37,177 bases of DNA from a virus: positions 1 to 37,177 of the IMG/VR virus record IMGVR_UViG_3300033149_005319, one strand, 5' to 3'. Shown here one piece after another: positions 1-37,177 of this stretch (positions within the stretch are counted from its first letter, which is position 1; each line of letters starts with the position of its first letter). Both the position numbers and the translations under genes were made by a program. The notes beneath the pieces were generated by a model. It was given only the letters and a program-made list of their open reading frames with translations. It was not told the origin of the DNA and did not search any database.

Positions 1-41
1 TTGCAAATCCGTTATCGCGAGTTCGACTCTCGCCGGCGCCT
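1..41 (+). tRNA. 3' half of tRNA-Cys(GCA), partial, within att
   Basis: Bases 1-7 are TTGCAAA, an anticodon loop with anticodon GCA. Bases 8-12 (TCCGT) are the 3' side of the anticodon stem, 13-16 a short variable loop, 17-33 a perfect 5-bp T stem (GCGAG/CTCGC) with loop TTCGACT, 34-40 (CGGCGCC) the 3' acceptor strand, and 41 a T discriminator, as is usual for tRNA-Cys. CCA is not encoded. The 5' half lies outside the window. At the right copy (37064-37104) the preceding bases do not form the other half of the anticodon stem, so that copy is a remnant. Confidence 0.85.
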
Positions 42-114
42 CTTTCGCCGGATAACCGGGCAGCCCGTTGGGACACCCATCTTTTCCCGACGTGACTCTG
101 CCGGGATTTCCGGG
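1..114 (+). repeat. left attachment site (att direct repeat, copy 1)
   Basis: The 114 bases at the left edge are identical to the 114 bases at the right edge (37064-37177). The repeat begins at the anticodon loop of a tRNA-Cys and continues about 73 bases past the tRNA 3' end. Tyrosine integrases commonly use tRNA 3' halves as attB, and an integrase gene lies 1.4 kb inside. The 5' half of the tRNA is presumably just outside the window, so integration would restore the host tRNA. The alternative, an assembly overlap of a circular contig, is less attractive because the repeat starts exactly at a tRNA loop boundary. Confidence 0.85.
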
Positions 115-147
115 GGAATTCCCCGCCTCGACCTGAGAACGGACCGT

Positions 148-159
148 AAATCCGTTATC
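148..159 (+). repeat. short internal copy of att core motif (left)
   Basis: Twelve bases, AAATCCGTTATC, repeat positions 5-16 of the att core, 143 bp further in. A 10-base version is found 151 bp inside the right att copy (36919-36928). They may be integrase binding sites or relics of earlier recombination. Confidence 0.5.
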
Positions 160-160
160 A

Positions 161-449
161 GCAAAGGACGCGGAGGGGGCCCGGACTCTCGACAATCGGT
201 TCGTACCTGTTTGTTGCGTCTGTTACACCCGGGCCTCCTTCAGGTCCTTTGCCGCAAAGGACGCGGAGGGGGCCCGGACTCTCGACAATCGGTTCGTACC
301 TGTTTGTTGCGTTTTGTACACCCGGGCCTCCTTCAGGTCCTTTGCCGCAAAGGACGCGGAGGGGGCCCGGACTCTCGACAAACTCGTCACTGTTTGTTGC
401 GCTTTCTACACCCGGGCCTCCTTCAGGTCCTTTGCAAAGGACGCGAAGG
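161..449 (+). repeat. three tandem hairpin-forming repeats (93, 93, 87 bp) plus a partial fourth
   Basis: Units start at 161, 254 and 347, each with GCAAAGGACGCGGAGGGGGC, and a partial unit starts at 434. Each unit ends with the near reverse complement of its beginning (9-bp outer arms GCAAAGGAC/GTCCTTTGC and 7-bp inner arms GGCCCGG/CCGGGCC), so every unit can fold into a long hairpin with an internal loop that contains a GGA. The loop parts diverge more than the arms. Arms of neighbouring units also form a 9-bp palindrome across the junction. All unit lengths are multiples of three, so one frame stays open, but no good start or codon bias supports coding. Role unknown: RNA decoy, recombination or replication element, or terminator array. 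Confidence 0.85.
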
Positions 450-459
450 GTGAGATGAA

Positions 460-660
460 ATGGAAATGCCGAGCGTCAAGAACGTGGCCCGCGATCAAAA
501 GCGGAATATCACGTACGAGGTGATGGCCTACCGGGAACTCACGCGTGAAGAAGTCGACCGCGCGGTGCGCCGCTTCCTCTCTACGGAACGGGGATGGCCG
601 GCATGGCGGAATCTCGTGTGCACGATCGTCACCTTGGTCGGAGAGGACGAGTCGATTTGA
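460..660 (+). CDS. small hypothetical protein (66 aa)
   Basis: A 66-residue protein beginning MEMPSVKNVA directly downstream of the hairpin repeats. The purine-rich GAAGGGTGAG stands upstream of the ATG and can serve as ribosome binding site. The central part (TYEVMAYRELTREEVDRAV) reads as a real strand-helix domain with balanced composition, and the C-terminus is hydrophobic then acidic. No family recognised. Its 3' end overlaps by about 30 bases the convergent gene on the other strand. Function unknown; the place next to att suggests a lysogeny or excision accessory protein, which is only inference. Confidence 0.5.
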   Translation: MEMPSVKNVARDQKRNITYEVMAYRELTREEVDRAVRRFLSTERGWPAWRNLVCTIVTLVGEDESI

Positions 661-898
661 ACAAGGCGAGCACCTCGTCCTTGCCGAGCATCGCGCCCTT
701 GCGGCGCCAGGCGGCGACGATGACCTGCCAACGCTGCGGGGTGAGCTGAAAGCCTTCGGGCAGGACGCAGACGATCGGCATGCCCACGTCGTCCGCGTCC
801 TCCGGGGCAACCTCGAAATCCTCGGGCAACACGTAGACGCCCGGCTCGGCCATGTCGTCGGCAGGGACCCTCGATCGGCGCTTGGAGACATCGCTCAT
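629..898 (-). CDS. hypothetical protein (89 aa), possibly expressed in the lysogen
   Basis: Start ATG is at 898 reading leftward; protein begins MSDVSKRRSRVPADDMAEPG. A perfect TATAAT box lies six bases before the ATG, so transcription would start about at the ATG, suggesting a leaderless message. The protein has an acidic segment with repeated LPE(D/G)F motifs (VYVLPEDF, VCVLPEGF) followed by a basic helix (TPQRWQVIVAAWRRKGAML). This fits a small DNA-binding or antitoxin-like protein, but no family was recognised. It is one of only two - strand genes, both next to att, the usual place for genes expressed from a prophage. A longer start at 940 would lie upstream of the TATAAT and is less likely. 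Confidence 0.6.
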   Translation of the reverse strand: MSDVSKRRSRVPADDMAEPGVYVLPEDFEVAPEDADDVGMPIVCVLPEGFQLTPQRWQVIVAAWRRKGAMLGKDEVLALFKSTRPLRPR

Positions 899-904
899 GC
901 CGCC

Positions 905-910
905 ATTATA
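905..910 (-). promoter_or_regulatory. -10 box (TATAAT) of the - strand gene ending at 629
   Basis: Perfect TATAAT on the - strand, six bases upstream of the ATG at 898. No good -35 is visible at 16-18 bp. The spacing implies a leaderless or nearly leaderless transcript. Confidence 0.5.
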
Positions 911-942
911 ACAAGTCGCCCCGCGTTTGTTTATCGGCACCG

Positions 943-966
943 GCGGTGACAGCCTGTTGTCACCGC
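943..966. promoter_or_regulatory. 8-bp inverted repeat, possible operator
   Basis: Arms GCGGTGAC (943-950) and GTCACCGC (959-966) are perfect complements around an 8-base spacer. They lie about 35 bp upstream of the TATAAT of the leftward gene, a reasonable place for a repressor site. Confidence 0.4.
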
Positions 967-977
967 GGGGAGATTTT

Positions 978-1017
978 CTGGTGCCCTGCGTTCATCGCAA
1001 GAGTCGCAGGGCACCAG
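978..1017. promoter_or_regulatory. 13-bp perfect inverted repeat
   Basis: Arms CTGGTGCCCTGCG (978-990) and CGCAGGGCACCAG (1005-1017) with a 14-base loop. As RNA it is a very stable hairpin and is followed, after a G/A stretch, by a T-run near 1038, so it could be a + strand terminator or a dyad operator. Confidence 0.5.
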
Positions 1018-1194
1018 GGGAAACTTTCTCGAAAATTTTTTCGGATTCCGCCCGGATCGCTCTTGACGTATCCGGCGGAGTCGTTCTAATTGCGGGCGTA
1101 CAAAACGTGGCCCCGCCAGCGGGCCGCAAGAAAAACAGGTGCGAGGTCTCCCGATCTCTCCGGTCTCCCCCAAAAGCAGCCATCCGCCGCTAAC

Positions 1195-1272
1195 CTAGGA
1201 TCGAGGCCGAGCGTATCGGCGAATCTCGCCGAAAACGGCCGTCCGCACCTGCGGTGAGGCCGTAGATCCTAG
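1195..1272 (+). other. possible structured RNA or cruciform (three-way junction)
   Basis: Closing stem CTAGGATC (1195-1202) with GATCCTAG (1265-1272). Inside are a hairpin GCCGA/TCGGC (1206-1220, loop GCGTA) and a second arm CGGCC/GGCCG (1236-1240, 1258-1262) carrying CCGC/GCGG (1243-1254). All stems nest without conflict. It could be a non-coding RNA, an integrase leader or a DNA site. Confidence 0.35.
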
Positions 1273-1500
1273 TTCGGCAGCCCCCGGCGCCGCGTGCGCT
1301 ATGATCAGCGTCGATCCGCGCTGGTCGTACGCGCGCCGGCCCGGTAGCCCGGAAGCGGTGGTGCATCATGGCTGATCGCCGGGCCTTGATGGCAAACGTA
1401 ACTTTTCCCACGGACGATCCAAGCGGGCCGGCGGCTCGCACGGAGGTGGCCCGGCGTGGCGTCGGGTACGGGCCGCCGTCCGAGGGAAGGCGATTAGCAC

Positions 1501-2550
1501 ATGGACAGACCTACAGTACTCAGCCGACTCCGGCTGCGAGAGTTCTTCGATCGGGTCTTCGCCCCGCAGTTCTTGGTCGGCGCGGCGCCGGCGACGCTGC
1601 GGGGCTACCGCGAGACGCTCGCCCACTGGCGGCGTTGCACCAAGGACCCGCCGCTGGCCGAGATCACCGGCGAGACGCTCTCGCTGCTGAAGGCCCGCTT
1701 GCAGGACCCGGCCAACTTCCCGCCGCCGCGGGACGACCGGCCGCGGACGCTGCAACTGGAACTGTTTCCGATCCGCCCGCAGCGGCCGCGACGCCGCGGG
1801 CGGCCACCGAAGCCGCTCTCGCGGGCCTCCACAAACAAGCACCTGCGACACATCGGCGCGATCCTGGCCAAGGCCGGCCCGCCGGGGCCGCACAACCGGG
1901 ACGCCTTGGGCGTGTTGCCCACGGTGCCGTGGACCAAACCGGTCCGCGAGTATCGCCGTTTGCCCCGCGCGGTATCCGACGAGCCGCTGGCGGCCGTCTA
2001 CCGCGCGTGCGCTTACGCTCGCTATCCACGGCTGGAAGAGCCGGTCGGGCCGCAATACCGCGAGCATTGGTGGAAGGCGCTGATCACCACGGCGCTGCTG
2101 GTAGGATTCCGCCGCGGGGCCCTGCTCGATCTGCAATGGCCCGACGTCGACCTCCCGAGCAAGAAAATCCGGCTGCCGGCCGAGGCGGACAAGTGCCGCA
2201 GCGAGCGTCTCAAACCGATCACCTCGCTGGTGGTCGCCCACCTGGTGCGGATCCGCACGCCGGGGCCGCTGGTCTTTCCCTGGCCCCAGTCGCAATCGAC
2301 CTTCTACCGCCAGTGGCACCGGCTGCAGGACGCCGCCGGGATTGCGCCCGAGCAGCATTTCGGCCTGCACGATCTGAAGCGCGCGTGCGGCACGCGGTTG
2401 GCCACCGTCGCCTCGCCCTGGGCGGTGCAGCACCAACTCGACCACCGGTCGATCCACACGGCCAGACACTATATCAACCCGATCGAGGAACTGCAGCGAG
2501 CGGTCGAGCGAATGCCGGTTCCGGACGCGCTGATGGCCGATTTTCTCTGA
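1501..2550 (+). CDS. int: tyrosine recombinase integrase
   Basis: A 349-residue phage integrase that would recombine attP with the tRNA-Cys attB. An N-terminal core-binding SAM-like region (about 10-140) contains a basic Pro/Arg insert (RPQRPRRRGRPPKP). The catalytic domain shows Arg204 in LVGFRRGALLDL, a probable beta-hairpin Lys near 231, His290 in LHDLKRACGT, His315 in LDHRSIHTA and the nucleophile Tyr324 in ARHYINP. The second active-site arginine (HxxR) reads as Lys293 here. The start ATG follows GAGGGAAGG at good spacing. It is the first large gene inside the left att and is transcribed away from it, as usual. A long open frame starting at 1368 is a shadow of this gene. Confidence 0.93.
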   Translation: MDRPTVLSRLRLREFFDRVFAPQFLVGAAPATLRGYRETLAHWRRCTKDPPLAEITGETLSLLKARLQDPANFPPPRDDRPRTLQLELFPIRPQRPRRRGRPPKPLSRASTNKHLRHIGAILAKAGPPGPHNRDALGVLPTVPWTKPVREYRRLPRAVSDEPLAAVYRACAYARYPRLEEPVGPQYREHWWKALITTALLVGFRRGALLDLQWPDVDLPSKKIRLPAEADKCRSERLKPITSLVVAHLVRIRTPGPLVFPWPQSQSTFYRQWHRLQDAAGIAPEQHFGLHDLKRACGTRLATVASPWAVQHQLDHRSIHTARHYINPIEELQRAVERMPVPDALMADFL

Positions 2551-2689
2551 TCGCACGCCGACGTGTTGTTGTTTTGGCCGGTTGCCGGGCAGGACGCCCC
2601 GCGCCGGCCGTTTTTGTCTGTTCACCTTTTGTTGTTGCACCGGCGCCAAGGCCGGGCGCGCGTCAGGAGGGCCGCGCGTCCGGCCGGTT

Positions 2690-2730
2690 TTGGATTTCGG
2701 ATTTGTGATTTCAGATTTCAGATTTCAGAT
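2690..2730 (+). repeat. heptamer-type repeat, family A (GATTTCA/GATTTCG)
   Basis: About five units of GGATTTCG/GATTTCA. Other family A blocks lie at 3079-3120, 3996-4034, 6446-6478 (inverted), 10797-10880 (both orientations), 13196-13232 (inverted, inside a gene), 15725-15818 (both orientations), 24887-24955 (both orientations), 25401-25440 and 35796-35826 (inverted). They resemble the short tandemly repeated heptamers (STRR) known from cyanobacterial genomes. Confidence 0.85.
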
Positions 2731-2746
2731 GGAAAGGATCGTTCTT

Positions 2747-3103
2747 ATGCGTCCCGAAACTCGCGAAGCGCTGCGCGGGCTCTCGTTGGGCCCGGGCAAG
2801 CGGGTCCGACCCGGCGACCCGCTGGACATGCCGGCAGACATGTTCAACGCGATCCTCAACGCGGTCCGCACCTTCCCGGCGCAGCGCCGCTTGATCGAAC
2901 AACAGGCGGCCGAGTTGCAGGAGACGGCCGACTCGCTTCTGGCCTTCGCCGGTACGGTCTCCGAGGCCCTGGATCGCCTCGAGGCCCGCATCCGGGCGAT
3001 CGAAGATCCGGCTCCCGAGCCCGCGCCGAATGAGGTTTCGCCAACGGACCCGCCATCTCCGGCGACGGAGGAAGCCCCGATTGGATTTCGGACTTCGGAT
3101 TGA
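2747..3103 (+). CDS. small protein sharing a motif with the tail fibre protein
   Basis: Start chosen at ATG 2747, eight bases after GGAAAGGA; an in-frame ATG at 2729 lies in repeat DNA. The 118-residue product begins MRPETREALRGLSLGPGKRV. Residues about 17-43 (KRVRPGDPLDMPADMFN, then AILNAVRTF) match the N-terminus of the fibre protein at 32647 (KKVQPGDRMNIPAETFN). A coiled-coil-like helix follows (about 45-90), then a Pro/Glu-rich tail. The last residues (GFRTSD) are encoded by family A repeat DNA. No function is assigned; the shared motif suggests a virion-associated or structure-interacting protein placed oddly next to the integrase. Confidence 0.6.
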   Translation: MRPETREALRGLSLGPGKRVRPGDPLDMPADMFNAILNAVRTFPAQRRLIEQQAAELQETADSLLAFAGTVSEALDRLEARIRAIEDPAPEPAPNEVSPTDPPSPATEEAPIGFRTSD

Positions 3104-3152
3104 GGATTTCAGATTTCAAAGGAGACGAAGATGGCCGAGGAGAAAACCACCG

Positions 3153-3503
3153 ATGGACGCGAATGAACACGGAGCGGATAAGGTCGCGTGTCCGCTGGTA
3201 ACCGATCGAACGCGGTATTGCTGCTGTTGCGGCGCGCCGCGGGGAGTGGCACAGCGACGCGACTCGATTTCGCTGTGCGAGATCGTCCGGGTGGGCGAAC
3301 ACCGCCAGTTGCAGCGGCCGCCGGGGTTCTATTACGAGCAGTCACCGCAACTGGTCGCTTTCGTGAACGTCTACCGCAAGGGCGGGGCGTCCGAGAATCA
3401 ATACATCTGCGACGATTGCCTGAGGCTCAGCCTGCAGCGGACCCGGGCGATGCTCGATCGAATTCTGGGGCCCAAACCGGAGCACGACGATGCCGAGAGT
3501 TAA
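3153..3503 (+). CDS. small zinc-finger-type hypothetical protein
   Basis: A 116-residue protein with two cysteine pairs, CCCCGAPRG near residues 24-32 and CDDC near residue 90, the pattern of a split zinc knuckle. Most of the protein is polar with a short C-terminal helix (LQRTRAMLDRILG). The ATG at 3153 lies inside a dispersed repeat (CGATGGACGCGAATGAACAC), so the first residues MDANEHG are repeat-derived; a GTG at 3187 is a possible alternative. Just upstream (3121-3150) is a copy of the start region of the gene at 4046, truncated after eleven codons. It overlaps the next gene by 14 bases. No family recognised. Confidence 0.6.
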   Translation: MDANEHGADKVACPLVTDRTRYCCCCGAPRGVAQRRDSISLCEIVRVGEHRQLQRPPGFYYEQSPQLVAFVNVYRKGGASENQYICDDCLRLSLQRTRAMLDRILGPKPEHDDAES

Positions 3504-3777
3504 CGTGTACGTGGAACTGGTGTTTGAGGACATCGAGGCACCCACCGCTGATTACGCGTGCAGCCTCGGCGAGATTTGGTGTGGTGCCGTGTGGAAAGGA
3601 CCGGCCGCCAAGGCCGATGCGATCGGCTCTTGCGCCACGCGGCGTGTGGATGCAAACCCGCAACAAAGTTGTGCTCACGAACTGGAGCACGGTCGGCAAG
3701 GTTTTGTGCGCTGCCGGAAATGCGGCCGCGTCGGCCACGTCGTAGACGGACTGGTCGATTGGAACACCGAAAAGTGA
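3490..3777 (+). CDS. small hypothetical protein with C-terminal CxxC motif
   Basis: A 95-residue product beginning MPRVNVYVELVFEDIEAP, overlapping the end of the preceding gene, which suggests translational coupling. The C-terminal part contains CRKCGRVGHVVDGLVDW, half of a zinc ribbon; Cys and His residues earlier (CSLGEIWC, CAHELEHG) could complete it. No family recognised. Probably a small early regulatory or accessory protein. Confidence 0.55.
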   Translation: MPRVNVYVELVFEDIEAPTADYACSLGEIWCGAVWKGPAAKADAIGSCATRRVDANPQQSCAHELEHGRQGFVRCRKCGRVGHVVDGLVDWNTEK

Positions 3778-3794
3778 CAACTAACAACCACCCC

Positions 3795-3868
3795 GCCCGG
3801 GATGGCGATGGAGTGTCCAGCGAGGCTCATAACCTCGCCTCTCGCCGGTTCGATCCCGGCCCCGGGCG
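3795..3868 (+). tRNA. phage tRNA with CAU anticodon (Met or Ile2)
   Basis: Acceptor stem GCCCGGG (3795-3801) pairs perfectly with CCCGGGC (3861-3867). Anticodon stem CGAGG/CCTCG (3821-3825, 3833-3837) encloses loop CTCATAA, anticodon CAT. T arm GCCGG-TTCGATC-CCGGC (3844-3860) is perfect. The D arm is weak (TGG/CCA, three pairs) but its loop keeps GG. The variable loop is six bases and the discriminator is G; CCA is not encoded. It cannot be told from sequence whether it is methionine or a lysidine-modified isoleucine tRNA. It sits between two small early genes. Confidence 0.7.
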
Positions 3869-3916
3869 CTTCGCGGCAAGTCCACGACTATGCAGAAAGG
3901 AGGACGCTTCGATTGG

Positions 3917-4018
3917 ATGACCGATGCCAAGACAGAATGTTGCGCCGCGAACCTCCCCGGGTGGTCCCCGACGCGGCTCGGGGCCCGGGGCCGTTTTGGA
4001 TTTCGGATTTTGGATTGA
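3917..4018 (+). CDS. possible micro-ORF (33 aa)
   Basis: A strong AAAGGAGG at 3896-3903 precedes ATG 3917 by 13 bases. The frame reads MTDAKTECCAANLPGWSPTR and ends in family A repeat DNA (residues GFRILD). The Shine-Dalgarno is better than for many real genes here, but the peptide shows no recognisable feature; an ATG at 3890 is in the same frame. It may be a decayed gene start. Confidence 0.25.
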   Translation: MTDAKTECCAANLPGWSPTRLGARGRFGFRILD

Positions 4019-4045
4019 GGATTTCGGATTTGAAAGGAGACGAAG

Positions 4046-4444
4046 ATGGCCAAGAAGAAAACCGCGGGCCAGCCGGCCGGCCCCTCGCTGCTGGCGGCGA
4101 TCGAGTCCGCCGGCCAACCGGAACTCGACGAACTCCAGGCGGGCCTGGACGCCCTGGACGCGCAGATCCAGACGCTCCAGCACAAACGGCAGGCGATCGA
4201 GCAAGCCAAAAAGATGATCTCCATGAAACTGTTCGGCCGCCGCCAAGCGGCCGGGCGGGGCACGCAGGTCATCGAGCGCCAGCGGAAGATTGCCGAGTAC
4301 CTGAAAGTCTACGGACCGGTGGGGCCGAAGGCGATGGCCGAAGGCACTGGTATCCCGCTCGGATCCATGAACAAGTTGCTCCAACACGCATGGTTCCAAA
4401 AGACCGACGACGGCTGGGTCGTGACCGACCGCGCAGCCGCGTAG
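4046..4444 (+). CDS. coiled-coil plus winged-helix DNA-binding protein
   Basis: A 132-residue protein with a strong Shine-Dalgarno (AAAGGAGA). Residues about 25-62 are a heptad-rich helix (ELDELQAGLDALDAQIQTLQ) likely to dimerise. Residues about 78-130 look like a winged helix: RQRKIAEYLKVYGPVGPKAM, then a turn and recognition helix (GTGIPLGSMNKLLQ), then a wing ending DGWVVTD. This is the build of a small phage transcription regulator, so it is one of several candidates for the missing repressor or an early activator. No named family. The next gene is csrA, 72 bp downstream after a family C repeat. Confidence 0.7.
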   Translation: MAKKKTAGQPAGPSLLAAIESAGQPELDELQAGLDALDAQIQTLQHKRQAIEQAKKMISMKLFGRRQAAGRGTQVIERQRKIAEYLKVYGPVGPKAMAEGTGIPLGSMNKLLQHAWFQKTDDGWVVTDRAAA

Positions 4445-4451
4445 ACCCTAC

Positions 4452-4497
4452 CTGACCACTGAAAACCGAGAACTGAGAACTGAGAACTGAAAACTTA
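4452..4497 (+). repeat. heptamer-type repeat, family C (AACTGAG/AACTGAA)
   Basis: Runs of GAGAACTGAGAACTGAAAAC. Other family C blocks lie at 10644-10678, 12454-12482 (inverted), 24459-24489, 25449-25482, 29656-29678 and 32622-32646. They always lie in intergenic spacers. Confidence 0.8.
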
Positions 4498-4516
4498 CCG
4501 ATCAAGGAGGATCGTC

Positions 4517-4696
4517 ATGTTGGTCATCAGCCGAAAGGAAAATGAGGCCGTTGAGATCGAGAACATCAAGATCACGATCGTGAACATCCGGCGCGGCCGA
4601 GTGGCGATCGGGATCGACGCCCCCCAGGACCGCCGGGTCGTGCGGTCGGAAATCAAGACGAAAGGACGCAACGCAAATGAGCGTGACGGAGATTGA
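4517..4696 (+). CDS. csrA: CsrA/RsmA-family RNA-binding regulator
   Basis: A 59-residue protein MLVISRKENEAVEIENIKIT..., with the CsrA hallmarks: start ML(V/I)xxR with Arg6, a beta-rich middle, and RVAIGIDAPQDRRVVRSEI, where Arg43 aligns with Arg44 of E. coli CsrA. CsrA dimers bind GGA motifs in mRNA leaders, often over the Shine-Dalgarno, and change translation or stability. The start ATG follows AAGGAGGATCGTC, an excellent site. The 3' end overlaps the next gene by 20 bases. Few phages carry csrA; here it could redirect host metabolism or time phage genes, many of whose own leaders contain AGGA. Confidence 0.9.
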   Translation: MLVISRKENEAVEIENIKITIVNIRRGRVAIGIDAPQDRRVVRSEIKTKGRNANERDGD

Positions 4697-5051
4697 AGGA
4701 GCCGCCCGCTTCGCTTTCAAGAGGGACGACGGACAGTACGACGTCGTCGCCCTGATGCGGGCCCACGTCGACGCGGAAGGGGATCACACGGCGGCCGCGG
4801 CCGCGCTGTGCGAGCAGGCGATCGAGGTGGTCCGCGAGGTCCGACACCGAGTCGACCAGCGGATCGCCTGCAGGGAGGCCCGCCAGCGGAAGCAGCAACT
4901 CACGGACATGATCAAGTCCTGCGTAGTACAACTGGCGAGGTTGCGGGAGCGGCACCCGGAGTTGCGAGACGAGGAAGAGGAGGCGGAAGCGTCCGACGCA
5001 TCGCAGTCGGCGGCGTCCCAGCCCGTCGCCGAGACGGTCAAAGCGGCATGA
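4677..5051 (+). CDS. helical hypothetical protein
   Basis: A 124-residue, mostly alpha-helical protein, MSVTEIEGAARFAFKRDDGQ..., overlapping csrA by 20 bases and therefore probably translationally coupled to it. A long charged helix (about 45-105, VREVRHRVDQRIACREARQR) predicts a coiled coil; the C-terminus is acidic then Ala/Ser-rich and looks disordered. No family recognised. Coupling with csrA makes a shared regulatory role possible, but nothing in the sequence proves it. Confidence 0.65.
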   Translation: MSVTEIEGAARFAFKRDDGQYDVVALMRAHVDAEGDHTAAAAALCEQAIEVVREVRHRVDQRIACREARQRKQQLTDMIKSCVVQLARLRERHPELRDEEEEAEASDASQSAASQPVAETVKAA

Positions 5052-5157
5052 CCGGGAGCCCCGCCGGCCGCTGCGCGCCTGCCCCCGCGCACGCCGGCGG
5101 GGACTCTTGCGCGAAGTCTGAAGGAGGATCGAAGATCGGGGTGAGGGGTCACAACCG

Positions 5158-5508
5158 ATGCGCACGCAGACGCCAACCGATCTGTTGCGGAATCTGCTGC
5201 GGGATAAGCGGCTGACACCCGGGCCGAAACTCGCCTATCTCTGGCTCTGGGAGCACGCCGGCCGACGTCCCGGCCGGCTGGCCTTCCCGCTGGGCCTGCT
5301 GGGATTCGAACTGGGTCGATCACCCCGCACGGCCGGAGGCTGGCTCGAGTCGCTCGAGCGGCGCGATCTGATCGCCGTCTGCAACCGCGAGAACGGCGTC
5401 TGGACAATCCACCTCTATGGGCCCTACCCCGGCGACGGCCCCGCGCCCAAGCCGCCCGACCCGCAACGGCGGCTACCCTTTGAATTCGGGCTGCCTGCGG
5501 AATCGTGA
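5158..5508 (+). CDS. winged-helix protein, paralogue of the putative replication initiator
   Basis: A 116-residue protein whose residues about 8-95 match the N-terminal domain of the next gene: PKLAYLWLWEHAGRRPGRL against AKLAYLWLWDLAGGRPGRL, then a second helix pair (LGRSPRTAGGWLESLERRDL) and a wing (ENGVWTIHLYGPYP). This is a helix-turn-helix/winged-helix domain of the kind found in phage replication initiators. It lacks the C-terminal partner-binding part, so it may be a modulator that competes for the same DNA or dimerises with the long protein. Upstream is GAAGGAGGATCG at 5119-5130. Confidence 0.7.
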   Translation: MRTQTPTDLLRNLLRDKRLTPGPKLAYLWLWEHAGRRPGRLAFPLGLLGFELGRSPRTAGGWLESLERRDLIAVCNRENGVWTIHLYGPYPGDGPAPKPPDPQRRLPFEFGLPAES

Positions 5509-5530
5509 GCGAACGGAGAGAGGGATATCC

Positions 5531-6490
5531 ATGGAATGGGATCGGGATCTGCTGCGAGGGGTGATGCGGACCCGCGCGTTGGGAGCGGCCGCCAAGCTGG
5601 CCTACCTGTGGCTCTGGGACCTGGCCGGCGGCCGCCCGGGCCGCCTGGTGATCGACCTGCAGCGGCTCGCCGTCGAGTTGGGACGCGACAAGCGGTCGGC
5701 GAAGGACTGGATCGCCGCCCTCGGGCGCCGCGACCTGGTGGCCGTGATCGCCGTCGAAAACGACACCTACACGCTCGACGTCTATTGGCCCCACCCGGCC
5801 GATCGACCGGTCGATCGGCCCGCCCAAAACGTCCCGGGGGTTTCTGCGCAGAAACCCCCGGGATATTCGCACGAAAACCCCCCGGGGATTTCTGCGCAGA
5901 AACCCCCGCAAGAATCCGCAGAAAAAAAGACCGCGTTTTCCCGCGAAAAAACGCCCGTTTCGCCAAAAACCGATCGGCCGCAAACCAATCGGCACGGCGA
6001 TTGCTTTACCAAAGACCAAGAAAACAAGAAAACATCTTACCAAGGTACCAACTCTTCCAAAGTCAATTGGAGTGACTTTGGATCTCCCACTTGCGCAGAG
6101 GGCACCGCGCCGGTCGGTGCAGCGCCGATCGGCGCGGCGCTGGCGGACGTCGTCGAGCAGTTGGCCGCGGCCGCCGAGCCGGCCGAGCAGAAGGCCCGCC
6201 TGGTGGCGCGATACCGGCGGGCGGCCGGCCGCGATCCCGAGGGCGAGTACTTGGCCCCGTGGGTCGCCGGCGCCGCGGCCGATCTGGTCGTGTTTCACGG
6301 ATTGCCCGATGGGCTGATCGAGCAGGTCCTGGTCGATATTCAGGCCCTGCGCGCCGCCGGCTCGCTGGCCAACGGCCCGGGCCTGTTCCATCGCAAGGTT
6401 TCGACTCTGGCGGCCAAGCACGGCAAGCCCTGGCCGGGAGCAACGCAATCCGAAATCAGAAATCCTAAATCAGAAAGCCCCTGTCGATGA
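5531..6490 (+). CDS. putative replication initiator (lambda O-like architecture)
   Basis: A 319-residue protein in three parts. Residues 1-95 are a winged-helix DNA-binding domain, a paralogue of the preceding gene. Residues about 96-195 are a low-complexity linker with repeats of SAQKPPG type (VSAQKPPGYSHENPPGISAQ) and then Lys/Ser/Asn-rich residues. Residues about 196-305 form a helical domain (VVEQLAAAAEPAEQKARLVA, EYLAPWVAGAAADLVVFHG). The linker DNA carries palindromes and an AT-rich stretch, as in the lambda O gene, which contains the origin. Start ATG 5531 follows GGAGAGAGGGATATCC. The last residues (SEIRNPKSESPCR) come from a family A repeat. Stop overlaps the next ATG (ATGA). No recognised replication helicase or loader is nearby, so host helicase use is inferred. 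Confidence 0.65.
   Translation: MEWDRDLLRGVMRTRALGAAAKLAYLWLWDLAGGRPGRLVIDLQRLAVELGRDKRSAKDWIAALGRRDLVAVIAVENDTYTLDVYWPHPADRPVDRPAQNVPGVSAQKPPGYSHENPPGISAQKPPQESAEKKTAFSREKTPVSPKTDRPQTNRHGDCFTKDQENKKTSYQGTNSSKVNWSDFGSPTCAEGTAPVGAAPIGAALADVVEQLAAAAEPAEQKARLVARYRRAAGRDPEGEYLAPWVAGAAADLVVFHGLPDGLIEQVLVDIQALRAAGSLANGPGLFHRKVSTLAAKHGKPWPGATQSEIRNPKSESPCR
5797..6080. other. ori: putative replication origin inside the initiator gene
   Basis: A perfect 24-bp palindrome (5797-5820, core CCGATCGACCGGTCGATCGG), a perfect 30-bp palindrome (5833-5862, core TTTCTGCGCAGAAA) and a 26-bp copy with one mismatched pair (5883-5908, same core) stand in series. Half-sites of the GCAGAAACCCC type recur at 5848, 5869, 5896 and 5918, spaced 21-27 bp. 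They are followed by about 170 bp (5910-6080) clearly richer in A/T than the surroundings. Palindromic iterons next to an AT-rich unwinding stretch inside the initiator gene is the lambda ori layout. Confidence 0.6.
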
Positions 6491-6815
6491 AAGCCCTCAC
6501 CATCCACCAACCCTACGCCGCGTTGATCGTCGGCGGGCCCGGCGTCGAGCCGCAGTACTTGAAGCGCGTGGAGAACCGGCCCGGCTGGTCGAGCCGATCG
6601 CGTACCGCGGCCAGCAGGGACTCTTTGACGTGCCCGACGAGCTGCTCGCCGGCGCGCTGCGGGTCCAACCCGAGGCGCGGACCTGTCGCGTCTGCGGTTG
6701 CACCGACCGCTACGGTTGTCCCGAGGGTTGCTGGTGGACCGAAGAGGATCTTTGCTCGATGTGCGATCCGTCAGCACGCGGGGTGCAAACGGAGCCCCGA
6801 ATCCCCAAGCCCTAA
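6487..6815 (+). pseudogene. broken ASCH-domain gene with Cys-rich tail
   Basis: Frame 1 starts at ATG 6487 (MKALTIHQPYAALIVGGPGV, then LKRVENRP), the typical ASCH N-terminus. After about codon 32 the sensible reading jumps to another frame that runs to 6815: EPIAYRGQQGLFDVPDELLA followed by CRVCGCTDRYGCPEGCWW and CSMC. The YRGxQGLFDVPDE segment normally ends ASCH proteins, so roughly the middle of the domain is missing and the two ends are joined out of frame. Either an internal deletion or deletion plus sequencing error. ASCH domains bind RNA or modified nucleosides; the Cys part would bind zinc. A GTG at 6630 might still express the tail. Confidence 0.6.
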
Positions 6816-6833
6816 CCCCCAACCCCCTGTCGA
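6797..6833 (+). repeat. heptamer-type repeat, family B (CCCCAAT/CCCCTAA/CCCCTAG)
   Basis: Family B blocks also lie at 11363-11394, 11829-11862, 12505-12556, 16195-16240 (inside the terminase gene), 23983-24017, 26141-26177, 26767-26813, 27570-27602 and 29612-29652. Several stand directly before an ATG. Confidence 0.85.
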
Positions 6834-6845
6834 AGGAGCCCAGCC

Positions 6846-8465
6846 ATGCGAAAACCCCAACCGCTCGGCGATCCCAGCCAAGTGGCTACGGCGCTGCAAA
6901 CGCCGACCGAAGTGGTCCAGTTGGCCGTCAAGTCGATCGATGCGAGCCCGTATCAGCCGCGGATGGATTTTCCCGAGGCCGAGATCGCCGGCCTGGCCGA
7001 CTCGATCGAGACCCACGGACAACTCCAGCCGATCAGCGTGCGCAAGAAAGGCAAGCGATACGAGCTGCTCGACGGCGAGCGGCGCCTGCGGGCGATCAAG
7101 TCGCTGCAGCGGCCCATGATCCGGGCGGAAATCGAACAGCGCAGCGACGCGGAGGCCCGGGCGATCGTGCTCGTCTCGGCGCTGCAGCGGAAAGAACTCA
7201 ATGCGATCGAGGAGGCCCGGGCCTTCCAGGCGGGCATCGACGCCGGCGACGCGCCCGGGCCGACCGAGCTGGCCCGGCAGCTCGGACTTTCTCAGGGCCA
7301 CGTCTCCAACCGATTGCGGCTGTTGAAGTTGCCCGAGTCGATCCGCCGGAGAGTCATTTCGCAGGAAATACCGGCCACCCACGCCCGCGAGATCGCCAAG
7401 TACCTGGATTTTCCCAAGCTGCTGTTGGCGATCGAAAAACGGCTCGACGCCGAACTGAAACGCAACGGCGATTTGGGCCCGGTGAGCTACTTTGCCCAGG
7501 AGATCGCCTACGCGCTGACGGCACACACCAAGCCGCTGGAGGGCCACCAGTGGGATTCCAAGACGGGCTGCCGCGTGCCGGTGTTCGCGCCCAGCGAAGA
7601 GCAGGCCGGCCGGCTCGGGATTGTGGAGTTGCACCACGGCGAGCGACGCGCGACCAATACGAAACTGTGGGACCAACTGCAGGCCGCGCACCGCCGGGAG
7701 TGGCTGAAGGAACAGGCCAAGAAGGCCGCGGCGAAGTCGAAATCGAGAAACGGCAAACCCAAACCGAAAAAGCTCACGCCGGCCCAGCAGAAGAAGCTGG
7801 CGGAGGAAGAGCGGAGGAGGGCCAAAGAGCGGGCCGACCAATTCCGCCGCCGGCTGGAGGCGTGGAAGGTTGATTGGCAACGATACCTGGTGGCCGACTT
7901 CTTGTTGAACCGGGCCGACCCCACGGAGCTCTTGCGGTTGGCGATCGTGCTGGCCGGCCGCAACGGGGCCTACCGCCACGCGCACGATTCGCTGCAAGCG
8001 ATGCACCGGGCGCTCAAACAGAACGGCGTGCGGCCCGGCGGGCGCGGCGAGCAACTCTGCGGGCTGGTCCTCTCGCTCGACGAGCCGGCCGTGGCCGGGT
8101 TCGCCGCAGAGGTCCTCTCCGGCTGGTTCTACGACGAGAAGGAAGGGCCGCGGCCGTTTATCGACGCCGCCACCGTCGAGGACCTGGTGCGATACTTCGG
8201 GATCGACCTGGCCGACTGCTGGCTCGACGAGCAGGCCGGCCCACTTTCGGAGGCCTTTTGGAATCTGCACGGCAAGGAGCAGCTCGTCGCGCTGGGAAAG
8301 GAACTCGACGTGCGGATCACGCCGGCGATGAAGAAGAGCCAGGCCGTGGCCGCCTTCCTGGCCGAAAAGCCGGCCGCCGACTCCAAAGAGGCCGGGCGGC
8401 TGGAGTTGCCCAAGGAGCTGCGCGGCGGCAAGCGGCCGAAGAAGAGAATCGGGAACCACGGATGA
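6846..8465 (+). CDS. ParB-like DNA-binding protein (large)
   Basis: A 539-residue protein. The ParB N-terminal domain (about 28-125) has SPYQPRMDFPEAEIAGLADS and the CTP-binding GERRLRA box at 77-83. A central helix-turn-helix lies at about 139-160 (TELARQLGLSQGHVSNRLRL). A Lys/Ala-rich coiled region spans about 285-340, then a C-terminal helical domain of unknown type. No ParA is nearby and no parS-like repeats were seen, so it may not be a partition protein; phage ParB-like proteins can also be regulators or nucleases. ATG 6846 follows GAAGGAGCCCAGCC. Its stop overlaps the next start (ATGA), within a family D repeat. Confidence 0.85.
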   Translation: MRKPQPLGDPSQVATALQTPTEVVQLAVKSIDASPYQPRMDFPEAEIAGLADSIETHGQLQPISVRKKGKRYELLDGERRLRAIKSLQRPMIRAEIEQRSDAEARAIVLVSALQRKELNAIEEARAFQAGIDAGDAPGPTELARQLGLSQGHVSNRLRLLKLPESIRRRVISQEIPATHAREIAKYLDFPKLLLAIEKRLDAELKRNGDLGPVSYFAQEIAYALTAHTKPLEGHQWDSKTGCRVPVFAPSEEQAGRLGIVELHHGERRATNTKLWDQLQAAHRREWLKEQAKKAAAKSKSRNGKPKPKKLTPAQQKKLAEEERRRAKERADQFRRRLEAWKVDWQRYLVADFLLNRADPTELLRLAIVLAGRNGAYRHAHDSLQAMHRALKQNGVRPGGRGEQLCGLVLSLDEPAVAGFAAEVLSGWFYDEKEGPRPFIDAATVEDLVRYFGIDLADCWLDEQAGPLSEAFWNLHGKEQLVALGKELDVRITPAMKKSQAVAAFLAEKPAADSKEAGRLELPKELRGGKRPKKRIGNHG

Positions 8466-8485
8466 ACACGGATCAACACGGAAAA
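8455..8485 (+). repeat. dispersed repeat, family D (CACGGATGAACACGGA)
   Basis: Other family D copies: 3146-3176, 9714-9744, 9943-9977 (inverted), 10562-10591 and 10608-10637 (inverted). Here the repeat supplies the ATG of the methyltransferase gene. Confidence 0.8.
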
Positions 8486-9442
8486 CCCTCGGCGGGGAGA
8501 GTCGATCCATCCGGCGATCGCGGACCACGAGCGCTGCGAGCGGTCGACGTGTGTTGCGGTGCCGGCGGTTGGGCGACCGCCGCGCGCGGATTGCCTATCG
8601 AGTGGGTCGCCGTGGCGGATATTGCTCCGGATTGCCTCGAAACGTGGCAAGTCAATCATGCGGAAAACAATCCGGATTGTCGGACGGTATTATGCGATCT
8701 CTCCACGGCGTTGGGCATCCGCGCCGTAATCGACGCGGCCGGCGGCTCGGCGGACCTGGTGGTCGGCGGGATCCCGTGTGAGCAAGTGAGTGTCCTGAGA
8801 CCTCGGCGGGCGCCCACCGCGATGGTGGACTCGTGGCATGAACTGCTGGACGGTTGTCTCCAGATCGTGAAGCGGTTGGCGCCAACCTGGTGGGTCCTCG
8901 AAGACGTGATTCAGATCGAGCGGCACTTGCCCCTACCGTTATTCCATGGCAACACGATTCCGTTTCGGCGAATTCAGGCGTCGCGTTACAGCGCTCAAAA
9001 TCGCCTCCGCACGTTCCTGGGAGAGTATCCCGAGCCCCTGCCGCCGGAAGTCGGTCCGAGGGTGCTGGGCGATGTTCTGCGCCCCGGGCCCCATTTGATG
9101 ATTTCCGGCGCCGACCGGTATGAAGGCGCATGGGCGCTAGAAGGCGGGCTTCGGCTGGGCAACGAGAAAATACGCCTTTTGCGGGAGAATAAACCCTCGC
9201 CGACAATCACGACGAGCGTGGGAATTCGCGGCGGAAGAAGCAAGCGAGAGTTCACCGTTGTCGATGATCGCGGGCGACGGCGCATGCTCTCGTGGCAGGA
9301 GGCGGCAAGTCTCCAGGGGTTTCCGAACGACTATCTGTTCGTCGGCGGGTACACGCGAGCCCAACAGATGATCGGCCGGGCGATCCCGATAGCCGTGGGG
9401 CGCGCGATTCTTGGAGCGATTTGCGAGGAGGCGCGGAAATGA
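8462..9442 (+). CDS. C5 DNA cytosine methyltransferase
   Basis: A 326-residue enzyme expected to methylate C5 of cytosine in DNA. Motif I VDVCCGAGGWATA (about 28-40), motif IV GGIPCEQVS with catalytic Cys106, motif VI VLEDV (ENV in most members), motif VIII SAQNRLRTFL, a target-recognition segment, and motif X near the end (QMIGRAIPIAVGRAI). Deviations from consensus are PCE for PCQ and EDV for ENV. The first residues (MNTDQHG) are translated from a family D repeat. No restriction nuclease is adjacent, so it is an orphan methylase, likely protecting phage DNA from host restriction. It overlaps both neighbours by four bases. Confidence 0.88.
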   Translation: MNTDQHGKPSAGRVDPSGDRGPRALRAVDVCCGAGGWATAARGLPIEWVAVADIAPDCLETWQVNHAENNPDCRTVLCDLSTALGIRAVIDAAGGSADLVVGGIPCEQVSVLRPRRAPTAMVDSWHELLDGCLQIVKRLAPTWWVLEDVIQIERHLPLPLFHGNTIPFRRIQASRYSAQNRLRTFLGEYPEPLPPEVGPRVLGDVLRPGPHLMISGADRYEGAWALEGGLRLGNEKIRLLRENKPSPTITTSVGIRGGRSKREFTVVDDRGRRRMLSWQEAASLQGFPNDYLFVGGYTRAQQMIGRAIPIAVGRAILGAICEEARK

Positions 9443-9735
9443 GCGAACCGGTGAGGTACCACTCGTTGCCCCAGGTCGAGCCGTACGTGTATCCGCGGTG
9501 CCGCAGACTGGTCGTCTATCGGCCTTATCAGGTGTGCCGGGCACTGGAGGGCGACGGCCGGCGGCGGTTTTCGGATCGGCCGATCGACGGGGCGGCCCAG
9601 CGCCAGCGCGACACGGCCGAGGCCCGGCGGCTGGGACTGCCCACGCCGGAGGAGATCGAGGCCCGGGCGGCGGCCGTCCGGCAAGGCTGGGAGAGGACGG
9701 CGGAGAATGAGGCAACCACGGATGAACGCGGATGA
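9439..9735 (+). CDS. small hypothetical protein
   Basis: A 98-residue product, MSEPVRYHSLPQVEPYVYPR..., starting at an ATGA overlap with the methyltransferase. The first half is Tyr/Arg-rich and may form strands (VYPRCRRLVVYRPYQVCRAL); the second half is a charged helix (TPEEIEARAAAVRQGWERTA). Its end runs into a family D repeat. No family recognised; coupling to the methyltransferase gene is the only functional hint. Confidence 0.6.
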   Translation: MSEPVRYHSLPQVEPYVYPRCRRLVVYRPYQVCRALEGDGRRRFSDRPIDGAAQRQRDTAEARRLGLPTPEEIEARAAAVRQGWERTAENEATTDERG

Positions 9736-9922
9736 ACACGGATCGATGTTGTGCGAACAATGCGAATCCGAATTCGATGATCCGGAGGCGCTGCACGAGT
9801 GCATCGGCTGCGGGGAGCGGATTTGCTACTGGTGTTCGCACCCGCACGATTTCGGCTACCTTTGCGATTTCTGCGACCAAAGCGAGAGATTCCGGAAAGA
9901 GACACGGAATCTGGATAGCTGA
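9707..9922 (+). CDS. small double zinc-ribbon protein
   Basis: A protein of up to 71 residues with four cysteine pairs: CEQC, CIGC, CYWC and CDFC, spaced as in a cross-braced zinc finger (RING/FYVE-like spacing, with H at HECIGC). Candidate starts are ATG 9707, 9722 and 9746; the first two read through a family D repeat (MNADEHG). It overlaps the preceding gene. Likely a protein- or nucleic-acid-binding early factor. Confidence 0.65.
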   Translation: MRQPRMNADEHGSMLCEQCESEFDDPEALHECIGCGERICYWCSHPHDFGYLCDFCDQSERFRKETRNLDS

Positions 9923-10008
9923 ACAGTGCTGCCCCTTCTCTTTCTTTCATCCGTGTCCATCCGTGTTCATCAGTGGTTTCGTTTTACGGAGCGAAGGGAC
10001 GCGAAAGA

Positions 10009-10530
10009 ATGGATTCGCAAGCGAAGCAGCCGGGCAGGGTGCACATTCGATGGCTGATCCGGCACGACATGGGCGAAGTCCTCGACATCGAACAGGAAAG
10101 CTTCGAGTTTCCGTGGCGGCGAAAGGACTTCATCCGCTGTCTGCGGCAACGCAATTGCATCGGCATGGTCGCCGAGCACGAGGATCGCGTGGTGGGGTAC
10201 ATGATCTGCGAACTCCACAAGAATCGCATCCACGTGCTGAACTTCGCCGTGGCGGCCGACTCTCGCCGGCGGGGCGTCGGCAGCCAGATGGTGGCCAAGC
10301 TGATCGCCAAGCTCTCCGCCGGGCGCCGCACCCGCATCATGCTGGAAGTCCGCGAAACCAACCTGGCCGCCCAACTGTTCTTCCGCGACCGCGGCTTCCG
10401 CGCGGTCACCGTGCTGAGGCGATACTACGGCGAGACGGACGAAGACGCCTATGTCATGCAGTTCCGCTATCGGGCCGAAAAACCGGCGATCGTCGAGCCG
10501 GTCAATCGCATCCGGCGGCTGACCGGTTAG
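10009..10530 (+). CDS. rimI: GNAT acetyltransferase, RimI-like
   Basis: A 173-residue GNAT enzyme. N-terminal part WLIRHDMGEVLDIEQESFEF resembles RimI (N-terminal acetylation of ribosomal protein S18), the acetyl-CoA motif is VAADSRRRGVGSQMVAKLI at about 80-98, and the C-terminal part NLAAQLFFRDRGFRAVTVLR with YY before a variable tail is typical. Such genes belong to cellular genomes rather than phage cores, so this is probably an acquired gene. It is bracketed by inverted family D repeats (9943-9977 and 10562-10637). ATG 10009 is chosen; a GTG at 9973 lies in repeat DNA. An alternative is another protein N-acetyltransferase. Confidence 0.75.
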   Translation: MDSQAKQPGRVHIRWLIRHDMGEVLDIEQESFEFPWRRKDFIRCLRQRNCIGMVAEHEDRVVGYMICELHKNRIHVLNFAVAADSRRRGVGSQMVAKLIAKLSAGRRTRIMLEVRETNLAAQLFFRDRGFRAVTVLRRYYGETDEDAYVMQFRYRAEKPAIVEPVNRIRRLTG

Positions 10531-10561
10531 GTCGGCGCCGCGGAGGTGAAGCATGGAAAGC

Positions 10562-10637
10562 AATCACGGATGAACACCGATGAACACGGATAGTAGTCCT
10601 TTCTAAAATCCGTGTTTATCCGTGTTGATCGGTGGTT
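10562..10637. terminator. long hairpin from inverted family D repeats
   Basis: Arms of 30 bases (10562-10591 and 10608-10637) match at about 25 positions, with a 16-base loop. It lies just after rimI and could end transcription from either side, although no T-run follows. Confidence 0.45.
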
Positions 10638-10898
10638 CCCCCGTACTGACAACTGACAACGGAAAACTGAAAACTTCCCGATGTACACAAGCCGAAAATT
10701 CGATCGGGCCAGCGCGGCGGAGGATTGACGAGAAACAAAACCCGGCGGCCGGAAACAGGCTGCGCCGCGCCTCTTCTCTGCTCCGGCCCCGGGCGAATGG
10801 GATTTCGGATTTGGGATTTCTGATTTCAGATTTGCCAATCCCCAATTTGAAATCTGAAATCCGAAATCCGAAATCCTTCGCTCCTCTCAGTATACCCT

Positions 10899-10941
10899 GG
10901 GTGGCCTGTAACAGGAATGGCTGTCAGAAAGTGGGCCACCC
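10899..10941. promoter_or_regulatory. 8-bp inverted repeat before an HTH gene
   Basis: GGGTGGCC (10899-10906) and GGCCACCC (10934-10941). CTCAGTATACC at 10887 resembles CTCAGTATAACC at 35356, before the RHH gene, hinting at a shared promoter-like element. Confidence 0.3.
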
Positions 10942-10985
10942 TGTGGTAGACTAAAGGACTCGCCGCGCCGGGAGATCCTCTTAAG

Positions 10986-11378
10986 GTGACCGTCCCGCGC
11001 GAAAAGGTTCTTGAAGTCCGGGCGATGCTGGGCCGCATGTCCCAGCGCCAGGCCGCGATTGCCGCCGGCCTGGCCCGCGGTACGGTGGCCAAGATCGCCA
11101 GGGGCAAACACCCCCATCAACGCCGGCCCCGGACGGTGGCCCGCTGCGCTGGCTGCGGCGCGGGTCTGACCTGCTATCCCTGCCCGTCCTGCCGCGTCGG
11201 GGCCGAGGCCGTGGCACGGGCCCTGGCCGCGGCCCGGATCGCCGGGCCCATCGGCGAGGACGACCCGCTGCGACCGGATCTCAAACCCACGCACCGCGCC
11301 CGCTACGAGCGGCTGCACGAGGCGCGGGATAAGACGCGGGCGGACAAGCCGCTCGGCTCACTAGCCCCTATCCCCTAG
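10986..11378 (+). CDS. HTH and zinc-ribbon regulator
   Basis: A 130-residue protein starting at GTG (VTVPREKVLEVRAMLGRM...). Residues about 18-42 form a helix-turn-helix (MSQRQAAIAAGLARGTVAKI). A four-cysteine zinc ribbon follows (CAGCG and CYPCPSC, about 53-70), then an Arg-rich helix. The final residues (SLAPIP) derive from a family B repeat. Its position at the border between early and middle genes, with an inverted repeat upstream, suits an activator of the following operon, but that is inference. GGGAG lies about 11 bases before the GTG. Confidence 0.65.
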   Translation: MTVPREKVLEVRAMLGRMSQRQAAIAAGLARGTVAKIARGKHPHQRRPRTVARCAGCGAGLTCYPCPSCRVGAEAVARALAAARIAGPIGEDDPLRPDLKPTHRARYERLHEARDKTRADKPLGSLAPIP

Positions 11379-11395
11379 CCCCTATCCCCTTACCA

Positions 11396-11830
11396 ATGAC
11401 CGATCAAGAACTCTCCGCCGTCGCTTGGATCGCCCTGGAACGGGCCGCCTCGAAGGAATGCCGCCGCGAGACGCTCGCCGAAGGCGCCGCGCATGAGGTC
11501 GATCTGCGGGTCGACGGGACGATCGACGAAGAGCCGTTCGTCCGCTCGATCCACGGAAGCCTGGTGGTCGGCCACGCCGGCGTGCGGGCCAGCAGCGCGG
11601 CGCCGGACGCCTCGCATCTTCTCGGCCTGATCCTGGGAAAACTCTCGCGCGCGGTGCGCGAGCGGCTGCTGGCGGATCTGCCCGAAAAATTCGCCGAACT
11701 GGGCGGGCTGCCGGAGGTGCCGGCCGAGCGGGTCGCCGAAGCCAAGAATCTGCTCGACCGACTGCGGACCAAGAGGCAGATCGGGGTCCGAGCGCCCATC
11801 AGTCTGAGCTACACGGTGGCCAGACCGTAA
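11396..11830 (+). CDS. hypothetical protein (144 aa)
   Basis: A 144-residue protein, MTDQELSAVAWIALERAASK..., with an alpha/beta first half (HEVDLRVDGTIDEEPFVRSI) and a helical second half ending TKRQIGVRAPISLSYTVARP. No family recognised. It begins directly after a family B repeat (CCTATCCCCTTACCA) without a Shine-Dalgarno and is followed after 33 bp by the hydrolase gene. Confidence 0.6.
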   Translation: MTDQELSAVAWIALERAASKECRRETLAEGAAHEVDLRVDGTIDEEPFVRSIHGSLVVGHAGVRASSAAPDASHLLGLILGKLSRAVRERLLADLPEKFAELGGLPEVPAERVAEAKNLLDRLRTKRQIGVRAPISLSYTVARP

Positions 11831-11863
11831 TCCCGAAATCCCGAAATCCCTGAATCCCCAGCC

Positions 11864-12454
11864 GTGAAACGTACTTTCCCCTACGCCGAGGCCCGCAGCG
11901 AGATCGCCGACGGCGATCTGCTCCTGTATCGGCCGCGGCGAGGGTTCTTCTCGCGGCTGATCATGGTGGCGGGCCGCTCGCGGTACTCCCACGCCGCCAT
12001 GGCCGCGTGGTGGAACGACCGGTTGATGTGTCTGGAGACGCGGGAAGGGCATGGCGGCCGGGCCGTGCTGCTGTCCAGCCAGGTGCAGCGTCATCCCGGG
12101 CGTTGGGACGTGTACCGGTTTCGATTCGGGTGTTCGCCGTTGCCGCCGGGACGTCTGATTACCTGTTTTCGCCAAGGCGCCGTCAGCGCGATGAAGGACT
12201 TCACCGGCGTGCCGTACGGCTGGGGTGCGATCTTCCAAGTCGCACTGGTCCACCTGCCTCTGGTGCGCTTCTTCGCGCGGCCGGCCACGCGGGACGATGC
12301 GCCGTTGGGGATCCCCTTCTGCGCCGGGGCCGTCGCCGCGGCCTATCGCGCCGCCGGTTTCGACCCGGTGCCCAACCTGGCCGACCGGGCCACCGAGCCC
12401 GGCGACCTGGCCCGCTCGGCGGCGTTTCGATACCGATTCACGCTGGTGCCGTAG
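11864..12454 (+). CDS. permuted NlpC/P60 (YiiX-like) cysteine hydrolase, possible endolysin
   Basis: A 196-residue protein starting at GTG. DGDLLLYRPRRGFFSRLIM then RYSHAAMAAW with His43 is the first catalytic motif of permuted papain-like enzymes; PFCAGAVAAAYRAAGFDPVP holds Cys153. The order His before Cys marks the permuted NlpC/P60 type (YiiX/LRAT-like), which cleaves amide or ester bonds in cell-wall peptides or lipids. No signal peptide. With the membrane-anchored protease next to it, the place fits a lysis module; a different role, such as lipid modification, cannot be excluded. No Shine-Dalgarno; the start abuts a family B repeat. Confidence 0.7.
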   Translation: MKRTFPYAEARSEIADGDLLLYRPRRGFFSRLIMVAGRSRYSHAAMAAWWNDRLMCLETREGHGGRAVLLSSQVQRHPGRWDVYRFRFGCSPLPPGRLITCFRQGAVSAMKDFTGVPYGWGAIFQVALVHLPLVRFFARPATRDDAPLGIPFCAGAVAAAYRAAGFDPVPNLADRATEPGDLARSAAFRYRFTLVP

Positions 12455-12498
12455 TTTTCAGTTTTCAGTTATCAGTTCTCAGTAAGCGAGGAACCCTC

Positions 12499-13974
12499 AT
12501 GCGCCCCGAATCCCCAGTCCCGACCCCCCAATCCCCAGTCCCCGGTCCCCTGTCCCGATACCAGGTGATCTTCCTTGTGAGCATCGCTCTGCTCATTCTC
12601 TACTTGGCGTTATGCATTGGCTCGATGGCGAACGCCTCCATCGACGACTGCATCGACGCCACTTGCCGGATCACGGCCGGCGACGGCAGCCGGGGGACCG
12701 GCTGCTGCTTCGAGCGGTCCGACGGCTATGTCTACGTGCTGACCTGCGCCCACGTGGTAGGCAACTCGCCTACGGTACAATGCGAATTCTGGTGCGCGGG
12801 ACATGTTTCTCGCCCGCTGGCCGGCCGGGTCGTCCGGCGATCCCAGGGAGCCGATGCGGCCATGGTCGCCGTGCCCGAGTCGGCCTTCGACGGCGTGCTG
12901 CCGAAGATCGTGCCCGTGGCCCCGCGGGATTACGCGGTCCGCCCGGGCGAAACGCTCACGTCGGTCGGGTGCGCTCGCGGAACCTGGTCGACCGGCTGGA
13001 AGGGCCACGCGCTGGGCTACAGCGGCAACGACCTGTACTTCACGCCCACGCCGGCCAACGGACGGAGCGGCTCGGCCATCTTCGACGCCCAGGGCCGGGT
13101 GATCGTGGGCCTGCTGCGGGCGCGGACCGGCGACGATCGCAGCGGGATCGCCACCTCGGTGCGGGCGCTCTACGCCGCGTGGGCCGGGCCGTCCGGACAA
13201 TCCGAAATCCGCAATCTGAAATCCGAAATCACCCAGTGTCCCGGCGGCACCTGCCCGACCGAGGGCTGGCGGTATGAACTTTTGCCCACGCCGCAGTACC
13301 GGCAATACGAAGAGGGCCGCGGCGAGGCCTACAACCAGGGCCGCCGCGACGCCTGGCCGACGCTTCCACCCTCCACGCCGCCGGCCGCCACGCCCTCGGT
13401 CGATCTGACGCCGATCGGCCAGAAGCTCGATCGCATCGGCGACGGGCAGGAGAAGATCACCGAGTTGTTGATCGAGATGCGCAGCGAGAAGACCCCGCCG
13501 CCGCCTGCCCCTGCGGAGGATCCGGCCGTGGAGGCCGTGGCCGAGGTCAAGGCGGAGGTCGAACAGACCAAGCAGCAGAACAGCCAACTGCGTGAGGCCG
13601 TCAACGCTCTGATCGGCGACCGGGAAACGCTGCAGGAGCGGTTCGAGGCCCGGTTGGCCAAGGTCAAGGAAGAATTGGGCGAGGACGCCAGCAAAGTCGA
13701 CGTCGCCCGGGCCTATGTCAAGGACCTGGCCGCCGAGAAGCTCGGCAGCGGCGAGGTCGGGCTGACGATCGGCAAGCTGGCCACCGGGGCCCTGGGATTG
13801 AGCGGTCCGCTGGCACTGGCGATCGGCGGCGGGCTGTGGCTGGTCTCGCGCCGGATCGGCCGGAAGCTCGAGGACGGCGAACCGCTGCTGGTCCAGCGTC
13901 TGGTCGACCGGATCGGCGAGAAGATCGACAACCTCAAGGAGCGTATCCCCAGCGGTAAGGACAACGCCGGGTAA
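12499..13974 (+). CDS. membrane-anchored trypsin-like serine protease
   Basis: A 491-residue protein. Residues about 1-20 are Pro/Ser-rich and repeat-derived, residues about 22-41 (VIFLVSIALLILYLALCI) form a membrane anchor. A trypsin-like domain follows: His85 in TCAHVVG, Asp119 in QGADAAMVAV, Ser190 in NGRSGSAIFD. A repeat-encoded bridge (GQSEIRNLKSEIT), a Pro-rich segment, a long coiled coil (about 330-420) and a second hydrophobic segment (TGALGLSGPLALAIGGGLWL, about 435-455) follow. GAGGAACCCTC precedes the ATG. Such proteases are unusual in phages; attack on the envelope during lysis, or on host regulators, are the obvious guesses. Confidence 0.8.
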   Translation: MRPESPVPTPQSPVPGPLSRYQVIFLVSIALLILYLALCIGSMANASIDDCIDATCRITAGDGSRGTGCCFERSDGYVYVLTCAHVVGNSPTVQCEFWCAGHVSRPLAGRVVRRSQGADAAMVAVPESAFDGVLPKIVPVAPRDYAVRPGETLTSVGCARGTWSTGWKGHALGYSGNDLYFTPTPANGRSGSAIFDAQGRVIVGLLRARTGDDRSGIATSVRALYAAWAGPSGQSEIRNLKSEITQCPGGTCPTEGWRYELLPTPQYRQYEEGRGEAYNQGRRDAWPTLPPSTPPAATPSVDLTPIGQKLDRIGDGQEKITELLIEMRSEKTPPPPAPAEDPAVEAVAEVKAEVEQTKQQNSQLREAVNALIGDRETLQERFEARLAKVKEELGEDASKVDVARAYVKDLAAEKLGSGEVGLTIGKLATGALGLSGPLALAIGGGLWLVSRRIGRKLEDGEPLLVQRLVDRIGEKIDNLKERIPSGKDNAG

Positions 13975-13989
13975 AACGACCGGGGACTG

Positions 13990-14098
13990 ACGCGTGAGGA
14001 TCGCGCAGGTGGCGTCCCGGGCGGCGCGGCCGGGTCTTTGGTCGTCCTCCGCAGCGACGCAACAGACGCGATCCTGACGCGTTGGGCGGGATGCCACC
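13990..14098 (+). other. interlocking inverted repeats, possible pseudoknot RNA
   Basis: Arm A ACGCGTGAGGATCGC (13990-14004) pairs with GCGATCCTGACGCGT (14068-14082, one mismatch). Arm B GGTGGCGTCCCG (14008-14019) pairs with CGGGATGCCACC (14087-14098, one G-U). The order A-B-A'-B' is a pseudoknot. The surrounding 244 bp (13975-14218) have no gene; a near-direct repeat (CGGGTCTTTGGTCGTCCTC at 14031, CGGGTCCTTCCTGGCCGTCC at 14114) and the 13-mer GGAGGGGGCCCGG (14104-14116), also present in the left tandem repeats, lie here. Confidence 0.45.
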
Positions 14099-14218
14099 AG
14101 GATGGAGGGGGCCCGGGTCCTTCCTGGCCGTCCTCGCAGGTGAGGGCTGCGGAAACAGCCACCCTATCGAGCACACTTTCTTTTCGACGAAAAACTCTTT
14201 CTTTCTGGAGGCCGCTCC

Positions 14219-15532
14219 ATGCGTGTGCAACTCCGGCCGATCGGCCAGATTCGCCCCTACGAGAAGAATCCGCGGCACAACGACGCCGCGGTCGACGCGG
14301 TGTGCGAATCGATCCGCCAGTTCGGCTGGCGCCAGCCGATCGTGGTGGATCCGGACGGGATGATCATGGTCGGTCACGCCCGCTACAAGGCGGCGCTGAA
14401 GCTCGGCCTGGAAAAGGTCCCGGTCCACGTGGCCACCGATCTTATGCCGGAGCAGATCCGGGCCTACCGAATCGCCGACAACCGATCGGGCGAACTCTCC
14501 GAGTGGGACCTCGACCTGTTGCCGATCGAACTGAGCGAGCTGCAGGCGGCCGACTTCGATCTCTCGATACTGGGCTGGTCGGAAGACGACCTGGCCAAGC
14601 TGCTCGACTCGGACGTGAAGGACGGCCTGACGGATCCCGACGAGATCCCCGAGCCACCCGACGAACCGATCACGCGGCCCGGCGATCTGTGGATCCTCGG
14701 CGACCACCGCTTGCTCTGCGGCGACTCCAGCAAACCCGACGAGGTCGACCGTCTGCTCGGCGGCGCCGCGATCCACCTGGTCAACAGCGATCCGCCGTAC
14801 AACGTCCGGGTCGAACCGCGGAGCAACAACGCGATCGCCGCGGGCAACACCAGCTTTACCAGCCCGAAGAAGCGCCACCAGCGCTTCGACGTGAAGCGGC
14901 ATCCCGAGAAGTCCAAGGTGACCCACAGGAAGCTGCGACCGAAGGACCGCCCGCTGGAGAACGACTTCCTGAGCGACCACGAGTTCGACCGGCTGTTGGA
15001 CGCCTGGTTCGGCAAGATGGCCCGCGTGCTTAAGCCCGGGCGCAGCTTCTACCTGTGGGGCGGTTACGCCAACTGCGCCAAGTACCCGCCGGTGCTAAAA
15101 CGGCACAAGCTCTACTTTTCCCAGGCGATCATTTGGGACAAGGAGCACCCGGTGGTGAGCCGCAAGGACTTCATGGGCGCGCACGAATGGTGCTTCTATG
15201 GCTGGAAGGAAGGCGCAGCCCACCAGTTCCTCGGCCCCAACAACGTGCCCGATCTCTGGCACGTCAAGAAGAGGGATGCCAACAAGATGGTCCATTTGAC
15301 CGAGAAGCCGGTCGAGTTGGCCGTCCGCGCGATGCAGTACTCCTCGCGGGCCGGCGAGCACGTCCTGGACCTGTTCGGCGGCAGTGGGAGCACGCTGATC
15401 GCCGCCGAGCAAACCGGTCGCAAGGCCTTTGTGATGGAACTCGACGCGGCCTACTGCGAGGTCATCGTCCGGCGGTGGGAGCAATTCACCGGCAAGAAGG
15501 CCCGGCGGAAAAGTGTGGAGGCCGCGGCATGA
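14219..15532 (+). CDS. ParB-domain/DNA methyltransferase fusion
   Basis: A 437-residue protein. Residues about 1-85 are a ParB/Srx-like domain (PYEKNPRHNDAAVDAVCESI, then DGMIMVGHARYKAALKLG). Residues about 165-425 are an N6-adenine/N4-cytosine methyltransferase of beta type: SDPPYNV with Asp191 (motif IV), then LFGGSGSTLIAAEQTGR at about 385 (motif I), and EKPVELAVRAM before it. This fusion is widespread in phages and prophages. It should methylate phage DNA against restriction or silence host sites. A purine-rich TTCTGGAGGCCGCTCC with GGAGG precedes the ATG. Confidence 0.9.
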   Translation: MRVQLRPIGQIRPYEKNPRHNDAAVDAVCESIRQFGWRQPIVVDPDGMIMVGHARYKAALKLGLEKVPVHVATDLMPEQIRAYRIADNRSGELSEWDLDLLPIELSELQAADFDLSILGWSEDDLAKLLDSDVKDGLTDPDEIPEPPDEPITRPGDLWILGDHRLLCGDSSKPDEVDRLLGGAAIHLVNSDPPYNVRVEPRSNNAIAAGNTSFTSPKKRHQRFDVKRHPEKSKVTHRKLRPKDRPLENDFLSDHEFDRLLDAWFGKMARVLKPGRSFYLWGGYANCAKYPPVLKRHKLYFSQAIIWDKEHPVVSRKDFMGAHEWCFYGWKEGAAHQFLGPNNVPDLWHVKKRDANKMVHLTEKPVELAVRAMQYSSRAGEHVLDLFGGSGSTLIAAEQTGRKAFVMELDAAYCEVIVRRWEQFTGKKARRKSVEAAA

Positions 15533-15726
15533 AGTCCCCCAGCCTCGATCCCCGGGCCCTCTCCCCCGAGGACCTGGCCCGGGTCCTTTCGGCCTCCGGC
15601 CCCCGACCGGTTTCGGTCGAACAGATCCGCGAGGATCTCGACGATGGGGTTCCGGTCAATATGAACGGCACGGTCAACCTCGTCCACTACACGGCCTGGC
15701 TGGTGAGGGAGGTGGGCCCGGGTTGA
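15529..15726 (+). CDS. small hypothetical protein (65 aa)
   Basis: A 65-residue protein starting in an ATGA overlap with the methyltransferase: MKSPSLDPRALSPEDLARVL... and ending GTVNLVHYTAWLVREVGPG. The two helices (SPEDLARVLSAS, VSVEQIREDLDDG) followed by a short strand and helix look like a compact DNA-binding domain of HTH type. It ends just before a family A hairpin. No known family; perhaps an accessory of methylation or packaging. Confidence 0.55.
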   Translation: MKSPSLDPRALSPEDLARVLSASGPRPVSVEQIREDLDDGVPVNMNGTVNLVHYTAWLVREVGPG

Positions 15727-15856
15727 TTTCGGATGTCGGATTTCGGATTTCAGATTTGAGAGCGACCGCTCGGCAATCCCAAATCTGAAATCTGAAATAC
15801 GAAATCTGAAATCCAAAGAAGCGGGGTTCCGGCCGGTAGCAGCCGGCCGAAACCCC
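15725..15856. terminator. family A inverted repeat and GC-rich hairpin before the terminase
   Basis: Family A repeats in + and - orientation (15725-15818) can pair over about 30 bases. Next comes GGGGTTCCGGCCGG (15823-15836) with CCGGCCGAAACCCC (15843-15856), one mismatch and loop TAGCAG. It could terminate the middle operon or shape the late leader. Confidence 0.45.
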
Positions 15857-15864
15857 TAACCACC

Positions 15865-15891
15865 ATGCTGAATAAGCAGCACGATGGGTAA
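15865..15891 (+). CDS. possible 8-residue leader peptide before terL
   Basis: ATG at 15865 opens MLNKQHDG and stops with TAA at 15889-15891, overlapping the terminase ATG (15884) by eight bases. Such an arrangement can couple translation. It contains a small dyad GCTG/CAGC. Confidence 0.2.
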   Translation: MLNKQHDG

Positions 15892-18295
15892 GAAGAAGAT
15901 CGACAAGCGGGCCGGCCGCGCTCCAAGAAAACCTCGCGGCGACAAACTCTTGGCCGCGCTGGCCGCCGCATTGGAGGAGCTCCATCTGGTGAGCCACGAT
16001 CCCCGCCGCCTGCGCCCGGGCGAACTCTGCCGATTGCTCAATTCGACGCCGCTGGGCACCGTGACCACGCAGGCGAAGCTCTATCAGATCCGGCTGAAGG
16101 CCGGTTTCCGGGTCAGCGCCGACGGCAAGCACGTCGATCTTTTTCGCCTGGCGGCGTGGCTGGCCGGAGAGAGACGAGGGGGGCGGAACGAGTCCCCAGC
16201 CCCCAGCCCCCAATCCCCAGCCCCCAATCCCCAATCCCCCGATTCCTACGCGGCGATCAAGGAGCGGGCCCGGGCCCGCGGCGCGGCGGCCTCGCTGGCC
16301 GGCCGCGACATCGGCCCGCTACCGAGGGTCGCCCACCCCAAGCTGAAGAAGCGAGCCACCACGGACTTCCGCTTCTTCTGCGAGCACTATTTTCCGTCGA
16401 CCTTCACCCTGGCCTTCTCGGCGGATCACCTCCGGGTGATCGCCAAGATCGAGGAGGCCGTGCTCCGCGGCGGCCTGTTCGCGATGGCCATGCCGCGAGG
16501 CACCGGCAAGACCTCGCTGTGCGAGTGCGCCTGCCTGTGGGCCGCGCTTTTCGGCCACCGGGAGTTCGTGGCCCTGATCGGTGCGAGCAAGGACGCCGCG
16601 CTGGAGATGATCGAGTCGATCAAGTCGGAGCTGCAGGACAACGACCTGCTGGCCGAGGATTTTCCCGAGGTCTGTTACCCGATCGGCCGCCTCGAGGGGA
16701 TCGCCAACCGCTGCGCCGGCCAGCTCCACCTCGGCCGGCGGACGACAATCGGCTGGACCCGCCAGGCGATCGTCTTGCCTACGATCGCCGGAAGCAAGGC
16801 GTCCGGCGCAATCCTCCGCGTGGCGGGAATTACCGGCCGGATCCGCGGTATGAAATTCAAGCGGGCCGACGGCGAATCCGTGCGGCCCTCGCTGGTGATC
16901 GTCGACGACCCGCAGACCGACGAATCGGCCCGCAGCCTCTCCCAGCGGGAATCGCGGCGGAGGATCCTCGCCGGTGCGATCCTCGGCCTGGCCGGCCCGG
17001 GCAAGAAGATCGCCGGCGTGATGCCCTGCACCGTGATCTGTGCCGACGACGTCGCCGACGAATTTCTGGACAGACAAAAACACCCGGAATGGCAGGGCGA
17101 ACGGACCAAGATGGTCTACGCGTTCCCCGCCGACGAAAAACTCTGGGAACAGTACGCGGAGATCCGGGCCGAGGGACTGCGCTGGGGGCGGGGCCTGGCC
17201 GAGGCCACCGATTTTTACCGCCAGCGGCAGAGCGAAATGGACGCCGGTGCGGTGGTCGCCTGGCCCGAGCGGTTCGAGCCGGACGAGATCTCGGCCGTGC
17301 AGCACGCGATGAACCTCAAGCTTCGCGACGAGCGGGCCTTCTTCGCCGAGTACCAGAACGAGCCGCTGCCGGAGCAGGCGGAGATCCAGGACCTCTCGGC
17401 CGACGGGATCGCCGGCAAGTTCAATCGGCTGAAGCGATGCGAAGTACCGCTGGGGGCCTCGGGGCTGACTGCCTTCATCGATGTGCAGCAGGCCCTGCTG
17501 TTCTACCTGGTCGTCGCCTGGGAGCCCGACTTCACCGGCTACGTGGTGGACTACGGCGTGTACCCCAAGCAGAAGCGAAACTACTTCACCCTCCGCGACG
17601 CTCACCCGACCTTGGCCGCGGTGGCCCCGGCGGCCGGATTGGAGGGCTCGATCTACGCCGGCCTGGAGACACTCACCGGCGAACTGCTCGGCCGCGAGTG
17701 GAAGCGGGACGACGGCGCGGTGATGCGGATCGAACGCTGCCTGATCGACGCCAACTGGGGCCAGTCGACCGACGTCGTCTACCAGTTCTGCCGCCAGAGC
17801 AAGTATGCGGCCGTATTGACCCCTAGCCACGGCCGCTACGTGGGCGCCAGTTCGATCCCGTTTTCCGACTACAAGAAAAAGCAGGCGGACCGTCTCGGGC
17901 ACAATTGGCGGATTCCCTCAATCCGCGGCAAGCGAGCCGTGCGTCACGTACTCTACGACACCAACTACTGGAAGTCGTTCGTCTACGCCCGCCTGGCCGT
18001 GGCCATGGGCGACCGAGGCTGCCTGTCGCTGTTCGGTGACAAGCCGGCGCTCCACCGACTGCTGGCCGAGCATCTGACGGCCGAGTACCGCGTCAAGACG
18101 GAGGCCCGGGGCCGGACGGTTGACGAATGGAAGACGCGGGGGCCGGGCCTCGACAACCACTGGTTCGACTGCCTGGTCGGCGCCGCCGTGGCCGCCTCGA
18201 TGCAGGGGGCCTCCCTGCCGGGTACCGAGGTCCGGCCGGCCGGCCGGCGACGCCGAGTGAGTTTTGCCCAGATGCAAGCGGCCGCGAAACGATGA
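15884..18295 (+). CDS. terL: terminase large subunit with N-terminal DNA-binding-like extension
   Basis: An 803-residue packaging motor. Residues about 20-100 are a basic helical domain (LRPGELCRLLNSTPLGTVTT, then FRVSADGKHVDLFRLAAWLA) that resembles a helix-turn-helix. Residues about 105-122 are a linker encoded by family B repeats (SPAPSPQSPAPNPQSPDS). The ATPase has Walker A MPRGTGKTS (about 203-211) and Walker B SLVIVDD (about 336-342). The nuclease part shows IDANWGQSTD (about 620) and a late DCLVGAA (about 760). Terminases commonly have a separate small subunit; none is seen, so the N-terminal domain may do its work. No good Shine-Dalgarno; stop overlaps the next ATG. Confidence 0.85.
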   Translation: MGKKKIDKRAGRAPRKPRGDKLLAALAAALEELHLVSHDPRRLRPGELCRLLNSTPLGTVTTQAKLYQIRLKAGFRVSADGKHVDLFRLAAWLAGERRGGRNESPAPSPQSPAPNPQSPDSYAAIKERARARGAAASLAGRDIGPLPRVAHPKLKKRATTDFRFFCEHYFPSTFTLAFSADHLRVIAKIEEAVLRGGLFAMAMPRGTGKTSLCECACLWAALFGHREFVALIGASKDAALEMIESIKSELQDNDLLAEDFPEVCYPIGRLEGIANRCAGQLHLGRRTTIGWTRQAIVLPTIAGSKASGAILRVAGITGRIRGMKFKRADGESVRPSLVIVDDPQTDESARSLSQRESRRRILAGAILGLAGPGKKIAGVMPCTVICADDVADEFLDRQKHPEWQGERTKMVYAFPADEKLWEQYAEIRAEGLRWGRGLAEATDFYRQRQSEMDAGAVVAWPERFEPDEISAVQHAMNLKLRDERAFFAEYQNEPLPEQAEIQDLSADGIAGKFNRLKRCEVPLGASGLTAFIDVQQALLFYLVVAWEPDFTGYVVDYGVYPKQKRNYFTLRDAHPTLAAVAPAAGLEGSIYAGLETLTGELLGREWKRDDGAVMRIERCLIDANWGQSTDVVYQFCRQSKYAAVLTPSHGRYVGASSIPFSDYKKKQADRLGHNWRIPSIRGKRAVRHVLYDTNYWKSFVYARLAVAMGDRGCLSLFGDKPALHRLLAEHLTAEYRVKTEARGRTVDEWKTRGPGLDNHWFDCLVGAAVAASMQGASLPGTEVRPAGRRRRVSFAQMQAAAKR

Positions 18296-18459
18296 GTCAC
18301 GCAATGAGCGACGAACGGACAACGGGCCTAACGTGCCCCCGCTGCGGCTGCCGGCACTTCGCCGTGATCTACACCCGCAAACGCCGAGACCGCATCGTCC
18401 GCCGCCGCGAGTGCCGCCACTGCGGCCGGCGGATGACCACCGTCGAACGGCCAAATTGA
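18292..18459 (+). CDS. small zinc-ribbon protein
   Basis: A 55-residue protein starting in an ATGA overlap with terL. CPRCGCRHFAVIYTRKRRDR and ECRHCGRRMTTVERPN form a four-cysteine zinc ribbon like the N-terminal part of NrdR, with the RRREC..CG..(F/M)TT.E pattern. Similar zinc-ribbon proteins of phages often lie near the terminase genes. DNA or RNA binding is likely. No ATP-cone domain follows, so it is not NrdR itself. Confidence 0.75.
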   Translation: MSHAMSDERTTGLTCPRCGCRHFAVIYTRKRRDRIVRRRECRHCGRRMTTVERPN

Positions 18460-18628
18460 GCGAAATTGGGCCCCACACGTCTACATATGGAACTATTTCG
18501 GGTTCGATCGGTTGTTGGCCCGATTACGTCCAATTCCACCGGTAGAATGAATTGTGACAGCCGACGCCGTTATTAACCGGGACCGAATGGACGGGGACCG
18601 ATTCACAAGGATCACTGACATGTGACCC

Positions 18629-18829
18629 ATGGCCGCCAGCGAACTCGAAATGACCATCGCCCAAAACGCCGCCTCGCCGGCGGAAGTGACCGTCGACGGC
18701 ACCCGCGTCCGCCAGCACCCGCTGCGCGAGCAGATCGAGGCGGACAAGTACGCCAAGCAGACCGCGGCGGCGAGGAAGACTGCCTTTCCGATCCGCCACT
18801 TCAAGCTCGTTCCACCGGGAAGCGCCTGA
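18629..18829 (+). CDS. gpW-like head-tail joining protein
   Basis: A 66-residue protein, MAASELEMTIAQNAASPAEV..., between terminase and portal, exactly where lambda has gpW (68 residues). It shows the short helix, VTVDGTRVRQHPLREQ strand-turn and C-terminal helix, but pairwise similarity is modest. gpW closes the portal after packaging so the tail can attach. Its stop codon is directly followed by the portal ATG (TGAATG). The 169 bp upstream (18460-18628) hold no gene. Confidence 0.6.
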   Translation: MAASELEMTIAQNAASPAEVTVDGTRVRQHPLREQIEADKYAKQTAAARKTAFPIRHFKLVPPGSA

Positions 18830-21800
18830 ATGCCCGCCGCAATCCTCGATCAATATGGTCGCGCGATCCGCCGACAGAGCGGCCGGGCCCGCGGCTCCCT
18901 GACGGCCCGCGAGCGGGCGATCCTCCGCGGCCGCTTCGACGCGGCGCAGACGATCGACGAGAACCGCCGCCACTGGGCCAATGCCGACGCCCTGTCGGCC
19001 GACGCCGCGGCCAGCGCGTCGGTCCGCCAGACGCTCCGCAACCGCGCCCGTTACGAGGCCGAGAACAACAGCTACGCCAAAGGGATCTTGCTGACGCTGG
19101 CCAACGATTGCGTGGGGACCGGGCCGCGGTTGCAGATGCAGGGCGACGACCCGGCAGTCAACGCGACGGTCGAGACGCTCCTGGCCAATTGGGCGCGGCG
19201 GGTCCATTTGGCGGCCAAGCTCCGGACGCTGCGAATCGCCCGGGCCCGCGACGGCGAGGCCTTCGCGTTGCTGATCGCCAACCTGGGACTGGACGGCCCC
19301 GTCAAGCTCGACCTGCGACTGCTGGAGGCCGACCAGGTGGCCAGCCCGTCGCCCCTGCTGTCCCCCTACGCGGTCGATGGCATCCGCTTCGACACCTTCG
19401 GCAATCCGATCGAGTACGACGTGCTCCGCGAACACCCGGGCGCCACCGGCACGGCCACCCTCGGCGGTTTCATCGCCGACGCGATCCCGGCGCGTTACGT
19501 GCTCCATCTGTTTCGCGAGGATCGCCCGGGCCAGCGCCGCGGCATTCCTGAGATCACCCCCGCGCTGCCCCTGTTCAGCCAACTCCGCCGCTACACGCTG
19601 GCCGTGCTGGGGGCCGCCGAGACGGCCGCCGACTACGCGGCCGTGCTGCAGAATCAGAATCCGCCCGACAGCGAGGACGCCACCACGGGCGACGCCTTCG
19701 AGGCCGTCCAACTCGAGGCCCGCATGGCCACGGTATTGCCCGAGGGCTACACGCTCGGCCAGATCAAAGCCGAGCAGCCGGCCACGACCTACGCCGAATT
19801 CAAAAAGGAGATCCTCAACGAGGCGGCCCGCTGTCTGCTGATCCCCTACAACGTCGCCGCCTGCAACAGCGCGGACTACAACTACGCCTCGGGCCGCCTG
19901 GATCACCAGACCTACCACAAGGCGCTGCGGATCGACCGCGGCGACCTGGAGATCCAATTCCTCGACCGCCTCCTGGAGGCCTTCCTGGAAGAGGCCGAGT
20001 TCCTCGGCCTGGTACCGGCCTATTTCTCGCGAAATGGCCTGCCGCCCCACCAGTGGTTCTGGGACGGCATCCAGCACGTCGATCCGGTCAAGGAGGCGGT
20101 GGCCCAGAAAACCCGGCTCGCCTCGGGCACGACCACGCTGGCCGCCGAATACGCGGCCGAGAACAAGGACTACGAAACCGAGATGCGCCAGCGCAACAAA
20201 GAAGCGGAGCTGCAACTGGAACTCCGCCTGCGACTCGAGGCCCGCGAGAAAGAGCTGCGGCGGGAACTGGGTCTCGGGCTTCCCGCCCCCGCCCCCGCCT
20301 CCTCCTCCCCCGCGATCGCGGCCGCGGCCGACGCCGGCTCCGCGCTGACCTTCGGCGCCGCCGGCGTCGAGATCACCGCGGCCGGCGGCGACGCCCAGAG
20401 CCCGACACCCCAGGTCGCCATCGAGGCCTACAGCGGCGGCATGATGCGGGTGCCCAAGTTCGGCCACGTGGTGATCGATCTGGCCGGCCTGGCGATCGAG
20501 GGGGCCATCCCCATCCTGGCCGACCATGACAACCGCCTCGAGGGAATCGTGGGCCACGGCTCGGCCACCATCCGCGACGGCCGGCTCTGGCTCCGCGGCG
20601 CGGCGGCCGGCAGCGAAACGGCCCGGCAGATCGTCGCCCTGGCCCAGGGCGGTTTTCCCTTCCAGGCCTCGGTCGGGGTCGACCCCGGCGAGCGGATCCC
20701 GATCCGCGCCGGCCAGAGCATCACCGTGAACGGCCGGACAATCACCGCCCCGGCCGGCGGCTTCACCCTCGTGCGGACCAGCCGGCTGCGGGAGGTCTCG
20801 ATCGTTCCGGCCGGCTGCGACCAAGACACCGCCGTCACAGTGACGGCCTCCTCTCCAGACAAAGGACCCCTATCCATGACGTTCAGCGAATGGCTCAAGG
20901 CCAAGGGCTTCGACGAAACCACGCTCAGCGACGCGCAGAAGGCGCCGCTGCAGGCCGCCTTCGAGGCGGAATTGCAGGCCGCCGACAACGGCGATCCGCC
21001 GAACCCGCCGAACCCGCCGAATCCGCCGGCCAACCCGCCGAACCATCGGCGAACCGCGACGCCCCCGCCGTTGCCCACCGAAGGCAACCTCAACGCCTCC
21101 GGCACGCCCGACCTGGTGGCCAAGATGCGGGCCGAACTGGCCGCCGAGTCCCAGCGGATCGCCCAGATCCGGGCCGCCTGCGACGGCCGTTTCCCGGCGA
21201 TCGAGGCCAAGGCGATCGCCGAGGGCTGGGACGAGACGAGGACGCAGCTCGAGGTCCTGCGGGCCGAGCGCCCCACCGGGCCGGCGATCCACTCCCGCAA
21301 CAACGACCAGGTCCGCGACGCGGCGGTGATCGAGGCGGCGCTGTGCATGCAGGCGGGCCTGAACGTCGAGGAGGACTTCAACGAGCAGACGCTTGAGGCG
21401 GGCTACCGCTACCGCCGGCGCGGCTTCCGCTGGTGCGCCGAACAGCTGTGCGCCTCCCGCGGCCGACCGATCGACGCCGACCCCGGCAGCCGCGAGTGGA
21501 TCCAGGCCGCCTTCTCCACCAGCGAACTCTCCGGCATCGTCGGCGCCGTCGCCAACAAGGCCCTGCAGAAAGCCTTCCTGGCCACCCCGACCGTGGCTGG
21601 CCGGATCTGCGCGACCCGCTCGCACACGAACTTCCACTCCCACACGGTGTACAGCCTGGCCATCACCGGCGACCTGGAGCAGGTCGGCTCCGACGGCGAG
21701 CTGAAGCACCTGAAGCTGGGCGAGGAATCCCGCACCCGCCAGGTGCAGACCAAGGGCGCGCTGTTGTCGATCAGCCGCCAGGACCTGGTCAACGACGACC

Positions 21801-22414
21801 TGGGCGCCTTCACCGACGCCTCGGCCGTGCTGGGCCGCAAAGCCGTCACCAGCCGCGAAAAGGCCCTCTTCACGCTCCTGAACGCCACCGGGGCCGGATC
21901 GAGCCACTTCACCACCGCGCGGGGCAACTACTTCGCCGGCGCGTCCACGAACCTGCAATCGTCCAGCCTAGCCACCGCCGAGCAGATGTTCCTCGACCAG
22001 ACGGCCCCGGATGGCGATCCGGTGTCGATCAACCCGCGGATCCTGCTGGTCCCCACGGCGCTGAAGGCCACCGCCCGCGAACTGATGACCAGCCAGTTTC
22101 TCGTCGGCCCGACGACGTCGAAGACGCCCAGCAACAACGTCTGGCAGGGAGCCTTCGAGGACCTCTCCAGTCCCTGGATGTCGAACACCAACCTGACCGG
22201 CTACTCCTCGACCGCCTGGTACCTGCTGGCCGACCCGGCCGACGTGCCGGCGCTGGAGATCGCCTACCTCAACGGTATGGCCCAGCCCACCATCGAGTTC
22301 TTCGGACTCGACGCCGACCCCAACGTCCTGGGCGTCACCTGGCGGGTCTACTGGGACTTCGGCGTCGCGTTGGGCGAGTACCGCGCGGGAGTCAAGTCCA
22401 AGGGCGCCGCGTAG
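18830..22414 (+). CDS. portal-prohead protease-major capsid polyprotein
   Basis: A single uninterrupted 1194-residue frame with three phage head proteins. Residues about 1-500 match lambda gpB-family portals (NRARYEAENNSYAKGILLTL, NDCVGTGPRLQM, YASGRLDHQTYHKALR). A low-complexity Ala/Pro joint (about 490-525) leads to a prohead serine protease (about 528-680; His566 in LADHDNR, Ser614 in FQASVGVDP, LREVSIVPAG). From 683 come a helical scaffold-like region with a Pro-Asn linker and then a major capsid protein (about 830-1194; GELKHLKLGEESRTRQV, ALLSISRQDLVNDDL, ASAVLGRKA) of the Mu gpT-like HK97-fold group. An ATG at 20876 with AAAGGA at proper distance could make capsid alone. Confidence 0.85.
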   Translation: MPAAILDQYGRAIRRQSGRARGSLTARERAILRGRFDAAQTIDENRRHWANADALSADAAASASVRQTLRNRARYEAENNSYAKGILLTLANDCVGTGPRLQMQGDDPAVNATVETLLANWARRVHLAAKLRTLRIARARDGEAFALLIANLGLDGPVKLDLRLLEADQVASPSPLLSPYAVDGIRFDTFGNPIEYDVLREHPGATGTATLGGFIADAIPARYVLHLFREDRPGQRRGIPEITPALPLFSQLRRYTLAVLGAAETAADYAAVLQNQNPPDSEDATTGDAFEAVQLEARMATVLPEGYTLGQIKAEQPATTYAEFKKEILNEAARCLLIPYNVAACNSADYNYASGRLDHQTYHKALRIDRGDLEIQFLDRLLEAFLEEAEFLGLVPAYFSRNGLPPHQWFWDGIQHVDPVKEAVAQKTRLASGTTTLAAEYAAENKDYETEMRQRNKEAELQLELRLRLEAREKELRRELGLGLPAPAPASSSPAIAAAADAGSALTFGAAGVEITAAGGDAQSPTPQVAIEAYSGGMMRVPKFGHVVIDLAGLAIEGAIPILADHDNRLEGIVGHGSATIRDGRLWLRGAAAGSETARQIVALAQGGFPFQASVGVDPGERIPIRAGQSITVNGRTITAPAGGFTLVRTSRLREVSIVPAGCDQDTAVTVTASSPDKGPLSMTFSEWLKAKGFDETTLSDAQKAPLQAAFEAELQAADNGDPPNPPNPPNPPANPPNHRRTATPPPLPTEGNLNASGTPDLVAKMRAELAAESQRIAQIRAACDGRFPAIEAKAIAEGWDETRTQLEVLRAERPTGPAIHSRNNDQVRDAAVIEAALCMQAGLNVEEDFNEQTLEAGYRYRRRGFRWCAEQLCASRGRPIDADPGSREWIQAAFSTSELSGIVGAVANKALQKAFLATPTVAGRICATRSHTNFHSHTVYSLAITGDLEQVGSDGELKHLKLGEESRTRQVQTKGALLSISRQDLVNDDLGAFTDASAVLGRKAVTSREKALFTLLNATGAGSSHFTTARGNYFAGASTNLQSSSLATAEQMFLDQTAPDGDPVSINPRILLVPTALKATARELMTSQFLVGPTTSKTPSNNVWQGAFEDLSSPWMSNTNLTGYSSTAWYLLADPADVPALEIAYLNGMAQPTIEFFGLDADPNVLGVTWRVYWDFGVALGEYRAGVKSKGAA
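20831..20878 (+). promoter_or_regulatory. internal translation start for the major capsid protein
   Basis: AAAGGA (20861-20866) lies nine bases before an in-frame ATG at 20876 (MTFSEWLKAKGF), matching the likely N-terminus of a scaffold-capsid protein. A 17-bp palindrome (GCCGTCAC-A-GTGACGGC, 20831-20847) stands just upstream. This suggests a former or active independent start. Confidence 0.55.
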
Positions 22415-22439
22415 TAGCGATTCGGAAACCCGATTCCTG

Positions 22440-22472
22440 CTCACCACCTCACCACTCACCACTCATCACTGG
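22440..22472 (+). repeat. short repeat, family E (ACTCACC/ACTCATC)
   Basis: CTCACCACCTCACCACTCAC with further units, directly before the decoration gene. The inverse (GAGTGGAGAGTGGTGAG) is at 23771-23803. Confidence 0.7.
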
Positions 22473-22480
22473 AAACTCCC

Positions 22481-23338
22481 ATGACCCAAGCCATTTTCAT
22501 GCAAGTCGGCGACGACCTCGACTACACGCCGGGCGCCGACATCTCGGCTGGCCAGGTCGTCGTGCTGGGTAGCCGCGTGCTGGTCGCCAAGCGAGCGATC
22601 GCCTCGGGCGACCTCGGCGCACTCTCCACCCGCGGTCTGTTCAAGGTCGTCAAGGACACCTCGACCTTCACGGCCGGCGCGGCCGTCTATTGGGACGAGG
22701 ACGGCGATCCGGTCGACGGCGACGCCGGTACCGGCGCCGCCACGTCCTCGGCCACCGGCAACGAATTCATGGGCATCGTCTCGCCCGACGGAGCGGCCGC
22801 CACCGGCGACGCGACCGTGGAGGTCTTTCTCCGCAGTTACAACGATTCCACGTTGGAATCGCTCGGAGTGAGCGACCTGTCCGACGTCGGCGCCGTCGCC
22901 TACACCGCCGGCAGTGTGCTGGTCGGCGACGGCGACTCCTACGAGGAGGTCGCGATCTCCGGCGATGCCACGCTGGCGGCCAATGGAGCCCTGACCCTGG
23001 CGGCCGACGAAAAGAACCTCACCACGGCGATTGCCGATCCCGGAGACGCCGGCGCGATCCCGGTGACCAACACGGGGTATTGCCCGCTGGTGACTGAGGA
23101 CGCCGAGACCCGCACGCTGGACGCGCCGACCTATTGCGGCCAGATGCTGTTGCTGTTTATGAAGACCGACGGCGGCGACTGCGTGGTGACCTGCGCAACC
23201 ACGCTGAACGAGACCGGCAACAACACGATCACCTTCGCCAACACCGGCGAGGCCGTGTTGCTGATCGGCGTCGACGAGGGCGCGAGCAAGCGGTGGCGGA
23301 TCGCCACGGCCGACGGCGCCACGCTGTCGACGGTGTAG
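22481..23338 (+). CDS. capsid decoration protein (DUF2190-like) with C-terminal extension
   Basis: A 285-residue protein. Residues about 1-110 match the DUF2190 group of small capsid proteins that follow the major capsid gene: YTPGADISAGQVVVLGSRVL, VAKRAIASGDLGALSTRGLF, AGAAVYWDEDGD. The other 175 residues (many Thr, Asp and Gly, strands such as CVVTCATTLNETGNNTITFA) look like an added beta domain, perhaps exposed on the capsid. No Shine-Dalgarno; a family E repeat ends just before ATG. Confidence 0.75.
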   Translation: MTQAIFMQVGDDLDYTPGADISAGQVVVLGSRVLVAKRAIASGDLGALSTRGLFKVVKDTSTFTAGAAVYWDEDGDPVDGDAGTGAATSSATGNEFMGIVSPDGAAATGDATVEVFLRSYNDSTLESLGVSDLSDVGAVAYTAGSVLVGDGDSYEEVAISGDATLAANGALTLAADEKNLTTAIADPGDAGAIPVTNTGYCPLVTEDAETRTLDAPTYCGQMLLLFMKTDGGDCVVTCATTLNETGNNTITFANTGEAVLLIGVDEGASKRWRIATADGATLSTV

Positions 23339-23399
23339 TGGGCGGATTGGGGATCGGGCTCCCGCCCGATCCCGAGCCCCGAATCGCGAGGTTTCTGCC

Positions 23400-23768
23400 A
23401 TGGCCGACATGCTCCAATCCGCGGCGGCGTGGCTTCGCGAGAAGCTCGCCGCCCACGCCTCGGTGTCCGTCGTCTACCGCCGCGGAGCCGACGCGATCAA
23501 TCTCCGCGCCACCCGCGGCCAGACGGCCCACCAGGCCACCGACGACTACGGCGTGGTCATCGAGACGACCTCGCAGGACTTCATTTTTGCGTCGGCCGAT
23601 TTGATTTTCGCCGGCGCCGCGGCGAAACCGCAGCCGGGCGACTGGATCGAGTACTGCGTCGGCGGCAACGTCTACCGCTATGAGGTCCTCCCGGCCGACG
23701 GCCGCCGGTGCTATCGCGAGACCGAGGGCACGTTGCGGGTCTACACCACGGCGATCGACACCGGGTAA
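23400..23768 (+). CDS. head-tail connector, lambda FII-like
   Basis: A 122-residue protein, MADMLQSAAAWLREKLAAHA... An N-terminal helix is followed by a beta domain (SVVYRRGADAINLRATRGQT, GDWIEYCVGGNVYRYEVLPA) like lambda FII-type attachment proteins, which cap the head so that the tail joins. Position after the decoration gene and before the tail terminator supports this. The pattern YRYEVLP.DGRRCYR..EGTLRVYT is typical of the family in prophages. Confidence 0.7.
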   Translation: MADMLQSAAAWLREKLAAHASVSVVYRRGADAINLRATRGQTAHQATDDYGVVIETTSQDFIFASADLIFAGAAAKPQPGDWIEYCVGGNVYRYEVLPADGRRCYRETEGTLRVYTTAIDTG

Positions 23769-23803
23769 CACTGAGTGGAGAGTGGTGAGTGGAGAGTGGT
23801 GAG

Positions 23804-23998
23804 ATGCGAGATTCCAACGGATTGAAGAAGTACTTGATCGGCGTGGCCGTCACGGTGACCACGGGCCTGCTGTTGCAGACCTGCGCCTTCATTTGGTGGG
23901 CTTCGTCGATCACCACCCGCGTCGATCGCAACGAGCGGGACATCCGGTCACTCATCGGCCATTCGTCATTGGACATGCATCATTCCCCCAACCCCTAG
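23804..23998 (+). CDS. small single-TM protein, possible holin-like
   Basis: A 64-residue protein. Start ATG 23804 follows GAGAGTGGTGAG, part of a family E repeat. One membrane helix (YLIGVAVTVTTGLLLQTCAF, about 12-32), then a charged heptad segment (ITTRVDRNERDIRSLIGH). The build resembles XhlA-type or other single-pass phage membrane proteins, but similarity to a named holin was not evident. The tail SLDMHHSPNP is repeat-derived. It lies within the head-tail connector genes, an unusual place for a membrane protein. Confidence 0.55.
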   Translation: MRDSNGLKKYLIGVAVTVTTGLLLQTCAFIWWASSITTRVDRNERDIRSLIGHSSLDMHHSPNP

Positions 23999-24017
23999 CC
24001 CCTAACCCCTAACCGCC

Positions 24018-24458
24018 ATGCCGACGCCCGTCGTCGCCCAGATCGCCGATGCGGTCGTTGCCGCCTTGAACGCGGCCACGCTCAGTCAAGAGTTCACCGC
24101 CGTGCGGACCTATCTGCCCGTCTACGACCTGAAAGACATGGGCACATTGCACGTCACGGTGGCGATTCGCGATCGCGACGAGGAACCGGCCACCCGGGCG
24201 AAACGCAAGGCGACCTACCAGATCGACGTGGCGGTGCAGAAGAAGATCGACCCGACCGACGCGGCCGCCGGCGACGCGCTGCTGTACCTGGTGGACCAGA
24301 TCGCCGCGTTGTTTATCGGCCAGCGGCCGACCGATTATGCCGCGGCCATTTGTACCGCCATCGAGCAAAACGGCCCGCTCTATTTCCCGCGGCACATGCG
24401 GGAGCAGCGGCAGTTCACCAGCGTCTTGACCCTGACCTTCGAGGCCCTGGTTACGTAA
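24018..24458 (+). CDS. tail completion/terminator protein (lambda U-like)
   Basis: A 146-residue protein, MPTPVVAQIADAVVAALNAA.... The pattern of an N-terminal helix, then strands (LHVTVAIRDRDE, KATYQIDVAVQKKI), a helix (GDALLYLVDQIAALFIGQRP) and a C-terminal strand (FTSVLTLTFEALV) matches the alpha/beta fold of tail terminators of siphophages. It caps the tail tube. Position between connector and tail tube agrees. The start follows a family B repeat (CCCTAACCCCTAACCGCC) with no Shine-Dalgarno. Confidence 0.65.
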   Translation: MPTPVVAQIADAVVAALNAATLSQEFTAVRTYLPVYDLKDMGTLHVTVAIRDRDEEPATRAKRKATYQIDVAVQKKIDPTDAAAGDALLYLVDQIAALFIGQRPTDYAAAICTAIEQNGPLYFPRHMREQRQFTSVLTLTFEALVT

Positions 24459-24493
24459 CCGACAACTGACAACTGAAAACTGAAAACTCCCCC

Positions 24494-24886
24494 ATGCTCG
24501 GCCTGAAATCGACAGTCCGCTTCGACGACCGCAAAGTCCGCCGCGCCAAACAGCGTGCGGCCCTGCGGTACCTCTACCGCGCGGCGGCCTGGTTGCGGCT
24601 GGTGGCCAAGCGGAGCATCCGCAAGCGGAAGGGCCCGGCGCCGGAGGGCGACCCGCCGCACACGCAAACCAAACGTCTGCCCCGTTCGCTCCGTTACGCG
24701 GTCGATCCCCGCCACGAGCGCGCCGTGATCGGCCCCGACTACGCGATCATTCGCGACGTGGGCGGCGCGCACGAGCACGGCGGCCGATTCCGTGACGAAA
24801 CCTACGAGCCCCGCCCGTTCATGGGCCCGGCGCTGGAGAAGACCGAGGCGAAGTTGCCGGAGTTTTGGGAGGACAGCGTAAGGTGA
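24494..24886 (+). CDS. minor tail protein (lambda Z/HK97 gp10-like)
   Basis: A 130-residue basic protein. AKRSIRKRKGPAPEGDPPHT..., VIGPDYAIIRDVGGAHEHGG and YEPRPFMGPALEKTEAKLPE are typical of HK97 gp10/lambda Z proteins, where GxPPxxxTxxL and RPFMxPAL are conserved. It joins tail and head. It starts after a family C repeat (ACTGAAAACTCCCCC) with no Shine-Dalgarno. Confidence 0.75.
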   Translation: MLGLKSTVRFDDRKVRRAKQRAALRYLYRAAAWLRLVAKRSIRKRKGPAPEGDPPHTQTKRLPRSLRYAVDPRHERAVIGPDYAIIRDVGGAHEHGGRFRDETYEPRPFMGPALEKTEAKLPEFWEDSVR

Positions 24887-24981
24887 TTTCTGATTTCTGA
24901 TTTCAGATTTCAGATTGAAGGAACTACAGCCAATCTGAAATCTGAAATCATGAATCCTCAATCCTCATTGGGAGAACCGTT

Positions 24982-25398
24982 ATGGGATACAAGATCGGTC
25001 TGGAGGGCAAACTCTATCGCGGCACGGCCGGCTCGACCGCGACGACCGAGGTCACCAACGTCAAGGACCTCAGCGACGAGATCGATGCCGATGTCGCCGA
25101 GATCAGCAACCGGGCCGGCGGCGGGTGGAAGTCGTACCGGCCGACGCTCAAAGACGTGAACCTGTCCTGGAACATGCTGTGGGACCCGGCCTGCGCCCAT
25201 TGCCTTTTCTTCAAGAACGCCTTCCTAAACGGCACGCCGATCGCCCTGGCCGTGCTCGACGGCGCCGGCGGCAAGGGCCTGGATGCGGACTTCTACGTCA
25301 CCAAGTGGGGCCGCAACGAACCGCTGACCGAAGGCATGGAGGTCCCCGTGGAGGTGAAGATCACCACGGAGAACCGTGCTCCCGCGTGGCCCGACTAG
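24982..25398 (+). CDS. major tail tube protein
   Basis: A 138-residue protein, MGYKIGLEGKLYRGTAGSTA.... Beta-rich with TTEVTNVKDLSDEIDADVAE and a middle that reads SYRPTLKDVNLSWNMLWDP; the end is EVKITTENRAPAWPD. This is the size and order of siphophage tail tube proteins, just after Z/U-like proteins and before the tape measure. A GGGAGAACCGTT stretch before ATG is a usable binding site, unlike for its neighbours. Upstream (24887-24955) is a family A hairpin. Confidence 0.7.
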   Translation: MGYKIGLEGKLYRGTAGSTATTEVTNVKDLSDEIDADVAEISNRAGGGWKSYRPTLKDVNLSWNMLWDPACAHCLFFKNAFLNGTPIALAVLDGAGGKGLDADFYVTKWGRNEPLTEGMEVPVEVKITTENRAPAWPD

Positions 25399-25485
25399 AC
25401 GGATTTCGGATTGCGGATTTCAGATTTCAGATTTGGAATCTGCACGGCTCACTGACAACTGAAAACTGAAAACCGAGAACTTCCC

Positions 25486-26103
25486 ATGGAAGCCACCATT
25501 CAGCATATTTGTTCACTGCCCGGTCAGACCGTCCGGGGGACGATCACCAAGACGGCCACCGCGGGGTTGCCGCCTCAGGAAGTCCCGCTGCCGGCGGGCG
25601 TTGCCGGGACGCTTTCGACCCGGACCGACGACGACACCGCTGTGATTACCGCAGCCGGTCACTCCCTGCAACAGGATGACAAGGTCGATGTCTATTGGGC
25701 CGGCGGCCGTCGCTACGGGATGACCGTGTCCTCGGTCGATGGCAACAACGTCACGGTCGGCACCGACGCGGGCCACGTCGGCAACGGCGACGCCTTCCCC
25801 GCGCAAGACACCGCCGTGGTGATCACCGAGCAGGTGGTGATCGACCTGGAGATCGACGGCGACGCGCTGGTCTGTATCGCCGCCGGGGCCGACCAGCGGG
25901 CCCACCTGGAGTTCCACGACGGCGTAACCACGTCGATCGCCGCGGCCGAGATCCCGGCCGCCGGCGAAAGCTGGTCCTGGGTCGAGGACTCCGGTTACAC
26001 CAACCCGCTGGCCGGCGACGTGACCGAAGAGATCCGTTGCAGCAACGGCTCGACGACGGCCGCCACGCTGAAACTCGGCGGGCTCTACAACAGCACGTCC
26101 TAA
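25486..26103 (+). CDS. tail protein, tandem paralogue 1
   Basis: A 205-residue protein, similar to the next gene. Shared blocks: PPQEVPLPAGVAGTLS, KVDVYWAGGRRYGMTV, FPAQDTAVVI, RAHLEF, TAATLKLGGLYNSTS. It is beta-rich with many Thr, Val and Gly. Being repeated after the tail tube gene, it may be a tube-decoration or minor tail protein; no family name is certain. It starts after a family C repeat and lacks a Shine-Dalgarno (AACTTCCCATGG). Confidence 0.6.
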   Translation: MEATIQHICSLPGQTVRGTITKTATAGLPPQEVPLPAGVAGTLSTRTDDDTAVITAAGHSLQQDDKVDVYWAGGRRYGMTVSSVDGNNVTVGTDAGHVGNGDAFPAQDTAVVITEQVVIDLEIDGDALVCIAAGADQRAHLEFHDGVTTSIAAAEIPAAGESWSWVEDSGYTNPLAGDVTEEIRCSNGSTTAATLKLGGLYNSTS

Positions 26104-26177
26104 AGGACGGGCGAGGAACGAGGGGTGGGGGGCGAGTGCTTTAATCCCCAATCCCCAATCCCCAATCCCCAATCCCC

Positions 26178-26780
26178 ATGCTCCGAGCCATCGTCATCAC
26201 CGATTTCGCCTTCCCCGGCACCACGCTCCGTTCGCAGACCGTCCGTACCGCCACCGGCGGCGTGGCGCCGCAGGAGATCCCGTTGCCGGCCGGCGTGGCC
26301 GGCGTGCTCTCGGATCGAGGGGGTGATTCGATCGGCACGATCACCTTCCCGACCAGCCACGGCTTTGCGGAAGGCGAGTTGGTGGATGTCTATTGGGCCG
26401 GCGGTCTGCGCTACGGCATGACGATCGACCCGCTGGGCAACGGGCTTTATCTCGACGTGCTTGGTGGCGCCGGCGACGTGTTGCCGGCACAAGACACGGC
26501 CGTGGTGGTGGCCGTCAACACGGCCGTCACGCTGCCGATCAACGATACGGAGAACCTCGTGTACATGGCCTTCGGCTGCAATCGCCGTTCGCACCTGGAG
26601 ATCCGCGCGTCCAGCGTAACGATCTACGATCGCGAAATACCGGCAGACGGGCTCTGGTGCATCCGCGACGGATGGGCCGACGCGATGGGTTACTTCGACG
26701 GCCTGCGCGTCTCCAACGGCGGCGTATTGCCGGCCACATTCCGCGTCGCTGGTCTATACAACAGCGTCCCTAACCCCTAA
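26178..26780 (+). CDS. tail protein, tandem paralogue 2
   Basis: A 200-residue protein, paralogue of the preceding one: APQEIPLPAGVAGVLS, LVDVYWAGGLRYGMTI, LPAQDTAVVV, RSHLEIRASS, LPATFRVAGLYNSV. The first residues and the middle differ most. The last three residues (PNP) come from a family B repeat that leads to the next gene. The start stands after AATCCCCAATCCCC without Shine-Dalgarno. Confidence 0.6.
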   Translation: MLRAIVITDFAFPGTTLRSQTVRTATGGVAPQEIPLPAGVAGVLSDRGGDSIGTITFPTSHGFAEGELVDVYWAGGLRYGMTIDPLGNGLYLDVLGGAGDVLPAQDTAVVVAVNTAVTLPINDTENLVYMAFGCNRRSHLEIRASSVTIYDREIPADGLWCIRDGWADAMGYFDGLRVSNGGVLPATFRVAGLYNSVPNP

Positions 26781-26813
26781 CCCCCAGCCCCTAACCCCTA
26801 GCCCCGATTCCCC

Positions 26814-27320
26814 ATGAAACAATTCACCGACAACGCCGGCCGCCAGTGGAACGTCGAGCTCAACGTGGCGACCGTCAAGCGGGTCCGCGACCTCTGCGGC
26901 GTCGATCTGCTGGAGGCCAGCGACAGGGAGAAGAACCTGCTGGTTCGCCTGATCTCCGATCCGATCCTGTTGGTTGACGTGATCTACTGCGTGTGCAAAC
27001 CGCAGGCGGACCAGCAGCAGGTCACCGACGAGGACTTCGGCCGCGCGATGGCCGGCGACGCGATCGACGCCGCGACGGAGGCCCTGCTCGGGGAGATCGT
27101 AAATTTTACCCCGAACCCGCGGGATCGCCGGCGACTGCAGAAGGCGACGGCCAAGATGAACGCGATGCTGGATCGGACCCGCGAGTTCCTGGAGACGAAG
27201 CTCGACGACCCGCGGCTGGACGCCAACCTCGAATCCGCGCTTCGGAAGTTCGACGAATCATTTACAAGTTCGCTGGAGTCCTCGGCCTCGACCCCGGAGG
27301 ATTCACCCTCCGCGAATTGA
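26814..27320 (+). CDS. tail assembly chaperone, G-like
   Basis: A 168-residue protein, MKQFTDNAGRQWNVELNVAT..., between tail tube region and tape measure. The pattern (a small domain, helices DREKNLLVRLISDPILLVDV, then a charged C-terminus) is that of gpG-type chaperones that coat the tape measure protein. The last part after about residue 148 (SFTSSLESSAST) has low-GC third positions unlike the rest, which suggests that translation normally changes frame here. Start after CGATTCCCC, no Shine-Dalgarno. Confidence 0.65.
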   Translation: MKQFTDNAGRQWNVELNVATVKRVRDLCGVDLLEASDREKNLLVRLISDPILLVDVIYCVCKPQADQQQVTDEDFGRAMAGDAIDAATEALLGEIVNFTPNPRDRRRLQKATAKMNAMLDRTREFLETKLDDPRLDANLESALRKFDESFTSSLESSASTPEDSPSAN

Positions 27321-27529
27321 CCGCGATGGCCGAGTCCCGCGGCCGGTTCGAGTGGTCGCAGACAGCGGAGATCCTGGCGATGCTTTACAACGCGCACCGC
27401 GATGCGCAGAAATGTCCGCCTCGTACGGCCGAAGACTTTAGTCCCTATCCGCGCGAAGGTCGCCCGGCCGGTGCCCCGGCCGAAAAGATGAGCGTCGCCG
27501 AGTGGGCGAAAATGCGACGGCAACGATGA
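27263..27529 (+). CDS. T-like extension of the tail chaperone (-1 frame, no own start)
   Basis: About 88 codons in the -1 frame relative to the preceding gene: YKFAGVLGLDPGGFTLRELT, then AMAESRGRFEWSQTAEILAM and LYNAHRDAQK. FTLRELxxMAxxR...W..TA..LA...N.HR is typical of the gpT half of G/GT chaperones. The coding pattern changes from the zero frame to the -1 frame near 27255-27265. No good start codon lies there, so a -1 frameshift fusion (26814-27529) is probable. A classic heptamer is not seen at that point; A-AAT-TTT exists in the zero frame at 27101-27107, but 150 bases earlier. Confidence 0.6.
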   Translation, partial: YKFAGVLGLDPGGFTLRELTAMAESRGRFEWSQTAEILAMLYNAHRDAQKCPPRTAEDFSPYPREGRPAGAPAEKMSVAEWAKMRRQR

Positions 27530-27604
27530 ACGAGGAATGATGAATGATGAACGGAGGGGTGAGCCTCCCATCCCTAACCCCTAGCTCCTAACCCCTAATC
27601 TCGC

Positions 27605-29614
27605 ATGTCTACCCGATCGATCAAGGCTGGTTCCGCCTACGTGGAACTGTTTGCCGAGGATTCGAAGCTCGTCCGCGGGCTGCACAGCGCCCAGCGTCGG
27701 TTGACGGCGTTTGCTTCGTCGGTCCAAGGGCTGGCAATGAAGATGGCCGGCCTGAGTGCGGCGATCGTCGCTCCGCTGACGCTGGCCGTGAAGAGTTTCA
27801 TGCAGACCGGCGACGCGTTGGACAAAATGAGCAGCCGGGTGGGGGCGTCGGTCGAGTTCCTCTCGGCCTTATCCCATGCCGCCCAGATCGGCGGTACTGA
27901 CATCGCGGCCATGGAGACGGCCATCCGCCGGCTGCAGCGGACCGCCTATGATGCTACGCGGGGGCTGAGCACGGCGACACAGGCGTTTGCCGATCTTGGG
28001 ATCAACATTCGCACCCAGGGCGATCAACTCAAAAGTACCGAGCAGCTATTCATGGAATCGGCGGCCGCGCTGTCTCGGATGGAGAATAACACGCGCAAGG
28101 CCGCGTTGGCGACCGTGGTCTTCGGCCGCGCCGGCACGGAGCTGTTGCCCATGCTCAAAGATGGAAAGGCGGGCCTGCTGGCGGTGATGGAGGAGGCGCA
28201 CAGACTGGGCATCGTCATGACTACCGAGGACGCCACCGCCGCCGCGGCTTCGACCGATGCCTGGACCAGGCTCGTGGCAAGCCTGAAACGGACCGCCGTG
28301 CTGATCGGCAAAGCGCTGGCTCCCATGCTCGAAGCCTTGGCCGAAAAAGCAGTGAAGATCGTGGGCCGCTTGATGGACTGGATCAAGACCAATCCGCAAT
28401 TGATCGTCAAGCTGGCGAAATTCGGCCTGATGCTTGGCACGGTCGGCACGGCGCTGGCCGCGTTGACGGTCGTGATCAAGCTGGCGGCCGTGGCCATGGG
28501 GCTCATGACGGCGCCCGTCCTGCTGGTAATCGCCGCCCTGGGGGTATTGCTGGGCGCCATTATCGACTGGGGCGCCCTGCTGGAAAAGATCACGAAATCC
28601 CTCGGCGACTGCGGGGCGGCAACCGAGGAAACGGCGGCCCGGATGGCCAGCGCCGTCAGTAGCTTCGAGGCGACGACCGGCGCCCTGGCGGACCTTGGCG
28701 ACGCCGCCGAGACGACTACGGACAAAATGGCCGAATTGAAGGCCGAGATCCGCGCGGCGAAGGAGGAGGCCGCGCGGGCGAAGAAGGACTACGAGGAACT
28801 CCAGGCCATCCAGGCCGCCGCGAAAAGAAGGTTCAGTTGGGAGACGCCCGAGCAATACGCGGTCCGCCAGCAACGCCGCGCGGAGCGGACCGCCGAGGCC
28901 CGGGCCGCCTACGAGGCGGCGGCGGGCGTCGTCGCGGCAAAGGAGGCCCAACTCAACGCCGATCTGTTGGAGGAAATCCGCCGACTGGAGATCGCGGCCA
29001 TCGAAGACACCACGGCGCGGGAACTGGCCGAACTCGATCACCGCTACGAAGCGAAACGCAAGATGGCCGAGGCAGCCGGCCAGGACCTCTTGTTGGTCGA
29101 GCGGGCCTATCAGTTGGAATTGACGGCGATCCAGAAGCGGGCCGATGACCAGCGTGAAGAGGCCGCCCGCCGGCATGCAGAGAGAATGGCAAACGAAAGG
29201 ACACGGCAAGCGGAAGAACTGGCGGACAAACAAGCCTCCCTGGCCGACGAGATAGCCCGCCTGGAGATCGAGACCACGATCCCCGAAGGGCCGGATCGGC
29301 AAAGGGCGCTGCTGGCCTTGGACGAGGAGCGGGACAAGCGGGCGATCGAACAGTCGGGCCTCGGCGAGCAACAGATCGCCAAATTACTGGGCATGGTGAC
29401 CGACAAGTATACGCTCAGGCACCGGGCGCTGGCGCTCGGCGACTCGGCCGGCAAGCTGAAAACCACGGTGGCCGGCACCTTTTCGGCGATCGCCGCCTCC
29501 CGGCTCGGCGGCGGCGACCCGTTGCGGAAGTTGGTGGACAAAGCCGACCAACAAATCAAGGAACTGCGAAAGATCCAGGACGGCCAGGAACGTCACGCCC
29601 CGCAGTTTACATAA
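27605..29614 (+). CDS. tail tape measure protein
   Basis: A 669-residue protein. The N-terminal part (SIKAGSAYVELFAEDSKLVR, then LTAFASSVQGLAMKMAGLS) and TPLTLAVKSFMQTGDALDKM-like helices are typical of TP901/Mu-type tape measures. Hydrophobic helices lie about 275-325 (FGLMLGTVGTALAALTVVIK, MGLMTAPVLLVIAALGVLLG). The rest is coiled coil rich in Ala, Glu and Arg (about 370-560). At about 1.5 A per residue a tail near 100 nm would result. The start ATG follows a family B repeat (CCCTAATCTCGC) and has no Shine-Dalgarno. Confidence 0.85.
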   Translation: MSTRSIKAGSAYVELFAEDSKLVRGLHSAQRRLTAFASSVQGLAMKMAGLSAAIVAPLTLAVKSFMQTGDALDKMSSRVGASVEFLSALSHAAQIGGTDIAAMETAIRRLQRTAYDATRGLSTATQAFADLGINIRTQGDQLKSTEQLFMESAAALSRMENNTRKAALATVVFGRAGTELLPMLKDGKAGLLAVMEEAHRLGIVMTTEDATAAAASTDAWTRLVASLKRTAVLIGKALAPMLEALAEKAVKIVGRLMDWIKTNPQLIVKLAKFGLMLGTVGTALAALTVVIKLAAVAMGLMTAPVLLVIAALGVLLGAIIDWGALLEKITKSLGDCGAATEETAARMASAVSSFEATTGALADLGDAAETTTDKMAELKAEIRAAKEEAARAKKDYEELQAIQAAAKRRFSWETPEQYAVRQQRRAERTAEARAAYEAAAGVVAAKEAQLNADLLEEIRRLEIAAIEDTTARELAELDHRYEAKRKMAEAAGQDLLLVERAYQLELTAIQKRADDQREEAARRHAERMANERTRQAEELADKQASLADEIARLEIETTIPEGPDRQRALLALDEERDKRAIEQSGLGEQQIAKLLGMVTDKYTLRHRALALGDSAGKLKTTVAGTFSAIAASRLGGGDPLRKLVDKADQQIKELRKIQDGQERHAPQFT

Positions 29615-29679
29615 CCCCCAATCCCCAATCCCGAACCCCCAGCCCCGAACTCCCAATTGACGACTGATAACTGACGACG

Positions 29680-30465
29680 ATGGTTGTTGTCACCGAACTG
29701 ATCCAATCCCGCGTGCACGGCGAAGATTCCGTCGACCTGGTCTACTACGTCTCAGGTACCGGGGACGATTCGGCCGCCAAAACGGCCCTCTTGACGGTGG
29801 CCCCGATCACGTACGGCTCCCTGGTCCGCCGGCAGCCGGCGCTGGAGCCGGACGGCGTCGACGGCTGGCGGGCCAGCGTGCCTTACCGCCTGCGCGAAAA
29901 GCCCGAGACGGGCGACTCGTCGTTCAGTTTCGATACCGGTGGTGGTACTCAGCACATCACGCAGAGCCTCCAGACGATCTCCAAGACGCCGCGACCCGGT
30001 GACCCAGCGGCTGAGAATAAGGGCGCCATCGGCATTACCCACGACAACGTCGAGGGCGTGGACATCACCGTGCCGATCTACAACTTCGCCGAAACCCACT
30101 ACATGGCCACCGCCTCGGTCACCGGGGCGTACAAAGGCACCCTGTTTGCGCTGACCGGCAAGGTGAATAGCGGTGCCTTTCGGGGCTTCGCCGCCGGCGA
30201 GGTGCTGTTCCTCGGTGCCTCCGGCTCCAAGCGGGGCGAGGAAGATTGGGAGATCACCTTCCGTTTCGCCGCCAGCCCCAACGTAACGAACCTGGTGATC
30301 GGCGACATCACGGTGCCATCGAAGAAGGGCTGGGAGTACCTCTGGGTCCGCTACGTGGACACGGAAGATCCCGTCGCGCATATCCTAATCAAGCAACCGC
30401 AGACGGCCTACGTCGAGAAGGTCTATCATGACGGCGACTTCACGGGGCTGGGGATTGGAACTTAG
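29680..30465 (+). CDS. probable distal tail/baseplate protein
   Basis: A 261-residue protein, MVVVTELIQSRVHGEDSVDL..., right after the tape measure. Beta-rich; VDLVYYVSGTGDDSAAKTAL, TVPIYNFAETHYMATASVTG, EEDWEITFRFAASPNVTNLV. Position suggests a distal tail or tail-tip protein, but no family was recognised with certainty. No Shine-Dalgarno (GATAACTGACGACGATGG). Confidence 0.55.
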   Translation: MVVVTELIQSRVHGEDSVDLVYYVSGTGDDSAAKTALLTVAPITYGSLVRRQPALEPDGVDGWRASVPYRLREKPETGDSSFSFDTGGGTQHITQSLQTISKTPRPGDPAAENKGAIGITHDNVEGVDITVPIYNFAETHYMATASVTGAYKGTLFALTGKVNSGAFRGFAAGEVLFLGASGSKRGEEDWEITFRFAASPNVTNLVIGDITVPSKKGWEYLWVRYVDTEDPVAHILIKQPQTAYVEKVYHDGDFTGLGIGT

Positions 30466-30479
30466 CATTTCGGATTAAG

Positions 30480-30830
30480 ATGATGGTATTGGTTCTGGAG
30501 TCCGCTGAGTACGAATGGGGAGGTGGCCTTGCCGTGAGTAATGCGAAGCTGATCGAATTGCTGGACACCCAACCGTGGAAGGACTTGCCGGATAAGGCAA
30601 TTGCGGCCCGGCTTCGCAACGAGACGGTGGAGGTCGAACGCGAGGTGTGGTCCGAGCCCGAATTGCTCGGAACGGAGAAGGTGAAGATTCCGCTGGCCGA
30701 ACACCTCGGCCTCATCGGAATCGACGAAGGGCACGTTGCCCATGCCAGATTGCGAAAGGCATTCATCGCGGTGAACGGCAAGGGATTCCGCGAGAGGAAG
30801 AAGGAAAAAGAACATGGCCACGCAACTTAA
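30480..30830 (+). CDS. hypothetical protein in the tail-tip region
   Basis: A 116-residue product, MMVLVLESAEYEWGGGLAVS.... The middle (KLIELLDTQPWKDLPDKAIA, RLRNETVEVEREVW) looks like a helix-turn-helix with charged helices; the end is Lys/Glu-rich (FRERKKEKEHGHAT). Codon use is less GC-rich than in the head genes. It overlaps the next gene by 17 bases. A GTG at 30535 is another possible start. No known family. Confidence 0.5.
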   Translation: MMVLVLESAEYEWGGGLAVSNAKLIELLDTQPWKDLPDKAIAARLRNETVEVEREVWSEPELLGTEKVKIPLAEHLGLIGIDEGHVAHARLRKAFIAVNGKGFRERKKEKEHGHAT

Positions 30831-31290
30831 CATAAGCTACGGCTCGAAGGTGAACGTCGGCATTACGCTGGCAGGGCTGGCGGATGGTAACTGGCGGCAA
30901 TCCGCCGCGGTGGACAATTCCGGCAACAAGTACCTGGATGCGCTGGTCGGCGGCAAGATCAAGACGGGAAGCGGTTCCGGGGCCGGGGATTACGTGGATG
31001 CGTACGTATCCGGCTCGATTGACGGCGGCACGACGTTCGGCGGGGATTGCTCGGGCAGCGATTCAGCATACGCCGGCGAAGACAAGAACCTGACGTTCTT
31101 GAAACGCATCCATACGGAAGCGGCTGAAACGACCTTCGAGTTCGGCCCCTGGAGCATTGCGGCGGCTTTCGGTGGAGTGCTGCCTCGACACTGGGTGCTG
31201 GTATTCGACAACGAAAGCGATTCGACGCTGGATTCGACGCCCGCAAACCACGAGGTTCATTACCAAGGCATTATGCAGCAGGCCAGCTAA
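30814..31290 (+). CDS. tail-tip structural protein
   Basis: A 158-residue protein, MATQLNISYGSKVNVGITLA.... Gly/Ser/Asp-rich beta segments (GDYVDAYVSGSIDGGTTFGG), then TFEFGPWSIAAAFGGVLPRH and WVLVFDNESDSTLDSTPANH. The last part resembles small virion proteins found in many phages near fibres. Start follows GAGGAAGAAGGAAAAAGAAC, a good binding site. Directly followed by the LamG gene (TAAGTG). Confidence 0.55.
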   Translation: MATQLNISYGSKVNVGITLAGLADGNWRQSAAVDNSGNKYLDALVGGKIKTGSGSGAGDYVDAYVSGSIDGGTTFGGDCSGSDSAYAGEDKNLTFLKRIHTEAAETTFEFGPWSIAAAFGGVLPRHWVLVFDNESDSTLDSTPANHEVHYQGIMQQAS

Positions 31291-32202
31291 GTGAGCTACG
31301 TTAAGCCTACACAACCGTTTCTGCGAAAAGGCCACCCGCTGAACGACGGGCTGGTGGCGGCGTGGTTGCTTGGAGAGGGAGGCGGCGATACTACGCGGGA
31401 TTTGTCTGGCAGAAGTCTTCACGGGACGCTGGTAAACGGGCCGACGTGGGTGGTGACGCCGTATGGGTGGGGGCTGAAATTCAATAACACGTCGCATCAA
31501 TACGTGCAGTTGCCGGACGAGACATCCGAGATGCTCGGTGGCTCTTCGGCGGTAACGGTCTCGGTCTGGGTGAAACGAACTGCGACGGGTGAACTCGACC
31601 AAATCTTGGACCTGACGATTTCCTCGACGTTTTCCAAACTCTCGCTACGTTTTCTGGCAGACAACAGGATTCGAGTCGGCGGCCGTTCGACTTACCCGGA
31701 AGATTTCCAATTCAAGAACACCACCACCACGTGGACCGACGCCCAGTGGCATCACGTTGCCGCGACGCTCGACTTGCCGGCGGACGAGATTACGATCTAC
31801 GTGGACGGCCTCCAACAGGCGACCAGTGGAAGCAGTGGAAGCCCTTCGTGGGCCAACGAGGTTTTCAGCGCGGCGGTGGGTTCTCGGCAAACCGTCGGGG
31901 CGGCCGTGTCCGGGAGCAATCCGCTTAATGGCCGAATTGCCATGCTAGCCATTTACAATCGTGCCCTCACCCCCGCCGAAATCCGCACGCTAGCCCGATT
32001 GGACGACGATCCGTGGGAACAGTGGCGCCCGCGCTCGCAGGCGTGGTATCCGTTTTTGGGCCCCAGCATCGTTCCTGGCCCCTACCGAGTTGCGGGCACG
32101 GCATTCTTCACCCCCGGTCGAGAAGCCGGCCAGACGTTTTCCCCCGGACAACGAGCCGGTGGAATCTATCTCCCCGGCGCAACGGCCGGACACGCCGTGT
32201 AA
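31291..32202 (+). CDS. LamG/concanavalin-fold protein, probable receptor-binding
   Basis: A 303-residue protein, start GTG at 31291 directly after the preceding stop. Residues about 18-240 form a LamG-like jellyroll: GLVAAWLLGEGGGDTTRDLS, VTVSVWVKRTATGELDQILD, WHHVAATLDLPADEITIYVD, GRIAMLAIYNRALTPAEIRT, the classical motif sequence. The C-terminus repeats FFTPGREAGQTFSPGQRAG and YLPGATAG. Likely binds host surface sugars. Third positions are less GC-rich than in head genes, so it may have been exchanged with other phages. Confidence 0.8.
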   Translation: MSYVKPTQPFLRKGHPLNDGLVAAWLLGEGGGDTTRDLSGRSLHGTLVNGPTWVVTPYGWGLKFNNTSHQYVQLPDETSEMLGGSSAVTVSVWVKRTATGELDQILDLTISSTFSKLSLRFLADNRIRVGGRSTYPEDFQFKNTTTTWTDAQWHHVAATLDLPADEITIYVDGLQQATSGSSGSPSWANEVFSAAVGSRQTVGAAVSGSNPLNGRIAMLAIYNRALTPAEIRTLARLDDDPWEQWRPRSQAWYPFLGPSIVPGPYRVAGTAFFTPGREAGQTFSPGQRAGGIYLPGATAGHAV

Positions 32203-32225
32203 ATCGATAGCAGAAAACCCATACC

Positions 32226-32621
32226 ATGAATGCATCGGACACCCAGGGCGTTGTTTTTGATTCCGCGACGGCCACACTGCTTGCGCGGGTGGTCGGTTGG
32301 GACGGCACCGCCGTGACCCAGACAAGCCTGTCGTCAATCGTCTATTCGATCTTTCTGCTCGATGACAGTGATCCTGATGCGCGAACAGACGTGGACGGCC
32401 ACACTGATGTCGAATTGAGGATTGCCGACGTGATTTGTGATAGCCTCCAAACCGACGACCTATGGACCGTCGATGCCACCGGCTACAACTTCCGCCATAC
32501 GATCGACATTTCCGAAAACCCGGCCTTCGCCGCGGCCGGCCGTCGCTATTTGGTCGAATACACGTTGACGCCCACCAGCGGTCAGATCGTGTTGGTCCGT
32601 TTTCGAGTCAACGTTATCTGA
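32226..32621 (+). CDS. small tail protein (131 aa)
   Basis: A 131-residue beta-rich protein, MNASDTQGVVFDSATATLLA..., with GTAVTQTSLSSIVYSIFLLD and YLVEYTLTPTSGQIVLVRFR. The sandwich-like pattern fits a virion protein between tail tip and fibre. Codons are moderately AT-richer, like its upstream neighbour. No family recognised. It is followed by a family C-like spacer (ACTGAGCACCGATAACTCCC). Confidence 0.55.
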   Translation: MNASDTQGVVFDSATATLLARVVGWDGTAVTQTSLSSIVYSIFLLDDSDPDARTDVDGHTDVELRIADVICDSLQTDDLWTVDATGYNFRHTIDISENPAFAAAGRRYLVEYTLTPTSGQIVLVRFRVNVI

Positions 32622-32646
32622 ATAACTGAGCACCGATAACTCCCCC

Positions 32647-34128
32647 GTGGACACCATGAAAAAGGTCCAACCGGGCGATCGAATGAACATCCCGGCCGAG
32701 ACCTTCAACACATTCATCGACGCGGCCCGGGCGATGAAGGCCCGGCAGCAGGACCGCGGGCAGGGCGCCCGGGACGCCTTCCCGCAGGCGACCATCGTGC
32801 TGTGCAAGAACAACTCCGGCACCGATCGGGCCCGGTTCGACGTGTTGGGGGTCGATGCGCCGATCATCGCCTTGGCCGACAACGCCGCCGAGTTCAAGCG
32901 ACGACCCACCACGGCCGGCTCGACGCCCAGTGTGGCCGATCACTACGGCCGTTTCGTGATCCTCCAGGAGCCGGTGGCCGAGGGCAAAATCGGCCGGGCC
33001 TGCGTCAGCGGGATCACGATCGCCAAGGTCCACGTGGCCGCCGAGTGGCACATCCGCGCCGACGTCCGCCAGGACGACGCCACTTGCCTCCAGAGCGACA
33101 CGCACGGTTCGGCCATGATCCTCTGGAAAGAGTCCGGCACCGGGTTGAAATGGGCCGTGGTCAAGATCGGGCTACCTTGTCGCGCTCAAGCCGACGAGGG
33201 CTTTTGGGCCGAGCTCGGCTCGGCCAGCGACTTGGGCAACGACCGCTGGTCCTACGCGTTTACCGAGGTCGAGCATACCGGCGCCGGCTACGACGGGTGG
33301 GCCACGAAGACGGGCGGCCGATCCGGCACGGCCTACAACACGATCGAAGACATGAACGACGGGGCTGGTGTGGAGGGCAACGGCGTCGATCTTGGCACGC
33401 TCGATACTCCGACCTACCTGCCGGCCGCCTCCGGTGCGATCGTTTGGATGCACGAGCTCAAGCACGACACGGGATCGACGCCGCGGATCGAGTACTGGTT
33501 CCAGTACGAGAACGAGGTCACCTGGTCGTCCGGCGGCACGACCTACGCCGGCGTCCACCAGACCGACCGGTATCTGTTCGACACGTTGAGCGTCCTGAGT
33601 CTTGATTGGGCGACTCGTTACCTTTGCGACGGCTCTGGCAACACCGCCGTGGATTGGGACGAGCGGTATCTCCAAGACAGTTCCTCGTACACCGCGGTGG
33701 ATTGGGGGAGCCGCGCCCTGAAAGACGGCAGCGGCGTAACGGCCGTGGATTGGCACTACCGCCGATGGCAAGACGACTACGGTGTGATCGTCGGCAATTG
33801 GAGCAACCAGATGCTCTACGACGGCACGCCGAAACAATCCATCGACTGGGGAAATCGCGACCTGTACGACAGCAACGAAGTCTGTGTAGGAAGCTGGCAG
33901 TCGCTCGAACTCTACGACGGCGGGCCGTATCTATCGATCGACTGGGGCCACCGCCAACTGATCGGCAGCGACGGGTACGCAGCGATCATCGACTGGGGAT
34001 CGCTCGGCTCGACCTACGGCACGCCGACGATCAACGGCACCTACACCGGCGGGCTCTACGACTCGAACAACAACCTGATCGCCGACGTGGAAAACGGCCT
34101 GATCTGCAACGTCTACTATCCCAGTTGA
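32647..34128 (+). CDS. tail fibre protein with eight 16-residue repeats
   Basis: 493 residues from GTG 32647 or 490 from ATG 32656. The N-terminal part KKVQPGDRMNIPAETFNTFI shares a motif with the small protein at 2747. A beta region follows (about 40-310). Residues about 318-447 contain eight repeats of 16 residues of the type (S/T)(I/V)DWxxRxLxDxxGx, for example TAVDWGSRALKDGSGV, probably a triple-stranded beta-solenoid shaft. The C-terminus (GGLYDSNNNLIADVENGLIC) ends the gene. This is the last gene of the late operon. Likely trimeric fibre. Confidence 0.75.
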   Translation: MDTMKKVQPGDRMNIPAETFNTFIDAARAMKARQQDRGQGARDAFPQATIVLCKNNSGTDRARFDVLGVDAPIIALADNAAEFKRRPTTAGSTPSVADHYGRFVILQEPVAEGKIGRACVSGITIAKVHVAAEWHIRADVRQDDATCLQSDTHGSAMILWKESGTGLKWAVVKIGLPCRAQADEGFWAELGSASDLGNDRWSYAFTEVEHTGAGYDGWATKTGGRSGTAYNTIEDMNDGAGVEGNGVDLGTLDTPTYLPAASGAIVWMHELKHDTGSTPRIEYWFQYENEVTWSSGGTTYAGVHQTDRYLFDTLSVLSLDWATRYLCDGSGNTAVDWDERYLQDSSSYTAVDWGSRALKDGSGVTAVDWHYRRWQDDYGVIVGNWSNQMLYDGTPKQSIDWGNRDLYDSNEVCVGSWQSLELYDGGPYLSIDWGHRQLIGSDGYAAIIDWGSLGSTYGTPTINGTYTGGLYDSNNNLIADVENGLICNVYYPS

Positions 34129-34150
34129 TCAACTCCGCTCATCTTTCCAA

Positions 34151-34222
34151 CCTCCGTGCCCCTCCGCGTCCTCCGTGGTAGAATCCGAGGCCTCACCACA
34201 GAGGACACCGAGGACACGGAGG
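34151..34222. terminator. family F hairpin (CCTCCGTG..CACGGAGG) at the end of the late operon
   Basis: Arms of about 28 bases (CCTCCGTGCCCCTCCGCGTC.. and ..CACCGAGGACACGGAGG) with a short loop, several mismatches. A second, better matched copy is at 36126-36177. Such hairpins are common as dispersed bidirectional terminator-like units. Confidence 0.5.
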
Positions 34223-34325
34223 AATCCTTCGATCCTGGCCCCGTGACCGGCCATTTCTCGCGAAATAGTCTCGCGCTGCCTGGACGGCGACCTGAAGACA
34301 AGATCGGATTTGGGCCCTCGACAGC

Positions 34326-34353
34326 CGCGGGACAATTCCCGAATTGTCCCGCG
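34326..34353. promoter_or_regulatory. 12-bp perfect inverted repeat, possible operator
   Basis: CGCGGGACAATT (34326-34337) and AATTGTCCCGCG (34342-34353), 4-base centre. There is no T-run, so an operator seems more likely than a terminator. It is about 115 bp upstream of the promoter at 34468. Confidence 0.45.
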
Positions 34354-34467
34354 CGGACCCTCCCCCCGCGTGGTAACCTGGGCAATTTGCATCGCTCTTC
34401 TTCGGCTTTCCCGCGTTTTGGGCCGAAAAAAATTATGGAAATTTTGGCGATTTTCCCCGTGGATCCC

Positions 34468-34495
34468 TTGCAAACTCTGTCGAGAGCGATATAAT
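34468..34495 (+). promoter_or_regulatory. sigma70-type promoter
   Basis: TTGCAA (34468-34473), 16-bp spacer, TATAAT (34490-34495). It drives the gene starting at 34559 (or 34520). Confidence 0.65.
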
Positions 34496-34558
34496 AAAGG
34501 CAGACGTGAGGGGAAAAAAATGAGAGAACGCCAGACCCAAGCACGAAAGGGAGAAACA

Positions 34559-35311
34559 ATGAATGCCTTCGATATCGGCAAGAACTCGGCCGGCCGATTG
34601 ATCAGCCGCCGGGACCGCGCCGCCTTGCTGCGTGAGGCCGGGATCGAGCCGACCAGCGAGACGGTGGAGGCTTTCGAGGCTGGGCGGACCGCTGGCGAGG
34701 CCCAGGCGGCCCGCGAGGCCGAACAGACCGCCCGGCAGAATCGGGCCGCCTGCGAGGCAGCCGGCATCACGATCGTCAGGACAGGCCGCTACCTGGTCGC
34801 GCATGGCATCGATTACCGGCTATCGCAGGTCCTCGGCCAGATCGGCTGGAAGTGGGATCCGCAAAATAAGGTACGGTGCCGCGGCTACCGCAAGGACGGC
34901 ACGGTGGAAATCGAGGCATTCAACGCTCTGGCTGCGGAGTTGAACCGAGTTCACCTCGACGACCTGCAGACGGACTTCGAACGAGAGATCACGAAGGACG
35001 TGGAGCCGGATTGGCCTACCTATCGTCGCGTCCTGGAGGCGGCGATGCGAGTCGTCGAATTCACGGACGCCCGGCGGTATGGCGATTGGAAAGACGTGGA
35101 CCTCTTCAAGAACGCCGCTGCCGACCTGGTGAATATGTTGAACGAAATCCGATTCGATGCCGAGTCGGCGGTCGGAAAGATCGTCGAAGAGTGCCTGTGC
35201 GGCGGTCGGCCGCGGATGACGGCAAGGCAGGCCAAGCTGATCGCCGTGACGGCCGGCAAGCATGTCGCCTTGACCGGCTCCCGAAAAGGCGAGGCCGTCA
35301 CCCGAAGGTGA
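34559..35311 (+). CDS. hypothetical protein with own promoter and terminator, likely prophage-expressed
   Basis: A 250-residue protein. ATG 34559 follows AAAGGGAGA at ideal distance; ATG 34520 in the same frame is only 25 bases after the -10 and has a poorer site. Residues about 5-75 are a charged helical region (RRDRAALLREAGIEP, EAFEAGRTAGEAQAAREAEQ), then a mixed part (YLVAHGIDYRLSQVLGQIGW) and a helical C-terminal half (YRRVLEAAMRVVEF, LVNMLNEIRFDAESAVGKIV). No family recognised. It is monocistronic: promoter upstream, terminator hairpin overlapping its stop codon. Such an isolated gene at the edge of a prophage is often a moron, for instance for superinfection immunity; this is inference. 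Confidence 0.65.
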   Translation: MNAFDIGKNSAGRLISRRDRAALLREAGIEPTSETVEAFEAGRTAGEAQAAREAEQTARQNRAACEAAGITIVRTGRYLVAHGIDYRLSQVLGQIGWKWDPQNKVRCRGYRKDGTVEIEAFNALAAELNRVHLDDLQTDFEREITKDVEPDWPTYRRVLEAAMRVVEFTDARRYGDWKDVDLFKNAAADLVNMLNEIRFDAESAVGKIVEECLCGGRPRMTARQAKLIAVTAGKHVALTGSRKGEAVTRR

Positions 35312-35318
35312 CGGCCTC
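35291..35318 (+). terminator. rho-independent-type terminator hairpin
   Basis: GAGGCCGTCACC (35291-35302) and GGTGACGGCCTC (35307-35318), perfect 12-bp arms around the loop CGAA. Only a short T-rich part follows (TGTG). It contains the stop codon of the preceding gene. Confidence 0.7.
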
Positions 35319-35385
35319 TGTGCATCCGAGCGACTTGCGTCGCGCAAGGCAAACACTCAGTATAACCTGACGCGGAGAAAAATCA

Positions 35386-35580
35386 ATGGCCAAGAAAAAG
35401 CGACCCGACGGCCGGGCGAAACCGCGCAAATCGCCTGAAAGCAAACGCCAGCGGCTGCTGCGGATCCGCTGCACGGCGGCCGAGGAAGCGGCGATCAAAG
35501 AGGTGGCCGAACTGCTCGGCCTGACGCTCTCCGACTATGTCGTCACCAGCAGCATCGGGCGGCGGTTACCCAAAGAATAA
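35386..35580 (+). CDS. ribbon-helix-helix DNA-binding protein
   Basis: A 64-residue protein with a basic N-terminus (MAKKKRPDGRAKPRKSPESK) followed by an RHH fold: strand RLLRIRCT, helix AAEEAAIKEVAELLG, helix TLSDYVVTSSIGRR. The pattern resembles mobilisation-type (MobC/NikA) or antitoxin RHH proteins. GCGGAGAAAAATCA before ATG contains a usable site; TATAAC at 35361-35366 is a possible -10. Followed by the excisionase-like gene, ten bases away, so the two probably act together at attP. Confidence 0.75.
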   Translation: MAKKKRPDGRAKPRKSPESKRQRLLRIRCTAAEEAAIKEVAELLGLTLSDYVVTSSIGRRLPKE

Positions 35581-35590
35581 GGATTGAAAC

Positions 35591-35821
35591 GTGAAGGAAT
35601 TGCTCAACACCCGGAAAGCCGCCCAGCGGCTGCGAGTCTCGGTCAGCCGCGTGAAGCAATTTGCCCAGGAGGGCCGGATCGGGCGAAAGCACGGCAGCCG
35701 GGACTGGCTATTTACCCCGGAGGAATTGGCACGCTTCGCCAAAACACCGCGGCCGCGCGGTCGGCGGCCGAAGAAAAAGAAAACCCGGAAGAAATCAGAA
35801 ATCAGAAATCACAAATCCTAA
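35591..35821 (+). CDS. xis: excisionase-like HTH (MerR-type/HTH_17) protein
   Basis: A 76-residue protein starting with GTG 35591. LLNTRKAAQRLRVSVSRVKQ, then FAQEGRIGRKHGSRDWLFTP and EELARFAKTPRPRGRRPKKK is the small winged helix of excisionases and plasmid/prophage regulators. The basic tail is extended by repeat-derived residues (KSEIRNHKS). In the circular genome it lies about 1.5 kb from attP and 3 kb from the integrase, as expected of a recombination directionality factor. Confidence 0.7.
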   Translation: MKELLNTRKAAQRLRVSVSRVKQFAQEGRIGRKHGSRDWLFTPEELARFAKTPRPRGRRPKKKKTRKKSEIRNHKS

Positions 35822-35898
35822 ATCCCAAAACGGCCCGGCGCGGCTGGCATCGCCCGGGCCCGGCCACACCTTTCAGCCTTTAGCAGACGAGGTGCGAC

Positions 35899-36096
35899 AT
35901 GCGGAGGATACTGCGGATCGTCCTGGTGGTCAACCTGGCCTTGCCGGGTTGTACCGGTGAATTCCAGTGGAACATCGAACCGCCGCTGGCGAAGAAGACG
36001 GCCGAGAAGACGCCCGATCCCCCCGGGCAGCGATCGGTTATCCGTCGATCGCCGGCACCCTTGCCCTCGCGGGACCACAAGCATCCGGGCTGGTGA
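35899..36096 (+). CDS. small lipoprotein
   Basis: A 65-residue protein with a basic start MRRILRIVLVVNLALPGC: a signal peptide and lipobox (LPGC, Cys18), then TGEFQWNIEPPLAKKTAEKT and a Pro/Arg-rich polar tail. Expected to be a lipid-anchored envelope protein. Among right-end prophage genes such proteins often block adsorption or DNA entry by related phages; an o-spanin is an alternative, though no i-spanin partner is evident. ACGAGGTGCGAC before ATG holds GAGG. Confidence 0.6.
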   Translation: MRRILRIVLVVNLALPGCTGEFQWNIEPPLAKKTAEKTPDPPGQRSVIRRSPAPLPSRDHKHPGW

Positions 36097-36125
36097 CAAC
36101 CGCCTGCCGGACGTCGCTCCGTGCA

Positions 36126-36177
36126 CCTCCGTGTCCTCTGTGGTACAATCTCCAACTCACCACAGAGGACACCGAGG
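36126..36177. terminator. family F hairpin, copy 2
   Basis: CCTCCGTGTCCTCTGTGGT (36126-36144) and ACCACAGAGGACACCGAGG (36159-36177): 18 of 19 pairs, 14-base loop. It lies between the lipoprotein gene and the 35-residue membrane protein; its right arm reaches nearly to the ATG of the latter. Confidence 0.6.
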
Positions 36178-36189
36178 GCACCGAGGAAG

Positions 36190-36297
36190 ATGTTCCGATC
36201 GAGAGACCAGCGCTGGGGCTACTACGTGCTGGCCGGCGCGATGACCCTGATCGCGGCGGCCATCTACAACTGGCTGCGGTTCTTGGGCCTTCTCTGA
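36190..36297 (+). CDS. 35-residue single-TM protein
   Basis: ATG 36190: MFRSRDQRWGYYVLAGAMTL, then IAAAIYNWLRFLGLL. A basic start and one hydrophobic helix (about 11-35) with aromatic residues at the borders fit a small inner membrane protein. GAGGAAG overlaps the start closely. It is convergent with and overlaps the - strand membrane-protein gene by 34 bases. Real expression is likely given its composition but unproved; role unknown. Confidence 0.5.
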   Translation: MFRSRDQRWGYYVLAGAMTLIAAAIYNWLRFLGLL

Positions 36298-36731
36298 GGC
36301 GGCTTGGTTGGCGCGGACGCTTCGCCGAGGTACCTCAGCGCCTCTTCCTCCTCCGCCTCGGTGGATGGCGACAACGGTCGCGCTGCCGGATTCTGTGCCG
36401 CGACGCGCGGTTCCGCTCGCCTTCGCTGGTCGTTCTGCCGCTGGGCTTCGTGGAACGCCTGGTGAATGCCCCAGTACCAGACGGCCAGTCCGGCCGCCAC
36501 GGCCAACAGGCCGAGGACCATAGCCTGGTCGGGCAACGCGGCGTCCAGGCCCATCAACTTGCCGCTCAGCACGATCGCGAATCGCGAGGCGCAGAACACC
36601 GCGCCAAGCCACAGGGCATTGAGCAGAAGCCCGAGCCCGATCTGGCCGTTGTAGATCTGCCCCAGACCCGAGACCAAAAAACTCAGCACAGCGGCCGTAC
36701 CCGGGTTGACCGGGGGATCCTGCCGTCTCAT
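36264..36731 (-). CDS. TM2-like multi-pass membrane protein
   Basis: A 155-residue protein on the - strand. PGTAAVLSFLVSGLGQIYNG then QIGLGLLLNALWLGAVFCAS matches the TM2-type pattern (AxLLSFxxxGxGQxYxGQ). Further helices follow (about 65-92, QAMVLGLLAVAAGLAVWYWG), then a charged disordered tail with a Glu run (SPSTEAEEEEALRYL). The promoter TTGCAC-17-TAGAAT lies 43 bases upstream. Genes of this kind in prophages are candidates for superinfection exclusion; otherwise simply a cargo gene of host origin. ATG 36731 is the first sensible start. Confidence 0.75.
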   Translation of the reverse strand: MRRQDPPVNPGTAAVLSFLVSGLGQIYNGQIGLGLLLNALWLGAVFCASRFAIVLSGKLMGLDAALPDQAMVLGLLAVAAGLAVWYWGIHQAFHEAQRQNDQRRRAEPRVAAQNPAARPLSPSTEAEEEEALRYLGEASAPTKPPQRRPKNRSQL

Positions 36732-36773
36732 GATGCACCCCCGTTTGGCGATGGAGTTCAGAAAACGGCCGTC

Positions 36774-36802
36774 ATTCTAGCGGGCCGATCGGCCGCGTGC
36801 AA
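36774..36802 (-). promoter_or_regulatory. sigma70-type promoter of the TM2-like gene
   Basis: On the - strand: TTGCAC (36797-36802), 17-bp spacer with palindrome GGCCGATCGGCC, TAGAAT (36774-36779). Confidence 0.65.
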
Positions 36803-37063
36803 GCCAGGGCCTCGCCGCTCGGGGCGGCAACAGACAAGAGGGACCCGTAGCCGCGGTGGATTCCCGGCGACGTGGCTTCTACGCTGCCGAGCGGGGTTGC
36901 CCGCAATGCGGAGATTTCATCCGTTATCCGGGCCGCTTGACAACGGCCGCGCGCCAGAAAAAAATGGTACTCTCGGCGAGTTCGATTGTATCGGCTCGGC
37001 ACGCCGGGATGCGGGGGGCTGGCCGCATCAGGTCTACTACCGACGGACTACCCAGAACCCGCC
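36803..37063. other. non-coding region next to right att
   Basis: About 260 bases without a credible gene; an open frame from 36856 lacks a start signal and runs into the att repeat. It contains the 10-base att-like motif ATCCGTTATC (36919-36928), a TTGACA (36935-36940) without a good -10, and GGCGAGTTCGATTG resembling the tRNA T arm. Probably integrase/Xis binding DNA. Confidence 0.5.
36919..36928 (+). repeat. short internal copy of att core motif (right)
   Basis: ATCCGTTATC equals positions 7-16 of the att repeat, 151 bp before the same bases in the right copy; compare 148-159 on the left. Confidence 0.4.
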
Positions 37064-37177
37064 TTGCAAATCCGTTATCGCGAGTTCGACTCTCGCCGGC
37101 GCCTCTTTCGCCGGATAACCGGGCAGCCCGTTGGGACACCCATCTTTTCCCGACGTGACTCTGCCGGGATTTCCGGG
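37064..37177 (+). repeat. right attachment site (att direct repeat, copy 2)
   Basis: Identical to 1-114. The bases before it (CCCAGAACCCGCC) cannot form the 5' side of the tRNA-Cys anticodon stem, so this copy is only a 3' tRNA remnant (37064-37104), as expected on the far side of an integrated element or in attP. Confidence 0.85.

Follow-up and report, generated by a model that had tools for sequence, protein, structure and literature searches.

Gene organization of the head module

The window analysed here is a virus record of 37,177 bases, whose hosts are probably planctomycete bacteria. Its head and tail genes follow an ordinary order: terminase large subunit (15884–18295, plus strand; PHROG 38 and PHROG 15), a small gene at the gpW position (18629–18829, plus strand), portal, protease-capsid, head decoration protein (22481–23338, plus strand; PHROG 122) and tail genes including the tape measure protein. 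The small gene, whose stop codon abuts the start of the portal-encoding frame, had no PHROG match and is conserved in 182 fetched loci; the RcKemmy gene at the same position is annotated as gpW-like. Elsewhere in the window there were two ParB-domain genes (6846–8465 and 14219–15532), one of them fused to a DNA methylase domain, and a 655-aa open reading frame (ORF) upstream of the terminase with a trypsin-like peptidase domain (PF13365; 12007–13974). Two adjoining ORFs (25486–26103 and 26178–26780) matched one common region in the same small set of relatives and look like a tandem duplication.

The portal and protease-capsid functions are encoded by one plus-strand ORF of 1194 codons (18830–22414), which is real and open, without an internal stop.

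Domains of the fused open reading frame

The initial annotation had proposed that three head functions share this frame, and profiles from Pfam, PHROGs and NCBIfam recovered all of them: PF05136 for the portal, PHROG 3244 and NF045541 for the protease, and PF25209 for the capsid. The portal domain (18923–20305, plus strand; residues 32–492) matched the lambda-family portal model PF05136 over residues 50–363 (E = 6e-52; 177 bits against a cut-off of 32.9) and a profile of its relatives at 722 bits; the match to TIGR01539 was below the cut-off (128 versus 172.7 bits). Solved phage portals were recovered with the profile built from the portal relatives.

The prohead protease domain (20354–20863, plus strand; residues 509–678) was assigned by PHROG 3244 and by the protease/capsid fusion model NF045541. 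The latter matched residues 556–1193 (E = 5e-78) over 588 of its 634 positions, at 263 bits, without reaching its whole-protein cut-off of 525 bits. His566 (20525–20527), Ser614 (20669–20671) and Glu655 (20792–20794), all on the plus strand, are present in the window and conserved at 99–100% in 141 relatives, and this conservation suggests that they form an intact catalytic triad. The Pfam search gave no match for the protease domain, S78 included, and a sequence search of solved structures matched nothing for it. An AlphaFold model of the protease, built from 54 sequences (pLDDT 86), gave herpesvirus assemblin proteases as the best Foldseek hits, with a probability of 1.00 but an E-value of 0.0039 and a TM-score of about 0.4, a likeness that would hold at the level of the fold only. 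The nearest protease domains among bacterial-genome loci were those of L192, L193 and L194 (51–55%), upstream of which no portal of the window's family was found; protease-capsid modules seem to be combined there with other upstream genes.

The interval between the protease and the capsid shell domain (20876–21400, plus strand; limits approximate) is scaffold-like, a role assigned from its position. The remainder (21401–22411, plus strand) was recognized by PF25209, PF10124 and Foldseek. PF25209 matched residues 894–1190 (E = 7e-38; 132 bits against a cut-off of 27), and the scaffold-capsid part, modelled at pLDDT 87, matched the D3 and HK97 capsids in Foldseek (E about 1e-9). By both profile and fold, this part is an HK97-fold major capsid protein.

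The portal/protease joint

Between the portal and the protease, a tail rich in Pro, Ala and Ser runs into the protease N-terminus (20282–20413, plus strand) through C-rich DNA of low complexity, without a stop codon and without ATG, GTG or TTG. No in-frame ATG, GTG or TTG occurs from the portal domain up to Met538, and by that codon the first conserved strand of the protease model has already been passed. We rechecked the joint in the window sequence for the missed frameshift that the initial annotation had asked about. The GC content at third codon positions was 1.00 in the frame of the ORF at 20280–20399 and lower in the other two frames; it is unbroken through the joint, so nothing suggests a missed frameshift. 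In the alternative frame the portal would stop at the TGA at 20346–20348, yet a standard start codon for the protease would be lacking there too, so that a single insertion or deletion cannot restore the usual arrangement and a larger loss would be needed. With third-position GC continuous and no indel that regains a start codon, a missed frameshift at either joint was left unsupported. The nearest relatives of the window's portal and those of its protease-capsid part differ; the joint may therefore be a natural mosaic seam or the product of a chimeric assembly.

Portal fusions are rare and probably arose more than once

Relatives were drawn from IMG/VR and from bacterial genomes, mostly Planctomycetota. 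In all but a few of these loci the protease and the capsid formed one ORF, and the portal was a separate ORF that usually overlapped the protease start by a few bases. One genome (G001, the L147 genome; Planctomycetes bacterium syqfu, CP087563) held about 14 separate portal/protease-capsid loci, as if it carried many related prophages or a gene-transfer system. The protease/capsid joint at about 20876 is thus the family norm, its two sides sharing a frame in almost every relative, and it is the portal/protease joint alone that is unusual. The picture of three normally separate genes meeting at two unusual joints accordingly stands for the portal and falls for the protease and capsid. Likewise, protease-capsid fusions are indeed known, as had been remarked, but "some phages" understates what is the rule in the window's family (NF045541; Gifsy-2). 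The triple fusion is an uncommon form of a widespread two-part gene.

Its rarity, as initially suspected, was borne out by the counts. The fetched loci together gave 403 distinct portal/protease joints, counted as sequences and not as clusters. Four of them were fused, namely those of the window, L277, L288 and L289, and in 17 others the two parts shared a frame but were separated by a stop. With redundant copies counted, the figures were 5 fused and 22 same-frame joints with a stop among 470. In 392 Planctomycetota genomes, the portal frames listed, drawn from up to four scored candidates in each genome, were at most 682 aa long, and no portal fusion was seen among the matches listed of 267 matching named phages. 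We know of no fused relative more than about 45% identical to the window.

The search for homologous fusions nevertheless yielded three IMG/VR contigs, and uniqueness of the triple fusion to the window was rejected: L277 (2402–5959; 1186 aa), L288 (2405–4933; at least 843 aa, ending at the contig end) and the more distant member L289 (3893–7558; 1222 aa). L277 and L288, which stem from two separate metagenome assemblies, share 92% protein identity, are both continuous through the joint and differ by frame-preserving indels, so that a sequencing error does not explain their fusion. The dN/dS ratios between them were 0.11 for the portal, 0.06 for the protease and 0.25 for the scaffold, and 0.47 for the joint, which has few sites; purifying selection acts on the domains to either side of the joint. 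In L291, which shares about 77% identity with L277, the genes are unfused and the portal stop overlaps the protease start. L277, L288 and L289 retain an in-frame protease start within the fusion (pairing energies −10.3, −10.3 and −5.9). Judged by standard start codons, the window is the only one of the four fusions whose protease is obtainable solely within the portal chain.

In quick trees with SH-aLRT support only, L277, L288, L291 and L289 grouped apart from the window, whose protease-capsid part grouped with the unfused L315 and L324. A single common origin of all fusions was therefore unsupported, the unfused L291 also adjoining L277 and L288, and the portal fusion seems to have arisen at least twice.

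These data also bear on the possibility that the window's joint is an assembly or sequencing artefact, in which a few tens of bases, holding the stop of a really separate portal gene and the start codon of the protease, went missing, or sequences of two phages were linked within the C-rich stretch. The low complexity of that stretch, the different nearest relatives on its two sides and the 399 unfused joints all speak for such an error. However, frame and third-position GC run continuously through the joint, no single indel regains the protease start codon, L277 and L288 show that such fusions exist, and adjacent genes with different neighbours are ordinary phage mosaicism. We consider an artefact unlikely, though a real concern.

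A conserved internal start at the protease/scaffold boundary

At the protease/scaffold boundary of the window, the Shine-Dalgarno-like AAAGGA (20861–20866, plus strand) is followed after 9 nt by an in-frame ATG (20876–20878; the site spans 20861–20878). Initiation there would give a scaffold-capsid product of 512 aa from Met683 (20876–22411, plus strand). By pairing energy (−5.3) the site ranked 12th of 44 in-frame starts, and third-position GC dips to 0.77–0.79 around it. The window's own site is thus weak, and the case for this phage rests on conservation.

An in-frame Met just past the protease domain was present in 109 of 141 relatives, even where the flanking sequence had diverged, and several loci without this Met had GTG with the motif. 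Of 116 boundary Mets, 112 were preceded by 4 nt or more matching the Shine-Dalgarno sequence, versus 19% of other internal Mets, with median pairing energies of −8.25 and −2.4, respectively. When the relatives were grouped into 41 clusters at 70% identity, the Met was found in 35 and an energy of −6 or better in 30. The distance from motif to start peaked at 9 nt, the motif occupied two codon phases, and the hexapeptides encoded across it were of 85 kinds. This variation in phase and peptide indicates that selection is on the nucleotides, and we rejected the idea that the site is a by-product of conserved amino acids.

The pattern was then examined in held-out clusters that shared less than 70% identity among themselves and with the first set; the threshold and the test window had been chosen in knowledge of that set. 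An ATG at −6 or better was found in 62 of 77 clusters versus 40 of 1052 size-matched control windows (3.8%; Fisher p = 7e-60). The boundary start also ranked 1–3 among in-frame starts in the protease-capsid genes of eight named phages, including Gifsy-2 (Met221). In FP_Epona and Dulem virus 34 the same boundary divides two genes, one for the protease and the other for the scaffold-capsid protein. The start is retained in L277, L288 and L289. These results suggest that internal initiation is a conserved property of the protease-capsid gene family and not an ad hoc device of the window's ORF, in which ATG 20876 is likely to be an internal start. Internal initiation, one of the ways in which the initial annotation had thought the copy-number problem might be solved, is thus a likely answer.

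The fusion could also be real and translated from its first start only, all capsid protein being cut from the 1194-aa polyprotein. The apparently active protease would suit this scheme, as would the weakness of the window's internal site by itself. Against it, the portal would then equal the capsid in number, and the internal start with its Shine-Dalgarno motif is conserved family-wide, including at loci with a separate portal. We therefore regard translation from the first start only as improbable.

Comparison with known systems

In phage lambda, an in-frame start within the protease gene C yields the scaffold Nu3. By analogy, the window would share with C/Nu3 an internal in-frame start with a ribosome-binding site at the protease/scaffold boundary, although its site is weaker than average; in lambda, unlike in the window, the capsid protein E and the portal B are separate genes. 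The genes described by NF045541 and PHROG 4523 resemble the window's ORF, in which residues 556–1193 cover nearly the whole model, and the fetched family members have the same internal start; the difference is that their portal is a separate gene. L277, L288 and L289 resemble the window in having portal, protease and capsid in one frame with the scaffold-capsid start kept, and differ in the protease start kept inside the fusion and in their separate origin.

The tripartite capsid gene of Gifsy-2 (Effantin et al. 2010, Virology 402:355, as cited in PMC8814770) likewise lies downstream of the portal and comprises the protease, a middle segment and the capsid, with an ATG and Shine-Dalgarno motif at residue 221, after the protease part; in contrast to the window, its protease is annotated as Clp-type, and its separate portal overlaps it by 86 bases. 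Two-part protease/capsid fusions in the same gene order are described for Rhodobacter phages (PMC8601537) and, with a ClpP-type protease, for Paracoccus prophages (PMC6536676). The portal is separate in both, and the passages on the fusion in these papers do not mention an internal start. Our search, which covered open-access papers, turned up no description of a portal-protease-capsid fusion, nor one of protease-capsid genes with a conserved internal start; either may have been described earlier outside that literature.

A proposed role of the fused chain in head assembly

We favour, with reasonable though incomplete confidence, the reading that the ORF is a genuine head gene, in which loss of the portal stop and of the protease start created one four-part chain, that it has two products, and that the long chain nucleates the head at the portal. 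The stop codon would have disappeared from the portal gene, and the start codon from the protease-scaffold-capsid gene downstream of it. The 1194-aa chain from 18830 would be made in few copies, whereas initiation at the internal ATG (20876) would supply the 512-aa scaffold-capsid protein in many. Through its portal domain, the long chain would form a ring at one vertex and nucleate the head there. In known portals the C-terminal part faces the capsid lumen; if the same holds here, the attached protease and scaffold would sit where they are needed. Short scaffold-capsid chains would co-assemble on the long chain as the shell, after which the protease would cut the joints and the scaffold, cleavage at the joints being suggested by the intact protease. 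For the window's phage, the use of both starts, the cleavage at the joints and the nucleating role are predictions from the sequence. With a capsid domain at the end of each portal chain, assembly might be impeded if that domain is neither cut off nor incorporated into the shell.

A decayed head gene of a dying prophage, its stop lost as neutral damage, is very hard to credit. The rarity of the fusion and a portal/capsid ORF joined by deletion in another genome speak for it, but here every domain, the triad and the adjoining genes for head and tail are intact, and the domains of the fused L277 and L288 are under purifying selection. The ORF in that other genome (G010:C576:18072-19676; 618 aa) directly joins the first part of a portal to the last part of a capsid, apparently by deletion.

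Under the two-product reading, head formation is most likely nucleated at the portal by few long chains, while the shell is built from many short scaffold-capsid chains, a protein that the second start could supply separately and in large amounts. How a shell of hundreds of capsid proteins acquires one portal, and how the number of proteases is set, is a long-standing question. We tentatively propose a fuller answer, which we hold less firmly: there would be no free portal or protease at the outset; each portal subunit would bring a covalently attached protease, scaffold and capsid subunit; the portal ring would be the head nucleus and the protease number would equal that of portal subunits; internally initiated scaffold-capsid protein would complete the shell; and the family's protease-capsid genes would be nested throughout, with two products each. 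With a covalent portal-protease-scaffold-capsid chain, the portal-nucleation model would become open to direct test. An internal start throughout the family also changes how protease-capsid fusion genes ought to be annotated and expressed, two products being probable for them: a protease-capsid clone would keep or lose one of them depending on a site that is invisible in the annotation.
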